From NCBI RefSeq assembly GCF_002900965.1, contig NZ_PJOM01000001.1:248001-312000 (forward strand): a stretch of DNA of 64,000 bases. The letters are read 5' to 3'. The DNA is from Pseudotabrizicola formosa. GTDB lineage: Bacteria > Pseudomonadota > Alphaproteobacteria > Rhodobacterales > Rhodobacteraceae. This document shows, in pieces, positions 1 to 64,000 of this stretch. Every line of letters starts with the position of its first letter. The first letter of the stretch is position 1. The notes below the pieces were generated by a model that saw nothing but the letters and a program-made list of their open reading frames with translations, had not been told where the DNA came from and did no database searches. A program made the position numbers and the translations under genes.

Positions 1-161
1 ACAACGCAGGTCAGGGTGCCTGGCCCGTCGATATAGTCGTGGCGCACCGTTTCAGGACTTTTGGGGGTTTCATGCGCTGTGGTGCCGCCGATGGCGATGA
101 TGGCGTTCAGCAGATCGGCCATCTGTGGGGCGTCCTGCGGGGTGGCGATGCGGATGATCAT
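1..161 (-). CDS. GNAT N-acetyltransferase, N-terminal fragment
   Basis: The reverse strand reads MIIRIATPQDAPQMADLLNA and continues out of the window. A short basic beta strand followed by a PxDAPxMADLLNxI helix is the usual opening of GNAT-fold acyl-CoA-dependent acetyltransferases. The start ATG (161-159) overlaps the serB stop as ATGA, so it is probably translated after serB in the same transcript. The acetyl-CoA loop (Q/RxxGxG/A) lies outside the window, so the substrate cannot be judged. Confidence 0.7.
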   Translation of the reverse strand, partial: MIIRIATPQDAPQMADLLNAIIAIGGTTAHETPKSPETVRHDYIDGPGTLTCV

Positions 162-1033
162 GCGGCAAACTCTTCACGCCGATAGCCTTGCAGATAGAGC
201 AGGGCAGTCAGGTCACCGTGGTTGACGCGCAGGCTGCATTTCGCCGCCACCAAGGGTTTGGCGTGCAGCGCCACACCCGCACCGGCCCGGGTCAGCATGG
301 CAAGATCATTGGCCCCGTCGCCCACGGCCATGGCGTCATCGGGTGAGATCCCCAGACGGGTGGTGATCTCCAGCAGCGCATCCAGCTTGGCCTGCTTGCC
401 AAGGATCGGATCGGCGACATGCCCGGTCAGTTTCCCATCTGAAATGAGCAGCGTGTTGGCACGGTTCTCGTCAAAGCCAAGGGTCTCGGCGATGCGAGCG
501 GTGAAGGCGGTAAATCCGCCCGAAACCAGCGCGGCATAGGCGCCAGTCGCGCGCATGGTGGCCAGCAGGGCCGGACCGCCGGGCATCAGCGTGATGCGGT
601 CACGGATCACGCGGCTGATGGTTTCGGCGGGCAGGTCGCGCAACAGGCCCACCCGCTCGCGCAGGGCAGTTTCGAAATCCAGTTCGCCGTTCATCGCGCG
701 GGCGGTGATGCCTGCCACATGGGCCCCGACACCCGCCTCATCCGCCAGCTCGTCAATACACTCCTGCCGGATCATCGTGCTGTCCATATCCGCGATCAGC
801 AGGCGCTTTTTGCGGTTGGCGGCGGGCTGCACGGCAAGGTCGATCCGCAGCGCCTGCAGGCCCTCCCAGGCCTCCCACAGGTTTTTCGGGACTGCTTCCA
901 GCGGGAATTCTGCCGCCACGCCCGGATCGAGCCAGCGGGCATCGCCGCCACCCCAGGCATTGCGCAGCGACTCGACCGTCATGCGGTCCAGGACCGGCGT
1001 TTCGGGATTGGTCAGCAGCGTGGCGATGAACAT
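158..1033 (-). CDS. serB: Phosphoserine phosphatase SerB
   Basis: Hydrolyses O-phosphoserine to serine, the last step of the phosphorylated serine pathway. The 291-aa protein carries the HAD signature DMDST at residues 82-86 (nucleophile Asp82, acid/base Asp84). SGGFTAF supplies the second motif, and GDGANDLAML near the C terminus the metal-binding motif. The roughly 75-residue N-terminal extension ahead of the HAD core is normal for bacterial SerB. The open frame runs about 250 codons further upstream, but that part antisenses serC; the ATG at 1033 starts the conserved MFIATLLTNP sequence and fits the family length. It diverges from serC-serA, so all three serine-specific enzymes sit together. 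Confidence 0.95.
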   Translation of the reverse strand: MFIATLLTNPETPVLDRMTVESLRNAWGGGDARWLDPGVAAEFPLEAVPKNLWEAWEGLQALRIDLAVQPAANRKKRLLIADMDSTMIRQECIDELADEAGVGAHVAGITARAMNGELDFETALRERVGLLRDLPAETISRVIRDRITLMPGGPALLATMRATGAYAALVSGGFTAFTARIAETLGFDENRANTLLISDGKLTGHVADPILGKQAKLDALLEITTRLGISPDDAMAVGDGANDLAMLTRAGAGVALHAKPLVAAKCSLRVNHGDLTALLYLQGYRREEFAA

Positions 1034-1116
1034 GGGCAAGGTCCGTCCGGCAGGTGTTGTCGCTTTCGCGCGGTGATGCGCCGCATTACGACGATTTTCC
1101 CCCTTGCACCAGAGGG

Positions 1117-1183
1117 GCCGGCTATGTAGACGCGGCAGTGGGACACCCTTCCCCAACGAAGGGCATTTATCTGTGAGGATACC
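1117..1183 (+). ncRNA. Candidate serC-type structured 5' leader
   Basis: Just upstream of serC there is a perfect 6-bp hairpin: CCCTTC at 1146-1151, loop CCCAAC, GAAGGG at 1158-1163. A weaker GCCG/CGGC pairing precedes it. The serC ribosome binding site (GAGGA, 1175-1179) follows 12 nt after the hairpin. A conserved serC RNA motif is known upstream of the serC-serA operon in alphaproteobacteria, and both the gene order and the position next to the Shine-Dalgarno fit. I matched position and hairpin only, not the full covariance model, and the 5' boundary is a guess. Confidence 0.45.
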
Positions 1184-2341
1184 ATGGCTGATCTGATCGC
1201 CCCGGCATTGCGCCCGGCCAACCCGCGCTTTTCTTCTGGCCCCTGCGCCAAGATCCCCGGTTATTCCCTGTCGATGCTTGAAGACGCGCCCTTGGGCCGC
1301 TCGCATCGTGCGGCTGTGGGCAAATCCAAGCTGAAGGAAGCGATCGACCTGACCCGCGAAGTTCTGGGCGTGCCGGCAGAATATCGCATCGGCATCGTTC
1401 CCGGGTCTGACACCGGTGCTGTGGAAATGGCGATGTGGTCCTTGCTGGGCGCGCGCCCGGTAGAGATGCTGGCGTGGGAAAGCTTTGGCGAAGGCTGGGT
1501 GACCGATGTGGTCAAGCAGCTGAAACTGGACGCGGTGGTGAAGAAAGCCCCATACGGCCAGATCGTGGATTTCTCGACGGTCGATTTCGACAAGGATGTG
1601 GTGTTCACCTGGAACGGTACCACTTCTGGCTGCCGCCTGCCGAATGCCGACGCCATTCCCGCCGCGCGGGCAGGGCTCACCATCTGTGATGCCACCTCTG
1701 CCGCCTTTGCGATGGAGATGGACTGGGCCAAATTGGATGTGGTGACATTCAGCTGGCAGAAAGTCCTGGGCGGAGAGGGGGCGCATGGCGTGCTGATCCT
1801 GTCGCCCCGCGCAGTGGAACGGCTGGAAAGCTATACTCCAGCCTGGCCGCTGCCCAAGATTTTCCGGCTGACCGCCAAGGGCAAGCTGATCGAGGGCATA
1901 TTTGTCGGCGAGACCATCAATACCCCATCAATGCTGGCGGTCGAGGACTATCTGGTTGCGCTGAAATGGGCGAAATCGGTCGGAGGGTTCCGCGGTCTGG
2001 TAGACCGCGCGCGCGCCAATGCTCAGGTGGTCTGGGATTTCTGCGCCGCCAACCCGTGGCTGCAGAATCTGGCGGAAACACCGGAAATTGCATCGACGAC
2101 TTCGGTGTGCCTCAAGTTCTCTGATGCGCGGATTGTGGACGGTGAGGCTTTCGCCAAGGCTGTCGCCAAGCGGCTGGAAAAGGCCGGGGTCGCGTTTGAC
2201 ATCGGCGCCTACCGAGATGCGCCCGCCGGTCTGCGGATCTGGTGCGGATCGACGGTGGAGACCGCCGATGTGCAGGCGCTGATGCCGTGGATCGCCCATG
2301 CGTTTGAGGCCGAGCTTGCCGCGCAGGCGCAGGCCGCCTGA
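1184..2341 (+). CDS. serC: Phosphoserine aminotransferase SerC
   Basis: Converts 3-phosphohydroxypyruvate and glutamate to phosphoserine and 2-oxoglutarate with PLP (385 aa). The N-terminal [13 protein letters not shown] and the PLP-lysine region [17 protein letters not shown], with the Schiff-base Lys in SWQKVLG, are typical of the alphaproteobacterial type, which is longer than and different from the E. coli enzyme. GAGGA lies 5 nt before the ATG. It heads a serC-serA operon behind a hairpin leader. A REP hairpin occupies the 89-nt gap to serA. Confidence 0.95.
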
Positions 2342-2348
2342 CCGGGAT

Positions 2349-2399
2349 GGCGGGGTGAACCCCGCCCTACCCCATCCTCAGGGCGGGGTTCACCCCGCC
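2349..2399. repeat. Inverted pair of REP palindromes (serC-serA gap)
   Basis: Two copies of the palindrome GGCGGGGT-TC-ACCCCGCC face each other at 2349-2370 and 2380-2399. The first carries CTAC, the complement of the GTAG head. The head of the second is changed to TCAG. The arms can fold separately or together into one long hairpin inside the serC-serA transcript, where it could stabilise or attenuate the mRNA. The same unit recurs near 30.2, 33.6 and 48.8 kb. Confidence 0.85.
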
Positions 2400-2430
2400 G
2401 GCCCCTTTTCATTTTTCAAGGACTTCCAAA

Positions 2431-4026
2431 ATGGCCCCCAAGGTTCTCGTTTCCGACGAACTCTCTGAAACCGCCGTCCAGATCTTCCGCGACCGCGGAG
2501 TCGAGGTGGATTACATGCCCAAGCTGGGCAAGGACAAGGATGCGCTGCTGGCAGTGATCGACCAGTATGACGGCCTGGCGATCCGCTCGGCGACCAAGGC
2601 CACCGAAAAGCTGCTGGCCGCTGCCACCCGGCTGAAAGTGATCGGCCGCGCCGGCATCGGTGTCGACAATGTCGACATTCCGGCCGCGTCGAAGAAGGGC
2701 GTGATCGTGATGAACACGCCATTCGGCAATTCGATCACCACCGCCGAACATGCCATCGCGATGATGTTCGCCGTGGCGCGTCAATTGCCCGAGGCCAATG
2801 CCAGCACCCATGCCGGCCTGTGGGAAAAGTCGCGTTTCATGGGGGTGGAGCTGTTCAACAAGACGCTGGGCGTGATCGGCGCAGGCAATATTGGTGGCAT
2901 TGTCTGCGACCGCGCCGTGGGTCTGAAAATGAAGGTCGTGGCCTATGACCCCTTTCTGTCGGAAGAGCGCGCCAAGACCCTTGGCGTCACCAAGGTGGAG
3001 CTGGATGAGCTGTTGGCGCGGGCGGATTTCATCACCCTGCACGTGCCGCTGACCGACAAGACCCGCAATATTCTGGGCCGGGAAAACCTGGCCAAGACCA
3101 AGAAGGGCGTGCGCATCGTCAATTGCGCCCGCGGCGGTCTGATCGACGAGGCAGCCCTGGCCGAGGCCCTGATTTCGGGCCATGTCGCAGGCGCGGCGCT
3201 GGATGTGTTCGAGGTGGAACCGGCCAAGGAGAGCCCGCTGTTCAACCTGCCCAATGTGGTCGTCACCCCGCATCTGGGCGCCTCCACAACTGAGGCGCAA
3301 GAGAATGTGGCACTGCAGGTTGCCGAACAGATGTCCGACTACCTGCTGACCGGCGCCGTCACCAATGCGCTGAACATGCCCAATGTCACCGCCGAAGAGG
3401 CTGCCGTGATGGGCCCCTGGGTCAAGCTGGCCAGCCATCTGGGCGCTTTCATCGGTCAGATGACGGATGAACCGATCAAGGCCATCAACATCCTGTACGA
3501 TGGCCGTGTTTCGGATATGAACATCGCCGCCCTGAACCAGTCGGTGATCGCGGGGGTGCTGAAGGCCCAGAACCCAGATGTGAATCTGGTGTCGGCCCCG
3601 GTTGTGGCCAAGGACAAAGGCATCCAGATTTCAACCACCCGCCAAGACAAATCGGGCGCGTTCGATGCCTATATCAAGGTGACCATGGTGACCGACAAGC
3701 GCGAACGCTCGATCGCGGGTACCTGTTTTTCCGATGGCAAACCGCGCTTCATCCAGATCAAGGGCATCAACATCGACGCCGAGGTCGGCGAGCACATGCT
3801 CTATACCACCAACGAAGACGTGCCGGGCATCATCGGCCTGTTGGGCATGACGCTGGGCAAGAATGGCGTGAACATCGCCAACTTTACCCTAGGCCGCTCG
3901 TCCATCGGGCAGGATGCGATTGCCCTGCTGTATCTGGATCAGCCGATCAATCCAAAGGTTGTGGAAACCCTTGATAACACCGGCATGTTCCTGCAGGTCA
4001 AACCTCTGGTGTTCGAAGGCGCGTAA
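2431..4026 (+). CDS. serA: D-3-phosphoglycerate dehydrogenase SerA
   Basis: NAD-dependent oxidation of 3-phosphoglycerate, the committed step of serine synthesis. At 531 aa this is the long type: substrate and nucleotide domains to about residue 315, an intervening domain, and a C-terminal ACT domain (about 455-531, beginning near HMLYTTNEDVPGIIG) that normally senses serine. The Rossmann motif GVIGAGNIGG is near 148-157. The catalytic Arg is in NCARGGLIDE and the His in TPHLGAST. AAGGA precedes the ATG by 8 nt. It follows serC in the same direction across a REP hairpin. Confidence 0.96.
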   Translation: MAPKVLVSDELSETAVQIFRDRGVEVDYMPKLGKDKDALLAVIDQYDGLAIRSATKATEKLLAAATRLKVIGRAGIGVDNVDIPAASKKGVIVMNTPFGNSITTAEHAIAMMFAVARQLPEANASTHAGLWEKSRFMGVELFNKTLGVIGAGNIGGIVCDRAVGLKMKVVAYDPFLSEERAKTLGVTKVELDELLARADFITLHVPLTDKTRNILGRENLAKTKKGVRIVNCARGGLIDEAALAEALISGHVAGAALDVFEVEPAKESPLFNLPNVVVTPHLGASTTEAQENVALQVAEQMSDYLLTGAVTNALNMPNVTAEEAAVMGPWVKLASHLGAFIGQMTDEPIKAINILYDGRVSDMNIAALNQSVIAGVLKAQNPDVNLVSAPVVAKDKGIQISTTRQDKSGAFDAYIKVTMVTDKRERSIAGTCFSDGKPRFIQIKGINIDAEVGEHMLYTTNEDVPGIIGLLGMTLGKNGVNIANFTLGRSSIGQDAIALLYLDQPINPKVVETLDNTGMFLQVKPLVFEGA

Positions 4027-4040
4027 GCGGGCCTTCTTCC

Positions 4041-4094
4041 TTACCTGTTTTCAAATATCCCGGGGGTCCGGGGGCAGCGCCCCCGGGCTTTCCG
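4041..4094 (-). repeat. Dispersed element, GGATATTT-N3-AACAGG family
   Basis: Read on the minus strand, a G/C-rich hairpin (CCCGGGGGC / GCCCCCGG arms) is followed by GGATATTT, three bases, then AACAGG. Related copies lie at 18458-18478 and 35005-35092. Here it sits between serA and the phosphatase gene and could act as a terminator for serA. Confidence 0.55.
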
Positions 4095-4112
4095 CAAAGC
4101 AAAGGCCCGGTC

Positions 4113-4859
4113 ATGCAGCCCCGTCACACCTATGCCATCGGCGACATTCACGGCCATCTGACCCTGTTGCATGGTGCACATGACCTGATCGCACGGGACA
4201 TGGCCCGCCATGGCGCAGGGCAGGTGGTGCATGTCGGCGATCTGGTGGATCGCGGGCCGGACAGTGCCGGGGTGGTGGAATATCTGCGGGCTGGAATCGC
4301 AAAGGGGCAAGATTGGGTTGTTCTCAAGAGCAATCATGACCGGTTGTTCACAATGTTCATGAGCGACCCCATGGCCAGCGATCCGGGGCTTCGCGCCGAT
4401 TACAGTTGGCTGCATCCAAAGCTGGGCGGCGGGGAAACGCTGGCCTCTTATGGTGTGCCCAACGCGTCGGATCGTCCGATTTTCAAGGTGCATGCCGAAG
4501 CATTGGGTGCGGTACCTCAGGCGCATATTGATTTTCTGGCCACCCGCCCGGCATGGCACCGGGCGGGTGGCGTGATCTTTGTACATGCAGGGGTGCGGCC
4601 CGGTATCGCAATCGAGGATCAGGCAGAGGATGATCTGGTCTGGATCCGCAAGGGATTTCTCGACCATGACGGCCCTTTCGAGGCGCTGATCGTGCATGGC
4701 CATACCGCGGTCGACGCCGCGACGCATTATGGTAACCGGGTGAACATCGACTCTTCTGCTGCGTATGGCGGGCCGCTTTCGGCCATTGTGATCGAAGGCG
4801 AAGACGTGTTCCGTTTGACCGCCGAGGGTCGGGTACCGTTGCGGCCTGCGGGGCGGTGA
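4113..4859 (+). CDS. PPP-family metallophosphatase
   Basis: A 248-aa calcineurin-like phosphoesterase of the bacterial serine/threonine phosphatase type. It has the motif series GDIHGH (residues 9-14), GDLVDRGPDS, a GNHD-type motif seen as KSNHDR, and VHGHT, which together bind the two catalytic metals. The Gly of GNHD is replaced by Ser, a mild departure. No signal peptide or membrane segment is visible, so it is probably cytosolic. The substrate cannot be told; diadenosine-tetraphosphatase-like and protein-phosphatase roles are both known in this fold. It converges with the MFS gene after a 42-nt gap. Confidence 0.8.
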   Translation: MQPRHTYAIGDIHGHLTLLHGAHDLIARDMARHGAGQVVHVGDLVDRGPDSAGVVEYLRAGIAKGQDWVVLKSNHDRLFTMFMSDPMASDPGLRADYSWLHPKLGGGETLASYGVPNASDRPIFKVHAEALGAVPQAHIDFLATRPAWHRAGGVIFVHAGVRPGIAIEDQAEDDLVWIRKGFLDHDGPFEALIVHGHTAVDAATHYGNRVNIDSSAAYGGPLSAIVIEGEDVFRLTAEGRVPLRPAGR

Positions 4860-4901
4860 CAGGCCGACCCGTCAATCGTCACCGCCGCAAAACTGTCGGC
4901 C

Positions 4902-6017
4902 TCAGTGCTGCAATTCGGGCAGACGGCGGCACAGATAAAGGCTGAGAACGGCGCAGGTGGCGGAGACAATGGCCAGAGCGGTAAAAAATCCTCCGCTGCC
5001 CAGACGCTCCAGTACCGGCGCCAGCACCACCGGGGCGGCAATGCCGCCCACCAACCCGGCCGCAATGATGGTGGGCGCGGTGCGTGGGTCGTCGCCCATG
5101 CGGCGGCTGGCAGCGACGTAGAAGCCCGGGAAGAACAGACCTGCCGAGAGACCCATGGCCACGAAGAACACGCCGGGGCTGACGAAAATTGCCAAGGTGG
5201 CAGAAACCGTCGCGGCGATCATCGCCCCCACATAAAGCAGAAAGGGGGCTGTCAGATGCGCCGTAAAGATCAGCACAGTCCGCGCACCAAGAAACGCCAC
5301 GAAAAACGCGCTGAGCAACCGGGCCGCGGCGGCTTCTGACAGGCCAGAACGGATCAGAGCACTGGGGCCAAGACCGATCAGGGCGGCCTCGATGCCAATG
5401 CCCGCAACGGCAAACATCTGAAAGGCCAGCATCGGGCGGAAGGGGCCTGTGCTTCCGGCAGCCGGCGGCGGGGCCGCGCGCCCGGCGGGGCCGGCGCCCA
5501 GCCAGATCAGCGCGGCCAGTCCAGCGACCAGCGCATAAGACAGCGCGGGATTTGACCCCAGCCAGACAAAGACCAGCGGTGCGACAATCGCACCAGCGCC
5601 AAAGCTGGCATTCACCAGGCTGACCATGGCCGTGCCGCGCGCACCATAAGCCCGCAGGATGCGCGGGTTGAACACCACCGTCGCCAGTCCGTAGCCGGTG
5701 CCGAATGTGAGCGCGCCGACGAAGGTCACCGCTGTGCCCAAGGCGGCGGCGATCAGGGCAGCCCCGCCAAGCATGATGCCGATGCTGATCCGGGGCGAGA
5801 CTGCTGCGCCCCAGCGGTACATGGCGGCAACGCCGATGGCGCAGCCGATCCAATGCGCCGAGACCAGCCACCCGGCTTGCGCTGCGCTGAGCGACAGCGA
5901 CCGGCCAAAGGCAGGGAGCGCAGGGCCATAGAGGGATTGTCCCGCCCCCATCATGACAAAGGTGGCGATCCCCACCAGCAACAGGCCAGTGTTTGCCCGG
6001 TTCACGTCTTTCATCAT
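4902..6017 (-). CDS. MFS transporter
   Basis: A 371-aa integral membrane protein with about 12 hydrophobic segments, opening with a first helix [16 protein letters not shown] and a [11 protein letters not shown] loop. The second half is preceded by a proline/alanine-rich cytoplasmic linker ([13 protein letters not shown]), the usual split between the two six-helix halves of the major facilitator superfamily. The substrate is not evident. Two adjacent ATGs (6017, 6014) are possible; the AAAGGG just upstream favours the second. It is divergent from the thiolase gene across 124 nt. Confidence 0.8.
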
Positions 6018-6141
6018 GGCCCTTTTGCGCGTTGTGACGGCTCTCCTTCTCTTGGCGCGGGCGGAGTGTCAATCGACGCCGCGTCATCTTTCCCCCCGGC
6101 GCGAAATGCCGTTAGGATTGCTCAAACTCCAGGAGGTTTCG

Positions 6142-7320
6142 ATGGCCAGCTTTCCGCAAGACGTTTTTATCCTCTCCGCCACGCGCTCTGCGATTGGCGG
6201 TTTCGACGGCACCCTTGCTGGGGTGTCGCCGATTGATGTGGCCACTCAGGTGATCAGCTCTGCCCTGCGGCGGGCTGGCATTGGCGGGGCGCAGGTGGGG
6301 CAAGTGGTGATGGGCCATGTCATCAACACCGAACCGCGTGACATGTATCTGAGCCGGGTGGCTGCGATGCAGGCCGGAATCCCGGAAACTGTGCCCGCGA
6401 TGAATGTGAACCGTCTGTGCGGCTCGGGGGCGCAGGCGGTGGTGTCGGCGGTGCAGGCGCTGGTGCTGGGCGACTGCAGGATCGCGGTGGCGGGCGGGGC
6501 CGAAAGTATGAGCCGGTCTCCTTACATTCTACCGGCTGCGCGATTCGGGCAGAAGATGGGCGATGCAAAAGCTCTGGATATGATGACAGGGGCGCTGACC
6601 TGCCCGTTTGGTACCGGGCATATGGGAGTGACGGCAGAGAATGTCGCCGCGCAATATGGGATCAGCCGTGCCGCGCAGGACGCTTTCGCGTTGGAAAGCC
6701 AGAAGCGCGCGGCGCGGGCGATTGCCGAGGGCATCTTTGCAGCCCAGATCACGCCGATGCGGGTCGAGACGCGCAAGGGTGTGGTGGAATTTGCGGTGGA
6801 TGAACACCCCAAGGCAACATCGCTCGACGCCTTGGCCGGGTTGCGCCCGGTGTTTCAGAAGGACGGCACGGTGACGGCGGGAAATGCCTCTGGTATCAAC
6901 GACGGAGCGGCAGCGCTTGTTCTGTCACGCGGCTTGTTTCCGGGCGCCAAACCCCGGGCGCGGGTGATGGGTTATGCCCATGCCGGGGTAGACCCGAAGG
7001 TGATGGGCATTGGTCCGGTGCCGGCCGTCGAGGCGCTGTGCGCGCGGCTGGGATTGAAGCCTGGCGATTTTGATCTGGTGGAATCGAACGAGGCTTTTGC
7101 CGCGCAGGCCATTGCGGTGAATCGCGAATTGGGGCTGGATGCGGCCCGGGTGAACCCCAACGGCGGTGCGATTGCGCTTGGCCATCCGGTGGGCGCAACC
7201 GGGGCAATTCTGGTGGTCAAGGCATTGCACGAACTGGAGCGGACGGGCGCGCGCACCGCGCTGATCACCATGTGCATTGGCGGCGGCCAGGGCATCGCAC
7301 TGGCGATTGAACGGGTCTGA
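6142..7320 (+). CDS. Thiolase family acetyl-CoA acyltransferase
   Basis: A 392-aa thiolase. The acylated cysteine is in [11 protein letters not shown] (about residue 90), the catalytic His in [12 protein letters not shown], and the second Cys in CIGGGQG near the C terminus; NEAFAAQA is also present. An AGGAGG at 6131-6136 lies 5 nt before the ATG, which rules out the longer upstream frame. It condenses or cleaves acyl-CoAs, in polyhydroxybutyrate-type synthesis, beta-oxidation or a BktB-like role. A second thiolase next to phaB at 56 kb is the better candidate for PHB synthesis, so this copy may serve degradation or longer chains. Confidence 0.88.
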
Positions 7321-7686
7321 TCACCAGCGCGTCTGTTCTCCGCCTTCTGCGCCATGAAAGCGTCTGCACGAAGGCAGCGGCATCGGTCTGCGCGCTAAAG
7401 GGGTCCGTCAGTCGCTGTGGGTAGCATTGCCGCTGCTGCGGACTGCCACCACCGGCACAGTGAATGCCCGGCACAAGGGATCACAGGTCAAACGCCCTGC
7501 AAGCCCGGGGCGGATAACCGTATGGCAACACCACGCCTCTGGGTCGGCGCAGGGTGCGTCCGGCCGTCCGCCGGCGCCATGTCCCTGGCACTGATGACAT
7601 GATTTGTCATGTTAATCAGTCTTTCATGCTGCCGCCCCTAAGGTCCGCCATGGCCCCGCGGCAGAAAGCGGAACGGGGAACGGATC
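7321..7686. other. 366-nt gap with a dyad ahead of the kinase
   Basis: I find no convincing gene: the short open frames lack ribosome binding sites and recognisable sequence. Near the 3' end there is an inverted repeat, ATGACA at 7594-7599 and TGTCAT at 7605-7610 with a 5-nt spacer, about 80 nt before the kinase start. It is followed by an AT-richer stretch, so it is a possible operator or promoter region. Confidence 0.4.
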
Positions 7687-7689
7687 GTG

Positions 7690-10236
7690 ATGGATATGAC
7701 GGAACGTCTGGCAAAGGAACGGCGCGCCCGGCTGGCCGCTGAACGTTTGCTGGACCAGAAAAGCCGTGAATTGTTTGCCGCCAACGAAAAGCTGGCCATG
7801 CATGCGCGCGCGCTGTCTGATCAGATTGTCGAACAACGCTCCGTCGCGCGCGAAGCGCGGTCTGAGGCGCAGGCGCTGAAAGGCCAGAACGCCGATATCG
7901 CCACCGCGCTACAGGAAGCACATTCCGCAACCGTCGTGGCTGAGCGCAGGTTGTGGGACTCGGTTGACACCATTCGTGATGGCTTTGCCGTATATGACGC
8001 CGACCTTCGGTTGGTCGCCGCGAACACCCCCTACCTGCAAGCCTTTGAAAACCTGAAGATCAGCCCCGGCATCAGCTATTCTGCGCTGATCACCATGTGT
8101 GCCGAGTCAGGTCTTGTCCGGTTGAACGGAACGCCGATCAAGGACTGGGTCACAGACATGCTGGCGCGGCTGGAGGCTGAGGTGATCGAGCCCATCGTCG
8201 TGCAGATGTCCAGCGGCAGTTACTATCGGCTCATGAACCGGCGCACCCTCGATGGCGGGATGGTCACACTTGCGATCGACATGACCGACCAAATGCGAAT
8301 CTGGGCCGCAGTGGAAGCGATCCCGGATGGTTTTGTACTTTTTGACAGGGAGGACAGGCTGTTGACCTGCAATCAGCAATACCGTGACATTTATCCCGAA
8401 GCCGCCGATATCCTGCGGCCGGGTGTGACATTCGAGGATGTGCTGCGCCATGGCCTGGCGCGCGGCAAATACGCCGAGGCAGTGGGACGAGAGGCGGAAT
8501 GGATGTCGGAACGCCTGGCTGCGCACCGTGCCCCTTCGTCCATCCACGAGCAGAAGCTGTCAAACGGCCGCTGGCTGCGTGTGCTGGAGCAAAGCACGCC
8601 GGATGGGGGCCGCGTCGGGCTGCGGGTGGATATCACCGACTGGAAGGAACAACAGGCGGCGCTTGAGGCGGCGCGCCTGCAGGCCGAAGCCGCAAATCGG
8701 GCAAAATCGGCATTTCTGGCCAATATGAGTCACGAAATCCGCACGCCGATGAATGGGGTCGTGGGTATGGCCGAACTGCTCTGCGATACCGAGCTTTCCG
8801 AAGAGCAGCGTCTGTTTGCCGAAACCATCCGCTCTTCGGGCGAAGCGCTTCTGGTGATCATCAATGACATTCTGGATTATTCCAAGATCGAGGCGGAGCG
8901 GCTGACGTTGCACCCTGAACCCTTTGATCTTGAACGAACGATCCACGAGGTGGCGATGCTGCTGCAACCCCGGGCGCGGGCCAAGGGCATCCGACTCATG
9001 ATCGATTACGACATGTTCCTTCCGACTCGCTTCGTCGGCGATCCGGGCCGGATACGGCAGGTGATGACCAATTTGATGGGAAATGCCGTCAAATTCACCG
9101 ATACGGGTCATGTGCTGGTGCGCGTGGTGGGGCCTGAAGGGGCGGTGGATGTGCAACAGGTGCATGTCACGGTCGAAGACACCGGGATCGGCATCTCTGC
9201 GGCGAACATCGACCACGTCTTTGGCGAATTCATTCAAGTGGAGGATCAGCAAAACCGCAAGTTTGAAGGTACTGGCCTGGGTCTGGCAATCACCCGCCGC
9301 CTGATCGAGCAGATGGACGGCACGATCTGGGTCGACAGTGAGCAGGGCAAGGGGTCGTGTTTCGGCTTCCGGATTTCGCTGCCTGTGTCAGAACCTGCGC
9401 CCGAGGTGCGTTTGCCGATCACATTGCGCCGCGCCCTGGTGGTGGATGACCAGTTCATCAACCGCACCATTCTGGACCGCCAGCTTGCCCCGCACGGCAT
9501 TGCGGTCACCCTGTGCCGCTCTGGGGCCGAGGCGCTGAAAACCCTTGCGCAGGATTCGCGTTTTGATGTGGTACTGACCGACCATGACATGCCCGAGATG
9601 GACGGCGTTGCCCTGGCGCGCCAGATCCGTGCAGCCGGGCATCAGATGCCGATCGTATTGCTGTCATCGAACCCGCTGCTTGCCCGTGCCGAAGGGGAGG
9701 ATGCAGGGCTGGATGTGGTTCTTCAAAAGCCCCTGCTTCGGGCCGATCTATACCGCCAACTGCAGGCGTTGTCGGTTGCTGCGCCCGCGCCGCTGGCCAC
9801 AACAGCGGATCCGGCGCCGCCCGCGCCCAAACCGACGCAGCGGCAGATGCGGGTGCTTGCGGCCGAGGACAACCGCACCAACCAGCTGGTCTTTGCAAAA
9901 ATGGTCAAGGATGTTGATATCGAGTTGCGCTTTGCCGCCAACGGCTGCGAAGCAGTGGAGCTGTTTCAGAGCTGGCAACCCGATCTTGTCTTCATGGATA
10001 TCTCGATGCCAGAGATGGACGGGTTCGAGGCTGTGAGGGCAATCCGGGTGATGGAGGATGGTCAGGGTTCAGTGCCGATCGTCGCCCTCACCGCTCATGC
10101 GATGGAGGGCGACGCGGCAGAAATTTTGGCGGCGGGGATGGATCGGTACCTGACCAAGCCGTTGCGCAAATCCGTGATTCTGGATGTGCTGGCCGCCTAT
10201 TGCCCCCCGGATGTGCGACCGGTCGCGCCGCGATAA
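7690..10236 (+). CDS. Hybrid sensor histidine kinase with two receiver domains
   Basis: An 848-aa soluble hybrid kinase. An Arg/Glu-rich coiled coil (1-90) leads into two PAS-like modules (about 88-200 and 205-320). The HisKA domain follows, with phospho-His348 in NMSHEIRTPMNG. The ATPase domain shows NLMGNAVKFT, DTGIGI and FEGTGLGLAI. Receiver 1 (about 582-690) has VVDD, Asp631 and a conserved Lys; receiver 2 (about 720-835) has AEDN, Asp770 and KPL. No transmembrane helix is visible, so the signal is probably cytosolic or comes from a partner. A GTG directly precedes the chosen ATG. No dedicated response regulator lies beside it, so output is likely through phosphotransfer. Confidence 0.92.
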   Translation: MDMTERLAKERRARLAAERLLDQKSRELFAANEKLAMHARALSDQIVEQRSVAREARSEAQALKGQNADIATALQEAHSATVVAERRLWDSVDTIRDGFAVYDADLRLVAANTPYLQAFENLKISPGISYSALITMCAESGLVRLNGTPIKDWVTDMLARLEAEVIEPIVVQMSSGSYYRLMNRRTLDGGMVTLAIDMTDQMRIWAAVEAIPDGFVLFDREDRLLTCNQQYRDIYPEAADILRPGVTFEDVLRHGLARGKYAEAVGREAEWMSERLAAHRAPSSIHEQKLSNGRWLRVLEQSTPDGGRVGLRVDITDWKEQQAALEAARLQAEAANRAKSAFLANMSHEIRTPMNGVVGMAELLCDTELSEEQRLFAETIRSSGEALLVIINDILDYSKIEAERLTLHPEPFDLERTIHEVAMLLQPRARAKGIRLMIDYDMFLPTRFVGDPGRIRQVMTNLMGNAVKFTDTGHVLVRVVGPEGAVDVQQVHVTVEDTGIGISAANIDHVFGEFIQVEDQQNRKFEGTGLGLAITRRLIEQMDGTIWVDSEQGKGSCFGFRISLPVSEPAPEVRLPITLRRALVVDDQFINRTILDRQLAPHGIAVTLCRSGAEALKTLAQDSRFDVVLTDHDMPEMDGVALARQIRAAGHQMPIVLLSSNPLLARAEGEDAGLDVVLQKPLLRADLYRQLQALSVAAPAPLATTADPAPPAPKPTQRQMRVLAAEDNRTNQLVFAKMVKDVDIELRFAANGCEAVELFQSWQPDLVFMDISMPEMDGFEAVRAIRVMEDGQGSVPIVALTAHAMEGDAAEILAAGMDRYLTKPLRKSVILDVLAAYCPPDVRPVAPR

Positions 10237-10260
10237 TCTGGGGGCCTTTTGCGCCCTGCC

Positions 10261-11055
10261 TCAGGCTGCCTGCTGCGCTGGGGACTCACGGCGGAACACC
10301 ATCTTTCCGTCGGTGGACGTGCCGGGATCGTGGCGGTAGCCGCCGGTATTGAACCCCCGCAGATCGGCCGGGTCGGTGATCTGATTGTCACAGATATAGC
10401 GCGCCATGCTGCCGCGGGCCCGCTTGGCCCAGAAGCTGATGGTTTTTGCCTGCCCGTCGCGGTCTTCCAGAAAGACCGGCGTGATGACCGGCAGGTGCAG
10501 CGTGCTGCGGTCAACGGCGCTAAAATACTCAACCGAGGCACAGTTGATCAGGGCTTTGGCCCCAGTTTCTTGCGCAAGGGTGTTGAGCGATGCCGCGATT
10601 TGGCAACCCCAGAACGCATAGAGGTCGGCCCCCCGCGCATTTACCAGCCGGCTGCCCATTTCCAGCCGGTAGGCCTGGATGGCGTCGAACGGGCGCAACA
10701 GCCCGTAAAGGCCCGACAGGATGCGTAAATGCCCGCTCGCCCAGTCCAGCGCGGGCGCAGACAATGTGCGGGCGTCCAGGCCTTGGTAAGTATCGCCTGC
10801 AAAGCAATGCATCGCCGGAAAGATTGTGCCCGGTGCAGGGGTCGCGCTGAAGGCGGCGAACCGGTCGCGGTTCAGTCGGGCAAGCGGCTCGGAAATGTGG
10901 CTGAGCTTGCGAAGCTCATCAACCGAAAGGCCGCGCGCAATTGTGGCGAGTTCCAGCGCCTGTGCGCTGAATTCCGGATCGGTCATCTGATGCCCGTCGG
11001 GCAGGGCCTGCGGCACTTCGTTCAGTTTCTTGGCGGGAGAGATGACGGTCAACAT
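10261..11055 (-). CDS. yaaA: Peroxide stress protein YaaA (DUF328)
   Basis: A 264-aa member of the YaaA/UPF0246 family. It opens with MLTVISPAKKLN and contains FAGDTYQGLDA, LRILSGLYGLLRPFD and FWAKRARGSMAR, which are diagnostic. In E. coli YaaA lowers free intracellular iron during hydrogen peroxide stress and binds DNA. It has the expected full length. AAGGAAAGGG lies shortly upstream of the ATG. It converges with the hybrid kinase gene (24 nt apart) and follows recQ in direction with a 62-nt gap. Confidence 0.92.
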   Translation of the reverse strand: MLTVISPAKKLNEVPQALPDGHQMTDPEFSAQALELATIARGLSVDELRKLSHISEPLARLNRDRFAAFSATPAPGTIFPAMHCFAGDTYQGLDARTLSAPALDWASGHLRILSGLYGLLRPFDAIQAYRLEMGSRLVNARGADLYAFWGCQIAASLNTLAQETGAKALINCASVEYFSAVDRSTLHLPVITPVFLEDRDGQAKTISFWAKRARGSMARYICDNQITDPADLRGFNTGGYRHDPGTSTDGKMVFRRESPAQQAA

Positions 11056-11117
11056 GGCAGGCCCTTTCCTTGAACGCGCAAGATATGGTGTGGCGCTGCG
11101 GTGTAAACCCCGACGGG

Positions 11118-13160
11118 TCAGGCATCGCGCAGAACATCCAGAAATGCGGGTCCGAAGCGTTCGATCTTGGCCGGACCCAAATCCCCCACACGATCAAGGT
11201 CTGACAGGGTGGAGGGGCGCGCTTCGGCAATGCGGCGCAGGGTTGATGGCGACAGGCTGAGCGGTTTGCCCGTGCCATCCTCGCCGCGCAGCAGCGACAA
11301 CTGCACCTCCGCCAGACGGTCGTAAATCGGGCCAGAGGCGCGACCTGCGAGGCGTTGGCGGGCAGGGTGCAGCGGCTCACTCGCGCCATTGATCACCGCA
11401 AGAAATGCCAGGCCATAGCTTTCCAGCTTTTTCGCCCCAACCCCGGTTACACCGGCCATGTCATCCAGTGTCGCGGGCTTGCGTTCGGCCATTTCAATCA
11501 GGGTGCGGTCGGGAAAGATGACATAGGCCGGCACGCCCTGCGCCTCGGCCAGCGCCCGGCGTTTGGCCTTGAGCGCTGAAAGCAGCGGCGCATCCTCATC
11601 CGAGACCAGCGTTTTGACAACGGTACGCGGGATGGCAGAGGTGATGGTGTCGCGGCGCAGCGAAATGCTCTCTTCGCCGCGCAGGATAGGACGGGCGGCA
11701 TCGGTCATCCGCAGCGCCCCAAAGCGGTCACCGTCGGGGCGCACCAGATCGCGGCCCATCATCTGCCGGAACACCGCGCCCCAGGCCGGTTTTGACAGGT
11801 CACGCCCGACGGCAAAGGTGGGCAGTTGGTCGTGCCCTTTTTCGCGGACCTTGGCAGTGGCATTGCCCGTCAGAATGTCGATCAAGTGCCCCGCACCAAA
11901 CCACTCTCCGGTGCGCAGAATGGCGGAGAGGGCCTTGCGCACGGATTCAGTGGCATCGAACACATCCACCGGGCGGTCACACAGATCACAATTGCCGCAG
12001 GGGTCAGAGGCCTCGCCAAAATAGCCCAGCAGCACCTGACGGCGGCAGGCCACAGCCTCGGCCAGACCAAGCAGCGCGTTCAACCGGCCGTGATCGGCGG
12101 CCTTGCGGTCGGGTGGGGCGGCCCCTTCGTCGATTTGGGTGCGGCGCAGGCGGATGTCATCGGGGCCGTAAAGCGTGAGCGTTTCGGCAGCGGCACCATC
12201 CCGCCCGGCGCGGCCGATTTCCTGGTAATAACCTTCGATCGACTTTGGCAGGTCGGCGTGGGCCACCCAGCGGATATCGGGTTTGTCGATGCCCATGCCA
12301 AAGGCGATGGTGGCGACGACGATCAGACCGTCCTCCTGCTGAAACCGGATTTCCACGCGGCGGCGCTCTTCGGCCTCCATCCCGCCGTGATAATGGCAGG
12401 CCGAATGCCCAGCCTCGCGCAGCGCCTGTGCCAGCACTTCGGTGCGGGCGCGCGACGCGGTGTAGACGATGCCGGATTGGCCCTTGCGGGCAGCGGCAAA
12501 GCGCAAGATCTGGTCGCGCGGCTTGTCCTTGACGGCAAAGGCAAGGTGGATGTTGGGGCGGTCAAACCCGCGCAGGAAGGTTTCTGGTGCCGCGCCATCA
12601 AACAGCCGGGTGACGATTTCGGCGCGGGTTTCTTCATCTGCGGTGGCGGTAAAGGCGGCAAGGGGTACGTTCAGCGCACGGCGCAATTCACCGATACGCA
12701 GGTAGTCGGGGCGGAAGTCGTGTCCCCATTGCGACACGCAATGAGCCTCGTCCACGGCGATCAGCGTCACGTTGGCCCGGCGCAACAGGCCCATGGCTCC
12801 GCCGGAGGCAAGCCGTTCGGGGGCCATGTACAGCAGCTTCAGCCTGCCCGCATCAATGGCGGCGAACACATCCTCGGTTTCCTGATCGGTGTTGCCCGAG
12901 GTCAGCGCCCCCGCCTCCACCCCCGCCGCCTTCAAAGCGCGAACCTGATCGCGCATCAACGCGATCAGCGGCGAAATGACCACAGTCACCCCGTCGCGGC
13001 ACAGCGCAGGCAGTTGAAAACACAACGATTTACCACCGCCCGTCGGCATGATGGCAAGCGTGTTGCGACCCGCCAATACGGCCTGCACAATCTCTTCCTG
13101 CCCCGGTCGGAAACCGGGAAAGCCGAAGATCTGCTGCAACAGCTGGTGGGGATCGCGCAT
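11118..13160 (-). CDS. recQ: ATP-dependent DNA helicase RecQ
   Basis: A 680-aa superfamily 2 helicase acting in recombination and replication-fork repair. It has FPGFRPGQEEIV, Walker A MPTGGGKS, DEAH box VDEAHCVSQWGHDFRPDYL, motif VI QEIGRAGRDG, and the zinc cysteines in CGNCDLC. Two HRDC-like modules follow at the C terminus (VPAYVIFPDRTL..., then a second ending in the last 70 residues), one more than in E. coli RecQ. I start at MRDPHQLLQQIFG; the open frame extends further only through yggT in another frame. It lies 11 nt downstream of yggT. Confidence 0.95.
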   Translation of the reverse strand: MRDPHQLLQQIFGFPGFRPGQEEIVQAVLAGRNTLAIMPTGGGKSLCFQLPALCRDGVTVVISPLIALMRDQVRALKAAGVEAGALTSGNTDQETEDVFAAIDAGRLKLLYMAPERLASGGAMGLLRRANVTLIAVDEAHCVSQWGHDFRPDYLRIGELRRALNVPLAAFTATADEETRAEIVTRLFDGAAPETFLRGFDRPNIHLAFAVKDKPRDQILRFAAARKGQSGIVYTASRARTEVLAQALREAGHSACHYHGGMEAEERRRVEIRFQQEDGLIVVATIAFGMGIDKPDIRWVAHADLPKSIEGYYQEIGRAGRDGAAAETLTLYGPDDIRLRRTQIDEGAAPPDRKAADHGRLNALLGLAEAVACRRQVLLGYFGEASDPCGNCDLCDRPVDVFDATESVRKALSAILRTGEWFGAGHLIDILTGNATAKVREKGHDQLPTFAVGRDLSKPAWGAVFRQMMGRDLVRPDGDRFGALRMTDAARPILRGEESISLRRDTITSAIPRTVVKTLVSDEDAPLLSALKAKRRALAEAQGVPAYVIFPDRTLIEMAERKPATLDDMAGVTGVGAKKLESYGLAFLAVINGASEPLHPARQRLAGRASGPIYDRLAEVQLSLLRGEDGTGKPLSLSPSTLRRIAEARPSTLSDLDRVGDLGPAKIERFGPAFLDVLRDA

Positions 13161-13171
13161 CAGGGGGTGTC

Positions 13172-13459
13172 TTAATAGAAGGCAGCGGCGTTGTTGATCA
13201 GGACAATACGCAGCGCATAGATTGCCAGAAGGACCACCAACGGTGCGAGGTCGAGCCCGCCAAGATTGGGCAGAACGGACCGGACGCGGGAATAGACCGG
13301 CTCCAGCAAGCGGTTGATGCCATACCAGATCTGCGACACCAATGGCTGGCGCAGGTTCAGAACCTGAAAATTGATCAGCCAGCTCATGATGATATGGGCA
13401 ATGATGATCCATTGCGCGATGTCGAGGATCAAGAGCAGGATCTGCAGAAGCGAGGTCAT
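13172..13459 (-). CDS. YggT family membrane protein
   Basis: A 95-aa protein with two hydrophobic stretches, LLQILLLILDIAQWIIIAHI and LDLAPLVVLLAIYALRIVLI, separated by the family loop with NQPLV-like NLRQPLVSQIW and RLLEPVYSRVRSVLPNLGGLDLAPL. YggT proteins are small inner-membrane proteins linked to osmotic tolerance and, in other bacteria, to division-site membrane organisation. The start MTSLLQ is chosen because upstream codons lack family sequence. It is the first gene of a pair with recQ. Confidence 0.88.
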   Translation of the reverse strand: MTSLLQILLLILDIAQWIIIAHIIMSWLINFQVLNLRQPLVSQIWYGINRLLEPVYSRVRSVLPNLGGLDLAPLVVLLAIYALRIVLINNAAAFY

Positions 13460-13571
13460 GGTCGGGCCCCCTGAAGCCATGGATGTGGTGGTGCCGCACT
13501 CTGGCACAAGCAGTTGTGGCAGTGGTATCAACCGGCCCCCCAAAGGGCAACCGCCTTCCGCCGCGTCTGGC

Positions 13572-13587
13572 TTGACCTTTACGTCAG
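13572..13587 (+). promoter_or_regulatory. TGAC-N6-GTCA dyad ahead of thioesterase
   Basis: TTGACCTTTACGTCAG combines a -35-like TTGACC with a TGAC-CTTTAC-GTCA inverted repeat, 41 nt before the thioesterase start. The pattern recalls operators of MerR-type regulators of acyl-CoA catabolism (TTGAC...ACGTcAA forms), but the match is partial. Confidence 0.3.
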
Positions 13588-13627
13588 GCTTGGGCAGGGG
13601 AAAGCGGTCAAACCGAGGTGGCCGCGC

Positions 13628-14173
13628 ATGTATCCCTATGTCCGAATGTTCAAGGAAGTCTTCAAATTCCGCAATGCCCCACAGCTGGGTCTGTTTGACA
13701 CACATGTCAGCCATCACATCTGCTGGCCCTGGGATATTGATCCGTGGTTGGAGCTGAACAACGGCCGGACATTGACGCTATATGATCTGGGGCGCATTCC
13801 GTTGGGGCAGCGGATGGGCCTGCACAAGGTGCTCAAGGCGCGCGGCTGGGGGCTGGCGGTGGCGGGCAACACCACGCGGTATCGCCGCCGGGTCAAGATG
13901 TTCCACAGGCTGGAAATGCGGACCCGGATCATCGGCTGGGACGCGCGGTTTTTGTATATCGAACAGTCGATGTGGCGCGCGGGCGAATGCACCTCGCATA
14001 TCCTGATCCGGTCGGCGGTGACCGGCGCGGGCGAGCGCGGCAAAGGTGGAATGGTGCCCCCGGCCGAGATGGCGCGGGCCTTTGGCCTGCCCGAGCAAAG
14101 CCCCGCCTTGCCCGATTGGGTGACCGCCTGGGTCACGGCCGATGCACTGCGGCCTTGGCCTCCGATGCAATAA
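13628..14173 (+). CDS. Acyl-CoA thioesterase-like hotdog protein
   Basis: A 181-aa protein resembling the 4HBT/THEM6-like thioesterase group. Recognisable parts are the opening MYPYVRMFKEVFKFRNAPQL, WPWDIDPWLELNNGRTLTLYDLGR and the FHRLEMRTRIIGWDARFLYIEQSM strand-helix pattern of a hotdog fold. It probably hydrolyses acyl-CoA thioesters, but the substrate cannot be assigned. GAGGTGG sits 7 nt ahead of the ATG. It is divergent from yggT-recQ, with a TGAC-N6-GTCA dyad in the intervening 168 nt. Confidence 0.72.
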   Translation: MYPYVRMFKEVFKFRNAPQLGLFDTHVSHHICWPWDIDPWLELNNGRTLTLYDLGRIPLGQRMGLHKVLKARGWGLAVAGNTTRYRRRVKMFHRLEMRTRIIGWDARFLYIEQSMWRAGECTSHILIRSAVTGAGERGKGGMVPPAEMARAFGLPEQSPALPDWVTAWVTADALRPWPPMQ

Positions 14174-14260
14174 GCCTTTGCATTCAGGCCGTCTTGCGCC
14201 CGTTCTCCTTTTCGGGCTTTGATCCGGGTAATCGCCCGGAAGGGCGCGTGGGGGAAGGCA

Positions 14261-15592
14261 ATGACGGCTGCAAAGAAACGGATCTGGGGCTGGTATTTCT
14301 TTGACTGGGCCAGCCAGCCTTACAATACGCTGCTGCTGACGTTCATTTTCGGGCCTTATGTGGTGTCTGTCATCGGCGATGGCAGTGCCGCGCAGGCGAT
14401 CTGGGGCTATGGGATCGGCACCGCCGGACTGATCATCGCGGTTCTGTCGCCGTTGCTGGGGGCGGTGGCAGACAAGTCTGGCGGGCGGATGTCTTTCATC
14501 TGGCTGTTTTCCGCGCTTTATGTGCTTGGGGCATGGATGCTGTGGTTTTCGGCCCCTGCAGATTTCAACGTCTGGTTCGTGATGCTGTTTTTCTGCATCG
14601 GCCTGATCGGAATGGAATTTGCCACCACCTTCACCAATGCCATGCTGCCCGATCTGTGCCCGCGCGATGATCTGGGCCGCATCTCGGGCAATGGCTGGGC
14701 CTTTGGCTATCTGGGCGGGATTGTCGCGCTGATCATCATGCTGTTGCTGCTGGCCGAGGGGACATCAGGGCGCACATTGCTGGGGATTGCGCCGATCTTC
14801 GGGCTGGACCCGGAAACGCGCGAAGGCACGCGGTCGGTCGGGCCGCTGGTGGCGCTCTGGTATGCGCTGTTCATGATCCCGTTCTTTCTGTGGGTGAAAG
14901 AGCCGCGTAAATCAGATGCGCTGCCCATTGGTCAGGCCCTGCGCGCCGTGTGGCCCGAGCTGAAACGCACCTTGGCGCGCTTGCCACATCAACGCAGCCT
15001 GTTTGCCTATCTGGCCTCATCGATGTTCTACCGCGATGCGCTCAATGGAATGTATGTCTTCGGCGGCATCTATGCTGCGGGCGTGCTGGGCTGGTCGGTA
15101 ACCAATGTGGGGATCTTCGGCATCATCGCGGCTCTGACCGGGGCAATCTTTGCCTGGCTGGGCGGCAAGATGGACAGCCGGATGGGGCCGAAGCCGGTGA
15201 TCGTCCTGAATGTCATTGTGCTGACGCTCGTGGCGATAGCGGTGGTGTTCGTCAGCCGGCAGAGTGTCTTTGGCATTGCGGTCGGGCCGGACAGCATCTT
15301 GCCAGATGTCGGGTTCTATGTCCTGGGCGCGCTGATTGGCGCGGGGGGAGGATCTTTGCAATCCTCCAGCCGCACGATGATGGTGCGGCAGGCCGAACCG
15401 GAGCGGATGACCGAGGCCTTCGGGCTATACGCTCTGGCCGGAAAGGCCACGTCTTTCATTGCACCCTTGTCGATCGGGGTGGTGACAGACCTGACCGGAA
15501 GCCAACAACTTGGCGTGACACCGCTGATCGTGCTGTTCCTGATCGGGTTGTTCCTGCTACTCTGGGTCAAACCGGATGGAGAGCCCGCATGA
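14261..15592 (+). CDS. UMF1/Atg22-type MFS transporter
   Basis: A 443-aa, roughly 12-helix transporter. It has the family opening WGWYFFDWASQPYNTLLLTFIFGPYV and the loop DLGRISGNGWAFGYLGGI, both hallmarks of the UMF1 (unknown major facilitator) group related to yeast vacuolar effluxer Atg22. Members have been tied to amino-acid or other metabolite export, but the substrate here is unknown. A GGGGAAGG precedes the ATG at 14261; the earlier in-frame start lacks a site. Its stop overlaps the mepA start as ATGA. Confidence 0.88.
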   Translation: MTAAKKRIWGWYFFDWASQPYNTLLLTFIFGPYVVSVIGDGSAAQAIWGYGIGTAGLIIAVLSPLLGAVADKSGGRMSFIWLFSALYVLGAWMLWFSAPADFNVWFVMLFFCIGLIGMEFATTFTNAMLPDLCPRDDLGRISGNGWAFGYLGGIVALIIMLLLLAEGTSGRTLLGIAPIFGLDPETREGTRSVGPLVALWYALFMIPFFLWVKEPRKSDALPIGQALRAVWPELKRTLARLPHQRSLFAYLASSMFYRDALNGMYVFGGIYAAGVLGWSVTNVGIFGIIAALTGAIFAWLGGKMDSRMGPKPVIVLNVIVLTLVAIAVVFVSRQSVFGIAVGPDSILPDVGFYVLGALIGAGGGSLQSSSRTMMVRQAEPERMTEAFGLYALAGKATSFIAPLSIGVVTDLTGSQQLGVTPLIVLFLIGLFLLLWVKPDGEPA

Positions 15593-16482
15593 TCAGAGCT
15601 TTGTTGCTGGCAGCCGCCCTCTGTTTGCCCGGTGCGGCCCAGGCACAGCAGCTGGCGAACCAGTTGTTTGGCGCGCATGCCGCGCCCAGCCAGCAAAAAC
15701 CAATGCCGGTTGGGTCTTATGCCAAGGGCTGCGCCGCCGGGCTGGTAGAATTGCCGGAAAGCGGGCCCAGTTGGCAGGCCATGCGCCTGTCGCGCGGGCG
15801 TAATTTCGGCCACCCAGAGATGATCAACTTTCTGGTGAATCTGAGCCGCACGGCACAGCAGATCGGTTGGGCGGGCCTGTATATCGGCGATATCAGCCAG
15901 CCGCGTGGCGGGCCGATGACCAGCGGCCATGCCAGCCACCAGATCGGGCTGGATGCCGATATCTGGCAACTTCCGCCCGACCGGCTGAACCTGACGCGGC
16001 GCGAGCGCGAGAACATCTCGTCCATTCCAGTGCGGTCTGCGGATCAGAAATCGGTGACACGCAACTGGACGGCACGGCACCACGCGGTGATGAAGGCGGC
16101 AGCGTCCGATCCGAGGGTGGACCGGATTTTCGTGGCAGCGGCGGTCAAGATTGAAATGTGCAAAACCGCAACGCGTGCAGATACGCCGTGGTTGCAGAAG
16201 ATTCGCCCGGTGGCCGGTCATGACACCCATTTTCATGTGCGGCTGAAATGCCCGCACGGGGCACGGCTGTGCGAGACCCAGACGCCGACGGTGAAAGAGC
16301 TGTCAAAGGGTGGCAATGGCTGCGATGAGACGCTGACATGGTGGGTGACCGATTACCTGAACCCGCCAAAGACCACGACGAAGAAACCTGTTGATCCCGA
16401 TGTGCCCCGTAAGCGCCACCCGCGCCAGTTCACGATGAAAGATTTGCCCAAGCAATGTCAGGACGTTCTCGCCTCGCGGTGA
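15589..16482 (+). CDS. mepA: Penicillin-insensitive murein endopeptidase MepA
   Basis: A 297-aa periplasmic LAS-family metallopeptidase that cleaves D-alanyl-meso-diaminopimelate crosslinks. A signal peptide covers about residues 1-20 ([18 protein letters not shown]). Zinc and catalytic residues lie in [15 protein letters not shown] and [13 protein letters not shown], the family signatures. Paired cysteines in the C-terminal half suggest disulfides. It is translationally coupled to the UMF1 gene and overlaps the next gene by 28 nt, so the three probably share a transcript. Confidence 0.93.
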
Positions 16483-17396
16483 TCGCGGCGGCAGCTTTGA
16501 TGGCCTTCGTGTTGCAGGGCAGTGCCAGTCCGACCATGCCGCCGGGGTTTTTGGGGGCCTTTCACTGGATGGATGCGGACCCGCAGTTCGGCGGGTTTTC
16601 GGCAATCGAGCTTTCGGCGGATGGAAACCGGTTTACCGCGCTGAACGACCAGGGGGCTTTTGTGCAGGGCCGCTTGCGCCGGGCGACTGACGGCACGATA
16701 GCCGCCGTTGAGGCGGGTCCGGTGACACGGCTGAAGTCGGTTCGGGGCGGCCCGCTGTCTGCGGAGGAAAGCGACAGTGAAGGGATGGCCATTGCGGCGG
16801 ACGGGACCACCTATATCTCGTTTGAGGGAGTGGCGCGGGTTGTGCGCTACCGCAGCCTAAACGCTGCGGCCGAGCCGCTGCCAAGGCCACGGGCCTTTCA
16901 GGACCTTCCGCACAATGCGGCGCTGGAGGCACTGGCGATTGACGCGGATGGCGTGGTTTACACCCTTCCAGAAGATGTGGGGGCGTCAAGGCGCATCCGT
17001 CTGCTGATGGGGCAGCATGTCAACAAGACTGGTCCGGACTTTCCGGTCTGGCGCTTTTCAGAAGGGGTTTGGACGCAACCGTTTGATCTGCCGCGTGACG
17101 GTGTGTTCCTGCCTGTTGCCGCGGATTTCGGGCCGGATGGGCGGCTGTACCTGCTGGAGCGGTCTTTTCACGGGCTGGCCGGATTTGCCAGCCGGGTCCG
17201 CTCGTTCCAGGTGGGCCACGATGCGTTGAGTGACCAGCGGATGCATCTGCAATCTGCAACCGGCTTGCATGACAATCTGGAAGGGCTGTCGGTCTGGCGC
17301 GATGCCAGCGGCGCAATTCGGCTGACCATGATTTCGGACGATAACTTTTTGCGGCTGCAGCGGACCGAAATCGTGGAATACCGCTTGGTGGATTGA
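16455..17396 (+). CDS. Secreted phytase-like esterase domain protein
   Basis: A 313-aa protein with an N-terminal signal sequence ([19 protein letters not shown]) followed by one domain of the esterase-like activity of phytase type. [47 protein letters not shown] and [19 protein letters not shown] are beta-propeller-like repeats, and [11 protein letters not shown] lies near the end. The export signal places it in the periplasm. The substrate is unknown; true phytase activity should not be assumed. The start overlaps the 3' end of mepA. Confidence 0.8.
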
Positions 17397-17408
17397 AGGC
17401 CGAATGGA

Positions 17409-17437
17409 TTGACAGGCGGGGCGCGGTGCACTACGGC
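17409..17437 (+). promoter_or_regulatory. Candidate sigma-70 promoter of the riboswitch gene
   Basis: A perfect -35 hexamer TTGACA (17409-17414) is followed after 17 nt by a weak -10 (TACGGC, 17432-17437). Transcription would start near 17444, just ahead of the small CCCC/GGGG hairpin and the riboswitch fold. Confidence 0.45.
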
Positions 17438-17461
17438 AGCGCGTCCCCAACCCATCGGGGG

Positions 17462-17493
17462 GCAAGTCTCCGCGACCTTGCATAAAAAACGGA
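17462..17493 (+). ncRNA. Candidate preQ1-I riboswitch
   Basis: P1 is GCAAG (17462-17466) paired with CTTGC (17477-17481). The 10-nt loop TCTCCGCGAC ends in C17476, the position that pairs with preQ1 in known class I structures. The 3' tail is A-rich (ATAAAAAA, 17482-17489). The loop bases TCCG (17469-17472) pair exactly with CGGA (17490-17493) to form the H-type pseudoknot. That CGGA contains the only Shine-Dalgarno-like GGA before the start codon, so ligand-stabilised folding would block translation. The downstream gene encodes a queuosine-precursor transporter, the expected regulon member. Confidence 0.8.
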
Positions 17494-17497
17494 TCAC

Positions 17498-18121
17498 ATG
17501 ATGCAAAAACTTCTGCCTGGCATTGTTGCCATGGCCGCGACTGTCGTGGCCTCTAATATTCTTGTGCAGTTTCTATTCGGCCAGTGGCTGACCTGGGGTG
17601 CATTCACCTATCCGCTGGCCTTTCTGGTGACGGACCTGACCAACCGTCTGTACGGTGCCCAAGCCGCGCGGCGGGTGGTGTTCACCGGCTTTGCCGTCGG
17701 TGTGGCCTGTTCTGTGATCGGCACGCAGATCATGGGTGAATTTGGTCCCTTGGTGACCTGGCGGATCGCGATCGGCTCTGGCGTGGCATTCCTGACCGCG
17801 CAACTGCTGGATGTCGCGGTGTTTGACCGCTTTCGCGGCGGGGTCTGGTGGCGCGCACCTTTGATCTCGACTTTGGTCGGATCATCGGTCGATACGGCGC
17901 TGTTCTTCTCGATTGCGTTTTCTACCACGCTGGCCGGGCTGGAACCTGGCAATGATGTCACTTGGGCCAATGAGGTTCTGCCGCTGCTCGGGCTGGGGCC
18001 TGCTGCCCCGTTGTGGGTGTCGCTGGCTGTCGCGGACTGGGGCGTCAAGCTGTTGCTCGCTTTGGTGGCACTTTTGCCATTCCGCATTATTGTCAGAAAA
18101 TTGACCGCACCGATTGCGTAA
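17498..18121 (+). CDS. Queuosine precursor transporter (YhhQ/VUT family)
   Basis: A 207-aa membrane protein with about six hydrophobic segments. The family features are FTYPLAFLVTDLTNRLYGAQAARRVVF and the C-terminal ADWGVKLLLALVALLPFRII. YhhQ-type proteins import queuosine precursors (preQ0/preQ1) for tRNA modification. Two ATGs are possible (17498, 17501). The second is 7 nt from the GGA that is sequestered in the riboswitch pseudoknot and is the likelier start. The riboswitch supports the preQ-related substrate over other VUT-family solutes. Confidence 0.9.
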   Translation: MMQKLLPGIVAMAATVVASNILVQFLFGQWLTWGAFTYPLAFLVTDLTNRLYGAQAARRVVFTGFAVGVACSVIGTQIMGEFGPLVTWRIAIGSGVAFLTAQLLDVAVFDRFRGGVWWRAPLISTLVGSSVDTALFFSIAFSTTLAGLEPGNDVTWANEVLPLLGLGPAAPLWVSLAVADWGVKLLLALVALLPFRIIVRKLTAPIA

Positions 18122-18127
18122 AAGCAT

Positions 18128-18150
18128 TTGACAGCCACAAAATCTGTGGC
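18128..18150 (+). promoter_or_regulatory. TTGACA plus GCCACA/TGTGGC dyad
   Basis: Immediately after the transporter stop a TTGACA hexamer (18128-18133) abuts an inverted repeat GCCACA-N5-TGTGGC (18134-18150). It may be the promoter/operator of the following short transcript. No clear -10 is present at 16-18 nt, so a short terminator stem for the transporter gene is an alternative. Confidence 0.35.
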
Positions 18151-18191
18151 AGGCTCTGCATATCGGCAACCAATTGAAAGGAGGTGATCCA

Positions 18192-18248
18192 GTGTCTAGA
18201 GTGATATTGGAGAGACGTGTCGGGACAGTCATGGGGGGTGTTTTCTAG
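18192..18248 (+). CDS. 18-aa peptide with extreme Shine-Dalgarno
   Basis: GTG-initiated ORF encoding MSRVILERRVGTVMGGVF. The leader GAAAGGAGGTGATCCAG (18176-18192) is complementary to about 17 nt at the 3' end of 16S rRNA, with AGGAGG 7 nt before the GTG: as strong a ribosome binding site as can be built. The stop codon lies inside a small hairpin (CTAGGGG / CCCC-TTAG, 18245-18262). A further imperfect hairpin (about 18277-18302) and a strong terminator at 18318-18350 complete a unit of about 200 nt. I do not recognise the peptide. It could be a microprotein, the coding part of a dual-function small RNA, or a ribosome-capturing leader. Confidence 0.6.
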   Translation: MSRVILERRVGTVMGGVF

Positions 18249-18317
18249 GGGCAACCCCTTAGTCAACCAACCTTTGATTGGGACAGGTTACCTAACTGGC
18301 CCATCTCCTTGAACTCG

Positions 18318-18350
18318 GAAAGGGTCGCCGCACACCGGCGATCCTTTCTC
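18318..18350 (+). terminator. 13-bp intrinsic terminator
   Basis: GAAAGGGTCGCCG (18318-18330) pairs along its whole length, with one G-T pair, with CGGCGATCCTTTC (18336-18348) around a 5-nt CACAC loop. TCTCGTTTCC follows. It ends the short transcript carrying the 18-aa ORF and insulates arfB downstream. Confidence 0.8.
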
Positions 18351-18400
18351 GTTTCCGGTGCCGCGCGTGACCGGCGGTTGCCAAATTGAGCGCGCAAGGC

Positions 18401-18478
18401 GCGCATGCCTTTATCTCGTTGGCGCTTGCGCGCCGCCTCGGACGTTGCCTCCGGCGGGGATATTTAACAACAGGAAAT
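18401..18478 (+). repeat. Dispersed element, GGATATTT-N3-AACAGG family
   Basis: GC-rich complementary segments (GGCGCGC near 18400 and GCGCGCC near 18430) precede GGATATTT-AAC-AACAGGAAAT at 18458-18478. The tail matches 35072-35092 except in the 3-nt spacer. It fills most of the gap between the terminator and arfB. Confidence 0.55.
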
Positions 18479-18525
18479 TGGCGGGCGGCCCTTTCGTTGG
18501 GGCGGGCCTTTGCTATGGTGCGGAT

Positions 18526-18951
18526 ATGTTGCGGATCACAGATACAGTGTCGCTGGCCGACTGGGAGTTGAGTGAAAGTTTCACCCGGTCACAAGGGCCG
18601 GGGGGGCAGAATGTCAACAAGGTCGAGACTGCGGTGGAATTGCGGTTCGAGGCCGAACGCTCGCCGCATCTGTCGGGGCCGGTCAAGGCGCGGCTGAAAA
18701 AGCTGGCCGGTCGGCGCTGGACGCTGGACGGGGCGATATTGATCCGGGCCGAAGAGACACGCAGCCAGGCCCGCAACCGCGAGCTGGCGCGCGAGCGGCT
18801 GGCCGAGCTGATCCGGGCCGCGTTGGTGGCCCCGAGACGACGGGTCGCCACCAAGCCAACATATGGCAGCACCTTGCGCCGGTTGAAGGCCAAGGCGGTG
18901 CGCGGCGATGTGAAGGCCGGGCGCGGCCGGGTGGAGGGCGAGGATGACTGA
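18526..18951 (+). CDS. arfB: Alternative ribosome-rescue factor ArfB (YaeJ)
   Basis: A 141-aa release-factor-like peptidyl-tRNA hydrolase that frees ribosomes stalled without a stop codon. The catalytic GGQ is in SQGPGGQNVNKVETAVELRF, and the C-terminal tail is rich in Arg/Lys (RRVATKPTYGSTLRRLKAKAVRGDVKAG...), which in ArfB enters the empty mRNA channel. It lacks the codon-recognition domain of true RF1/RF2. The ATG at 18526 gives the normal family length. It overlaps the PLP-enzyme gene by 8 nt. Confidence 0.93.
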   Translation: MLRITDTVSLADWELSESFTRSQGPGGQNVNKVETAVELRFEAERSPHLSGPVKARLKKLAGRRWTLDGAILIRAEETRSQARNRELARERLAELIRAALVAPRRRVATKPTYGSTLRRLKAKAVRGDVKAGRGRVEGEDD

Positions 18952-20197
18952 AGCGATGGAGGCCCGCCGGGCCCGGTTGATGGGTCCGAATGTGCCGACA
19001 TTCTATCGAAGCCCGGTGCATATCGTGCGCGGGCAGGGGGTGTGGCTGTGGGATGCAGAGGGCAAGCGCTATCTGGATTGCTACAACAACGTGGCACATG
19101 TCGGGCATTGTCATCCGCGTGTGGTGGCGGCCATCGCACAGCAGGCGGCGGTGCTCAACACCCATACCCGCTATCACCATGATCTGGTGCTGGATTATAT
19201 CGAGCGGCTTACCGCGACGCTGGGGCATGGGATTTCGCAGGCGATCATGGTCTGTACCGGGTCAGAGGCGAATGATCTTGCCTTGCGGATGGCGCAGGCG
19301 GTGACGGGCAAGACCGGGATCATCGCGACGGACGCCACCTATCACGGCAATACCGCGGCGGTGAGCCAGCTTTCCACGCGACGACCCCCGATTGGCGGCC
19401 GGGCACCGCATGTGCGGTTGGTGCCGTCACCCGAGACGCTGGCCCCTTTGGGCGGCAGCGCAGAGGCGCAGCCGGCGGCGTTTGCTGTGCATGTCGCTGC
19501 GGCGATTGGCGAGTTGGAGGCAGCGGGCTTTGGTTTTTCTGGCCTGATGCTGTGTCCGGTCTTTGCCAATGAAGGCTTGCCGGAGGTGGGGCCGGGATTT
19601 CTGGACCCGGTGGTGGAGGTCGTGCGCAAGGCCGGCGGGCTGATCCTGTGTGATGAGGTGCAGCCGGGCTTTGGCCGGGTGGGCAGCCAGTTCTGGGGGC
19701 ACGACTGGCTGGGCTTTGCGCCCGATGTGGTGACGGTTGGCAAGCCGATGGCAAATGGACACCCGGTTGCGGCCTGTCTGGCGCGGCCCGAGGTGATGGC
19801 AGCGTTCCGCGACGCTTTTGGGTACTTCAACACTTTTGGCGGCAACCCGGTATCGGCGGCGGCCTGTCTTGCCACATTGCAGGTGATCGAGGAAGAGGGA
19901 TTGCAGGCCAAGGGGGCTGCCACGTCGGCCTATCTGCTGGAGCGTTTGCGTTCCCTGCGCCACGGGCGGATTGCGAATGTGCGCGGCGTGGGCATGTTCT
20001 TCGGGCTGGAGTTCGGCGGTGAAAACGCAGGAGATTTTGCTGCCGATCTGGTAGAGGACATGGTGGCGCGCGGATTTTTGTTGAACCGGATCGGGCGCAA
20101 CGGGGCGACGCTCAAGATCCGCCCGCCGATGGTGTTCGGGCGGGCCGAGGCCGACCTGTTGGCCGATGCATTGCAGACTGCCCTGGACGCGGTATGA
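18944..20197 (+). CDS. Class III PLP enzyme, possible phospho-lyase
   Basis: A 417-aa fold-type I aminotransferase class III protein. CTGSEANDLALRMA binds the PLP phosphate, LCDEVQPGFGRVG holds the PLP Asp/Gln region, and the Schiff-base Lys is in VTVGKPMANGHP. Within class III the FYRSPVHIVRGQGVWLWDAEG opening and the partner gene fit the AGXT2L group. These are phospho-lyases acting on phosphoethanolamine or 5-phosphohydroxylysine rather than transaminases. The downstream gene is an APH-fold kinase, overlapping by ATGA, that could make the phosphorylated substrate. An ordinary omega-amino-acid aminotransferase remains possible. Confidence 0.78.
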   Translation: MTEAMEARRARLMGPNVPTFYRSPVHIVRGQGVWLWDAEGKRYLDCYNNVAHVGHCHPRVVAAIAQQAAVLNTHTRYHHDLVLDYIERLTATLGHGISQAIMVCTGSEANDLALRMAQAVTGKTGIIATDATYHGNTAAVSQLSTRRPPIGGRAPHVRLVPSPETLAPLGGSAEAQPAAFAVHVAAAIGELEAAGFGFSGLMLCPVFANEGLPEVGPGFLDPVVEVVRKAGGLILCDEVQPGFGRVGSQFWGHDWLGFAPDVVTVGKPMANGHPVAACLARPEVMAAFRDAFGYFNTFGGNPVSAAACLATLQVIEEEGLQAKGAATSAYLLERLRSLRHGRIANVRGVGMFFGLEFGGENAGDFAADLVEDMVARGFLLNRIGRNGATLKIRPPMVFGRAEADLLADALQTALDAV

Positions 20198-21105
20198 GAG
20201 AGGCTGAAGAAGCGGCCGCGTTGTGGGGCGGGACGGTGGTGCGGCCGCTGCGCCTGCGTGAAAACGAGGTCTATGAACTGGCGCTGCCTGGCCATCGCGC
20301 GGCGCTGCGTCTGCACCGGCGCGGCTATCAGTCCGCAGCTGCGATCCGGTCGGAACTGTGGTGGTGTGCGGAACTGGCGCGGGCGGGGTTGCCGGTGCCT
20401 GCTGCGCTGCCCCTGCCGGATGGCGGGCATCTGGCGGTGCTGGGGTCCGGAAGGATGGCCTCGGTCGTCGCTTGGGTCGAGGGCGTGCCCTTTGGCGAGG
20501 CCGGGGTGCCGCTTGTTGGGGCTGTGGCAGATCAGGCGGCGCAGCATCATGCGCTGGGGCAGCTTCTGGCGCGTGTGCATGCGGTGACAGACCGGCTGAC
20601 CTTGCCCGAGGGGTTCACCCGCCCCCGATGGGACTGCGACGGTCTGGTGGGAGAGAGACCGTTCTGGGGCCGGTTCTGGGAGCATCCGGGGCTGAGCCCG
20701 AAAGAGGCTGCGCTTCTGGCGGCGTCACGTGACTGGCTGACCGCACAGCTTTCGGATCACGGCGGTTCGACAGGGTTGATCCATGCCGATGTGCTGCGTG
20801 AAAACATCCTTGTGACCCGTGGCTCTCTTTCGCTGATCGATTTTGATGACAGTGGATTTGGCTACCGGTTGTATGACCTTGGCACCGTCCTGTCGCAGAA
20901 CCTGTACGAACCTGGCTATTCCGAGATCCGGGCAGCACTGTGCGCGGGCTATGGTCTGGCAGATTGCGCGCAGGTCGATGCGTTTACTCTGGCGCGGGTG
21001 CTGGCTTCGGTCGGCTGGGCGGCTCCCCGCTTGCCGCCGGGCCATCCGGTCCATGCCAGCCACATCGCGCGGGCCGTGATGTTTGCGCGGCGCTGTCTGG
21101 GCTAG
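20194..21105 (+). CDS. APH-fold kinase (homoserine/hydroxylysine/choline-kinase-like)
   Basis: A 303-aa phosphotransferase. The catalytic loop IHADVLRENILV (Asp as base, Asn for metal) and the DFG-like IDFDDSGFGYRLYDLGTVL are those of the aminoglycoside phosphotransferase superfamily. Small-molecule kinases of this fold phosphorylate hydroxyl groups of choline, ethanolamine, homoserine, hydroxylysine and antibiotics. Tight coupling to a phospho-lyase-like class III PLP enzyme suggests an amino-alcohol or hydroxy-amino-acid substrate, with the pair forming a two-step degradation route. It ends 3 nt from the convergent pncB. Confidence 0.75.
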   Translation: MREAEEAAALWGGTVVRPLRLRENEVYELALPGHRAALRLHRRGYQSAAAIRSELWWCAELARAGLPVPAALPLPDGGHLAVLGSGRMASVVAWVEGVPFGEAGVPLVGAVADQAAQHHALGQLLARVHAVTDRLTLPEGFTRPRWDCDGLVGERPFWGRFWEHPGLSPKEAALLAASRDWLTAQLSDHGGSTGLIHADVLRENILVTRGSLSLIDFDDSGFGYRLYDLGTVLSQNLYEPGYSEIRAALCAGYGLADCAQVDAFTLARVLASVGWAAPRLPPGHPVHASHIARAVMFARRCLG

Positions 21106-21108
21106 AGG

Positions 21109-22401
21109 TCAGACCACCACATCCATCGCAGCCTGTTCGCCGACATGGAACACCCGCTTGTAGCGCGCGATCTGATCCGCCGGGCCCATGGCCTTGTTGG
21201 GGTTGTCCGACAGTTTGACGGTGGGCCGGCCATCCGCCGCAATCGCCTTGCAAACAACGCTGAACGGGGCCAGGCCGTCATCAGGGGCAAGGCCACGGAA
21301 ATCATTGGTCAACATCGTGCCCCAGCCGAACGACACTTTGACCCGGCCCGCAAACTGGGCATGCAGTTCGGCGATCTTGTTGACGTCGAGCCCGTCGGAA
21401 AAGATCACCAGCTTGTCCTGCGGGTTTTCGCCCCGGTCCTTCCACCAGCGGATTGCTGTTTCGGCACCCTTGGCCGGATCCCCCGAGTCGATGCGGATGC
21501 CGGTCCATTTTGCCAGCCATTCTGGCGCGCGGGCCAAAAAGCCTTCGGTGCCATAGGTATCGGGCAACATGATGCGCAGGTTGCCGTCATGCTCTTCATG
21601 CCAATCGGCCAGCACCTGATAGGGGGCTTGTGCCAGCTCGGCATCGGAATTTGCCAAGGCCGAATAGACCATCGGCAGTTCATGGGCATTGGTGCCGATG
21701 GCCTCAACCTCGCGTCGCATGGCGATCAGGCAATTCGATGTGCCGATGAACTTTTCCTCCATCCCCTCGATCAGGGCCTGCACCGCCCAATCCTGCCACA
21801 GGAAGGAATGGCGGCGGCGAGTCCCGAAATCGGCCAGCTTCAACCCGTCGATGCGGCGCAATGTTTCAATCTTTTCCCACAACTTGGTCATGGCGCGGGC
21901 ATAGAGCACCTGCAACTCGAACCGGCCCATGGTGCGCAGCACCGCGCGCGAGCGCAGTTCCATCAACACCGCCAGAGCCGGGATTTCCCACATCATCACT
22001 TCGGGCCATTTGCCTTCGAATGTCAGTTCATACTGACCGTCGTGCTTTTCCAGATGATAGGCTGGCAGTTGCAGCCCTTCGAACCATTCCATGAAATCGG
22101 GGCGGAACATCTGACGCTTGCCGTAAAAGGTGTTGCCGCGCAGAAAGGTGCTTTCGCCGCGCGACAGGCGCAGACTGCGGATATGGTCCAGCTGTTCGCG
22201 CAACTCCCCTTCGTCGATCAGATCGGCCAGCCGGATGCTCTTTGTCCGGTTGATCAGGCTGAAGGTCACCGTGGTGTCGGGCCGGTTGCGAAACACCGAC
22301 TGGCACATCAGCAACTTGTAGAAATCAGTGTCCAGCAGTGACCGGACGATCGGGTCGATCTTCCACTTGTGATTGTGGACGCGGGTGGCAATTTCGACCA
22401 T
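21109..22401 (-). CDS. pncB: Nicotinate phosphoribosyltransferase PncB
   Basis: A 430-aa enzyme forming nicotinate mononucleotide from nicotinate and PRPP, using ATP. Typical sequences are LLDTDFYKLLMCQSVF near the N terminus, FGTRRRHSFLWQ, GTSNCLIA, and IRIDSGDPAKGAE with IFSDGLDVNKI at the PRPP/phosphate site. The length is standard. It lies 74 nt downstream of pncA on the same strand, so the two make a deamidating NAD-salvage operon. The gene uses an ATG after a CAGGAG. Confidence 0.95.
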   Translation of the reverse strand: MVEIATRVHNHKWKIDPIVRSLLDTDFYKLLMCQSVFRNRPDTTVTFSLINRTKSIRLADLIDEGELREQLDHIRSLRLSRGESTFLRGNTFYGKRQMFRPDFMEWFEGLQLPAYHLEKHDGQYELTFEGKWPEVMMWEIPALAVLMELRSRAVLRTMGRFELQVLYARAMTKLWEKIETLRRIDGLKLADFGTRRRHSFLWQDWAVQALIEGMEEKFIGTSNCLIAMRREVEAIGTNAHELPMVYSALANSDAELAQAPYQVLADWHEEHDGNLRIMLPDTYGTEGFLARAPEWLAKWTGIRIDSGDPAKGAETAIRWWKDRGENPQDKLVIFSDGLDVNKIAELHAQFAGRVKVSFGWGTMLTNDFRGLAPDDGLAPFSVVCKAIAADGRPTVKLSDNPNKAMGPADQIARYKRVFHVGEQAAMDVVV

Positions 22402-22475
22402 CTTGCGGCTCCTGCACGGCAGTTTAGGCCGTTAAATCAACTGGGCGCTGCGCTGTCCAGTTCTGTCGGCGCTTT

Positions 22476-23084
22476 TCAGCCCTCCAGCCCGATCCCCTCG
22501 ACCGCCAGCCGAGCCAGCATCGCGGTCAGGCTGCCGTCCAGATCAATGGCTCGGCACAGATCCAGGCGCACGGTCACCGCATAGCCCAGACGGACCGCGT
22601 CGAGCGCGGAATAGGCCACGCAAAAATCGGTGGCAAGGCCGGCCAGCACAAGCCGTGACACACCCCTGTCACGCAGATAGCCGTGCAGGCCGGTCTGTGT
22701 CTTTCGGTCATTTTCAAAGAAGGCCGAATAGCTGTCGATGGCCCGGCGATAGCCTTTGCGCAAGATCAGATCGGCGCGGTCCACCTGCAAGTCGGGATGG
22801 AAGGCCGCGCCGGTGCTGCCCTGCACGCAGTGGGTCGGCCACAACACCTGCGGGCCGTATCCCATCTGGATCTGGCTGAAAGGGTCGGCGCCGGGATGAT
22901 TGGCGGCAAATGAGCTGTGGTCTTGCGGGTGCCAGTCCTGGGTCAGCACCACCGCGGAAAACTCGGCCATCAGGGCGTTGATGCCTGGCAGGATCGCGTC
23001 GCCCTCTGCCACGGCAAGCGCGCCGCCGGGACAAAAATCGTTCTGCACGTCGATCACGATCATAGCGTCACTGGATGGGTGCAT
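22476..23084 (-). CDS. pncA: Nicotinamidase PncA
   Basis: A 202-aa isochorismatase-fold hydrolase converting nicotinamide to nicotinate. The catalytic triad is visible as Asp in VIDVQNDF, Lys in LRKGYR and Cys in ATDFCVAYSA. The metal-binding Asp/His/His are in TQDWHPQDHSSF. GGAG precedes the ATG by 7-8 nt. It is the first gene of the pncA-pncB salvage pair, so product and next enzyme are co-expressed. Confidence 0.95.
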   Translation of the reverse strand: MHPSSDAMIVIDVQNDFCPGGALAVAEGDAILPGINALMAEFSAVVLTQDWHPQDHSSFAANHPGADPFSQIQMGYGPQVLWPTHCVQGSTGAAFHPDLQVDRADLILRKGYRRAIDSYSAFFENDRKTQTGLHGYLRDRGVSRLVLAGLATDFCVAYSALDAVRLGYAVTVRLDLCRAIDLDGSLTAMLARLAVEGIGLEG

Positions 23085-23202
23085 CTTGGTCTCCGCTCAT
23101 GGCTTGCAGTAGTGGTAGGGATCGGCACCCGCGTGTCAATTGCCGTTGCGGTTAGGGGCGCACTGGCTTGATCCTGCGCAGCGCTTGGCCTATTGCGCGG
23201 GC

Positions 23203-24105
23203 ATGATCATCATCGCGGCCTTGTATCACTTTACCCGCTTTCCGGACCCGGCGGCCTTGCGCGCGCCCTTGGCGGGGCTATGCGCCGCGCAGGGGGTGAA
23301 GGGTTCGCTGCTGCTGGCGCAAGAGGGCATCAACGGCACGATTGCAGGCGCGCGCCACGGGATTGATGCCGTGCTGTCCCATATCCGCGCGCTGCCGGGC
23401 TGTGCCGATCTGGAGTGGAAGGAAAGCACCGCCGAAGGGATGCCCTTCGGCCGGATGAAGGTGCGGCTGAAGCGCGAGATCGTGACGATGGGCGTGCCTG
23501 ATGTGGACCCGAAGGCGCGGGTCGGCCACTATGTGACGGCGGCAGAATGGAACGATCTGATCCGCCAGCCCGATGTGGCGGTGATCGACACCCGCAATGA
23601 TTATGAGGTCGCCATCGGCACCTTTGCCGGCGCGGTAGACCCGGCCACCCGCAGCTTCCGCGAATTTCCCCAATGGTGGGCCGAAAATCGTGACCGCTTT
23701 CACAACAAGCGCATTGCGATGTTCTGTACCGGGGGAATCCGCTGTGAAAAATCGACCAACTACCTGATTTCGCAGGGGGTGGAAGACGTTTTTCATCTGA
23801 AGGGCGGCATCTTGAAATACCTTGAAGAGGTGCCGCAGGAAGACAGTCTGTGGCAGGGCGAATGTTACGTCTTCGATGGTCGTGTTTCGGTCGGCCATGG
23901 GCTGATCCCCGGCCGCAACGAAAGCTGCGGCGCCTGCCGCCGCCCGGTGATGCCCGAAGGCCGGGATGATCCGGCTTATGAAAAAGGCGTCTGTTGCGCG
24001 GCTTGCGTGACCGAATACACGCTCGAGGACCGCGCCCGCTTTCGGGAGCGTCAACGCCAGATGGAGCTTGCCGCGGCACGGGGTGAAACCCATCTGGGCG
24101 GCTGA
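23203..24105 (+). CDS. trhO: tRNA uridine-34 hydroxylase TrhO (YceA)
   Basis: A 300-aa rhodanese-family protein. An N-terminal acylphosphatase-like part ([30 protein letters not shown]) is followed by the rhodanese domain ([17 protein letters not shown]) with active Cys in [17 protein letters not shown]-terminal four-cysteine segment follows (CGACRRPV..., CCAACV). TrhO makes 5-hydroxyuridine at the wobble base of tRNA. ATG 23203 gives the conserved start [13 protein letters not shown]. It converges with mbfA. Confidence 0.93.
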
Positions 24106-24125
24106 TCTGCGACGCCTGCCAAAGG

Positions 24126-25103
24126 TCATCCCCCGCCGATCAACACACCCGCCGCAAAGACCAGCGCGCCGCCCAGAACCACCTGCAGTGCCGCGCGCAG
24201 AAAAGGCGTCTCCATGAACCTGTTCTGTATCCACGCAATCGCCCAAAGCTCGACAAAGACCACGACAATGGCAACGCTGGTCGCGGTCCAGAAATCGGGA
24301 ATCAGATAGGGCAGGGCATGGCCCATCCCGCCCAGCGTGGTCATCACGCCTGACGCCACCCCGCGTTTCCAGGGGCTGCCACGTCCGGACAACACGCCAT
24401 CGTCATGCGCGGCCTCGGTAAATCCCATCGAGATACCAGCGCCGACGCTGGCGGCAGAGCCGACCAGAAAAGTGGTCCAGGTGTCTTGCGTGGCAAAGGC
24501 GGTGGCAAAGATCGGGGCAAGGGTGGAGACTGACCCATCCATCAGCCCGGCCAGACCCGGCTGCACCCAAGTCAGGATGAACTGGCGCTTGGCGGCACGG
24601 TTTTCCTGGTCTTCCGACTCGGGGTCAATATGGTCTGCGCTCAGCGAGGCTGCCTTGGCAGTGTGGCCCGCCTCCGCCGCCGCCAGATCGCCCAGCAGTT
24701 TGCGGGTGCCCGCATCTGTCGTGCCGGCTGCGGCGCGCAGGTAGAAGGCCTCGGCCTGCTTTTCCATCGCCTCTGCCTCAGCGCGGATGGTGTCGAGCGA
24801 CAGGTTCTCCACCAGCCAGACCGGGCGGCGGGCATAGAACCCGGCGACATGTTCGCGGCGCAGCAGGGGGATCACCTCGCCAAAGCGCTGCCGGTGCAGG
24901 TCGATGAGGCGGCGGCGGTGGTCATCTTCCTCGGCCGCCATGCCGTCGAACACCATGGCGGTTGCGCCATAGCTGTCGCGCAGACGTTCGGCATAGCTGC
25001 GGTAGATGCGGGCATCATCCTCTTCCGAGGAAATGGCCAGCGCCAAAACCTCTTGTTCGGACAGATCCGAAAAGCGGCGCCGCAGGGTCAGGGAAGAGAG
25101 CAT
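24126..25103 (-). CDS. mbfA: Membrane-bound ferritin / iron exporter MbfA
   Basis: A 325-aa fusion of an N-terminal ferritin-like (rubrerythrin-type) domain with a C-terminal VIT1/CCC1 membrane domain. The first half carries di-iron ligands in SSEEDDARIY, AAEEDDHRRRL and EAEAMEKQAEAFY. The second half has about five helices (LMDGSVSTLAPIFATAFA, SMGFTEAAHDDG, and others). MbfA exports iron and protects against iron plus peroxide stress in alphaproteobacteria, where Irr represses it under low iron. A matching inverted repeat lies 10-28 nt upstream of the start codon. No TetR input is known for the family, yet a palindrome cluster follows the Irr-like box. Confidence 0.9.
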   Translation of the reverse strand: MLSSLTLRRRFSDLSEQEVLALAISSEEDDARIYRSYAERLRDSYGATAMVFDGMAAEEDDHRRRLIDLHRQRFGEVIPLLRREHVAGFYARRPVWLVENLSLDTIRAEAEAMEKQAEAFYLRAAAGTTDAGTRKLLGDLAAAEAGHTAKAASLSADHIDPESEDQENRAAKRQFILTWVQPGLAGLMDGSVSTLAPIFATAFATQDTWTTFLVGSAASVGAGISMGFTEAAHDDGVLSGRGSPWKRGVASGVMTTLGGMGHALPYLIPDFWTATSVAIVVVFVELWAIAWIQNRFMETPFLRAALQVVLGGALVFAAGVLIGGG

Positions 25104-25112
25104 GATGAATAC

Positions 25113-25131
25113 TTTCTGGAATCATTCTAAG
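25113..25131 (-). promoter_or_regulatory. Candidate Irr box (ICE) of mbfA
   Basis: On the minus strand CTTAGAA-TGA-TTCCAGA is an imperfect dyad matching the iron control element TTTAGAA-N3-TTCTAAA at 11 of 14 defined positions. It lies directly upstream of mbfA, a classical Irr target. Irr would repress mbfA when iron is scarce. Confidence 0.65.
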
Positions 25132-25158
25132 ATACTCGAGATGCACGCAAAGGCAACA

Positions 25159-25245
25159 GCCATAAATGAACCGTTTAGTTCATTTATGGCTTGAAATTGC
25201 GAACCATTAGGTTCATTTAATCTAAACCAAACAGTTCACTTATGG
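25159..25245. promoter_or_regulatory. Three GAAC-N6-GTTC palindromes
   Basis: Site 1 (25159-25190) is a perfect 32-nt palindrome: 13-bp arms GCCATAAATGAAC with a 6-nt spacer. Site 2 (25201-25214) keeps GAAC-CATTAG-GTTC. Site 3 (25224-25245) is degenerate on the left (AAAC-N6-GTTC) but repeats the right arm GTTCACTTATGG with one change. The cluster ends 8 nt before the small secreted-protein start. The geometry suits a TetR-family dimer, and a TetR gene lies two genes downstream, so it is a likely autoregulatory operator. Confidence 0.7.
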
Positions 25246-25253
25246 AGCTTCCC

Positions 25254-25421
25254 ATGCGTTCCGTTCTTTTTGCCCTTGCCGTGTCTCTGACCGCAGCCCC
25301 TGCCTTTGCTTTTGGCGTGGCCATCGACCTGCCCAACCTGACCTGGCCGCAGGAGGATCAGAGCACCCAGTCGACCAAAGGCTGCGAGACTGCCACCCCG
25401 GCGGAGCCGGCCTGCAAGTAA
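25254..25421 (+). CDS. 55-aa secreted protein
   Basis: Too short for many gene finders. It begins MRSVLFALAVSLTAAPAFAF, a clean signal peptide with an Ala-x-Ala cleavage site near residue 19. The mature part of about 35 residues is rich in Thr, Pro, Gln and Glu and has two cysteines (TKGCET and EPACK) that could form a disulfide. I do not recognise a family. GGAG in the leader precedes the ATG by 6 nt. It lies directly behind three operator-like palindromes and 66 nt before the TetR gene, so it is probably under that regulator and may be induced by the same signal. Confidence 0.72.
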   Translation: MRSVLFALAVSLTAAPAFAFGVAIDLPNLTWPQEDQSTQSTKGCETATPAEPACK

Positions 25422-25487
25422 GCTGACCGGATCGCCACCTTGCCGACAGGCCTGTTGCTGACCTATGGTCTGGCAAAAGGGGTGACC

Positions 25488-26120
25488 ATGACTGAAGTCG
25501 CGGAACAGGGCGTGCGCCGGGGGCGCAAGTTTGATCAGGTGCTGGACGGCGCCCGAACGGTCTTTTTGCGCGACGGCTTTGACGGTGCCTCGGTCGATGA
25601 CATCGCGCGTGAGGCCGGGGTCAGCAAGGCCACGCTTTACGCTTATTTCCCGGACAAGCAGATGCTTTTCAAGGAAATCTGCGCGCAGGAATGCCGTTTG
25701 CAGGCGGATGACGTTGAGGCAAGGATAGACCCGTCGATGACGGTAGAAGCCATGCTGACCTTGGCCGGAGAGCGGATTGCCGGGTTCATGATGTCGGAAT
25801 TCGGGCAGAATGCCTTTCGCCTGATCAGCGGTGAAGGCGCGCGGTTCCCTGAACTGGCGCGTGACTTCTATCGCAACGGGCCGGGGTTGGTTCACGACAG
25901 GCTGGTGCATCACTTGCATCATCTGGTGCAGAGCGGGGCGCTGCGGATTGACGATCTGGATCTGGCGGCAGAGCAGTTCATTCAGCTGTGCAAGGCGTCG
26001 CTGGCGGAAAATCTCTTGTTCCGCATGGATCATCAGGTGAACGAAGACCGCATGCGCCGGTCGGTGCGCGGTGCGGTAGACATGTTCATGGCACGTTATG
26101 GCGTGCCGACAAAGGCTTAG
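25488..26120 (+). CDS. TetR/AcrR family transcriptional regulator
   Basis: A 210-aa repressor with an N-terminal helix-turn-helix: GARTVFLRDGFDGASVDDIAREAGVSKATLYAYFPDKQMLFKEI is the full TetR signature at about residues 20-65. The C-terminal ligand domain resembles the AefR-like group (FRLISGEGARFPELARDFYR). I use ATG 25488 with AAAAGGGG upstream; an earlier in-frame TTG would add 16 non-family residues. It probably binds the GAAC-N6-GTTC cluster upstream and controls itself and the small secreted protein. Its stop overlaps the convergent folC stop by 3 nt. Confidence 0.9.
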   Translation: MTEVAEQGVRRGRKFDQVLDGARTVFLRDGFDGASVDDIAREAGVSKATLYAYFPDKQMLFKEICAQECRLQADDVEARIDPSMTVEAMLTLAGERIAGFMMSEFGQNAFRLISGEGARFPELARDFYRNGPGLVHDRLVHHLHHLVQSGALRIDDLDLAAEQFIQLCKASLAENLLFRMDHQVNEDRMRRSVRGAVDMFMARYGVPTKA

Positions 26121-27394
26121 CCGTTTTCCCGCAGGATGACGCCGGCCAGATAGAGCGAGCCACAGATCAGCACACGGGCCGCGGGGTTGATGGCGGTGAT
26201 GGCCGACAAGGCATCAGCAACCGACGCCGCCGCTGTGGCGGGCAGGCCGGCCGATCGCGCCGCGTCACGCGTGATTTCCGCCGGTAACGTGTTCTTTTCA
26301 TTCGGAATCGACACGGCGAAAAGATGCGTGGCCTGTGGTGCCAGCGGCCGCATATAGCCTGCCACATCTTTGGTGTTCAGCATGCCGCAGATCAGATAGG
26401 TCGGGCGCGTGGGCAAGCGGGCCAGCGTCGCCGCTATCGCTTGCCCGCCTGCCGGATTGTGGCCGCCGTCCAGCCAAAGCTCGACATCAGGGGCCATGTC
26501 CACCAGCGGTCCGCGGCGCAGGCGTTGCATGCGGGCGGGCCAGACGGCGCGGGTCACGGCGGCCTCGCAGGCGGCTTCGTCCCGGCCAAGCGCGCGCAGG
26601 GCGGCGATGGCACTGCCTGCGTTCTGGATCTGATGCGGGCCCGGCAGATTGGGCAACGGCAGATCCAAAAGACCGGTTTCATCTTGATAAATCAGGCGGT
26701 TGCGGTCTTCGGCCACATGCCAGTGCTGGCCATGGGCAAAGACGGGTGCCCCCATGCGCGCGGCGCGCGCCTCGATCACCGCCAAGCCCTCGGGCTCTTG
26801 CGGGCCGACGATCACCGGCACAGCGCGCTTGATGATCCCGGCCTTTTCGCCGGCAATTTCGGGCAGAGTGTCGCCAAGATATTGCTGATGGTCGATGCTG
26901 ACCGGGGTGATGAGGGTCAGGCGGGGGGTGTCGATGACGTTGGTCGCATCCAGCCGCCCGCCAAGACCCACCTCAAGCAGGGTGAAATCGGCGGGGGTGC
27001 GGGCGAAGGCCAGCAGGGCGGCGGCGGTGGTGATTTCAAAAAACGTAATGGAGTCAGGGCCATTGGCCTGCACGCATTCATCCAGCAGCGCCGTCAGCGC
27101 GGGTTCGCTGATCAACTCGCCCGCCAGCCGGATGCGTTCGTGAAACCGTGCCAGATGCGGCGAAGTATAGGCGTGGACCGCGGCGCCCGACGCCTCCAGC
27201 CCGGCGCGGATCATGGCTTGGGTGCTGCCCTTGCCATTGGTTCCGGCGATGTGGATGACAGGGGGCAAGGCGCGTTCGGGGTTGCCAAGCGCGGCCAGCA
27301 GGCGGTGCATGCGGTCCAGCGTCAGGTCGATGACCTTGGGGTGCAGGGCCATCATCCGGTCAAGGATCGCGTCAGAACCGGGGGTCAAGATCAA
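26117..27394 (-). CDS. folC: Folylpolyglutamate/dihydrofolate synthase FolC
   Basis: A 425-aa Mur-ligase-like enzyme adding glutamate to dihydropteroate and tetrahydrofolates with ATP. The P-loop is IHIAGTNGKGSTQAMI, the second motif SPHLARFHERI, then EVGLGGRLDATN, IDHQQYLG and LDGGHNPAG. The start is a TTG overlapping the accD stop as TTGA. Alphaproteobacterial FolC proteins usually contain the SDxILxRMMALHPKVIDLTLDR segment, which would be lost with the next ATG. It is translationally coupled to accD, as is common in this order. Confidence 0.93.
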   Translation of the reverse strand: MILTPGSDAILDRMMALHPKVIDLTLDRMHRLLAALGNPERALPPVIHIAGTNGKGSTQAMIRAGLEASGAAVHAYTSPHLARFHERIRLAGELISEPALTALLDECVQANGPDSITFFEITTAAALLAFARTPADFTLLEVGLGGRLDATNVIDTPRLTLITPVSIDHQQYLGDTLPEIAGEKAGIIKRAVPVIVGPQEPEGLAVIEARAARMGAPVFAHGQHWHVAEDRNRLIYQDETGLLDLPLPNLPGPHQIQNAGSAIAALRALGRDEAACEAAVTRAVWPARMQRLRRGPLVDMAPDVELWLDGGHNPAGGQAIAATLARLPTRPTYLICGMLNTKDVAGYMRPLAPQATHLFAVSIPNEKNTLPAEITRDAARSAGLPATAAASVADALSAITAINPAARVLICGSLYLAGVILRENG

Positions 27395-28320
27395 CCTGCT
27401 GTGGGGGCTGCTGGTGTGGCCACAACGGCTGGTTCCGGTGTCGGGGCGGGCAGGTCGCCTTTGACGGCAGGGGGTTGGTTGGTCAGCATCCGCAGGATGG
27501 TGATCAGCTCTTCGCGCAGAGACTTGCGATGCGTCACACGGTCCAGCATGCCGTGGTCCAGCAGATATTCGGCGCGCTGGAAGCCTTCGGGCAGCTTTTC
27601 GCGGATGGTCTGTTCGATCACCCGCGGCCCGGCAAAGCAGATCAGGGCATTGGGTTCGGAAATCTGCACATCGCCCAGCATGGCGTAAGAGGCGGTCACC
27701 CCCCCGGTTGTGGGGTGGGTCAGCACGACAACATAGGGCAGCCGCGCCTCTTTAAGCATTTGAACTGCAACGGTTGTTCGCGGCATTTGCATCAGTGACA
27801 GAATGCCCTCCTGCATGCGGGCACCACCGGCGGCGGAGAACAGGATGAGGGGGCGTTTGAGCTTTACGGCGCGCTCAGCCGCGGCAAGGATGGCGTTGCC
27901 GACATACATGCCCATGGAGCCTGCCATGAAGCTGAAATCCTGTGCCACGGCAACCACTTGGGTGCGGCCGATCTCGCCTTCGGCGACCAGCATCGCCTCT
28001 TTCTCGCCTGTCGCCTTCTGTGCGGCCTTCAGACGGTCGGGGTATTTCTTCTGATCCTTGAAATGCAGCGGGTCCACGACCGCCTCGGGCACCTTCACTT
28101 CGGTGAAAATACCCGTATCAAACAAGGACTTGAACCGATCGCGCGGGCTGATCGCCATGTGGTGGTCGCAGTTGGAACAGACGTTCAGATTCTCGGCCAA
28201 TTCGCGGTGGAACAGCATGGTTCCGCATTCGGGGCACTTCGTCCACAGGTTTTCCGGCACTTCCCGACGCGAGAAGAGCGAGTTGATTTTCGGGCGGACG
28301 TAGTTCGAGATCCAGTTCAT
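27391..28320 (-). CDS. accD: Acetyl-CoA carboxylase carboxyltransferase beta, AccD
   Basis: A 309-aa subunit transferring carboxyl from carboxybiotin to acetyl-CoA, first step of fatty acid synthesis. An N-terminal zinc ribbon CPECGTMLFHRELAENLNVCSNC-type (four cysteines, residues 29-51) precedes the crotonase-like core with SAAGGARMQEG and HPTTGGVTASYAMLGD. A Pro/Ala-rich C-terminal tail (about 25 residues) is typical of this group. GAAAGG lies upstream of the ATG. First of the accD-folC pair. Confidence 0.96.
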   Translation of the reverse strand: MNWISNYVRPKINSLFSRREVPENLWTKCPECGTMLFHRELAENLNVCSNCDHHMAISPRDRFKSLFDTGIFTEVKVPEAVVDPLHFKDQKKYPDRLKAAQKATGEKEAMLVAEGEIGRTQVVAVAQDFSFMAGSMGMYVGNAILAAAERAVKLKRPLILFSAAGGARMQEGILSLMQMPRTTVAVQMLKEARLPYVVVLTHPTTGGVTASYAMLGDVQISEPNALICFAGPRVIEQTIREKLPEGFQRAEYLLDHGMLDRVTHRKSLREELITILRMLTNQPPAVKGDLPAPTPEPAVVATPAAPTAG

Positions 28321-28471
28321 GCGGGCGGGCCTTTCGGGTGCCGGTCTTTGGTTTCAGATAGAGCGCCGGGGCGGGATTTGCAATCGGCAGCGGCGTAGGG
28401 ATCGCGTCTGGCGGGCGTATGGTTTGCGTATGGCTTACGTCATGACGTTGGTGCGCAGGGTGTTTGAGCGG

Positions 28472-29338
28472 TCAGGACAGGATGAAAGCGCTGTCGGGCA
28501 AGCGCAGGATCAGGTTGGGGTCGGGGCAGATGGACTGCCAGACATCCCACAGACTGCTGTGGCCGACGCCATAGAAGTTGCCGCCGGTCTGGCCCAGCAT
28601 GTCGGTCATGATCTGGAAATGCACATGCGGGGCCCAGCCGCCATTCTCGGGCCAGTCGCCCAAGTCGGCGATGTGCTGGCCTGCGGCGACCGGTGCGCCG
28701 GGTTCGAGAAGATCGGGAAGGGTGGCGGCGAGGTGGCCGTAGAGGGTGTAGAACGGGACATCCCCGGCGCAGTGTTGCAGGATCAGCGTATGGCCATAGT
28801 CCAGCGGGTCTGCGTTGTAGGTCAGGTGCAGGACACGGCCCGGCAGGGGTGCATAGAGCGGGGTTCCGGCGGGCGCGAAGACATCAATGCCAAGGTGGCG
28901 GGTGCGGCGTTCCGGGCTGATGGCATCGGCGAACTGGGCGGTGCGGTAGACCGAGCGATCCTCGCCATAGGTGCCGATGCCGTAGGGGATGCCCTTTGCC
29001 GCAAACCACGCGTCAAAGGCGCGGTCCGAGAAGGCGGGCATGTCGGGGTGTTCGCCATTGGTCAGCAGGGCGAGGGTAGGGCCGCTGGCGATATCGGGGC
29101 GGAACAGCGGCGCAAAGCTCTGGCCTTGCAGATGGGCGGAGATCTGCGGGGCGGTGGGAATCGCAGGCTGGCCGCGCCCTGCGCGCAGGATCGCGCGCAG
29201 CAGGCCATGGTCGGCCACGCGCAGCCGGGCGGCCACCGGGGCGGGGCTGGCGGCGATGAGGGCGGGCAGATCCTGCGGGGCGGCGCCGCTGGCGCGCAGG
29301 GCGGCGTAGAGGTCGGGCTGGTCGGGAAGCGGGTGCAT
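28472..29338 (-). CDS. M23 metallopeptidase-domain protein
   Basis: A 288-aa protein. Zinc ligands are His148 and Asp152 in RHLGIDVFAPAGTPLYAP and His240 in GGWAPHVHFQ, with His202 in TLYGHLAAT. All LytM-type catalytic residues are present. No signal peptide or lipobox is visible, unusual for a cell-wall hydrolase, so the protein may act in the cytosol or on another substrate. The IDVFAPAGTPLYAP, DPLDYGHTLILQH, FYTLYGHL and NGGWAPHVHFQIMTDMLG wording recalls the central domain of large proteins that I remember as joining an APH kinase, this peptidase domain and a class III PLP enzyme. It lies 6 nt downstream of the DUF1624 gene. Confidence 0.82.
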   Translation of the reverse strand: MHPLPDQPDLYAALRASGAAPQDLPALIAASPAPVAARLRVADHGLLRAILRAGRGQPAIPTAPQISAHLQGQSFAPLFRPDIASGPTLALLTNGEHPDMPAFSDRAFDAWFAAKGIPYGIGTYGEDRSVYRTAQFADAISPERRTRHLGIDVFAPAGTPLYAPLPGRVLHLTYNADPLDYGHTLILQHCAGDVPFYTLYGHLAATLPDLLEPGAPVAAGQHIADLGDWPENGGWAPHVHFQIMTDMLGQTGGNFYGVGHSSLWDVWQSICPDPNLILRLPDSAFILS

Positions 29339-29344
29339 GGCGGC

Positions 29345-30064
29345 CTACAGGTAGCGGGTGAAGAGGTAGACCGCGCCGAACAGCACGGGCTGGTGGATCA
29401 GGTAGATGGCAAGGCTGTGCCTGCCGGGCCAGAGCATCGCGCGACCGAGGCGCCCCGGTTGCCAGCGGCGCAAGGTATCCCATGCGCCGGCGCGGGTCAT
29501 CAATTTGGCGATGGCGATGCCAAGCAGGACCGGGCAGAGCCAGGGCAGCAGCGGTTCATAATCCATCATCGGCGGGATGGTGGTGGAGAGGCCGAGCCAG
29601 ATCCAATAGGGGTCGTTGAAGAGGTCAGAGCGGAGCAGATGCGGGGCGGTGAAGGCTGCCGCCGCGACGGCGACGGTCAGGATGATGGGCGCGCGCAGGA
29701 ACAGCAGCCCGATCAGGCTGCCCGCCGCGATGGCATGCAGGATGCCCCAGCGGATGAACTGGCCGCTCATGGCGACATAGGTGGCGATGGTCACAAGGGC
29801 GGCGGCTCCGGCCAGCATGGCAAAGCGCTTCCAGAAGGCAGGCCAGCGGATGCCAGTGCCATGGGCCAGCCAGAGCGAGACCCCGGCGAGAAACAGGAAG
29901 CTGGAGGCGATGGCGCGGGCGATCAGCGGCCATGGCCCCTGAAAGACGAAGCCCGGGGGCAGATGGGCAAAGAGCATCAGGTCGAAGGTAAGGTGATAGC
30001 CCGCCATCGCCAGAAGGGCGAGGCTGCGGGCAAGGTCGATGGCCGGGATGCGGTGCGATGTCAT
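29345..30064 (-). CDS. DUF1624 heparan-alpha-glucosaminide acetyltransferase-like membrane protein
   Basis: A 239-aa protein with about seven hydrophobic helices. The start MTSHRIPAIDLARSLALLAMAGYHLTFDLMLF and the R-W-G-ILH motif (QFIRWGILHAIAAGSLIGLLFL) are those of DUF1624, an acyltransferase-3-like family related to lysosomal HGSNAT. Near the C terminus GRHSLAIYLIHQPVLFGAVYLF is a further family feature. It presumably transfers acyl groups across the inner membrane to an unknown substrate. First gene of a pair with the M23 protein. Confidence 0.82.
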   Translation of the reverse strand: MTSHRIPAIDLARSLALLAMAGYHLTFDLMLFAHLPPGFVFQGPWPLIARAIASSFLFLAGVSLWLAHGTGIRWPAFWKRFAMLAGAAALVTIATYVAMSGQFIRWGILHAIAAGSLIGLLFLRAPIILTVAVAAAAFTAPHLLRSDLFNDPYWIWLGLSTTIPPMMDYEPLLPWLCPVLLGIAIAKLMTRAGAWDTLRRWQPGRLGRAMLWPGRHSLAIYLIHQPVLFGAVYLFTRYL

Positions 30065-30147
30065 GGGGCGGCACAGTAGCCATATGGGCGGCGGAGGGAA
30101 GGGGCGGTGTTGGGGGCGGAGGCCGCTCCGCCGATGCGGGGACGGGT

Positions 30148-30169
30148 GGCGGGGAGACCCCCGCCCTAC
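30148..30169 (-). repeat. REP palindrome (variant core)
   Basis: Read on the minus strand: GTAG then GGCGGGGG-TC-TCCCCGCC, a one-base variant of the common unit. It forms part of the repeat cluster upstream of ilvD. The 20-nt stretch at 30141-30160 is repeated directly at 30252-30271. Confidence 0.75.
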
Positions 30170-30223
30170 CGGCACGGCAAACGCATCGCGGTGTGTCATG
30201 GCGCGGCGTGTGCCAGCCACGGG

Positions 30224-30271
30224 GTAGGGCGGGGTTCACCCCGCCTTGGGGGACGGGTGGCGGGGAGACCC
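30224..30271. repeat. REP palindrome and truncated inverted partner
   Basis: A complete plus-strand unit with GTAG head (30224-30245) is followed by a partial partner, GGCGGGGAGACCC at 30259-30271, that has lost its CTAC end. The truncated copy shares its left flank with the unit at 30148. Confidence 0.75.
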
Positions 30272-30341
30272 AAGCACGACCCGGAATTGGGGGCGTGAAA
30301 GACAGTTGCCACGCCAGAGTATGAGGCGGTGGCGTTGATGG

Positions 30342-30400
30342 GTAGGGCGGGGTTCACCCCGCCACATCGCGCGGCAATGGCGGGGTGAACCCCGCCCTAC
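30342..30400. repeat. Complete REP pair (BIME-like) upstream of ilvD
   Basis: Two intact units face outward: GTAG-headed at 30342-30363 and its inverted copy ending CTAC at 30379-30400, separated by 15 nt. The 431-nt region 30065-30495 holds five units in all, plus an AT-richer stretch and the ilvD ribosome binding site; I see no gene in it. Confidence 0.85.
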
Positions 30401-30495
30401 GCCCGCGATTCGGTTTTATACCCTGTTTTCGCGGCTTGCCCCCGGGGGGTTCGCCGATTATTCCCGTTCCAGCCAGTCATTACGGGAGGATGCCC

Positions 30496-32232
30496 ATGTC
30501 CACGAACCAGCGTTTCGACAAGTCGAAACTTCCCAGCCGCCATGTGACCGAAGGCCCGGCGCGCGCGCCGCACCGGTCGTATTTCTATGCCATGGGCATC
30601 ACCGAGGAAGAGATTCACCAGCCCTGGGTCGGCGTGGCCACCTGCTGGAACGAGGCGGCACCCTGCAACATCTCGCTCAACCGTCAGGCGCAGATCGTCA
30701 AGCATGGGGTGAAAAAGGGGGGCGGCACGCCGCGCGAGTTTACCACCATCACCGTGACCGATGGCATCGCGATGGGGCATGAGGGGATGCGCTCATCCCT
30801 CGCCTCGCGCGATGCGATTGCCGATACGGTGGAGCTGACGATGCGCGGGCATTGCTATGACGCGCTGGTGGGTCTGGCCGGCTGTGACAAATCCCTGCCC
30901 GGGATGATGATGGCGATGGTGCGGCTGAACGTGCCATCGGTGTTCATCTATGGCGGGTCGATCCTGCCGGGCCGCTACAAGGGCCAGGACATCACCGTGC
31001 AGGACATGTTCGAGGCGGTGGGCAAGAACCAGGCCGGGACGCTGTCAGCGGCGGAGCTGGAGATCATGGAGCGGGTGGCCTGCCCGTCCTCGGGGGCGTG
31101 CGGCGCGCAATACACCGCCAATACCATGGCCTGCGTGTCCGAGGCCATCGGGCTGGCGCTGCTGAACTCCTCCGGCGCGCCTGCCCCTTACGAGAGTCGG
31201 GATCAGTATGGCGAGGCGTCGGGCGTCGCCGTGATGAACCTGATTGAAAAGAACATCCGGGCGCGGGACATTGTGACGCGCAAGAGCCTTGAGAATGCGG
31301 CGCGGGTTGTGGCCTGCACCGGGGGCAGCACCAATGGCGCGCTGCACTTGCCGGCGATTGCGCATGAGGCGGGGATTGATTTCGATCTGTTCGACGTGGC
31401 CGACATCATGCGCGACACGCCCTATTTCGTCGATCTGCGACCGGGCGGGAAATATGTCGCCAAGGATCTGTACGAGGTTGGCGGCGTGCCGATCGTGATG
31501 AAAGAGCTGATGAAACTAGGCCTGATGCATGAGGATTGCATCACCGCCAGCGGCAAGACCATCGGCGAGTCGCTGGATGAGATTGTGGGCGAGGCCGATG
31601 GCCGGGTGATCTACCCCGTCTCGACCCCGATCACCAAGACCGGCGGCGTGGTGGGGCTGAAGGGCAATCTGGCACCCGATGGGGCGATCGTGAAGGTGGC
31701 GGGCATGTCCGAGGCCGAGCAGGTGTTCACCGGCCCGGCGCGGGTGTTCGAATGCGAGGAAGACGCGTTCGAGGCGGTGAAGAACCGCGACTATGCCGAG
31801 GGCGATGTGATCGTGATCCGCAATGAGGGCCCAGCGGGCGGGCCAGGGATGCGCGAGATGCTGTCGACCACCGCCGCGCTGTCTGGGCAGGGGATGGGCA
31901 AGAAGGTGGCGCTGATCACCGATGGCCGGTTCTCGGGTGCCACACGCGGGTTCTGCGTGGGGCATGTGGGGCCGGAGGCGGCGCATGGCGGGCCGATTGC
32001 GCTGATCCGGACCGGCGATGTGATCACGCTCAACGCGCTGACCGGCGAGCTGTCGGTGGCTTTGAGTGATGACGAGCTGGCGGCGCGCAAGGCCGAGTGG
32101 AAAGGCCCGCGCGAGACGCAATATGCCACCGGGGCGCTGTATAAATATGCCAAGCTGGTGGGGGGCGCGCGCTGGGGTGCGGTGACGCATCCGGGGGCCA
32201 AGGCTGAAAAGCATGTCTATATGGACCAGTAA
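30496..32232 (+). CDS. ilvD: Dihydroxy-acid dehydratase IlvD
   Basis: A 578-aa iron-sulfur enzyme making 2-oxo acids for valine, leucine and isoleucine synthesis. Cluster cysteines are in [11 protein letters not shown] and [11 protein letters not shown], with a further Cys in [14 protein letters not shown]. The substrate/Mg site [18 protein letters not shown] and the C-terminal [23 protein letters not shown] are typical. GGGAGG at 30484-30489 is 6 nt before ATG 30496, which I prefer to the ATG at 30490. It overlaps the next gene by 20 nt. Confidence 0.95.
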
Positions 32233-32779
32233 GGCCCGGGTTGCGGTGCTGGGGCTGGCCTTGTGCCAGCCCTTTGCCGTCCGCGCAGAGGTGCCGCTGC
32301 CCAAGGCGGTGACGCTGCGGGCGCAGGAGATTACGGTGCAGGGCCCGGCAGGCTATTGCCCGGACCCGGCCACGCTGACCCAGAGTGATGGCGCGGTGGC
32401 GGTGTTGCTGGGGCGCTGCACCGACCGGGCGGCGGCTTTGCCTGCGGTGATTTCTGTCACCTTTGGCCGGGCTGGCAGCGCGGCGGTGATGGCGGCGGGC
32501 GGGCCGCAGATGGCGGCGTTCTTTGCGACCGAGGCGGGGCGCAAATCGCTGAGCCGCCGGGGGCGGGCGGCGGATGTTGCGGTGACCTCGGCCCGGACCG
32601 TGGGGGAGCTGTTCCTGTTCCGGGTGGCGGACCGGGGGGAGGGCACCTATTGGCGCGGGATGACCGCGATGGGCGGGCGCACGGTGAGCATCAAGGTCTC
32701 TGGCCCCGATCTGGACGAGGTGGAAAGCCGCAAGCTGGTGGAGGCCACCAGCCGCGCGCTGCGCCGGGCCAATCGCTGA
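32213..32779 (+). CDS. Exported protein of unknown function
   Basis: A 188-aa protein with an N-terminal signal sequence ([19 protein letters not shown], cleavage near residue 25) and a mature domain with two cysteines (GYCPDP and GRCTD). The central [26 protein letters not shown] and [24 protein letters not shown] form alternating strands and helices. Similar short exported proteins occur next to ilvD in related bacteria as far as I recall, but no function is known to me. The 20-nt overlap with ilvD suggests coupled expression. Confidence 0.7.
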
Positions 32780-32955
32780 GGCCCCGCGCCGATGTCGAAT
32801 GCCATCCGTAAGCGACCCGAACCTTTGGATTTTCTGAACCTTGTCGGACGGCCGTGCCAAGCAATCGCGACTCGACTGCCAAGCTTTTCCGACCCAAGCT
32901 GGACCTTTGCTGCGGGACGCGCGAGGGTCCGCTGTGCGGACGAAGCGGACGCTCC

Positions 32956-33414
32956 TTAACCAATCCCTTTTTCCATGATGACTGTCCGTTCTTCGCCGTG
33001 AAAAACGTCCCGAACCTCGGTATATCCGAGCTGAGCGTAGAATGGCTTTGCTGTCAGAGAGGCTGGCACCTGAAGCATAGTAGTGCCTCCACGCTTTGCC
33101 GTTATCTCGATGGCTTTCATCAGCTGTCTTCCAACGCCCTGACCTTGCACATCGGGGTCTACAAAAACGGTCCGCACGACCTCGCCGTCCAGACTTGCAG
33201 TGCCAACCGTGACATTGTTTTTAATGGCGACCAGAACCGTGCGGGTCTTGAGGAGACGCTGAACTGTATCGGTTGAAAAATTTGCGACCACTCGTTCGAT
33301 GACTGCGTGGGAATAGTCCTGAGCGTTGCTTATGCGGATTGTTTTTTGCACTAACCCGCTGATCTGACCTGCGTCAGACTCTTGGGCGAGGCGAATTTGC
33401 AGAGAGTGTTTCAT
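32956..33414 (-). CDS. GNAT N-acetyltransferase in a low-GC island
   Basis: A 152-aa acetyltransferase. It has IRLAQESDAGQISGLVQKTI at the start, TVFVDPDVQGQGVGRQLMKAIEITAKRGG with the acetyl-CoA loop QGQGVG, and PFYAQLGYTEV near the end. The gene and its flanks are visibly poorer in G+C and use A/T-ending codons (AAA, AAT, ACA, TTT) unlike neighbouring genes, a sign of recent transfer. It sits alone, transcribed against its neighbours, with a REP pair immediately upstream. The substrate is unknown. The start MKHSLQIRL is chosen over longer frames lacking family sequence. Confidence 0.82.
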   Translation of the reverse strand: MKHSLQIRLAQESDAGQISGLVQKTIRISNAQDYSHAVIERVVANFSTDTVQRLLKTRTVLVAIKNNVTVGTASLDGEVVRTVFVDPDVQGQGVGRQLMKAIEITAKRGGTTMLQVPASLTAKPFYAQLGYTEVRDVFHGEERTVIMEKGIG

Positions 33415-33793
33415 AACCGCAGAATGGCGAGGAAGCACCAACAAGGCAATGACCGATAAGGGCTCTTTTCGCTCGTTCGCTGCGTCAGGTGCGAATGGCG
33501 GTTTCCTTTTTTCCATGCGATTTGGGTCAGTGGTCTGACACAAAAATCGGCTTTGCCTGGGATCGGACGGCTGGTTGCCGGGCGTAGGGCGGGGTTCACC
33601 CGCGATGCGGGAGCCTGTGGCAGGGTGAACCCCGCCCTACCCTTTGGGAGGAAGCGCAGCCCCGGCGCATCCGGTTGCCAGTCCTCGCCTGCAAAGTATG
33701 TGGAGTCTTGGTGTTTTTTGCGGCAATAAAGGGAATCGTTGCCGGTGTGTGAACAATCAGCGGCATTTTCCGGGTGGGGTTTCGCGAAAGCAG
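33415..33793. other. 379-nt gap, partly low-GC, with a REP pair
   Basis: The first 150 nt share the low-GC composition of the GNAT gene and contain no credible ORF. A REP pair occupies 33584-33640. The remainder includes an AT-rich stretch (TTTTTTGCGGCAATAAAG near 33713-33730) that may hold the promoter of the DUF6478 gene. Confidence 0.4.
33584..33640. repeat. REP pair with one decayed arm
   Basis: GTAG-headed unit at 33584-33601 has lost the last bases of its palindrome (ACCC then GCG). The inverted partner at 33619-33640 is complete but for one G-to-A change and ends in CTAC. It borders the low-GC GNAT region. Confidence 0.8.
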
Positions 33794-34567
33794 ATGGCAG
33801 GCAGGTTTGACGCGTTTCTTGACCGGGTGTTGCAGCGCCGGGTGCAGCGCCGCTGGGGGGCGGTGGCCGACCGGGCGTCGACACTGGACCTTGAGACCCT
33901 GACGGCGGTGCGCGGGCGGGCGCGGGCGATCCGCCGTCAGCTGGACCGGGTGATCCATGAGGCGGAGCACCGGCTGGCGCTGCCGGTGATCGGCTCGAAC
34001 GCGATGCGTCGTCCGCTGGGCACCGACTGGTCCTGGCGGCCGACGCTGTGGCGCGGGCCGATTCCGGTGCCAGGGTTTTCTTCTGTTCCGGGCAAGGCGC
34101 AGGTCTGTGATGGGGCGACGGTGTTTCACGATTGCCGCCAGTCTGAGCTGACCGTGCGGCAGATCCGCAATACGCGGCCTGCCGATCTTGCCCCCTTTGG
34201 CTTTCGGATGGATGTGTTCCGCTTTGACGGGTCTTTCCTGAGCCTGGTGCTGGACCTGCCGCCCGAGGTGGCCAACGGATTGAAATTGCGCCATCTGATC
34301 CGGCTGGATGTGATCGTCGAGATGGAAAAGCCGCTGGAGATTTTCGCGCGGCTGAACATCAAGCACGGGCCCAATGTGGAGCAGATCGTGCGCGAGCTGC
34401 CGCTGGGGGATGAGGAGGTGATGGTGGAGTTTGACCTTGCCTATACCAAGATCAACGAAAAGCGGGTGGAGCGGCTGTGGGTGGACCTGATTTTCGAGGG
34501 GCCGGAGATGAACCAGATCATCCTGCGCGATGTGACCCTGGGCCGTCGGCCCCGGGCAGAGGTGTGA
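33794..34567 (+). CDS. DUF6478-like protein
   Basis: A 257-aa soluble protein of a Rhodobacteraceae family I recognise only as DUF6478. The N-terminal 65 residues are basic and helical (RVLQRRVQRRWG, RAIRRQLDRVIHEAEHRL). The C-terminal half is beta-rich: RMDVFRFDGSFLSLVLDLPPEV, LIRLDVIVEMEKPLEIFARLNIKHGPN, FDLAYTKINEKRVERLWVDLIFE. No signal peptide, membrane helix or catalytic motif is apparent. A frame extension upstream exists, but ATG 33794 precedes the conserved MAGRFDAFLDRVLQRRV. It is followed after 7 nt by another uncharacterised gene. Confidence 0.72.
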   Translation: MAGRFDAFLDRVLQRRVQRRWGAVADRASTLDLETLTAVRGRARAIRRQLDRVIHEAEHRLALPVIGSNAMRRPLGTDWSWRPTLWRGPIPVPGFSSVPGKAQVCDGATVFHDCRQSELTVRQIRNTRPADLAPFGFRMDVFRFDGSFLSLVLDLPPEVANGLKLRHLIRLDVIVEMEKPLEIFARLNIKHGPNVEQIVRELPLGDEEVMVEFDLAYTKINEKRVERLWVDLIFEGPEMNQIILRDVTLGRRPRAEV

Positions 34568-34574
34568 GGCAGAG

Positions 34575-34949
34575 ATGTCGGAACAACGGCTGACCAAGAC
34601 CCGCATCCGGGCCGGAGTCTGGGAAGGGGTGCTGACGGGGGGGGCAGACCAGCCCAGGCTGGAGGTGTGGCTGTTGGACCAGCCCCTTGCCGGTGTGGCG
34701 GTGGCGCCTGTGCCGGGCCGGGCCGGGGACTGGGCGGTGCGGGTGCCGATTCCGGCCGAGGTGCTGAGCGAGGGGGTGCAGACCTTCCTGATCCGCGCGG
34801 CGGGCAGCGACCAGACGCTGGCGCATTTCACCATCATCACCGGGGTGGCGATGGAGGAGGATCTGCGGGCCGAGGTGGACCTGCTGCGGCAGGAGTTGGA
34901 CATGCTCAAACGCGCGTTCCGGCGACATTGTCTGGAAACGATGGGATAG
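34575..34949 (+). CDS. Conserved hypothetical protein paired with DUF6478
   Basis: A 124-aa protein. An immunoglobulin-like beta segment (IRAGVWEGVLTG, LEVWLLDQPLAGVAVAPVPG, WAVRVPIPAEVLSEGVQTFLI) precedes a short coiled coil at the C terminus (EEDLRAEVDLLRQELDMLKRAFRRH). No function is evident. The 7-nt spacing to the DUF6478 gene argues for a two-gene operon and a joint role; the coiled coil may mediate pairing. Confidence 0.65.
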   Translation: MSEQRLTKTRIRAGVWEGVLTGGADQPRLEVWLLDQPLAGVAVAPVPGRAGDWAVRVPIPAEVLSEGVQTFLIRAAGSDQTLAHFTIITGVAMEEDLRAEVDLLRQELDMLKRAFRRHCLETMG

Positions 34950-35004
34950 CGGAGCTGTCGGATTTGGTGGAGCGGGCTGTCGCCCGCACGCGATGTGTCG
35001 GGCC

Positions 35005-35092
35005 GCGGCTGCGCCGCGATCCCTCCGCTGGGGGGCTTTGCCCCCGCCGCGCGCAGGGCGCGGCCCCCCCAGGATATTTGGGAACAGGAAAT
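35005..35092 (+). repeat. Dispersed element, GGATATTT-N3-AACAGG family
   Basis: A series of nested GC hairpins (GCGGC-TGC-GCCGC near 35006, GGGGGC-TTT-GCCCCC near 35030) leads to GGATATTT-GGG-AACAGGAAAT at 35072-35092. The final 21 nt match the copy at 18458-18478 outside the spacer. It lies between the DUF6478 pair and the AEC transporter. Confidence 0.6.
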
Positions 35093-35170
35093 GACCAGGG
35101 TGGCGGTCTGGCGGGTTGCGGGGGCGTCGGCTTTCTGAAAGCCTGAGCCGAGCCCGTTGAAAGTGAAACT

Positions 35171-36106
35171 ATGCTGCCGATCCTTTTGAAGACCCTGCCG
35201 TTCTTTGCGCTGATCGGGTTGGGCTATCTGGCCGGGCGGACGCGGTTTTTCGGGGCGGAGGCGACGGCGGCGCTGACGAAATTCGTATTCTATTTCGCGC
35301 TGTCGGCGATGCTGTTCGGCTTTGCGGCCAATCTGTCGCTGGGCGAGATCTTCGAGTGGCCTTTTGTCTTTGCCTATCTGTCGGCCTCGGTGCTGGTCTA
35401 TCTGCTGGCGACCGGGGTGGCCCTGTGGCGGGGGGTGTCGGTGGAGGAGGCGGCGGTCGAGGCACAATGCGCGGTGATCGGCAATGTGGGCTTTCTGGGG
35501 GTGCCGATGCTGGTGCTGCTGCTGGGCGCGGCGGCGGCGGGGCCGGTGCTCTTGGTGCTGGCGGTGGATCTGATCGTGTTTTCCTCGGTGATCACGCTGG
35601 TGATCACGGCGCGGCGCGAGGGGCGGATGTCCCTGGGGATTTTCCGGGTGCTGGGGCTGGGGTTGCTCAAGAACCCGATGATCGTGTCGATCGTGCTGGG
35701 GCTGGCCTGGGGGGCGACGGGCTGGGCGCTGCCGGGGCCGGTGAATGAGTTCATGACCACATTGGGCGCGGCGGCCACACCGGGCGCGCTGTTTGCCATC
35801 GGGGCCTCGCTGGCCGGGCGGGCGGCGGAGCGGGTGCAGGTGGCGGTCTGGCTGGCCAGTGCCAAGCTGGTGCTGCATCCGGCGGCGGTGGCGCTGGCGG
35901 CGCTGGTGATTTTTCCGGTGGAGCGCTATGCGGCGGGGGTGATGATTGCGGCGGCCGCCCTGCCGGTGGCGGGCAATGTGTATATATTGGCCGCGCATTT
36001 CGGCGTGGCGCCGCAGCGGGTGTCGACGGCGATCCTGCTGTCAACGGCGGCGAGCGTGCTGACGGTGACGGCGGTGATTGCCCTGGTGAATGGAGGAACG
36101 GGATGA
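35171..36106 (+). CDS. AEC family transporter
   Basis: A 311-aa membrane protein with ten hydrophobic segments in two five-helix halves. It opens LKTLPFFALIGLGYLAGRTRFFGAEATAALTKFVFYFALSAMLF. The family Asn-Gly region is CAVIGNVGFLGVPMLVLLLG and the second half begins LLKNPMIVSIVLGLAWG. Auxin-efflux-carrier relatives in bacteria move dicarboxylates such as malate or other organic anions; the substrate is not evident. The stop overlaps the fghA start as ATGA. A second, unrelated-strand AEC gene lies at 41.3-42.2 kb. Confidence 0.85.
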   Translation: MLPILLKTLPFFALIGLGYLAGRTRFFGAEATAALTKFVFYFALSAMLFGFAANLSLGEIFEWPFVFAYLSASVLVYLLATGVALWRGVSVEEAAVEAQCAVIGNVGFLGVPMLVLLLGAAAAGPVLLVLAVDLIVFSSVITLVITARREGRMSLGIFRVLGLGLLKNPMIVSIVLGLAWGATGWALPGPVNEFMTTLGAAATPGALFAIGASLAGRAAERVQVAVWLASAKLVLHPAAVALAALVIFPVERYAAGVMIAAAALPVAGNVYILAAHFGVAPQRVSTAILLSTAASVLTVTAVIALVNGGTG

Positions 36107-36933
36107 AGACGGTAGCGGAAAACAGGGCCTTTGGCGGGGTGCAGGGGGTGTATTCGCATGCCTCGAGCGCGACGGGGACCGAGATGATCTTCGGCCTGTT
36201 CCTGCCCGAGGGGGCCGAGGACGGGCCGGTGCCGCTGATCTGGTTTCTGTCGGGGCTGACCTGCACGCATGAGAATGCGATGGTGAAATCCAACGCACAG
36301 CGCTGGGCGGCCGAGGCGGGGGTGGGGATCGTGTTTCCCGACACCTCGCCGCGCGGGCCGGGGGTGGCGGATGATGCGGCCTTCGATCTGGGGCAGGGGG
36401 CGGGGTTCTATGTGAACGCCACGCAAAAGCCCTGGGCTCCGCAGTTCCGGATGTGGGATTATGTGACCGAGGATCTGCCGCGCTTGTTGTTCAGCGCGTT
36501 CCCGCTGGCCGAGGAGGCGCAGGCGATTACGGGGCATTCGATGGGCGGGCATGGGGCGCTGACGATTGCGATGAGCTTTCCGGGACGATTCAAGTCGGTG
36601 TCGGCCTTTGCGCCGATCTGCCATCCGACCGCCGGAGACTGGGGGCGCAAGCAGTTTGCGGCCTATCTGGGGACAGATGAGAGCACCTGGGCCGCGCATG
36701 ATGCGACATTGCTGATGCGCAAGCGCGGGTTTGACGGGCCGGTTCTGGTGGATCAGGGCACAGCGGACCAGTTCATCGACCTGCTCAAGCCCGAGGCTTT
36801 GGCCGAGGCCATTGCCGCACGGCGGCAGGGGGGGGCGGTGCGGATGCAGAAGGGCTATGACCACAGCTATTTCTTTGTGTCCTCTTTCATGGAAGAGCAT
36901 ATCGGGTTCCACGCCAAGGCCTTGTATGGGTGA
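36103..36933 (+). CDS. fghA: S-formylglutathione hydrolase
   Basis: A 276-aa esterase-D-type alpha/beta hydrolase that splits S-formylglutathione to formate and glutathione in formaldehyde detoxification. The nucleophile Ser is in ITGHSMGGHGAL, the Asp in LVDQGTADQF and the His in GYDHSYFFV. LSGLTCTHENAMVKSNAQRWAAE and DTSPRGPGV are further diagnostic stretches. The usual partner, glutathione-dependent formaldehyde dehydrogenase, is not in the window. It lies in a tight run with the AEC transporter and the YaiI-family gene. Confidence 0.93.
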   Translation: MKTVAENRAFGGVQGVYSHASSATGTEMIFGLFLPEGAEDGPVPLIWFLSGLTCTHENAMVKSNAQRWAAEAGVGIVFPDTSPRGPGVADDAAFDLGQGAGFYVNATQKPWAPQFRMWDYVTEDLPRLLFSAFPLAEEAQAITGHSMGGHGALTIAMSFPGRFKSVSAFAPICHPTAGDWGRKQFAAYLGTDESTWAAHDATLLMRKRGFDGPVLVDQGTADQFIDLLKPEALAEAIAARRQGGAVRMQKGYDHSYFFVSSFMEEHIGFHAKALYG

Positions 36934-36936
36934 GCG

Positions 36937-37392
36937 ATGACGCGGGTGTTCATTGATGCCGATGCCTGCCCGGTGAAGGCGGAGGCCGAGCGGGTGGCCA
37001 CGCGGCATGGGGTGCGGATGCTGGTGGTGTCGAATGGCGGCATCCGGCCATCGGCGAATCCGCTGGTGGAAAGCGTGTTTGTTGCCGCCGGCCCGGATGA
37101 GGCCGACAAGTGGATTGCCGAGGCCTGTGGCCCGGGCGATGTGGTGGTGACGGGGGACATTCCCCTGGCCGCGAAATGCGTGGCGGCGGGGGCGCGGGTG
37201 GTCAAGCACAATGGCGAAGAGCTGAGCACCGCCAATATCGGGATGGCGCTGGCCACGCGTGATTTGATGCAGGATCTGCGCAGCGCCGATCCGTTCCGGC
37301 AGGGGGGCGGGCGGCCGTTTTCCAAGGCGGACCGGTCGCGGTTTCTGGATGTGCTGGACCGGGCGCTGCGGGCGGCGCAGCGGATGGGTTGA
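36937..37392 (+). CDS. YaiI/YqxD (DUF188) family protein
   Basis: A 151-aa PIN-like domain protein. It has [16 protein letters not shown] at the N terminus, [42 protein letters not shown] and the C-terminal [22 protein letters not shown], all diagnostic of the UPF0178 family. Acidic residues (Asp in IDADAC, TGDIPLA) suggest a metal-dependent nuclease-like centre, but no activity is established. It starts 3 nt after the fghA stop. Confidence 0.88.
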
Positions 37393-37442
37393 AAATCAGC
37401 GCAGCGCGGGGCTTTATGCCGCCGGGCAAACAGAGGTGCAGC

Positions 37443-38069
37443 ATGACACGACCCGAAGCGGTGGTTTTCGATATCGGCAATGTGTTGATGTCCTGGGACC
37501 CGGAAGGGTTTTATGATCGGCGGCTGGGCGAGGCCGGGCGCAGGCGGCTGTTTGCCGAGACCGGGATCGAGGCGATGAATGTGGCCATTGATGCCGGAGC
37601 GCCATTCCGCGCCACGGTGGAGGCGCATGCTCAGGCGCATGGCGCGTGGCGCGACGAGATCCTGTGCTGGTATCACAACTGGATCGAGATGGCGGCACCG
37701 CGCATCGAGGGGTCGATCGCGCTGTTGCGGGCGTTGCGCGGGAAGGGGGTGCCGGTGCTGGCGCTGACCAATTTCGGCGATGACAGTTTTACCTATGCCC
37801 AGAGCCAGTATGATTTTTTGAACGAATTCGACCGGGCCTTTGTTTCGGCCCGGATGGGGGCGAGCAAGCCGGAGCCCGAGATCTACCGGCAGATGGAAGA
37901 GGCGACCGGGATCGCGCCGGAGCGGTTGATCTTTACCGATGACAAGGCCGAGAACATCGAGGCGGCGGCGGCGCGGGGCTGGCGGGTTCATCTGTTCACC
38001 GGTTGGCAGGGGTGGGCCGCGCGGCTGGTGGACGAGGGATTGCTGACGAAAACGGAGGCGGGGCTATGA
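37443..38069 (+). CDS. HAD-superfamily hydrolase
   Basis: A 208-aa HAD-IA phosphatase-like protein. Motif I is VVFDIGNVLMSWDP (nucleophile Asp), motif II ALTNFGDDSF, the Lys is in GASKPEPEIYRQM, and motif III is FTDDKAENIEAA. The DIGNVL form matches YihX-type sugar-phosphate phosphatases and epoxide-hydrolase N-terminal relatives; the substrate is unknown. ATG 37443 gives the standard start; a TTG overlapping the previous gene is less likely. It is joined to the next gene by an ATGA overlap. Confidence 0.85.
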   Translation: MTRPEAVVFDIGNVLMSWDPEGFYDRRLGEAGRRRLFAETGIEAMNVAIDAGAPFRATVEAHAQAHGAWRDEILCWYHNWIEMAAPRIEGSIALLRALRGKGVPVLALTNFGDDSFTYAQSQYDFLNEFDRAFVSARMGASKPEPEIYRQMEEATGIAPERLIFTDDKAENIEAAAARGWRVHLFTGWQGWAARLVDEGLLTKTEAGL

Positions 38070-38965
38070 CGGTGCGGATCATCGGGCCGGAGGTCGAGGC
38101 GCGGCTGACCTGGGAGGGGCTGACCAATGCGCTGGAGGCGGGGCATCTGCGGCCACGGGCGGAGATCCGTGATATGGTGCTGTATCGCGGTGGGGACACG
38201 CTGCTGAACCGGGCCGCCTGGATTGACGGGCTGGGGCAACTGGTGAAGGTGGCGACGGTGTTTCCGGGCAACGGGGCGCAGGGATTGCCCAGCGTGAACG
38301 GGGCGGTGACGCTGTATGACGACCGTACCGGCGTGCTGACGGCGCTGGTCGATTTCCATCTGGTGACGAAGTGGAAGACCGCGGGAGATTCGCTGCTCTC
38401 GGCCAAGCGGTTGGCGCGCAAGGACTCGCGCCGCATCCTGCTGGTGGGGGCGGGGACGGTCGCGCGGTCGATGATCAGCGCCTATGCCAGCGTTTTCCCG
38501 CAGGCGGAATTCATGGTGTGGAGCCGGAACCGGGCCACGGCGGCGGCGATGGGATTGCCGGTGGCGGAGGATCTGGAGGCGGCGGTGCGGGCGGCGGATA
38601 TCATCTGCACCGCGACCATGGCCAAAGAGCCGCTGATCAAGGGCGACTGGTTGCAACCCGGGCAGCATCTGGACCTGATCGGGGCCTATACGCCCGCGAT
38701 GCGCGAGGTGGATGACGCGGCCATGGCACGGGCGCGGCTGTTCGTGGACAGCCGGGCCACGACCATTGGCCATATTGGCGAGCTGCTCGCACCGATGGCC
38801 AGCGGCGCGATATCCGACTCGGATGTGATTGCGGATTTCTACGACGATCCGGCGGGATTTGCCCGCCGGTCCAATGATGAGATCACGATCGCCAAGAACG
38901 GCGGTGGCGCGCATCTGGACCTGATGACGGCGGATTACATCGCGCGGATGGCGTCAGGGGAGTGA
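38066..38965 (+). CDS. Ornithine cyclodeaminase/mu-crystallin family protein
   Basis: A 299-aa NAD(P)-binding protein. The conserved Lys is in FHLVTKWKTAGDSLLSAKRLAR, the Rossmann motif is ILLVGAGTVARSMISAYASVFP, and IICTATMAKEPLIKGDWLQPGQHLDLIGAY follows. Family members deaminate ornithine to proline, reduce cyclic imines or dehydrogenate amino acids. This sequence does not decide between them. It is translationally coupled to the HAD gene, giving a four-gene co-directional run from fghA. Confidence 0.85.
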   Translation: MTVRIIGPEVEARLTWEGLTNALEAGHLRPRAEIRDMVLYRGGDTLLNRAAWIDGLGQLVKVATVFPGNGAQGLPSVNGAVTLYDDRTGVLTALVDFHLVTKWKTAGDSLLSAKRLARKDSRRILLVGAGTVARSMISAYASVFPQAEFMVWSRNRATAAAMGLPVAEDLEAAVRAADIICTATMAKEPLIKGDWLQPGQHLDLIGAYTPAMREVDDAAMARARLFVDSRATTIGHIGELLAPMASGAISDSDVIADFYDDPAGFARRSNDEITIAKNGGGAHLDLMTADYIARMASGE

Positions 38966-39082
38966 TGCGGCAAGGCGATGCAGCGGTGCTCACGATCTGT
39001 TTGACAGCGTGATGGCGGGCGGAGCGGAACCGTCTGGGCATGGCGGGGGTTATCTGACACCCCATCCCAGTCAGGAAACCTT

Positions 39083-39889
39083 ATGCCCGTCAAACTGCAC
39101 GTTGAGACCGCCGGACCCGAAAACGGCCGCCCTGTCATTCTGATCCACGGCTGGCCACTGTCCGGCAAGGCCTGGGAGCATCAGGTGCCTGCGCTGGTGG
39201 AAGAAGGCTTTCGCGTCATCACCTATGATCGCCGCGGGTTCGGCCAGTCGGAGAAACCCGAAAGCGGGTATGATTATGATAACCTTGCAAAAGACCTGTC
39301 GGATCTGATCGAGGCGCATGATCTGAAGGATGTGACGCTGGTCGGGTTTTCGATGGGCGGCGGCGAAGTGGCCCGCTATATCCGCAACCACGGCGAGGAG
39401 CGGCTGCATTCGGTGGTCTTTGCCTCATCGGTCACGCCGTTCATGCTGCGCTCGGAAGACAATCTGCAAGGTCCGCTGACCGAAGCGGCGGCACAAGAGA
39501 TGGAGCAGGGCCTGCGCAAGGATCGCAGCGCGTTTTTTGACCAGTTCACCCGCGATTTCTTTTCGGCAGATGGCGAACTGAAGGTGTCGGAGGACGAGCG
39601 GCAAAAGGCCATCGCATTGTGCGAGCAATCCGATCCATCGGCGGCCCTGCAATGCATGACGTCATTCGGCACCACCGATTTCCGCGAGGATCTGGAAAAG
39701 GTGACGGTGCCGACGCTGGTCCTGCATGGCGATGCCGATGGAATCGTGCCCTTTGTCGGATCGGGTGCGCGTACCGGCACGCATGTGGCGCACAGCACCA
39801 CGGCGCTGATCAACGACGCCCCCCATGGTGTGACCGCAAGCCATGCCGAGGCGTTCAATGCCTCGCTGATCCGCTTTCTGAACGAATGA
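39083..39889 (+). CDS. Alpha/beta hydrolase, cofactor-free haloperoxidase type
   Basis: A 268-aa hydrolase. It shows the oxyanion HGWPLSGKAWEHQ, YDRRGFGQSEKP, nucleophile Ser in LVGFSMGGGEVARYI, Asp in LHGDADGIVPF and His in APHGVTASHAEAFN. The GFSMGGGE elbow and RRGFGQS stretch are those of non-haem chloroperoxidases, which in vivo are probably esterases. AGGAAA precedes the ATG. It appears to be a single-gene unit with its own 117-nt upstream region. Confidence 0.88.
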   Translation: MPVKLHVETAGPENGRPVILIHGWPLSGKAWEHQVPALVEEGFRVITYDRRGFGQSEKPESGYDYDNLAKDLSDLIEAHDLKDVTLVGFSMGGGEVARYIRNHGEERLHSVVFASSVTPFMLRSEDNLQGPLTEAAAQEMEQGLRKDRSAFFDQFTRDFFSADGELKVSEDERQKAIALCEQSDPSAALQCMTSFGTTDFREDLEKVTVPTLVLHGDADGIVPFVGSGARTGTHVAHSTTALINDAPHGVTASHAEAFNASLIRFLNE

Positions 39890-39992
39890 CGGGCCGGGGT
39901 ATGATACCCTGTGTTACACCCGCCTCGCCTGGACGTGACAGGATCACGCCGGGCGGGGGATTTCACGACACCGAGACATCCCCTATATCCGT

Positions 39993-40598
39993 ATGATGAA
40001 CCGTAGAACCGCCATATTGGCCCCGCTCGCCCTTTTCGCGCTTGGCGCACCGGCCGCTGCTGCGCCGATCCCGCTGGCTGACCTGTCGGCCTATCTGAAC
40101 CGGCTGACGACGGTGCAGGCCGATTTCACCCAGGTGAACGGGGACGGCACCATTGCCACCGGCAAGCTGTATATCCAGAGGCCCGGGCGCATCCGGTTTG
40201 AATATGCGCCGCCTGACCGCAGTCTGGTGATGGCCGGGGGGCAGCAGGTGGCGATCTTTGACGCTAAGTCGAACCAGCCGCCCGAGCAATATCCGCTGCG
40301 GCGCACCCCGCTGAACCTGATCCTGGCGGCGGATGTCAACCTGGGTCGGAACGGGATGGTTGTGGGCCATCGGGAGGTGGAAAATACCACCCGCGTGATC
40401 GCGCAAGACCCCGAGAACCCGGCCTATGGCACCATCGAGCTGGTGTTTACCGCCAATCCGGTGGAATTGCGGCAATGGATCATCACCGATGATGTCGGCA
40501 ATCAGACCACGGTCATTCTGGGAGAGATGGTCAAGGGCGGGTCGATGCCGGCGTCCTATTTCGATATCAACGGCGAAATCTCGAAACGCGGCCAATAA
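39993..40598 (+). CDS. lolA: Outer-membrane lipoprotein carrier LolA
   Basis: A 201-aa periplasmic chaperone carrying lipoproteins from LolCDE to the outer membrane. It has a signal peptide (LAPLALFALGAPAAA|AP), then LTTVQADFTQVNGDGTIATGKLYIQRPGRIRFEYAPPD, the characteristic first strands of the LolA half-barrel. The C-terminal IITDDVGNQTTVILGEMVKGGSMP is also family-typical. Two adjacent ATGs (39993, 39996) exist and no good Shine-Dalgarno is seen. A GC hairpin terminator follows. Confidence 0.92.
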   Translation: MMNRRTAILAPLALFALGAPAAAAPIPLADLSAYLNRLTTVQADFTQVNGDGTIATGKLYIQRPGRIRFEYAPPDRSLVMAGGQQVAIFDAKSNQPPEQYPLRRTPLNLILAADVNLGRNGMVVGHREVENTTRVIAQDPENPAYGTIELVFTANPVELRQWIITDDVGNQTTVILGEMVKGGSMPASYFDINGEISKRGQ

Positions 40599-40625
40599 GG
40601 GGCTGTGCCCGCGCGGCTGTGCCAC

Positions 40626-40650
40626 GGGCCGGGGTAGTGCGCCCCGGCCC
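40626..40650. terminator. Bidirectional terminator-like hairpin
   Basis: GGGCCGGGG (40626-40634) pairs perfectly with CCCCGGCCC (40642-40650) around TAGTGCG. It lies between convergent lolA and the transglycosylase-like gene. There is no T-run, so its efficiency in intrinsic termination is uncertain. Confidence 0.55.
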
Positions 40651-40667
40651 ATGGCAGAGGTCTGTCG

Positions 40668-41258
40668 TCAGGCGCGACCGCAGGTCATCAGTTGCTGGGC
40701 ATACATGTTTGACCGGATCTGCACCCGGGCTGCTACATCCACCAGCCAGGGCTTTGCCAGATAGCTTTGCCGGGCAAAGCCGGTGCGCCCTTCGTGATAG
40801 GCCAGATACTGGTTCTGGGCATCGGTTTTTGACACGCCAAGCCGCTGCTGGGTCTGATCCATGTACCAGCCCATGAAATCTGTGGCGTCAGAGATCCGGT
40901 CGCGGCGGGCAGAGCGGCGGTTCTGATCCTGCTGATATTCTTCCCAGGTGCCGTTCAGGGCCTGGGAATAGCCATAGGCCGAAGATTGCCGCCCCATCGG
41001 GATGATCCCCAGCGCAAACTGGTGCGGGGTCTGGGCATTGCCGATGAATTTCGATTCCTGATGGATGGTGGCCATCTGAACATGAATGGGAATGCCCCAT
41101 TTGCGTTCTGTCGCCTTCATCGCGCGGAAGTATTGCGGACGCTCACGCACGATGGCGCAGGCGTTTTCCAAATCACGGGGCGCCGAAAACCTGCCACTGC
41201 CACCGCCACAGGCGGCCAATAGCAACAAGATCATCGACGCGCGGAGAAGTCTGCTCAT
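40668..41258 (-). CDS. Lytic-transglycosylase-like lipoprotein
   Basis: A 196-aa protein with a lipoprotein signal peptide (lipobox LLAAC, Cys17) and an SLT-like lysozyme-fold domain. The catalytic Glu is probably in MATIHQESKFIGNAQTPHQ. The GYSQALNGTWEEYQ stretch corresponds to the AxGLMQ...T/W-YL part, and YLAYHEGRTGFARQSY to the AYNxG region. The motifs depart from classical MltC/Slt (no GLMQ), so this is a divergent, family-typical Rhodobacteraceae form. It would act on peptidoglycan from the outer or inner membrane. Confidence 0.8.
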   Translation of the reverse strand: MSRLLRASMILLLLAACGGGSGRFSAPRDLENACAIVRERPQYFRAMKATERKWGIPIHVQMATIHQESKFIGNAQTPHQFALGIIPMGRQSSAYGYSQALNGTWEEYQQDQNRRSARRDRISDATDFMGWYMDQTQQRLGVSKTDAQNQYLAYHEGRTGFARQSYLAKPWLVDVAARVQIRSNMYAQQLMTCGRA

Positions 41259-41336
41259 TTGCCCCTCGCACGTTTATATTTATTGTCCTGATGATAGGGC
41301 AAATGTGCTGCGGGGGAAATGGGGCACGGCGGCGGT

Positions 41337-42248
41337 TCAGATCAGAAATCCGAGAGTGAGCGGTAAAGTGATGATCGCAAGCAAGGTGGAGGCGATGACA
41401 AGCCCCGCGACCGCATCGGCATCGGCCCCGTATTTCTCGGCCAGCATGTAGGAGGTGACCGCCACCGGGGTGCTGATCTGCACCACCAGAACCGCAAAGG
41501 CCACCGGGTCCAGCGCGAAGAAGCGGCCCACGGCGACGGCGACCGCCACGGTCAGGCCGCCGCGCATCAAGGACAGCCAGAGGGCGCGGCCCAGCCGCCC
41601 CGGCGTCAGCCGCGCCACGGCGACGCCCAGCGTGATCAGCATCATCGGAATGGCGATCTGGCCCAGCAGGGTCAGCGCATTGGTCAGCCAGTCCGGGGTC
41701 TGCCAGCCCTGCCACAAGAACAGCGCGCCCAGCAGCGTGGCCCCCATCGCCGGTTCCTTGACGATGCGCAGGGCCGAGCCGCCGCCCGACACCAGCCAGA
41801 TGCCGAAGGTGAAGCTCCACACCATCATCACCGCGAAAATCACCACGGCGTAGCCCAGCCCCGCCTCGCCAAAGGCGAACATGGCAAGGGGCAGGCCGAC
41901 ATTGCCGGTATTGCCAAAGATCAGCGGGCCCAGATAGGTGCGCCGGTCCAGCCCCAGGCCCTTGACCACCCCCCACAGGAGGAGCGTCAGCGCCCCGTAA
42001 GCCGCAACGGCGGCCAGGCTCACGGCGGTCAGCGCCGCCGGGTCAAGCTCGGTTTTCATCAGCGCGGTGAAGATCAGCGCCGGCACCGACAGGGTCATCG
42101 ACAGGCGGGTGATGAACTCCATCCGGTATTCATGGCCGGTCTTGACCCACAGATATCCGATGGCGCCCAGCAGGCCGACAGGGGCCACGATTTCCAGCAC
42201 TGTGAGGATAAGGACCACAGTTTGTTTCCTTAAATCATCGCCTGTCAT
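41337..42248 (-). CDS. AEC family transporter
   Basis: A 303-aa, ten-helix membrane protein. It opens TVLEIVAPVGLLGAIGYLWVKTGHEYRMEFITRLSMTLSVPALIFTALM, with the family centre GPLIFGNTGNVGLPLAMFAFGEAGLGYAVV and a second-half start VKEPAMGATLLGALFLW. It is distinct in sequence from the other AEC gene at 35.2 kb (NTGNVGLPL versus NVGFLGVPM). The substrate is probably an organic anion but cannot be named. It is divergent from hspQ across 55 nt. Confidence 0.85.
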   Translation of the reverse strand: MTGDDLRKQTVVLILTVLEIVAPVGLLGAIGYLWVKTGHEYRMEFITRLSMTLSVPALIFTALMKTELDPAALTAVSLAAVAAYGALTLLLWGVVKGLGLDRRTYLGPLIFGNTGNVGLPLAMFAFGEAGLGYAVVIFAVMMVWSFTFGIWLVSGGGSALRIVKEPAMGATLLGALFLWQGWQTPDWLTNALTLLGQIAIPMMLITLGVAVARLTPGRLGRALWLSLMRGGLTVAVAVAVGRFFALDPVAFAVLVVQISTPVAVTSYMLAEKYGADADAVAGLVIASTLLAIITLPLTLGFLI

Positions 42249-42303
42249 GTGGACAAGGCCCTTGCATCGGGATTAATAACCATCCGAAGGGGATTGCAAT
42301 GCG

Positions 42304-42630
42304 ATGCTGAGACTGACTCCCAAATACCATCTTGGTCAGGTGCTGCGGCACCGCAAGCACCCGTTCCGGGGTGTGGTGTTTGATGTCGACGCGATGTTTT
42401 CCAATACCGAGGAATGGTATGACAACATTCCCGAAGAAAGCCGCCCCGCCAAGGACCAGCCCTTCTATCACCTGCTGGCGGAAAACGACCAGAGCTTCTA
42501 CGTCGCCTATGTGTCGGAACAGAACCTGGTTCCGGACGAAACCGGCGAGCCGGTGGGCCACCCCGATCTGGGTGATCTGTTCGGGGATTTCGAGGACGGG
42601 CGCTATCCGTTGCAGTTTCAGCTGAATTGA
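42304..42630 (+). CDS. hspQ: Heat-shock protein HspQ (YccV)
   Basis: A 108-aa protein with the whole hemimethylated-DNA-binding-like domain: KYHLGQVLRHRKHPFRGVVFDVDAMFSNTEEWYDNIPEESRP, then KDQPFYHLLAENDQSFYVAYVSEQNLVPDETGEPVGHPDLGDLF. HspQ enhances Lon protease specificity and binds hemimethylated DNA in E. coli. AAGGGGA lies 10 nt before the ATG. CTTG-N15-CCAT upstream (42261-42283) loosely resembles a heat-shock promoter but would place transcription start almost on the ribosome binding site, so I do not call it. Confidence 0.92.
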   Translation: MLRLTPKYHLGQVLRHRKHPFRGVVFDVDAMFSNTEEWYDNIPEESRPAKDQPFYHLLAENDQSFYVAYVSEQNLVPDETGEPVGHPDLGDLFGDFEDGRYPLQFQLN

Positions 42631-42695
42631 CCGGCGGTCATTGACCAGTCGGTAATCTTCGGGCGCTAGGCTTTGCCAAGTGCCGGAGGGCTGGA

Positions 42696-43040
42696 ATGAA
42701 ACTGGATTCTGAAATGACCCCCGAGCTGATGATCGTGCGGGTGCACGAAAAGCGCATTGACGCCGCGGGGGCGATTGATTTCAAGGACAGGATGCGCGAT
42801 CTGACCGCTGGTGCCCGGGGGCGGGTGGTGCTGGATCTGTCCTGCGTCACCTTCATTGACAGTTCGGGGCTGGGGGCGGTGGTGGCGGTGCGCAAAGCGC
42901 TCGGCCCTGACCGCCCGCTTGAACTCGCAGGTCTGACCCCTTCTGTCGACAAGGTATTCCGGCTGACCCGGATGGATTCGGTTTTCACCATTCACCCTGA
43001 CGTTCCGGATCTGGCGGGCAACTTTCGTGATGTTGTCTGA
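42696..43040 (+). CDS. STAS-domain anti-sigma factor antagonist
   Basis: A 114-aa SpoIIAA/RsbV-like protein. The phosphorylatable Ser is in VVLDLSCVTFIDSSGLGAVVAVRKAL, followed by LELAGLTPSVDKVFRLTRMDSVF. Dephosphorylated antagonists of this type bind a partner kinase and free a sigma factor or another output. The next gene, overlapping by 11-14 nt, encodes that kinase. No sigma factor or PP2C phosphatase is adjacent, so the output is encoded elsewhere. Confidence 0.88.
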   Translation: MKLDSEMTPELMIVRVHEKRIDAAGAIDFKDRMRDLTAGARGRVVLDLSCVTFIDSSGLGAVVAVRKALGPDRPLELAGLTPSVDKVFRLTRMDSVFTIHPDVPDLAGNFRDVV

Positions 43041-43476
43041 TGCCGCGGCCCGCCGGACCTGCTTTGTCATCGCGTCGGACCCGATGTCTGTCCGGCATGC
43101 GGTGCAGGTGGTGTTTGCCCGGTTGAAGCGGTGGCGGATCAACCCCGATGCCTGTGACAGCACCCAGATCGTTCTGGCCGAAGCGTTGAACAACATCGTC
43201 AAACACGCCTATGCGCAGGCCCCGGGCGAGATTGAGGTGATGATCGACCTGTCGGACAGCGATCTGACCTGCCGGATCATGGATGCCGGCCTGCCGCTGC
43301 CCGGATGCTCGGTGCTTCCCGCCTGGGTCGCGCCGGTGCCCGATGGCGGCGAGGTGCCAGAGGGGGGCTATGGCTGGCACCTGATTCGCACCCTGACAAA
43401 AGACGTGAGCTATCGGCGTGCGGGAGGGCGGAATATCCTGACATTCCGGATTGCATCGCAACAGGGCCCGCAATGA
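43030..43476 (+). CDS. RsbW/SpoIIAB-like anti-sigma kinase
   Basis: A 148-aa GHKL ATPase. The N-box is QIVLAEALNNIVKHAYAQ, the G1 box CRIMDAGLPLP and the G2 region GGYGWHLIRTLTKDVSYRRAGGRNIL. It presumably phosphorylates the STAS protein encoded just upstream. A loop rich in Pro/Val (LPAWVAPVPDGGEVPE) interrupts the ATP lid and is longer than in Bacillus RsbW. A GTG immediately precedes the chosen ATG. The following 220 nt show no gene. Confidence 0.85.
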   Translation: MLSDAAARRTCFVIASDPMSVRHAVQVVFARLKRWRINPDACDSTQIVLAEALNNIVKHAYAQAPGEIEVMIDLSDSDLTCRIMDAGLPLPGCSVLPAWVAPVPDGGEVPEGGYGWHLIRTLTKDVSYRRAGGRNILTFRIASQQGPQ

Positions 43477-43696
43477 CCGGCGCTTTGTTGCCAGATCCGA
43501 CAAGGCTGACGCAATCTTGCCTGAATTTCCCCCTGAAACGAACGTGATCTTCGGCCAAAGTGATCGGGTAGCTGCTTAAAGGCTTCTCTCGGCGCTGCGG
43601 ACAATGCCCCCACCCAGTTTGCGGCGCCGAGATCCTCATGCCATTTGCACATCGCCGCGCGGCTGATTAGCGTGACCCCGACAACAAGGGGGCACC

Positions 43697-45268
43697 ATGC
43701 GCGACTTTCACCTTCCGGGCCGGTCGGCCGTCTATGCTGAAAACGCGGTTTGCGCCACGTCGCATCCGCTTGCCGCGCAGGCCGCACTCGAGGTGCTGAA
43801 GGCGGGCGGCAATGCGGCGGATGCCGCCATTGCCGGGGCGGTGCTGCTGGGATTTTGCGAACCGCAGATGACCGGATTGGGCGGTGATTGCTTTGTGCTG
43901 CTGAAACCCAAGGGCGAAGAGCGGGTGATGGCCCTGAACGGATCTGGCCGCGCGCCTGCGGGCCTGTCGGCGGCAGAGATGCGCGGCCGGGGGCTGACGG
44001 CAGTGCCGTTGCGCGGGGTGGAATCGGTGACGATGCCGGGGGCGGTGGATGCGTTCTGCACCCTGTCCGCCGATTGGGGCAGCCTGCCGCTGGCGCAGGT
44101 GCTGGCCCCCGCGATCCATTATGCCGAGGCGGGCGTGCCGGTGGCGCCGCGCGTGGCCTTTGACTGGGCCGATGATGCGCCCGAATTGCGGGGGCGCGCG
44201 CGCGACCTGTTTCTGATCGACGGTCAGGCCCCAAGGGCCGGGCAGGTGTTCCGCGCGCCGGGACAGGCCGAGGTGCTGCGCCGGGTCGCGGCGCAGGGCC
44301 GCGCCGGGTTCTATGAGGGCGAGGTGGCCGAGGATATGATCACCAGCCTGCGCGCCTTGGGCGGGACGCATACACTGGACGATCTGGCCGCGACGCGCTG
44401 CACCTGGGGTGATCCGGTGCAGGGCAGCTACAAGGGGATCGATCTGCTGGAACATCCGCCGAACGGGCAGGGGGCGACGGCGATTTTGCTGCTCAACATC
44501 CTGTCGCAGTTTGATCTGGCGGCAATGGACCCGTTTGGCGCGGCGCGCGTGCATCTGGAGGCCGAGGCGGCCAAGCTGGCCTATGATGCGCGCAACCGGT
44601 TTATCGCAGAGACATCGCCCCGGCTGGACCACATGCTGTCCATGGACACGGGGGCCAAGCTGGCGGCGCTGATCGATCCGGGCAAGGTGATGGCCAGTGC
44701 GCCGCCGCTGACCGAGGCGATCCACCGTGACACCATCTATATCACCGTGGTGGACCGCGACCGGATGGCGGTGTCGCTGATCTATTCGGTGTTCTGGGGC
44801 TTTGGCGCGGGGCTGGCGTCGGACAAGTTCGGGCTGTGCTTCCAGAACCGGGGCGCGGGGTTCACCCTGACGGAGGGGCATCCGAACGAGGCGGCGGGGG
44901 GCAAGCGGCCGATGCACACGATCATCCCGGGCATGGTGATGGAAAATGGCCGGGTGACCATGCCCTTTGGCGTGATGGGCGGTGGCTATCAGCCGGCGGG
45001 GCATGCCCGGCTGATTTCCAACATGCGCGATTTCGGGATGGATGTGCAGGCCGCGATCGATGCGCCGCGCAGCTTTGCCGCCAATGGCGCGTTGGAGGTC
45101 GAGCGGGGATATGGCGCGGCGGTGCGGGCCGAGCTTGCGGCGCTGGGGCATCAGGTCACCACGCCCGACACCCCGCTTGGCGGCGCGCAGGCCATTGTGA
45201 TAGGGGCAGACGGCGTGCTGACGGCCGGGTCCGATCCGCGCAAGGATGGCATAGCCTTGGGGTATTAA
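43697..45268 (+). CDS. Gamma-glutamyltransferase family protein, cytosolic type
   Basis: A 523-aa Ntn-hydrolase. The N-terminal HPLAAQAALEVLKAGGNAADAAIA and GGDCFVLLK are typical. Self-cleavage would occur before Thr346 in HRDTIYITVVDRDRMA, which aligns with TTHYSVVD of E. coli GGT, and the oxyanion region is GGGYQPAGHARLISNM. No signal peptide is present, as in the YwrD-like branch, so it may act on intracellular gamma-glutamyl compounds or related amides. It starts a four-gene run with msrC-like, homocysteine-methyltransferase-like and rluA-like genes. Confidence 0.9.
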   Translation: MRDFHLPGRSAVYAENAVCATSHPLAAQAALEVLKAGGNAADAAIAGAVLLGFCEPQMTGLGGDCFVLLKPKGEERVMALNGSGRAPAGLSAAEMRGRGLTAVPLRGVESVTMPGAVDAFCTLSADWGSLPLAQVLAPAIHYAEAGVPVAPRVAFDWADDAPELRGRARDLFLIDGQAPRAGQVFRAPGQAEVLRRVAAQGRAGFYEGEVAEDMITSLRALGGTHTLDDLAATRCTWGDPVQGSYKGIDLLEHPPNGQGATAILLLNILSQFDLAAMDPFGAARVHLEAEAAKLAYDARNRFIAETSPRLDHMLSMDTGAKLAALIDPGKVMASAPPLTEAIHRDTIYITVVDRDRMAVSLIYSVFWGFGAGLASDKFGLCFQNRGAGFTLTEGHPNEAAGGKRPMHTIIPGMVMENGRVTMPFGVMGGGYQPAGHARLISNMRDFGMDVQAAIDAPRSFAANGALEVERGYGAAVRAELAALGHQVTTPDTPLGGAQAIVIGADGVLTAGSDPRKDGIALGY

Positions 45269-45269
45269 G

Positions 45270-45728
45270 ATGGGTGTGGATTACGACGGGTTGCGCAGCG
45301 CGGTGCTGTCGCTGACCGAAGGCGAGAGTGATGCGGTGGCGCTGATGGCGACGGTGGCCTGCGAGGTGCATCACGGGCACCCTTTCAGTGACTGGACCGG
45401 GTTTTACCGGGTGGTGGCACCGGAGCTTTTGAAGATCGGGCCGTATCAGGGCGGGCATGGCTGTCTGGTCATTCCGTTTTCGCGCGGGGTCTGCGGGGCC
45501 TGTGCGCGGACGGGCAAGGTGATGAATGTGCCCGATGTCGATGCCTTCCCGGACCATATTGCCTGCGCGTCCAGCACGCGGTCAGAGCTGGTTTTGCCGG
45601 TGTGGAACGGGGCGGGGGTGCTGCTGGGGGTGTTTGATCTGGACAGCAACACGCCTGCGGCCTTTACCGCTGCGGATGAGGCGTTTTTCACCGCATTGCT
45701 GGCGGATGTGTTCCGCGACGCGGCCTGA
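45270..45728 (+). CDS. Free methionine-R-sulfoxide reductase (GAF domain)
   Basis: A 152-aa GAF-fold enzyme reducing free methionine-(R)-sulfoxide. The three redox cysteines of fRMsr/MsrC are recognisable in FSRGVCGACARTGK and DHIACASSTRSELVLPV. FSDWTGFYRV and VLDLDSNTP-like GVFDLDSNTPAAF complete the family pattern. It begins 1 nt after the GGT stop and precedes a homocysteine S-methyltransferase, consistent with methionine upkeep. Confidence 0.92.
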   Translation: MGVDYDGLRSAVLSLTEGESDAVALMATVACEVHHGHPFSDWTGFYRVVAPELLKIGPYQGGHGCLVIPFSRGVCGACARTGKVMNVPDVDAFPDHIACASSTRSELVLPVWNGAGVLLGVFDLDSNTPAAFTAADEAFFTALLADVFRDAA

Positions 45729-45739
45729 AAGGCAGATTG

Positions 45740-46636
45740 ATGGCACAGATTACGCTTCTGGATGGCGGCATGGGGCAGGAGCTGATTGCCCGCGCGGGCG
45801 ATGACCGCTCGCCGTTGTGGGCGACGCGGGCGATGATCGACCACCCCGGTCTGGTGCGCGAGGTGCATGCCGAATATTTCGCGGCCGGGGCTTCGGTGGC
45901 GACCACCAATACCTATAACATCCTGCATGACCGGCTGGAACGTGCGGGGCTGGATGCGTTCTACCACGCGCTGCATCTGCATGCGTTGCAGCAGGCGCAT
46001 CAGGCGCGGGCCGAGCATGGGCGCGGGATCATTGCCGGGTCGATGGGGCCCTTGGGCGAAAGCTACCGCCCCGATCTGACGCCGCCGGTGGAGGTGTCGG
46101 CGGCGCTGTATGCCGAAAAGGCGCGGCTGATGGGGGCGCATGTCGATGTGATCCTGTGCGAGACCATGTCGTCGCTGGACCTTGCGCGCGGAGCCTTGCG
46201 CGGCGCGCAGGCGGCGGGGGTGCCGGTCTGGCTCTCGGTATCGGTGGATGACCGCGATGGCAGCAAGCTGCGGTCAGGCGAGCCGGTGGCGGCGCTGGCC
46301 GAGGTGGTGGCCGCGCATCCCACGGCGGCGGTGCTGGCCAATTGTTCGATGCCCGAGGCGATGGCGGCGGCCCTGCGCGAACTGTCCACCATGGGATTGC
46401 CGTTCGGGGCCTATGCCAATGGGTTTTCCGAGATTTCCAGCCTGCCATTGCCCGACAGCGGGGACGCGCCCGATTACACCCACCGCCACGACCTGACGCC
46501 GCAGAAATACGCCGATTTCGCCCTGCAATGGGTGGACATGGGCGCCACCATCGTCGGCGGCTGCTGCGAGGTGGGACCGGCGCATATCCGCCATCTGGCG
46601 GAACGATTGCAGGCGGCGGGCCATTCCATCCTATGA
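45740..46636 (+). CDS. Homocysteine S-methyltransferase family protein
   Basis: A 298-aa TIM-barrel methyltransferase. The N-terminal LLDGGMGQELIARAG, then SMGPLGESYRPD and the three zinc-thiol cysteines in LANCSMPEA and IVGGCCEVGPAHI define the Pfam S-methyl_trans family. It transfers methyl from S-methylmethionine, S-adenosylmethionine or betaine to homocysteine; the donor is not evident. AAAGG lies 7 nt ahead of ATG 45740; a TTG one codon earlier is possible. The stop overlaps the next start as ATGA. Confidence 0.88.
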   Translation: MAQITLLDGGMGQELIARAGDDRSPLWATRAMIDHPGLVREVHAEYFAAGASVATTNTYNILHDRLERAGLDAFYHALHLHALQQAHQARAEHGRGIIAGSMGPLGESYRPDLTPPVEVSAALYAEKARLMGAHVDVILCETMSSLDLARGALRGAQAAGVPVWLSVSVDDRDGSKLRSGEPVAALAEVVAAHPTAAVLANCSMPEAMAAALRELSTMGLPFGAYANGFSEISSLPLPDSGDAPDYTHRHDLTPQKYADFALQWVDMGATIVGGCCEVGPAHIRHLAERLQAAGHSIL

Positions 46637-47322
46637 CCCGGCGCGTTGTCCCCGACCATGCCCCCAGCCTGATCCCCGATTTCGGCTATGATCCGCCGGA
46701 TGTGCCGTTGTCGGTGCTGTACGAGGATGCGCATATCCTTGTGGTGGACAAACCTGCCGGGCTGCTGAGCGTGCCGGGCAAGCTGGAGGGGCGGCAGGAT
46801 TGCCTGATCTCGCGCCTGCAGGCGGAATACTGGGATGCGCTGGTGGTACACCGGCTGGATTGTGACACATCCGGCGTGATGATCTTTGCCCGGACCAAAC
46901 AGGCGCAGGGCTTTCTGGGGCAGGAATTTGAGCAGCGACGCGCCCGCAAGACCTATGTGGCGCGGGTCTGGGGCGTGATGGAGGAGGACCGGGGCCATGT
47001 CGATCTGCCGCTGGGCAGCGACTGGCCGCGCCGCCCGCGCCAGATGGTGGACCCTGAAAACGGCCGCCCGGCGCAGACCGACTGGGAGGTGATCGGGCGT
47101 GATGAAACGGAAACCCGGGTGCGGCTGCATCCGCTGACCGGGCGCAGTCATCAGCTGCGGGTGCATATGCTCGCGCTGGGCCATGTGATCATCGGCGATC
47201 AGATCTATGCCACCGGCGCGGCGCGCGAGGCCCCGCGCCTGATGCTGCATTCCGAGACCCTGAGCCTGCACCATCCTGCCACCAACGACCGCGTGACCTT
47301 CAGCGCCCCGCTGCCATTCTGA
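46633..47322 (+). CDS. RluA-family pseudouridine synthase
   Basis: A 229-aa synthase with catalytic Asp in VVHRLDCDTSGVMIFARTK, plus LYEDAHILVVDKPAGLLSVPG and RLHPLTGRSHQLRVHMLALGH. It has no S4 domain. The short length is like E. coli RluA (23S rRNA position 746 and tRNA position 32) rather than RluC/RluD. The assignment of target bases is by length only. It is coupled to the methyltransferase gene. Confidence 0.9.
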   Translation: MTRRVVPDHAPSLIPDFGYDPPDVPLSVLYEDAHILVVDKPAGLLSVPGKLEGRQDCLISRLQAEYWDALVVHRLDCDTSGVMIFARTKQAQGFLGQEFEQRRARKTYVARVWGVMEEDRGHVDLPLGSDWPRRPRQMVDPENGRPAQTDWEVIGRDETETRVRLHPLTGRSHQLRVHMLALGHVIIGDQIYATGAAREAPRLMLHSETLSLHHPATNDRVTFSAPLPF

Positions 47323-47368
47323 TCAAATCCGCTTTCCTCTGGCGCTGTTAATGGTCTAAGCATCAGGC

Positions 47369-48037
47369 ATGAGATGGACGCTGCCCAATATCCTGACGGT
47401 GATGCGCCTGATCGCTGCCCCCGGCGTTGCGATCATGTTCTTGTATTTCCACCGTCCCTGGGCCGATTGGTTCGCCCTGACCCTGTTCATCGTGGCCGCT
47501 GTCACCGACTGGTTTGATGGCTATATCGCCCGGCGCTGGCAACAGGAATCAAAGTTCGGCGCGATGCTGGACCCGATTGCCGACAAGGCGATGGTGGTGA
47601 TCGCGCTGGTGATCATCACCGGCTATTCCGGGATGAACCCCTGGCTGATCCTGCCGGTCACGCTGATCCTGTTCCGCGAAGTGTTCGTGTCGGGCCTGCG
47701 CGAGTTTCTGGCGGAAAAGGCCGGGCTTTTGAAGGTGACCAAGCTGGCCAAGTGGAAGACCACGGCGCAGATGGTGGCGATTGCGGTGCTGTTTCTGGGC
47801 ACCGGGCTGGAACATGTCGAGGGCATTGCGCGGCGCGGCATGACCAATGATCAATATGCCGCGCTGGTGTCGCAGGGGCTTGCCGATCCGCTGCGGTCTT
47901 GCGGCGCGCGTGGATGTTCTTCGCTGGCGACCTTTGTCGGGCTGGGGCTGATCTGGGCGGCGGCGGTGCTGACCTTGATCACCGGCTGGGATTACTTCCG
48001 CAAATCGCTGCCCTATCTGAAGGATGAAAAACCGTGA
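47369..48037 (+). CDS. pgsA: Phosphatidylglycerophosphate synthase PgsA
   Basis: A 222-aa inner-membrane enzyme making phosphatidylglycerol phosphate from CDP-diacylglycerol and glycerol 3-phosphate. The CDP-alcohol phosphotransferase motif is DWFDGYIARRW...FGAMLDPIADK (residues 47-73). It opens WTLPNILTVMRLIAAPGV and has about five hydrophobic helices. A 40-residue insert (RRGMTNDQYAALVSQGLADPLRSCGARGCSS) near the C terminus is unusual compared with E. coli. The stop overlaps the moaD GTG start. Confidence 0.93.
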   Translation: MRWTLPNILTVMRLIAAPGVAIMFLYFHRPWADWFALTLFIVAAVTDWFDGYIARRWQQESKFGAMLDPIADKAMVVIALVIITGYSGMNPWLILPVTLILFREVFVSGLREFLAEKAGLLKVTKLAKWKTTAQMVAIAVLFLGTGLEHVEGIARRGMTNDQYAALVSQGLADPLRSCGARGCSSLATFVGLGLIWAAAVLTLITGWDYFRKSLPYLKDEKP

Positions 48038-48285
48038 CGGTCGAGGTTCTGTATTTCGCCTGGGTGCGCGAACGGATCGGGCTGCCGCGCGAACGGGTGA
48101 GCACGCAGGCCGAAACGGTTGCCGGGCTGATTGCCGAACTGGTGGCGCGCGAAGAGCGCTATGCGATGGCCTTTGCCGATCTGTCCAGCCTGCGGGTGGC
48201 GCTGGATCAGGACCTGGCTGATTTTGACTCCCCCCTGGCCGGGGTGCGTGAGGTGGCATTCTTTCCGCCGATGACCGGGGGCTAG
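48034..48285 (+). CDS. moaD: Molybdopterin synthase small subunit MoaD
   Basis: An 83-aa ubiquitin-like sulfur carrier ending in the required Gly-Gly (FFPPMTGG), which is thiocarboxylated and donates sulfur to precursor Z. EVLYFAWVRERIG and VRVALDQ-like LRVALDQDLADFDSPL are typical. It starts at GTG inside the pgsA stop (GTGA) and is followed after 1 nt by moaE, so synthase subunits are made in step. Confidence 0.93.
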   Translation: MTVEVLYFAWVRERIGLPRERVSTQAETVAGLIAELVAREERYAMAFADLSSLRVALDQDLADFDSPLAGVREVAFFPPMTGG

Positions 48286-48286
48286 G

Positions 48287-48727
48287 ATGCGATTGGCCGT
48301 GCAGACAGAGCCGTTCGATCTGGGGGCCGAGTCGGTGGCTTTCGCGGCGGGCGCGGCCGGGGCCGGGGCTGTGGTGACCTTCACAGGCATCGTGCGCGAC
48401 AATGGTGGCACGCTTTCTGCAATGGAAATCGAGCACTACCCCGGCATGACCGAACGCGCGATTGCGGCGATCATGGAGGAGGCGCGCAGCCGCTGGGCAC
48501 TGGTGGATGCGCTGGTCATTCACCGCCATGGTCGGCTGGCGGGGGGTGAGATGATCATGATGGTCGCCACCGCCGCGCCGCACCGGGCCGATGCCTTTGC
48601 GGCGGCAGAGTTCCTGATGGATTACCTGAAATCCCGCGCGCCGTTCTGGAAAAAGGAACTGGGGCCGGAGGGTGCTACCTGGGTGGCGGCGAAGGATGAG
48701 GACGAGGCGGCTTTGCGCCGCTGGTAG
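48287..48727 (+). CDS. moaE: Molybdopterin synthase large subunit MoaE
   Basis: A 146-aa catalytic subunit of molybdopterin synthase. It has VVTFTGIVRDNGGTLSAMEIEHYPGMTE, the catalytic loop HRHGRLAGGEMIMMVATAAPHRADAF and the Lys-rich KSRAPFWKKELGPEGATWVAAK motif. It is full length. Followed by a REP pair, which may stabilise or terminate the pgsA-moaD-moaE transcript. Confidence 0.95.
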   Translation: MRLAVQTEPFDLGAESVAFAAGAAGAGAVVTFTGIVRDNGGTLSAMEIEHYPGMTERAIAAIMEEARSRWALVDALVIHRHGRLAGGEMIMMVATAAPHRADAFAAAEFLMDYLKSRAPFWKKELGPEGATWVAAKDEDEAALRRW

Positions 48728-48744
48728 CGCGGGCGCTTGCAACG

Positions 48745-48801
48745 GTAGGGCGGGGTTCACCCCGCCATGTGCGACCAAAGGCGGGGTGAACCCCGCCCTA
48801 C
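48745..48801. repeat. Complete REP pair downstream of moaE
   Basis: GTAG-headed unit at 48745-48766 and its inverted copy ending CTAC at 48780-48801, separated by 13 nt, both with perfect cores. It is the best-preserved pair in the window, together with 30342-30400. Confidence 0.88.
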
Positions 48802-48929
48802 GCCCAGATCGGGATTTCGTCGCCCTACGGGATGGGCGCAGCTTGGGCGTTTGTCCGTCGTGAGTATTTGGCAAAGGTGCAAATGCTGGTGGCTTTCGTG
48901 CGCGGGGCGGGCGTGCTAGGGCTGATGGT

Positions 48930-51179
48930 ATGGAACAATTGCCCAGCAAAGAGCAGATCCTGCACTGGATCACCGAGAACCCCGGCCTGCAGGCCAAGCG
49001 CGATATTGCGCGCGCCTTTGGCATCAAGGGGGCGGCGCGGATCGAGCTGAAGCGCATCCTTGCCGAGCTGGAGGAGGAGGGGCAGGTGGCCAAGAAGGGC
49101 CGCAGCTACCGCGACCCCGACAGCCTGCCGCCGGTGTCCATCCTGATCATCACCGGGCCGGATGCGCAGGGCGATGTCTTTGCCCGGCCGATGGAATGGG
49201 GCGGCGAGGGCGAGGCCCCGCGGGTGCTGTTCGTGGCGAAGAAGGGCGACCCCGCATTGGCGGCGGGGGACCGCATTCTGGCGCGGCTGTCGCCGGCGGA
49301 TGTGGGCGAATACCAGTATGAGGCGCGGCTGATCCGCCATATCGGCACCAACCCGCTGCGGGTGCTTGGGGTCTTTCGTGCCAATGCCGAGGGCGGGCGG
49401 ATCGTGCCCATCGACAAGGGGCAAGACAAGGAATGGCGTGTCGGGCGGGACATGACGCTGGGCGCGAAGGATGGCGAGCTGGTTGAGGGTGAAGCCATCG
49501 GGCGGCGCAACATGGGCCTGCCGCAGGCGCGGATCACCGCCGTGCTGGGCGACCCGTCGGGGCCGCGCGCGGTGAGCCTGATTGCCATTCATCAGCACGG
49601 CATTCCCGACCAGTTCCCCGATGCGGTGATTGCCGAGGCCGACCGGGCGGAACCTGCGGGCCTGGACGGGCGCGAGGATCTGCGCGACCTGCCGCTTTTG
49701 ACCATCGACCCTGCCGATGCGCGTGACCGCGATGATGCGGTCTATGCCGAACATGACCGCGAGGCGGGCAATCCGGGTGGCTTTGTCGTCTGGGTGGCGA
49801 TTGCCGATGTGGCCTATTATGTGCGCCCCGGGTCGGCGCTGGACCGCGAGGCGCGCAAACGCGGCAATTCCACCTATTTCCCCGACCGGGTGGTGCCGAT
49901 GTTGCCGGACGTGCTGTCGGGCGATCTGTGTTCCTTGCATCAGCATGTGGACCGTGCCTGCCTTGCGGTGCGGATGCGGCTGGATGCGCAAGGGGCCAAG
50001 ATCAGCCACCGTTTCGTGCGCGGGATCATGCGATCTGTCGCCAGCCTGAGCTATGAGCAGGCGCAGGCGGCGATTGACGGCAGCCCGGATGAGGCGACAG
50101 CCCCGCTGCTGGAGCGGGTGTTGAAGCCACTGTATGCCGCCTATGCCGCAACGAAACACGCCCGCGCCTTGCGCCAGCCGCTGGACCTTGATCTGCCGGA
50201 GCGCAAGATCGAACTGTCCGACACGGGCGAGGTCAAGGCGGTGACGTTCAAGGACCGCTTTGACGCGCACCGGCTGATCGAGGAATTCATGATCCTGGCC
50301 AATGTGTCGGCGGCGGAAGAGTTGGTGCGGTTGAAGCAGCCCTTGCTGTTCCGGGTGCATGAGGAGCCGACGCCGGAAAAGCTGGACAGTTTGCGCGAGG
50401 TGGCGGAAGCCTCGGGCTTTGTGCTGGCCAAGGGGCAGGTGTTGCAGACCCGGCATCTGAACACGCTGCTGGCGGCGGCGCAGGGGACGGAATTTGATGA
50501 GCTGCTGAACATCAGCACCCTGCGCAGCATGACGCAGGCCTATTACTTTCCGCAGAATTTTGGCCATTTCGGATTGGCGCTGAAGAATTACGCGCATTTC
50601 ACCTCTCCCATCCGGCGTTATTCCGACCTGATCGTGCACCGGGCGCTGATCGCCGGGCATCGCTGGGGCAAGGATGGCTTGTCCGCGCAGGATGTGGAGA
50701 CGCTGGAGGAAACCGCCAAGCTGATTTCCGACTCTGAGCGGCGCAGCATGGCGGCGGAGCGGGATACCACCGACCGCTATCTTGCGGCCTATCTGGCCGA
50801 CCGGGTGGGGGCGGAGTTCACCGGGCGGATTTCCGGCGTGCAGCGTTTTGGCCTGTTCGTGAAGCTGGATGAAACCGGGGCCGATGGGTTGATTCCCATT
50901 CGCAGCATCGGGCGCGAGTTTTATCACTATGATCAGGACAGCCAGACCCTGACCGGGGCGGACTCTGGGATGACCATCGGCATTGGGCAACGGGTGACGG
51001 TGCGGCTGGCCGAGGCAACGCCGGTGACCGGGGGGATCACGCTGGACCTGCTCAACATCGAAGGCGGAACGCTGCCCAAGGCCGCGCCGCGCCGGGGGAA
51101 GTACGCCCCGCGCAAGCCGGGGCAGGCAGCGGCCAAGGCCAGCAAGCTGAAACGCAAGGTGCTGCGCAAGCGGCGCTGA
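48930..51179 (+). CDS. rnr: Ribonuclease R
   Basis: A 749-aa 3'-5' exoribonuclease that degrades structured RNA. The order is an N-terminal helix-turn-helix-like part (about 1-60), cold-shock domains, and the RNB catalytic domain with the acidic residues in IDPADARDRDDAVYAE, VWVAIADVAYYV and FPDRVVPMLPDVLSGDLCSL. A C-terminal S1 domain (EFTGRISGVQRFGLFVKLDETGADGLIPI) and a Lys/Arg-rich tail follow. AHFTSPIRRYSDLIVHRAL is the RNB signature. The ribosome binding site is weak. Confidence 0.95.
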   Translation: MEQLPSKEQILHWITENPGLQAKRDIARAFGIKGAARIELKRILAELEEEGQVAKKGRSYRDPDSLPPVSILIITGPDAQGDVFARPMEWGGEGEAPRVLFVAKKGDPALAAGDRILARLSPADVGEYQYEARLIRHIGTNPLRVLGVFRANAEGGRIVPIDKGQDKEWRVGRDMTLGAKDGELVEGEAIGRRNMGLPQARITAVLGDPSGPRAVSLIAIHQHGIPDQFPDAVIAEADRAEPAGLDGREDLRDLPLLTIDPADARDRDDAVYAEHDREAGNPGGFVVWVAIADVAYYVRPGSALDREARKRGNSTYFPDRVVPMLPDVLSGDLCSLHQHVDRACLAVRMRLDAQGAKISHRFVRGIMRSVASLSYEQAQAAIDGSPDEATAPLLERVLKPLYAAYAATKHARALRQPLDLDLPERKIELSDTGEVKAVTFKDRFDAHRLIEEFMILANVSAAEELVRLKQPLLFRVHEEPTPEKLDSLREVAEASGFVLAKGQVLQTRHLNTLLAAAQGTEFDELLNISTLRSMTQAYYFPQNFGHFGLALKNYAHFTSPIRRYSDLIVHRALIAGHRWGKDGLSAQDVETLEETAKLISDSERRSMAAERDTTDRYLAAYLADRVGAEFTGRISGVQRFGLFVKLDETGADGLIPIRSIGREFYHYDQDSQTLTGADSGMTIGIGQRVTVRLAEATPVTGGITLDLLNIEGGTLPKAAPRRGKYAPRKPGQAAAKASKLKRKVLRKRR

Positions 51180-51282
51180 GGGCGGCGCATGCAGTGGTGT
51201 GCGGTGAGGGGACGCATCCCCCTCGCCCTTGTGCGGTCGCGGGCGTAGAGTCGGCGCTGTTTTGATCAGAGAGTCCTTTCGC

Positions 51283-53490
51283 ATGCAGATGCCGCCGCTT
51301 CCCCTGACCCGTGACATCGTGCTGATCGGCGGCGGGCATGCCCATGCGCTGGTGTTGCGGATGTGGGGGATGACCCCGCTGCCGGGGGCGCGGATCACGG
51401 TGGTCAATCCCGGGCCGGTGGCCCCCTATACCGGCATGTTGCCCGGCGCGATTGCGGGGCATTATTCCCGCGATGCGATGATGATCGATCTGGTGCGGCT
51501 GGCCCGTTTTGCCGGGGCGCGGGTGGTGCTTGACCGCGCCTGCGGCCTTGACCGGGCGGCGCGGCAGGTGGTGCTGACCTCGGGGCGGCGGCTGCGCTAT
51601 GACGTGGCCTCCATCGACATCGGCATCGCGTCTGACCTGCCCGAGGTGCCGGGCTATGCAGAACACGGCGTCGCCGCCAAGCCGCTGGGGGCCTATGCCG
51701 CGCGGTGGGAGGCGTTCGTGGCAACAGCGGGGTCTGATCCGCAGCTGACCATCATTGGCGCGGGCGTCGGCGGGGTGGAGCTGGCGCTGGCCTCGGCGCA
51801 TCGGCTGCGGGGGTTGGGCAAGGCACCGCGCATCACCCTGCTGGACCGGGGGGGCGAGGCGCTTATGGGCGTGTCTGCCGGCACGCGTGCCACCCTGCTG
51901 GCGGCGCTGCGCGACCATGGCGTGACGCTGATCACCGGGGTCAGTGTGGCGCAGGTTCTGGCGGATGCGGTGGTGCTGACCGACGGGCGGCGGCTGGCAT
52001 CGGATTTCACCCTGTCGGTGGCAGGCGCGAGGCCGCAGGGCTGGCTGGCCCAGACCGGGCTTTTGCTGACCAATGGCTTTGTCGATGTGGGGCCGACCCT
52101 GCAATCCTCGGACCCGGCGGTGTTCGCGGTGGGGGATTGCGCGCATCTGACCCATGCGCCCCGCCCCAAGGCCGGGGTGTTTGCAGTGCGCGAGGCCCCG
52201 GTGCTGCTGCACAACCTGCGCGTGGCGGTGGCCGGTGGGGCGCTGCGCCGCTACCGCCCGCAGCGCGATTATCTGAAACTGGTGTCGGTGGGCGGCAAGG
52301 TGGCAGTGGCCGACAAGTTTGGCTTGCGGGCCGGCGGCGGCTGGCTGTGGCGGGTGAAGGACCGGATCGACGCGAAGTTCATGGCGAAGTTTGCGGATTA
52401 TCCGGCGATGGGTCGGCCCGCCCTGCCGCAGCCGCATGCCTTTGGCCTGCGCGAGGCTGTTGGTGATAAGCCGATGTGCGGCGGCTGTGGGGCCAAGGTG
52501 GGGGCGGGGGCGCTGCGGGCGGCGCTGGACGGGATCGCCGCGCCGCTGCGCCCGGATGTGCTGTCGGGGCCGGGGGATGATGCGGCGCTGCTGCGCATCG
52601 GCGGCACCGATCAGGTGATCACCACCGACCATCTGCGCGCCTTTACACATGATCCGGCGCTGATGGGGCGGCTGGCGGCGGTGCATGCGCTGGGCGATGT
52701 CTGGGCCATGGGGGCCGCGCCGCAGGCGGCGCTGGCGCAGATCACCCTGCCGCGCCTGTCGGATGCGCTGCAGGCGGATATGCTGGCCGAGGTGATGCAG
52801 GCGGCGCATGACGTGTTCCGCACCGCCGGGGCCGATGTGGTGGGCGGGCATTCGTCGGTGGGCGATGACTTGACCGTGGGGTTCACCGTGACCGGGCTTC
52901 TGACCGGGCCGGCGCGCACCAAGAGGGGGGCGCGGCCGGGGGACGTGATCGTGCTGACCAAGCCCTTGGGCAGCGGTGTCATTCTGGCGGCGGAAATGGC
53001 GCTGGTGCGGGTGGACCCGGACCAGAGCGGCGGGCGGATGCTGGGCGAGATCTGGGCAGACTGCATCGCCAGCATGGCCCGGCCTTTGGGGCCCGCAGCG
53101 GCCATTCTGCGCGACCGGGCCAGCGCGATGACCGATGTGACCGGTTTTGGTCTGGCGGGGCATCTGTGGGAAATGCTGGAGCCGGACGGGTTGGGGGCAC
53201 GGCTGTCGCTGGCCGATCTGCCCTTGCTGCCGGGGGCCGAGGGGCTGGCGGCGCAGGGCGTGGCCTCGACCCTTGCACCCGCCAACCGGGCCGCGGTGGG
53301 CTGGCAGGTGGACGGCGGGGCCGGGCCAAGGCTGGACCTGCTGTTTGACCCGCAAACCTGTGGCGGGCTACTGGCCTGCCTGCCCGCCGAGTCTGTCGAT
53401 GAGGTCTTGGCCCGCATGGCACAGGCCGGGGAGATGGCCGTTGTGATCGGGCAGGTGACGGCGGGGCCGGGGGCCATTGTGCTGCCCTGA
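51283..53490 (+). CDS. selD: Selenide water dikinase SelD with N-terminal FAD/NAD domain
   Basis: A 735-aa fusion. Residues 1 to about 385 form an NDH-2-like pyridine nucleotide-disulfide oxidoreductase (GGGHAHALVLRMW dinucleotide motif, ITIIGAGVGGVELALASAHRL-type second site, FAVGDCAHL FAD motif). The rest is SelD, making selenophosphate from selenide and ATP. Cys402 and Lys405 in CGGCGAKVG match the catalytic Cys17/Lys20 of E. coli. GPGDDAALL, TTDHLRAFTHDP and VVGGHSSVGDD follow. The oxidoreductase part may reduce selenium for the synthetase. Cys rather than selenocysteine is used. selU lies convergent next to it. Confidence 0.92.
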   Translation: MQMPPLPLTRDIVLIGGGHAHALVLRMWGMTPLPGARITVVNPGPVAPYTGMLPGAIAGHYSRDAMMIDLVRLARFAGARVVLDRACGLDRAARQVVLTSGRRLRYDVASIDIGIASDLPEVPGYAEHGVAAKPLGAYAARWEAFVATAGSDPQLTIIGAGVGGVELALASAHRLRGLGKAPRITLLDRGGEALMGVSAGTRATLLAALRDHGVTLITGVSVAQVLADAVVLTDGRRLASDFTLSVAGARPQGWLAQTGLLLTNGFVDVGPTLQSSDPAVFAVGDCAHLTHAPRPKAGVFAVREAPVLLHNLRVAVAGGALRRYRPQRDYLKLVSVGGKVAVADKFGLRAGGGWLWRVKDRIDAKFMAKFADYPAMGRPALPQPHAFGLREAVGDKPMCGGCGAKVGAGALRAALDGIAAPLRPDVLSGPGDDAALLRIGGTDQVITTDHLRAFTHDPALMGRLAAVHALGDVWAMGAAPQAALAQITLPRLSDALQADMLAEVMQAAHDVFRTAGADVVGGHSSVGDDLTVGFTVTGLLTGPARTKRGARPGDVIVLTKPLGSGVILAAEMALVRVDPDQSGGRMLGEIWADCIASMARPLGPAAAILRDRASAMTDVTGFGLAGHLWEMLEPDGLGARLSLADLPLLPGAEGLAAQGVASTLAPANRAAVGWQVDGGAGPRLDLLFDPQTCGGLLACLPAESVDEVLARMAQAGEMAVVIGQVTAGPGAIVLP

Positions 53491-53544
53491 CAGCGCGGCG
53501 CGTTCCGCGCGGGAGGGGTTTCGAAAGGTGCAACCCGGCAGCGG

Positions 53545-54588
53545 TCAGCCCGCGGGGATGGCTTTGGCAATGCGGCGGGCAAGATCGGGCAGGGCCTCCG
53601 GGTCAAGGCTCTGGGTCTCGATCTCTGTCACGCCTTGTGTGCTGCGCGCGCGGTGCCGGGCATAGCGCGGGTCGTAATGGTGCTGCATCAACCCGGTGGC
53701 AAGGGCGGCAAACTGGCCCGTGGCGGCAAAGCCGTGCCAGTCGGCGATGCGCTCTGCCGGATGCGAGGGTTTGAGCCGGTCGATGACCGCGCCAAGCCGT
53801 TGGGCATCGGCGACAATATCGGCATAGGCCTGGGTCAGATAGCGCGCCCGCGCCTCCAGCGGGGCCGAGATGGCGATGCGCGGGGCCTGTCCCATCGCGC
53901 GCCACAGAGCGGCGGGCAGGCTGAGACTGCCGATCTTGGAGCTTTCCGCCTCGACCACCACCGGGCGGGTCGGGTCCAACCGAGCCAGCGCCAGCGCAAG
54001 CTGCCCTTCGAACCTGCGTTGTGACGGTTGCGGGCCCATCGCGCCAAACACCGAACCGCGATGGCAGGCCAGACCTTCAAGGTCGATCACCTGCACCCCG
54101 AGGGACTCAAGATGCGCCAGCAGGCTGGTCTTGGCGGTGCCGGTGTTGCCGTCCAGCACGATCACCGGGCTGGACATCGGGGCTTGCAGCGCATCAACCA
54201 CCAGCCGCCGCCAGGTCTTGTACCCGCCGCTGATGGTCTGCACCCGCCAGCCGATCTGCGACAGGATGGTGGCGAATGACCCCGACCGCTGGCCGCCGCG
54301 CCAGCAATAGACCAGCGGTTGCCAGCCACCGGGCCGGTCTGCCAGCGGCCCCATCAGATGCGCCGCGGCATTTTTTGCCACCATAGCGGCCCCCAGCTTG
54401 CGCGCATCAAAGGGCGAGACCTGTTTGTAGATCGTGCCCACCCGGGCCCGTTCGGCATCATCCAGCACCGGCAGCGAGATGGCACCCGGCAGATGGTCGT
54501 CGGCAAATTCTGCGGGCGCGCGCACATCGATGATGTCATCAAAGCGCAGGGCCAGCACATCGGCGAGTGAAGTCAGGTCTATGGCCAT
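53545..54588 (-). CDS. selU: tRNA 2-selenouridine synthase SelU (MnmH)
   Basis: A 347-aa enzyme replacing sulfur by selenium (via geranylation) in 2-thiouridine of the tRNA wobble position. The N-terminal rhodanese domain starts DDIIDVRAPAEFADDHLPGAISLPVL with active Cys in LVYCWRGGQRSGSFA. A P-loop follows (VLDGNTGTAKTSLL), then GLACHRGSVFGAMG. ATG 54588 gives the conserved start. It lies convergent to selD, whose selenophosphate it uses. No selA or selB is in view, so selenium may serve tRNA only. Confidence 0.94.
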   Translation of the reverse strand: MAIDLTSLADVLALRFDDIIDVRAPAEFADDHLPGAISLPVLDDAERARVGTIYKQVSPFDARKLGAAMVAKNAAAHLMGPLADRPGGWQPLVYCWRGGQRSGSFATILSQIGWRVQTISGGYKTWRRLVVDALQAPMSSPVIVLDGNTGTAKTSLLAHLESLGVQVIDLEGLACHRGSVFGAMGPQPSQRRFEGQLALALARLDPTRPVVVEAESSKIGSLSLPAALWRAMGQAPRIAISAPLEARARYLTQAYADIVADAQRLGAVIDRLKPSHPAERIADWHGFAATGQFAALATGLMQHHYDPRYARHRARSTQGVTEIETQSLDPEALPDLARRIAKAIPAG

Positions 54589-54649
54589 TGTGCCCCCTTG
54601 ATCGGCGACAGCTTTAGCGGGTGGCGGGCCGGGCGCAAGGGTGCCGCGG

Positions 54650-55234
54650 TCACCCTGCCAAGGCCGCCACCTTTGCATGGCAGGGGCAGGTCACCAGATG
54701 GTCATTCACCATGCCGGTCGCCTGCATGAAGGCATAGACGATGGTGGGCCCGCAAAAGGTGAAGCCCTCTTGCTTGAGCGCCTTTGACAGCGCAAGCGAC
54801 ACCGGGGTTTGCGCGGGCACCTGTGACAGGCTTTGCCATTGGTTTTGCTGAACCTTTCCATCCTGAAACGACCAGATGAAACTGGAAAACCCGATCCGCT
54901 GCTCGATCCGCTGATAGGCCCGGGCCGAGAGAATCGTGCCGGCAATCTTGCCCCGATGCCGCACGATGCCGGGGTTGGCCAGCAGGCGGGTGATGTCCTC
55001 CTCGCCCCATTGCGCGATGATGTCGGGCCGGAATCCTTCGAAAGCCGCGCGGAAATTGTCGCGCTTTTTCAGGATCGTGATCCAGCTGAGCCCCGCCTGA
55101 AAGCCATCAAGGATCAGCTTTTCCCACAGGGCCCGGCTGTCCCGTTCGGGCACGCCCCATTCATGATCATGATAGTCCAGATAAATCTGCTCTGTCCCGC
55201 ACCAGCCGCACCGCCCTTGCGCATCCCCGCCCAT
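54650..55234 (-). CDS. tag: 3-methyladenine DNA glycosylase I (Tag)
   Basis: A 194-aa base-excision-repair glycosylase. CGWCGTEQIYLDYHDHEWGVPERDSRALWEKLILDGFQAGLSWITIL is the hallmark, with Cys and His of the structural zinc; the remaining ligands are in HLVTCPCHAKV at the C terminus. NPGIVRHRGKI corresponds to the DNA-binding hairpin. It starts 61 nt upstream of selU on the same strand, so the two may be co-transcribed. Confidence 0.95.
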   Translation of the reverse strand: MGGDAQGRCGWCGTEQIYLDYHDHEWGVPERDSRALWEKLILDGFQAGLSWITILKKRDNFRAAFEGFRPDIIAQWGEEDITRLLANPGIVRHRGKIAGTILSARAYQRIEQRIGFSSFIWSFQDGKVQQNQWQSLSQVPAQTPVSLALSKALKQEGFTFCGPTIVYAFMQATGMVNDHLVTCPCHAKVAALAG

Positions 55235-55349
55235 CTGTCGTCACCCGATTCCGCGTTATCCGGACAATTGGAACAAAATGTGAAACTTTACGCAAGATTA
55301 ACCCGTGTGGCGACATCGTGGACTCGGGTTGAAGAAAAGGCACTGCGTG

Positions 55350-56183
55350 ATGCGACAGAACGAAATCCCGTTGCAGGATGTTCCTTTGGCCGCCAGCAGC
55401 CCCTTGGCCGTTGCGGTGTCAGAGCGTGACAGGCAGGTCATTGCCATGGTGCGCGATGCCTTGACCAAGGGCCGTTTGCGCCTGGCCTATCAGCCGGTGG
55501 TTCTGTCTGCCGACCCCAGCCGGATCGGGTTTTACGAAGGCCTGATGCGGGTGCTTGACCCGACCGGCCGCGTTATTCCCGCCTGCGATTTCATGCCTGC
55601 GGTCGAAGCGCATCAGATCGCGCGGGACATTGACTGCGCCGCCCTGACCATGGGTCTGGCGACGCTGGTCCAGCAGCCGCAGATCCGGTTGGCGGTCAAC
55701 ATGTCGGCCCGGTCCATCGGCTATCCGAAATGGACGGCGATCCTGCGCAGCACCCTGCGGGCGCATCAGGGTGTGGGGGAACGGCTGATTCTGGAAATCA
55801 CCGAAAGCTCGGCCATGCTGATGCCGGAAATCGTGATCGCCTTCATGGAAAGCCTGCAGGCCGAAGGCATTGCCTTTGCGCTGGATGATTTTGGCGAAGG
55901 CTTTACCGCCATCCGCTATTTCAAGGAATTCTCCTTTGATATCGTGAAAATCAGCGGTCATTTCATCCGCAACATTCATGAGGATGCGGACAATCAGGTG
56001 GTGACGGCGGCTTTGCTCGCGATTGCGCGTCAGTTTGACATGATGTGCGTGGCCGAATCTGTCGAAGATCTGGCCGATGCCAATTATCTGCGCGCGATGG
56101 GGGTGGATTGCCTGCAGGGCTATCTCTTTGGCATGCCGACGGTACAGCCGGACTGGGCCGCCCAGAAACGCCACCTGGCCTGA
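55350..56183 (+). CDS. EAL-domain c-di-GMP phosphodiesterase
   Basis: A 277-aa stand-alone EAL protein. The signature Glu is in FYEGLMRV (EGL instead of EAL). The other metal and catalytic residues are present: Asn in LAVNMSARSIG, Glu in ILEITESSAML, Asp-Asp in ALDDFGEGFTAIRYFKEF, Lys in VKISGHFI, Glu in CVAESVEDL and Gln in GVDCLQGYLFG. It is therefore probably active, hydrolysing c-di-GMP to pGpG. No GGDEF, PAS or membrane part is seen. AAAAGG precedes the start, chosen at ATG 55350. Confidence 0.87.
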   Translation: MRQNEIPLQDVPLAASSPLAVAVSERDRQVIAMVRDALTKGRLRLAYQPVVLSADPSRIGFYEGLMRVLDPTGRVIPACDFMPAVEAHQIARDIDCAALTMGLATLVQQPQIRLAVNMSARSIGYPKWTAILRSTLRAHQGVGERLILEITESSAMLMPEIVIAFMESLQAEGIAFALDDFGEGFTAIRYFKEFSFDIVKISGHFIRNIHEDADNQVVTAALLAIARQFDMMCVAESVEDLADANYLRAMGVDCLQGYLFGMPTVQPDWAAQKRHLA

Positions 56184-56313
56184 AACCCGCCGCTGATGAC
56201 GCGGGGTCACCTGTGCAACGCAAGAATCTTGCGCTTTGCGGCACAGGGGCTTAGGTCAAAAGGGAAGGCAGGGGAAAGGCCCTCTGTCGCCTTGGCCAAG
56301 GGAGAGAGATCAT

Positions 56314-57486
56314 ATGACCAATGTCGTAATCGTTGCTGCGGGGCGGACCGCCGTAGGCAGCTTCAATGGCGCTTTTGCCAATGTGCCTGCGCATGATCTG
56401 GGGGCCGCCGTGATTGCCGGCGTGGTGGAACGTGCCGGGATCGACAAGGCCGAGGTCGAGGAAACCATTCTGGGTCAGGTGCTGACCGCTGGCCAGGGCC
56501 AGAACCCCGCCCGGCAAGCGCATATCAAGGCGGGCCTTGCCAAAGAGGCCAGTGCCTGGTCGCTGAATCAGGTCTGCGGCTCGGGCCTGCGTGCGGTCGC
56601 GCTGGGGGCGCAGCATGTGCAGCTTGGCGATGCGCGGATCGTGGTGGCCGGCGGGCAGGAAAACATGTCGCTGTCACCGCATGTGGCCCACCTGCGCGCC
56701 GGACAGAAGATGGGGGATCTGAATTTCATCGATTCCATGATCCGTGACGGGCTGTGGGATGCGTTCAACGGCTATCACATGGGGCAGACGGCGGAAAACG
56801 TTGCCAGCCAGTGGCAGATCAGCCGCGACATGCAGGACGAATTCGCCCTGGCCAGCCAGAACAAGGCCGAAGCGGCGCAAAAGGCCGGCAAATTCGCCGA
56901 TGAGATCATTGCCTATACGGTAAAGACCCGCAAAGGCGATACGGTCGTGGATCAGGACGAATACATCCGCCACGGGGCCACGCTGGAGAGCATGCAGAAA
57001 CTGCGCCCGGCCTTTGCCAAGGATGGCTCGGTCACCGCCGGCAATGCCTCTGGCCTGAATGACGGCGCTGCTGCCGTTCTGATCATGTCCGAGGAAGAGG
57101 CGGCCAAGCGCGGGCTGACCGTGATCGCCCGCATCGCCTCTTATGCCACCGCCGGGCTTGACCCGTCGATCATGGGGGTCGGCCCGATCCATGCCTCGCG
57201 CAAGGCGTTGCAAAAGGCGGGCTGGTCGGTCGGCGACCTTGATCTGGTCGAGGCGAATGAGGCTTTTGCCGCACAGGCCTGTGCGGTGAACAAGGATATG
57301 GGCTGGGACCCGTCAATCGTGAACGTCAACGGGGGGGCGATTGCCATTGGCCACCCGATCGGCGCATCGGGCTGCCGCATCCTGAACACGCTGCTGCATG
57401 AAATGGCGCGGCGCGATGCGAAAAAGGGGCTGGCAACCCTGTGCATCGGCGGGGGCATGGGCGTGGCCATGTGCCTTGAGCGGTAA
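56314..57486 (+). CDS. phaA: Acetyl-CoA acetyltransferase PhaA
   Basis: A 390-aa thiolase condensing two acetyl-CoA to acetoacetyl-CoA. Cys in [16 protein letters not shown], His in [15 protein letters not shown] and Cys in [13 protein letters not shown] are in place; the biosynthetic-type [12 protein letters not shown] also fits. GGGAGAGAGA lies shortly before the ATG. The neighbour phaB makes the PHB-precursor pathway, though a strong terminator lies between them. A PHB synthase is not in the window. Confidence 0.93.
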
Positions 57487-57514
57487 GACTCTTCCGCGCT
57501 GAAACTGCCCCGAG

Positions 57515-57542
57515 GGCGCGCAATAATCTTGCGCGCCTTTTT
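57515..57542 (+). terminator. Intrinsic terminator between phaA and phaB
   Basis: A perfect 9-bp stem GGCGCGCAA / TTGCGCGCC with a TAATC loop, followed directly by five T residues. This is the most classical terminator in the window. phaB expression must come from read-through or from the AT-rich stretch (ATACAAATATTTCAAC) just downstream. Confidence 0.88.
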
Positions 57543-57590
57543 GCTAAGCTATACAAATATTTCAACAAACGCCAGATGAGGGAGGATACC

Positions 57591-58316
57591 ATGGCTCGTG
57601 TTGCATTGGTTACGGGGGGCTCGCGCGGGATTGGCGCGGCAATTTCCGTGGCGCTGAAAGCCGCAGGCTACACCGTTGCCGCGAATTACGCCGGCAATGA
57701 AGAGGCGGCCAAGGCCTTTACCGCAGAGACAGGGATTCCGACCTATAAATGGTCCGTTGCCGATTACGACGCCTGCGCCGCCGGTATCAAGCAGGTGGAG
57801 GCCGATCTTGGTCCGATCGACGTGCTGGTGAACAACGCCGGCATCACCCGCGATGCGATGTTCCACAAGATGACCCCCGCCCAGTGGAAAGAGGTGATCG
57901 ACACCAACCTGAGCGGATTGTTCAACATGACCCATCCGCTGTGGTCGGGCATGCGCGACCGCAAATTTGGCCGGGTGATCAGCATTTCCTCGATCAACGG
58001 GCAAAAGGGACAGGCCGGGCAGGCCAATTATTCCGCCGCAAAATCGGGCGATCTGGGCTTTACCAAGGCGCTGGCCCAAGAAGGCGCGCGTGCCGGGATT
58101 ACGGTCAATGCCATCTGCCCCGGCTATATCGGCACCGAAATGGTGCGGGCGATTGACGAAAAGGTGCTGAACGAGCGGATCATCCCGCAGATTCCGGTCG
58201 GCCGTCTGGGCGAGCCCGAAGAAATCGCGCGCTGCGTGGTGTTTCTGGCGGCCGAGGATGCAGGTTTCATCACCGGTGCCACCATCACCGCGAATGGCGG
58301 CCAGTATTTCGTCTGA
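57591..58316 (+). CDS. phaB: Acetoacetyl-CoA reductase PhaB
   Basis: A 241-aa short-chain dehydrogenase reducing acetoacetyl-CoA to (R)-3-hydroxybutyryl-CoA with NADPH. It has the Rossmann motif VTGGSRGIGAAIS, NNAGITRD, catalytic Ser-Tyr-Lys in ISSINGQKGQAGQANYSAAKSG, and the C-terminal ANGGQYFV ending typical of PhaB. GGGAGGA is 4-5 nt before ATG 57591. A hairpin terminator follows its stop. Confidence 0.95.
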   Translation: MARVALVTGGSRGIGAAISVALKAAGYTVAANYAGNEEAAKAFTAETGIPTYKWSVADYDACAAGIKQVEADLGPIDVLVNNAGITRDAMFHKMTPAQWKEVIDTNLSGLFNMTHPLWSGMRDRKFGRVISISSINGQKGQAGQANYSAAKSGDLGFTKALAQEGARAGITVNAICPGYIGTEMVRAIDEKVLNERIIPQIPVGRLGEPEEIARCVVFLAAEDAGFITGATITANGGQYFV

Positions 58317-58336
58317 CCGGGTGGCGTGACAAGGAA

Positions 58337-58362
58337 AGGGCCGTCCCTTATGGGGCGGCCCT
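58337..58362. terminator. Terminator hairpin after phaB
   Basis: AGGGCCGTCCC (58337-58347) pairs with GGGGCGGCCCT (58352-58362) around TTAT, with one T-G pair, followed by GTTCTGTC. It lies between convergent phaB and the small gene on the minus strand and can serve both. Confidence 0.75.
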
Positions 58363-58368
58363 GTTCTG

Positions 58369-58512
58369 TCAGGCTTTCGCCATGCTGCCCGCTGGCTTGC
58401 GGCGGAAGAAGGTGATGAGGCTGCGCATCATGTCTGCAATGGCCTGTGCCCGCAAGGCACGGGCTTCGCGCATGATCGCATCATGATCGAGTTTGACTGA
58501 GCGTTCCGACAT
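58369..58512 (-). CDS. Small basic protein, 47 aa
   Basis: A short gene on the minus strand: MSERSVKLDHDAIMREARAL at the start, then an amphipathic helical stretch (RAQAIADMMRSLITFFRRKP) and a short tail. AAGGGAA lies 7 nt upstream of the ATG. It resembles the short Arg-rich proteins of Rhodobacteraceae that are often annotated only as conserved small proteins (DUF1127-like or RSP_7527-like). I cannot decide between families. Such proteins are frequently stress-induced or RNA-binding. It is a lone gene between phaB and the EamA transporter. Confidence 0.65.
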   Translation of the reverse strand: MSERSVKLDHDAIMREARALRAQAIADMMRSLITFFRRKPAGSMAKA

Positions 58513-58696
58513 CGGACATTCCCTTTATGGACATGTCCTCCCTGCCTGTAAAAATGCCTGTCCGATCAAAGATTTGCAAGTGCCAAGGCCATGCAGTTTG
58601 CGCAAGGCCGCTGCCCGCAAGACGCAATGCCGGGCTTGACCTTGCGCTGTCGCTGGCGTCTGGTCTGCGCCGGTTGACACAGGCAAGAGGCGTCAG

Positions 58697-59566
58697 ATGA
58701 CACAGGGCAGGGCCACCGCCATCGGGTTTTCCGCCGTGCTGATGTGGGCCTTGCTGGCGCTGTTCACCATCGGCTCCGCCCCGGTGCCGCCGTTTCTGCT
58801 CAACGCGCTGTGTTTTGGCATTGGCGGCGGGATTGGCCTGATCTGGACCGCGCGGCGCGGGTTTGCGGTGTTGCGGCAAGTGTCGTGGAAGGTCTATGCC
58901 TTTGGCACCTTGGGCCTTTTTGGCTATCACGCCCTGTATTTCACGGCGTTTCGCATCGCGCCCACGGCGGAAACCGGGCTGATCGCCTATCTGTGGCCGC
59001 TGTTCATCGTGCTGTTTTCCGGCCTGCTGCCGGGGGAGCGTTTGCGCACGCAACACATTCTCGGCGCGCTGGTGGCCTTTGCCGGTGCGGCGCTGATCGT
59101 GCTGCGCGGCGGGGTTGATCTGACCGGGGCCTCGGCCCCTGGTCTTGCGCTGGGCTTTGCCTGCGCCGTGACTTGGGCGGGGTATTCTGTGCTGTCGCGG
59201 CGTCTGGGCAAGGTGCCGACCGAAAGTGTGACGGTGTTCTGTCTGGCCACTGCCGCCCTGTCGCTGGTGGCGCATCTGGCGTTGGAAGAAACGGTGTGGC
59301 CTGCGACAAACCTCGGCTGGCTGGCGGTTCTGGCGCTTGGCCTCGGGCCGGTGGGGGCTGCGTTTTTCACCTGGGATATCGGCATGAAAAAGGGGGACAT
59401 CCAGATGCTGGGTGTTGCCTCTTATGCGGCACCCTTGTTGTCAACGCTGGCGCTTGTTGGGGCGGGCGTTACGCCTGCCACCCCCGTCATTGGGGTGGCA
59501 GCGCTGTTGATCGCCGGGGGGGCTGCGCTGGCGGCGCGTGCAAGCGCCACCGCGCCAAGGCCCTAG
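58697..59566 (+). CDS. EamA/DMT family transporter
   Basis: A 289-aa, ten-helix drug/metabolite transporter with two EamA repeats. The first begins RATAIGFSAVLMWALLALFTIG and contains GYHALYFTAFRIAPTAETGLIAYLWPLFIVLFSGLLPGE. The second begins GLALGFACAVTWAGYSVLSRRLG and ends with GVASYAAPLLSTLALVGAGVTP. The arrangement resembles YddG-type aromatic amino acid exporters, but the substrate is not established. AGAGG precedes the ATG. Confidence 0.85.
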   Translation: MTQGRATAIGFSAVLMWALLALFTIGSAPVPPFLLNALCFGIGGGIGLIWTARRGFAVLRQVSWKVYAFGTLGLFGYHALYFTAFRIAPTAETGLIAYLWPLFIVLFSGLLPGERLRTQHILGALVAFAGAALIVLRGGVDLTGASAPGLALGFACAVTWAGYSVLSRRLGKVPTESVTVFCLATAALSLVAHLALEETVWPATNLGWLAVLALGLGPVGAAFFTWDIGMKKGDIQMLGVASYAAPLLSTLALVGAGVTPATPVIGVAALLIAGGAALAARASATAPRP

Positions 59567-59587
59567 GGCAAACCTGTGGGTGGCCTG

Positions 59588-59755
59588 CTAGGCTTGCGCA
59601 AGCCGGACGATTTCTTCCTTCAGCTTCATTTTCTGCTTTTTCAGATCAGCGATCTTCAGGGCATCCGTTGCCGGACTGCGCTGCTCGCGCTCCACGATTT
59701 CCGAGAGGTGTTCATGCTTGCGGCGCAGTTCCTGCAGGTGCGAAGCAACGGTCAT
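59588..59755 (-). CDS. YdcH/DUF465 family small protein
   Basis: A 55-aa all-helical protein beginning MTVASHLQELRRKHEHLSEI. It has ALKIADLKKQKMKLKEEI in the second half, the conserved DUF465 pattern of a helical hairpin with a Lys-rich second arm. Function is unknown; the proteins are short coiled coils. AAAGGAGGG lies 5-6 nt ahead of the ATG, an excellent ribosome binding site. It was easily missed because of its size. Confidence 0.88.
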   Translation of the reverse strand: MTVASHLQELRRKHEHLSEIVEREQRSPATDALKIADLKKQKMKLKEEIVRLAQA

Positions 59756-59855
59756 CTTAACCCTCCTTTGGTCGGTTCAAGTATGACGATTGCATCACAA
59801 GACCCGAGTCGTGTCGCCCTAAATCGACCGCTGCACAGCAGCATTTGAAAAGCAT

Positions 59856-60611
59856 TCAGCGAAAATGCGCCAGAAGATCGCTTCCGCTGCGCAAAACAGC
59901 GCTCGCCTCTGGCGTGTAACTCTCGCGGTCGCCGGTATGGGCCGGGCCGGCATGAAGGACCAGCGGGGCCAGCAGGCGGAACGGGCCACGCCCGCCCTTG
60001 CGCGCCTGAACGATGATGCGCAGCGCGGTGCGCCCCGCCCGCGGGGCCAGCGGCAGCACCGCGATCGACCCCAGTTTCGCCATGCCCGCCAGCACGGCGG
60101 GCAGCCCGTCGGTGCCGCAGATCAGCGTCAGCCAGCCCCCCGGGGCCAGCCTGCGCGCCCCCGCCAGCACCCAGTCGCCCAGCGGCAGGTCTACCTGCAT
60201 GGCGCGGGCGCGTTCGGGCACCGGTGACCTTGTGCCGGCCGGCGGGTAATAGGGCGGGTTCATGATCACATGGTCGAAATCCATGCGCAGCGCCGCCGGC
60301 ATCTGCGCCAGATCGCCGTCATGCACCTGCATGGCAATGCCGTTGCGCGCCGCATTGCGCCGGGCAAGCGCGGCATAGCCGGGCTGCACCTCCAACCCCC
60401 AGAGCTGTGCGCCGGGCACCCGCGCGCCAAGGCACAAGGACGCCGCCCCCACCCCGCAGCCGATGTCCAGCACCCGCTCCCCTGCCCGGGCGGGGCAGGC
60501 GGCGGCCAGAAGCACCGGATCGGTCGCCGCGCGGTATCCCCTGGCCGGTTGCAACAGGGTCAGCTTGCCGCACAGGAACTTGTCATCGGTCAGGTCGGCA
60601 TCGTCAAACAT
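59856..60611 (-). CDS. TrmN6/YfiC-like N6-adenine methyltransferase
   Basis: A 251-aa SAM-dependent methyltransferase. The SAM motif is VLDIGCGVGAASLCLGARV and the N6-adenine-type catalytic motif VIMNPPYYPP. The N-terminal DDKFLCGKLTLLQPARGYRAATDPVLLAAA is the usual opening of the YfiC/TrmN6 group, which methylates A37 of valine tRNA. The RNA target is by family analogy. It lies 14 nt downstream of the DUF2007 gene. Confidence 0.85.
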   Translation of the reverse strand: MFDDADLTDDKFLCGKLTLLQPARGYRAATDPVLLAAACPARAGERVLDIGCGVGAASLCLGARVPGAQLWGLEVQPGYAALARRNAARNGIAMQVHDGDLAQMPAALRMDFDHVIMNPPYYPPAGTRSPVPERARAMQVDLPLGDWVLAGARRLAPGGWLTLICGTDGLPAVLAGMAKLGSIAVLPLAPRAGRTALRIIVQARKGGRGPFRLLAPLVLHAGPAHTGDRESYTPEASAVLRSGSDLLAHFR

Positions 60612-60625
60612 GGTGGGCCCGTGTC

Positions 60626-60841
60626 CTAAAACCCAAGGTCGATGTCATTGTCGCGCAGCACGCTGCGGGCGATGAACAGATCGGCATCGCGCACCATCAA
60701 CCGGCGCGGCAATATGCCAAGGCTGCCATCAAGGATGCTCATGTGGACGTCCATTTCAAAGGTCGCTATACCCTCGCCCTGAAGCAGGGCCTGTGCATAG
60801 GCGATCACCGTGACATCCGTCGTGCGCAAAAGTTCTTTCAT
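60626..60841 (-). CDS. DUF2007 protein
   Basis: A 71-aa protein: MKELLRTTDVTVIAYAQALL, then GEGIATFEMDVHMS and the C-terminal RRLMVRDADLFIARSVLRDN, the ferredoxin-like fold pattern of DUF2007 (putative signal-transducing protein, PII-like in shape). Function is not established. It is the first gene of a pair with the TrmN6-like methyltransferase and is divergent from the polyprenyl synthase gene. The longer open frame upstream antisenses that gene and is not used. Confidence 0.85.
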   Translation of the reverse strand: MKELLRTTDVTVIAYAQALLQGEGIATFEMDVHMSILDGSLGILPRRLMVRDADLFIARSVLRDNDIDLGF

Positions 60842-60895
60842 GAGCCCAGAGTTATGGCCTTTTCTGCGAAAAGGCGAGAGTGGAGCAGGCAGGGG

Positions 60896-61912
60896 ATGAG
60901 TTTGGATCACAGTGCAGCACAGCAGACACCGCAAAAGCCGCAGGAACGGCTGTCTGCATGGCTGGCAGGCGATATGGAGGCCGTCAATCTGCTGATCCGC
61001 GACCGGATGGCCAGTGAACATGCCCCCCGGATTCCTCAGGTGACGGCGCATCTGATCGAGGCGGGCGGCAAGCGGTTGCGCCCGATGCTGACGCTCGCCG
61101 CGGCGCGACTGTGCGGCTATGACGGGCCGTTCCATGTGCATCTGGCGGCAACGGTGGAATTCATCCACACCGCAACCCTGCTGCATGATGATGTGGTGGA
61201 CGAAAGCAGCCAGCGGCGCGGGCGGCCCACGGCCAACCTTTTGTGGGACAACAAATCCAGCGTGCTGGTGGGCGACTATCTGTTTGCCCGCAGCTTTCAG
61301 CTGATGACTGAAACCGGCAACATGCGGGTGCTGGCGATCCTGTCCAATGCGTCGGCGGTGATTGCGGAAGGCGAGGTCTTGCAGCTGACCGCCGCGCAGG
61401 ATCTGCGCACCGATGAAGGCATTTACCTCAAGGTGGTGCGTGGCAAGACGGCGGCGCTGTTTTCTGCCGCGACCGAAGTCGGCGGCGTGATCGCCGGGGC
61501 CGGCCCCGCACAGGTGCGGGCGTTGTATGACTATGGCGATGCCTTGGGGATTGCGTTCCAGATCGTCGATGACCTGCTGGATTACGGCGGCACCGAGGCC
61601 GCCATCGGCAAGAACACCGGCGACGATTTCCGCGAACGCAAGCTGACCCTGCCGGTGATCAAGGCAGTGGCGCGGGCCACGGCGGAAGAGCGCGCGTTCT
61701 GGGAACGGGTGATCGAGGCGGGCGACCAGCGCGAGGGCGATCTGGACCACGCCCGCGCAATCATGGCCCGCCACGGCACGATGGAGGCGGCGCGTCAGGA
61801 TGCACTGGCCTGGGCCGCCAAGGCACGCGGGGCGCTGGAGGCACTGCCCCCGCATGACCTGCGCGACATGCTGGCCGATCTGGCCGATTACGTGGTGGAA
61901 CGGATCAGCTGA
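60896..61912 (+). CDS. ispB: Polyprenyl diphosphate synthase (ubiquinone side chain)
   Basis: A 338-aa trans-isoprenyl diphosphate synthase. The first aspartate-rich motif is [20 protein letters not shown] and the second [27 protein letters not shown] binds the isopentenyl diphosphate. It makes the long tail of ubiquinone; chain length (decaprenyl is common in this family) cannot be read directly. GGGG precedes ATG 60896. Its 3' end overlaps the convergent ispE by 8 nt, and ispE supplies the same pathway upstream. Confidence 0.92.
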
Positions 61913-62771
61913 GCATCCGCGCCGGGGCCACCCACCATCCGGGCTGCGCGGCCCGAATCCTCTGGGCGGCGGCGCGGGCCTGCGCCTCATCGGCGAACAG
62001 GCCAAAGCAGGTGGCCCCTGACCCCGACATCCGCGCGATGACGCATCCCGGCTGGGCCGACAGGGCCGATCTGACGGCCCCGATCACCGGGGCAAGCCCG
62101 GTTGCGGCCTCTTCCATATCGTTGCGCAGGGTCTGCAAAAAGGCGGCAAGTGCTGCACCATCGGGGAAAGGCGGCAGCTGCGGCGGCATCGGCGGGTTCG
62201 TCTTGCGCGACACGCCGCGAAACACCGCAGGCGTGGCCAGGGCCACCCCCGGATTGACCAGCACCAGCCAGGCCTGCGGCAGATCCGGCACCGGGGTCAG
62301 ATCCTCGCCCACGCCCTGCATCCGCACCGCACGGCCCTGCAGGCAGACCGGAACATCGGCCCCCAGGCCCAGCACGTCGCGGCCCTCGGGCAGGGGCCGG
62401 TCCATCAGCCGCGCCAGCGCGCGCAGGGTGGCCGCCGCATCCGCCGATCCGCCGCCAATGCCGGATGACACCGGCAGGGCCTTTTCCAGCGTGATGGCCG
62501 CTTGACCCTGCATCAGCCGCGCCGCCCGCAGCACCAGATTGTCGTCGCTCACCGGCAGCACCGCCGCCTGCGGCCCGGTGATGGTCAGCCCCAACCCCTC
62601 TGCCGCGCGCACCGACACCACATCCCCCACATCGGCAAACACCACCAGCGAATCGAGCAGGTGATAGCCATCGGCCCGCTGCCCGGTGACATGCAGGGTC
62701 AGGTTGATCTTGGCGGGCGCGAATTCGGTGATCGTGCGGTCAGGATGCGCAAGGCGCAGGTCAGTTGCCAT
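61905..62771 (-). CDS. ispE: 4-diphosphocytidyl-2-C-methyl-D-erythritol kinase IspE
   Basis: A 288-aa GHMP kinase of the MEP isoprenoid pathway. It has [34 protein letters not shown] at the N terminus, the ATP loop [21 protein letters not shown] and the C-terminal [17 protein letters not shown] 62771 yields [21 protein letters not shown] and overlaps the TPR gene stop by 11 nt, so translation is coupled. The order TPR protein-ispE is common in this family of bacteria. Confidence 0.95.
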
Positions 62772-64000
62772 TCGCCACCGCTTGCAGGGAGGGCGCGCCC
62801 TCTTCGGCCAGCACGGCATCCAGCCCGATCTCCAGCTTGCGGCGGATGCGGGTGGCATCTTTCTCCACCGGGTCGAAGGACAGGGCGCGCCGCCACTGGA
62901 ACCGCGCTTCCAGCTGTCGCCCCACCGCCCAATAGACATCGCCCAGATGGTCCGTCACCACCGGATCGATCGGTTCCAACAGGCTGGCGCGTTCCATCGG
63001 GGCAAGCGCCTCGTCATAGCGACCCAGGCGGAAATAGGCCCAGGCCAGGCTGTCGATGATATAGCCCGCATCCGGGCGGGCGGCGACCGCGCGCTCGATC
63101 ATGCCAAGCGCCTCTTCCAGGTTCTCGCCCCGGTCGACAAAGCTGTAGCCCAGGTAGTTGAGCACCTGCGGCTGATCGGGGTTCAGCTCCAGCGCCTTGC
63201 GGAACCCCGCTTCGGCCTTGTCCCACTGGCCCGAGCGTTCATGCGAGATGGCGCGGGAATAGAACAGGCCCCAGTGCCGGTCCTGCGGCTCGGACACCAG
63301 CGCCACGGCGGCATCATAGGCCAAGGCCGAGTCCTCGAACCGCTCCACCCGGCGCAGCGCATCGCCATAGGCCATTTGCACCATCAGCAGGTCCGGACGG
63401 CTTTGTGCCAGCGCCTCAAGCACCGCAACCGCCTCATCCGGCTGGTCGCGCGCAAACAGGGTGGCCGACCGCCCGATCTCTGCCGCGTGAAAGCTGGGGT
63501 GATCCGGGGCCAGCAGCGCATAGGTTTCGCCGGCCAGTTCGGGCTGATCCAGCAGTTCCAGCAGACCCGCCGACAACAGCAGCGCCTCGGTATGGGCGGG
63601 GTTCAGGTCAAGGGCCGCACGCGCATAGAGCAGGGTATAGCCATTTTCAGCCTCCCCGTTCAGCGCAAGGGCCACGGAAAAGAACACCTCGGCAATGCCC
63701 TCCTTGGCGCTGCGCACGACATCAAAGGCCAGCGGCGTGCCCGCTTCCAGCGCGCGGCGCAAGACAAGCAGTTCAGGTTCCGGTTCGGTGCCAAAGCCGC
63801 GTTCCAACAGCGCCAGCGCCTCGTCGAATTGCTCCAGCTGGCTCAGAATCTGGATATGGGCGATGATGCCCCGGCGGTTGACCACCAGCGGCCCTTCGGC
63901 CCGGCCCGACAGAATGTCATCCGCGCTTTCGAAATCGCCCACGGCCGCCAGCGCCAGCGCCTTGTGATACAGCCCAAAGGCCTTCAGCCCGTTGGTTGCC
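62761..64000 (-). CDS. TPR-repeat protein, 5' end outside the window
   Basis: At least 413 residues of tetratricopeptide repeats. Clear units include [104 protein letters not shown] and [31 protein letters not shown]. The open frame continues to the window edge, so the N terminus (a signal peptide is usual in this family) is not seen. TPR proteins scaffold protein complexes; this one is coupled to ispE but has no known biochemical link to it. Confidence 0.88.

What the first reader, a model, noticed from the sequence alone, without database searches (positions are those of the whole stretch)
17409..17503. preQ1-I riboswitch fold that hides the ribosome binding site of a queuosine-precursor transporter
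Sequence: P1 GCAAG/CTTGC, a 10-nt loop with TCCG, an A-rich tail and CGGA form a full H-type pseudoknot in 32 nt. The specificity C (17476) sits directly 5' of the P1 3' strand, as in characterised class I aptamers. The only Shine-Dalgarno (GGA, 17491-17493) is part of the pseudoknot, implying translational control. Known biology: preQ1-I aptamers regulate queuosine synthesis and transport genes. The loop is two bases shorter than in the B. subtilis example, and P2 (UCCG/CGGA) is GC-richer than the usual UAG/CUA, so it may be an atypical tight-binding variant.
Basis: partly seen in the sequence, partly recalled or inferred. Interest (0 to 1): 0.8.

Follow-up and report, generated by a model that had tools for sequence, protein, structure and literature searches.

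The report
Rhodobacteraceae preQ1 riboswitch before yhhQ
A tiny RNA switch in front of a gene that imports a building block of a modified tRNA base most likely turns the importer off when the cell has enough; close relatives share it, and the standard RNA family library does not report it.

Summary
Window 17462-17493 holds P1 GCAAG/CUUGC, a 10-nt loop, the tail AUAAAAAA and the pseudoknot strand CGGA, in front of a YhhQ/Vut_1 transporter. The core precedes 99 of 103 distinct yhhQ loci taken from the closest relatives. P1 and the outermost P2 pair show two-sided changes. A model of 37 sequences without the window or its 15 genus genomes finds the window copy at E 3.1e-6; the next match in 64 kb has E 0.09. 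Rfam PreQ1 (RF00522) gives no hit, but it also misses the E. coli K-12 yhhQ leader, which I identify with a crystallised type III preQ1-I element, so that negative is weak. The genome has tgt, queA and queG, no detectable queF and no convincing queC: it should depend on imported preQ1. Best reading: a translational-OFF class I preQ1 riboswitch, type II-like by its 'AC' rule, with the Shine-Dalgarno GGA inside a fully Watson-Crick P2, as in type III. In the genomes sampled, high scores occur only in this family. Ligand binding is untested.

The parts
17409..17437 (+). promoter: -35 TTGACA 17409-17414, 17-nt spacer, -10 TACGGC 17432-17437
   Evidence: TTG-N16-18-TA within 85 nt upstream of P1 in 96 of 98 loci (1 of 99 dropped for too little upstream sequence), 88 with a 17-nt spacer; base shuffles mean 4.8, max 9. 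Start of transcription near 17443 is inferred.
17444..17461 (+). P0: hairpin UCCCC-AACCCAUC-GGGGG directly before P1, probably at the 5' end of the transcript
   Evidence: a stem of 5 or more bp ending within 2 nt of P1 in 79 of 99 loci; shuffles mean 26, max 36; chimeras of halves from different loci mean 47, max 58. Role unknown.
17462..17466 (+). P1 5' strand GCAAG
   Evidence: two-sided changes at three P1 pairs among relatives
17467..17476 (+). aptamer loop UCUCCGCGAC; anti-Shine-Dalgarno UCCG 17469-17472; specificity C 17476
   Evidence: first U, CCG and final C invariant in alignment A1, 65 rows; CCG and the final C were also demanded by the parser
17477..17481 (+). P1 3' strand CUUGC
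   Evidence: closing G-C pair in 99 of 99 (L028 corrected)
17482..17489 (+). A-rich L3 tail AUAAAAAA
   Evidence: 4 to 8 nt ending in A in the parsed loci, three As being demanded by the parser (L028 mis-parsed there)
17490..17493 (+). P2 3' strand CGGA, containing the Shine-Dalgarno GGA (17491-17493)
   Evidence: P2 outer pair U-A, C-G or A-U in 89 of 99
17501..18121 (+). yhhQ, queuosine precursor transporter (Vut_1); in-frame ATG at 17498 is the alternative start
   Evidence: PF02592 and TIGR00697; start inferred from relatives

Best explanation
A class I preQ1 riboswitch that turns off translation of yhhQ. A short transcript starts just upstream with a hairpin (P0), followed at once by the aptamer. 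When preQ1 is scarce, P2 does not form stably, the GGA is free and YhhQ is made. When preQ1 is plentiful it stacks between P1 and P2 and pairs with C17476; UCCG then pairs with CGGA and buries the Shine-Dalgarno, so import stops. Shown here: the sequence, its conservation, its covariation, the gene context and the pathway context. Inferred: the ligand, the direction of switching and the transcription start. By sequence rule it is type II-like ('AC' before the P1 3' strand, 'UC' rather than 'UU' after the P1 5' strand), with type III-like burial of the whole GGA.
For: 99 of 103 distinct yhhQ leaders of close relatives carry the core; the pattern did not demand the P1 5' strand, so its pairing is a finding. 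A1 (65 of the 99, 61 distinct rows): covariation score 0.083 against a shuffled mean of 0.044, reached by 0 of 500 shuffles; the best slid register has 0.041; 8 two-sided cells in the P2 outer pair, 12 in P1. Held-out model finds the window. R1 matches 214 of 248 sampled family genomes at E<=0.1, 201 of them at E<=0.001 (counted by eye). In the class survey the 5 strongest matches, own included, all precede yhhQ. The E. coli K-12 yhhQ leader has the same architecture, and a type III preQ1-I element controlling yhhQ with the Shine-Dalgarno in P2 is published (PMC10622847, abstract and passages read). The own genome has tgt, queA and queG, no detectable queF and no convincing queC. Two of 16 genus genomes have a que operon whose leader looks like a T. 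tengcongensis-type aptamer; RF00522 places its (non-significant) matches of 20.7 and 20.6 bits on it.
Against: No RF00522 match at E<=10 in 301 bases or in 15 relatives' loci, and none over cut-off in 41 genomes. P1 is short and weak in most relatives: the outer pair forms in only 29 of 99; positions 2-5 open a helix in the minimum-energy fold of the bare aptamer in 28 of 99; mean P1 energy -1.1 kcal/mol in the 93 loci with a P0 (the window's own is -3.0). Three of four P2 pairs and the P1 closing pair never vary, partly because the search patterns demanded CCG and CGG, so they say nothing. A register slid by +1 still gives 16 two-sided cells against 20, and 16 of 500 shuffles reach the observed number of pair types. 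In 7 of 99 the P2 outer position is G against GGC, and in 3 more it is unpaired. Four of 103 loci lack the standard core, and of four more distant family yhhQ loci fetched, three (L153-L155) gave no match to R1. The 103 loci are the closest relatives, not a random sample. No binding data.
Confidence: 0.87

Rival explanations
1. Same fold, but the main cellular ligand is another queuosine-related base (preQ0, queuine or guanine) rather than preQ1.
For: Type II aptamers tolerate preQ0 (T. tengcongensis: 17-fold difference; PMC11625349, passages read). E. [quoted passage not shown]
Against: The own genome lacks a detectable queF to reduce preQ0 yet keeps tgt and queA, so preQ1 is the useful precursor. 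The specificity C fits any guanine-like face and does not decide.
Confidence: 0.08
2. A ligand-independent pseudoknot or Shine-Dalgarno-masking element (for example temperature-responsive), or a protein-binding site at the start of translation.
For: P2 alone covers the Shine-Dalgarno. P1 is marginally stable in most relatives.
Against: The invariant U, the final C, the A-rich tail and their spacing match the preQ1-I pocket, which simple masking would not need. It sits in front of a queuosine-precursor transporter.
Confidence: 0.04
3. Conserved leader sequence without function as RNA (phylogenetic inertia or a DNA operator).
For: Most of the core is nearly invariant; the changes come from one bacterial family, and shuffles do not remove relatedness.
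Against: Two-sided changes in P1 and P2 beyond shuffled and slid controls in the covariation score. The element lies downstream of a conserved promoter, inside the probable transcript.
Confidence: 0.01

Closest known systems
preQ1-I type III riboswitch of E. coli yhhQ (PMC10622847; leader seen in L111)
   Same: Same gene, H-type pseudoknot, A-rich tail, Shine-Dalgarno inside P2, 'AC' before the P1 3' strand.
   Different: The E. coli loop is UUCCCUCAC with a 'UU' start and a longer linker before the A-tract, and the tail ends AAAAAGG. Here the loop starts 'UC', P2 is UCCG/CGGA and P1 is A-U rich in the middle.
preQ1-I type II riboswitch (T. tengcongensis, B. subtilis)
   Same: Obeys the 'AC' rule (PMC11625349, passages read); loop length of T. 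tengcongensis (recalled); tail like that of B. subtilis (recalled).
   Different: P2 can form four Watson-Crick pairs in the window, whereas two of four steps are canonical in T. tengcongensis (PMC11625349); P1 has only four pairs in 70 of 99 relatives; a P0 hairpin abuts P1.
Leader of the que operon in G001 and G007 (L159, L160)
   Same: Same genus, same pathway, likely preQ1-I.
   Different: T. tengcongensis-like loop UCGCAG and tail CAAAACAAGG (resemblance recalled); not matched by model R1.

Membership tests
preQ1 class I riboswitch | H-type pseudoknot: P1 hairpin whose loop pairs with a strand downstream of an A-rich tail | tested here: met
   by sequence and covariation only:
preQ1 class I riboswitch | specificity C directly 5' of the P1 3' strand | tested here: met
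   C17476; final loop C in all 65 rows of A1. The parser demanded it, but all four misses were inspected and none is an intact core with another base there.
preQ1 class I riboswitch | match to Rfam RF00522 over the gathering score | tested here: not met
   also not met by the E. coli yhhQ leader, so treated as a limit of the model and not as a defining feature
preQ1 class I riboswitch | controls queuosine synthesis or transport genes | tested here: met
   position only; regulation itself not tested
preQ1 class I riboswitch | binds preQ1 | not testable with these tools
   needs in-line probing or calorimetry
preQ1-I type II | 'AC' before the P1 3' strand | tested here: met
   window has AC; 96 of 99 loops end AC, 3 end CC
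preQ1-I type III | 'UU' after the P1 5' strand | tested here: not met
   window has UC; 88 of 99 loops start UC, 4 start UU
preQ1-I type III | Shine-Dalgarno taken up by P2 | tested here: met
   GGA 17491-17493 inside CGGA; by sequence only
preQ1-I type I | 'UC' before the P1 3' strand | tested here: not met
   window has AC

The most novel reading that the evidence does not exclude
A distinct, Rhodobacteraceae-specific subtype of preQ1-I, between types II and III: short P1, four-pair GC-rich P2 that buries the Shine-Dalgarno, and a hairpin at the 5' end abutting P1. It would act as a preQ1 sensor in cells that salvage preQ1 because they cannot make it.
Probability: 0.4. Interest if true: 0.55.

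Novelty: new variant of a known kind. Interest (0 to 1): 0.45.

Why it matters
It points to a family-wide set of preQ1 riboswitches (201 of 248 sampled family genomes match model R1 at E<=0.001, counted by eye) that the current Rfam model does not report over its cut-off in the 41 genomes tested. It gives a clean test of what such a switch senses in a cell without QueF, and shows that RF00522 misses even the E. coli yhhQ leader.

Tried and rejected
Rfam RF00522 as judge: rejected, because it misses the E. coli K-12 yhhQ leader too.

P0 stacking on P1 to stabilise it: not supported. With coaxial stacking turned on, the mean P1 energy was -0.7 kcal/mol next to P0 against -1.1 alone, n = 93 of 99.

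P0 3' strand as an alternative partner of the anti-Shine-Dalgarno: dropped, since P0 sequences differ widely (67 distinct stems of 4 or more bp).

Other targets of the element: in the class survey, of 30 loci fetched (L123-L152) only the 5 strongest contain yhhQ; the 25 others, 25.7 bits and below, do not within their stretch and are taken as chance. That survey lists 40 genomes of other families at E<=0.1, so E<=0.1 alone is lenient. Downstream genes of the family matches were not checked one by one. Both surveys used Infernal's stricter filters and scored only the top candidates of each genome.

YhhQ leaders outside the family: L157, L158, L162, L163 and L164 gave no match to R1.

Prior description: searches found no report of this element. 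Of their hits I opened four: PMC10622847 (abstract and passages), PMC11625349, PMC3766115 and PMC9495176 (passages); the rest I saw as listings. The 2014 survey by McCown and co-workers that defined the three types (recalled) is not held and may already include some of these sequences; the passages of PMC3766115 that I saw do not name its proteobacterial lineages with PreQ1.

Parser slips: the regex missed 11-nt loops and was replaced; L028 was mis-parsed and corrected by hand and in alignment A1. Seven of the 110 loci were dropped as duplicates.

Full report
OBSERVATION. C17476 lies directly before the P1 3' strand, and GGA (17491-17493) is the only Shine-Dalgarno-like stretch I see between P1 and the ORF. 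The ORF is Vut_1 and a TIGR00697 queuosine precursor transporter.

CONSERVATION. YhhQ relatives came from whole genomes (the best 30 of 49 places in 48 of 61 genomes) and named genome contigs (the best 80 of 561), so the set is of close relatives. Of the 110 loci, 103 are distinct upstream; 99 of the 103 carry the core. The four misses: L067 has a degenerate version; L078, L090 and L105 have none that I can see. Of four more distant yhhQ loci of the family fetched later, L156 matched model R1 and L153, L154 and L155 did not. All 16 genus genomes examined (G000-G015) have the core.

STRUCTURE. In the 99 parsed loci (L028 corrected): the P1 closing pair is G-C in 99; the P1 outer pair forms in 29; the P2 outer pair is U-A in 81, C-G in 7 and A-U in 1; G faces GGC in 7, G-A in 2, U-U in 1. 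On alignment A1 (65 of the 99, 61 distinct) the covariation score is 0.083 against a shuffled mean of 0.044, 0 of 500 shuffles reach it, and no slid register exceeds 0.041; but the +1 register still has 16 two-sided cells against 20, and 16 of 500 shuffles reach the number of pair types. Shuffles ignore relatedness. Three of four P2 pairs never vary, as expected where the Shine-Dalgarno constrains them and partly because the search patterns demanded them.

MODEL TESTS. R1 (from A1) matches 214 of 248 sampled family genomes at E<=0.1, 201 at E<=0.001 by my count of the rows; own genome 2.1e-8, which is in the training set. In 385 genomes of the class 45 match at E<=0.1; the 5 strongest (36 to 46 bits) are all in this family and all in front of yhhQ; the best of the other 40 has 25.7 bits and no yhhQ in its 3-kb locus. 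R2, from 37 sequences without the window and without G001-G015, finds the window at 29.1 bits, E 3.1e-6; the next has 12.8 bits, E 0.09.

RFAM. RF00522 is absent at the site, in 15 relatives' loci and over cut-off in 41 genomes, 12 of which have weak matches at E<=10 but not the own genome. It is also absent from 401 bases around the E. coli K-12 yhhQ start, although that leader, UUGGG-UUCCCUCAC-CCCAA-UGGUUAAUCAAAAAGG, fits the crystallised type III element (PMC10622847: abstract and passages read; that the two are the same is inferred from the loop, the GGU linker and the pairing described there). So the negative is weak evidence.

LEADER. A -35/-10 pair with TTG and TA lies upstream of P1 in 96 of 98 loci, spacer 17 in 88; shuffles give 4.8 on average, 9 at most. 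A hairpin, P0, abuts P1: 79 of 99 have 5 or more pairs, shuffles mean 26 and max 36, chimeras mean 47 and max 58. Energy evaluation does not show that P0 steadies P1; its role is open.

PATHWAY. The own genome (99.99% complete) matches TGT, QueA and QueG and not QueF. For QueC it has one partial match, 32 of 210 positions, 21.6 bits (22 with its neighbours, which is the cut-off), where G001 and G007 have 185 and 186 bits over the whole length; I take it as not QueC. QueD and QueE were not searched. In the genus, 3 of 16 have QueF (G001, G007, G010) and 2 of 16 a strong QueC (G001, G007); five of the 16 genomes are only 82-87% complete. All three with QueF also keep the yhhQ element. A cell without QueF should gain nothing from preQ0, so preQ1 is the sensible cargo and signal (inference). 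In G001 and G007 the que operon (QueC and QueF by family match, the two genes between read by eye as queD and queE in L159) has its own aptamer-like leader, ACCGG-UCGCAGCCUAC-CCGGU-CAAAACAAGG, on which RF00522 scores 20.7 and 20.6 bits, E 1.4 and 1.5, not significant alone.

CLASSIFICATION. PMC11625349 (passages read) gives 'AC' before the P1 3' strand as the type II rule, and 'UU' after the P1 5' strand plus 'AC' for type III. The window has UC and AC: type II by rule, with type III-like burial of the Shine-Dalgarno and the type III target gene. I file it as a class I preQ1 riboswitch variant; the ligand is not tested. PMC11625349 reports type III as almost exclusively Pseudomonadota, PMC10622847 as almost exclusively gamma-proteobacteria. 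[quoted passage not shown]

'Loop two bases shorter' is true against B. subtilis (recalled), but 10 nt is the commonest length here (78 of 99) and, from recall, that of T. tengcongensis. 'Tight binding' is untested; P1 is marginal in energy in most relatives, though the window's own is better, -3.0 kcal/mol.

Noticed in passing
window 18168-18346: A stretch resembling the Caulobacter sRNA CC2171 (RF01867; 35.5 bits, below its cut-off of 75) follows yhhQ; all 15 of 15 loci scanned have such a match on the yhhQ strand downstream of it, 27.6 to 45.7 bits, all below cut-off (L016 is held in the opposite orientation).
   Followed up: partly
window 18180-18248: Inside it, a long Shine-Dalgarno (GGAGGTGATC, complementary to the 16S 3' end as recalled) and a GTG-started 18-codon ORF, VSRVILERRVGTVMGGVF. 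Of 103 loci, 54 have the exact string GGAGGTGAT and all 54 give an 18-residue peptide; 49 lack the string. Either a tiny protein or a conserved RNA.
   Followed up: partly
L159 1487-1517 and L160 1475-1505: A T. tengcongensis-like preQ1-I element in front of the que operon in two genomes of the same genus; Rfam scores it 20.7 and 20.6 bits, below cut-off and not significant alone.
   Followed up: partly
window 1136-1187: serC leader RF00517, 67.1 bits.
   Followed up: no
L021, L023, L027, L071, L079, L092, L108: P2 outer position is G and the tail reads CGGGC in all seven, which suggests a shifted register or a bulged G.
   Followed up: no
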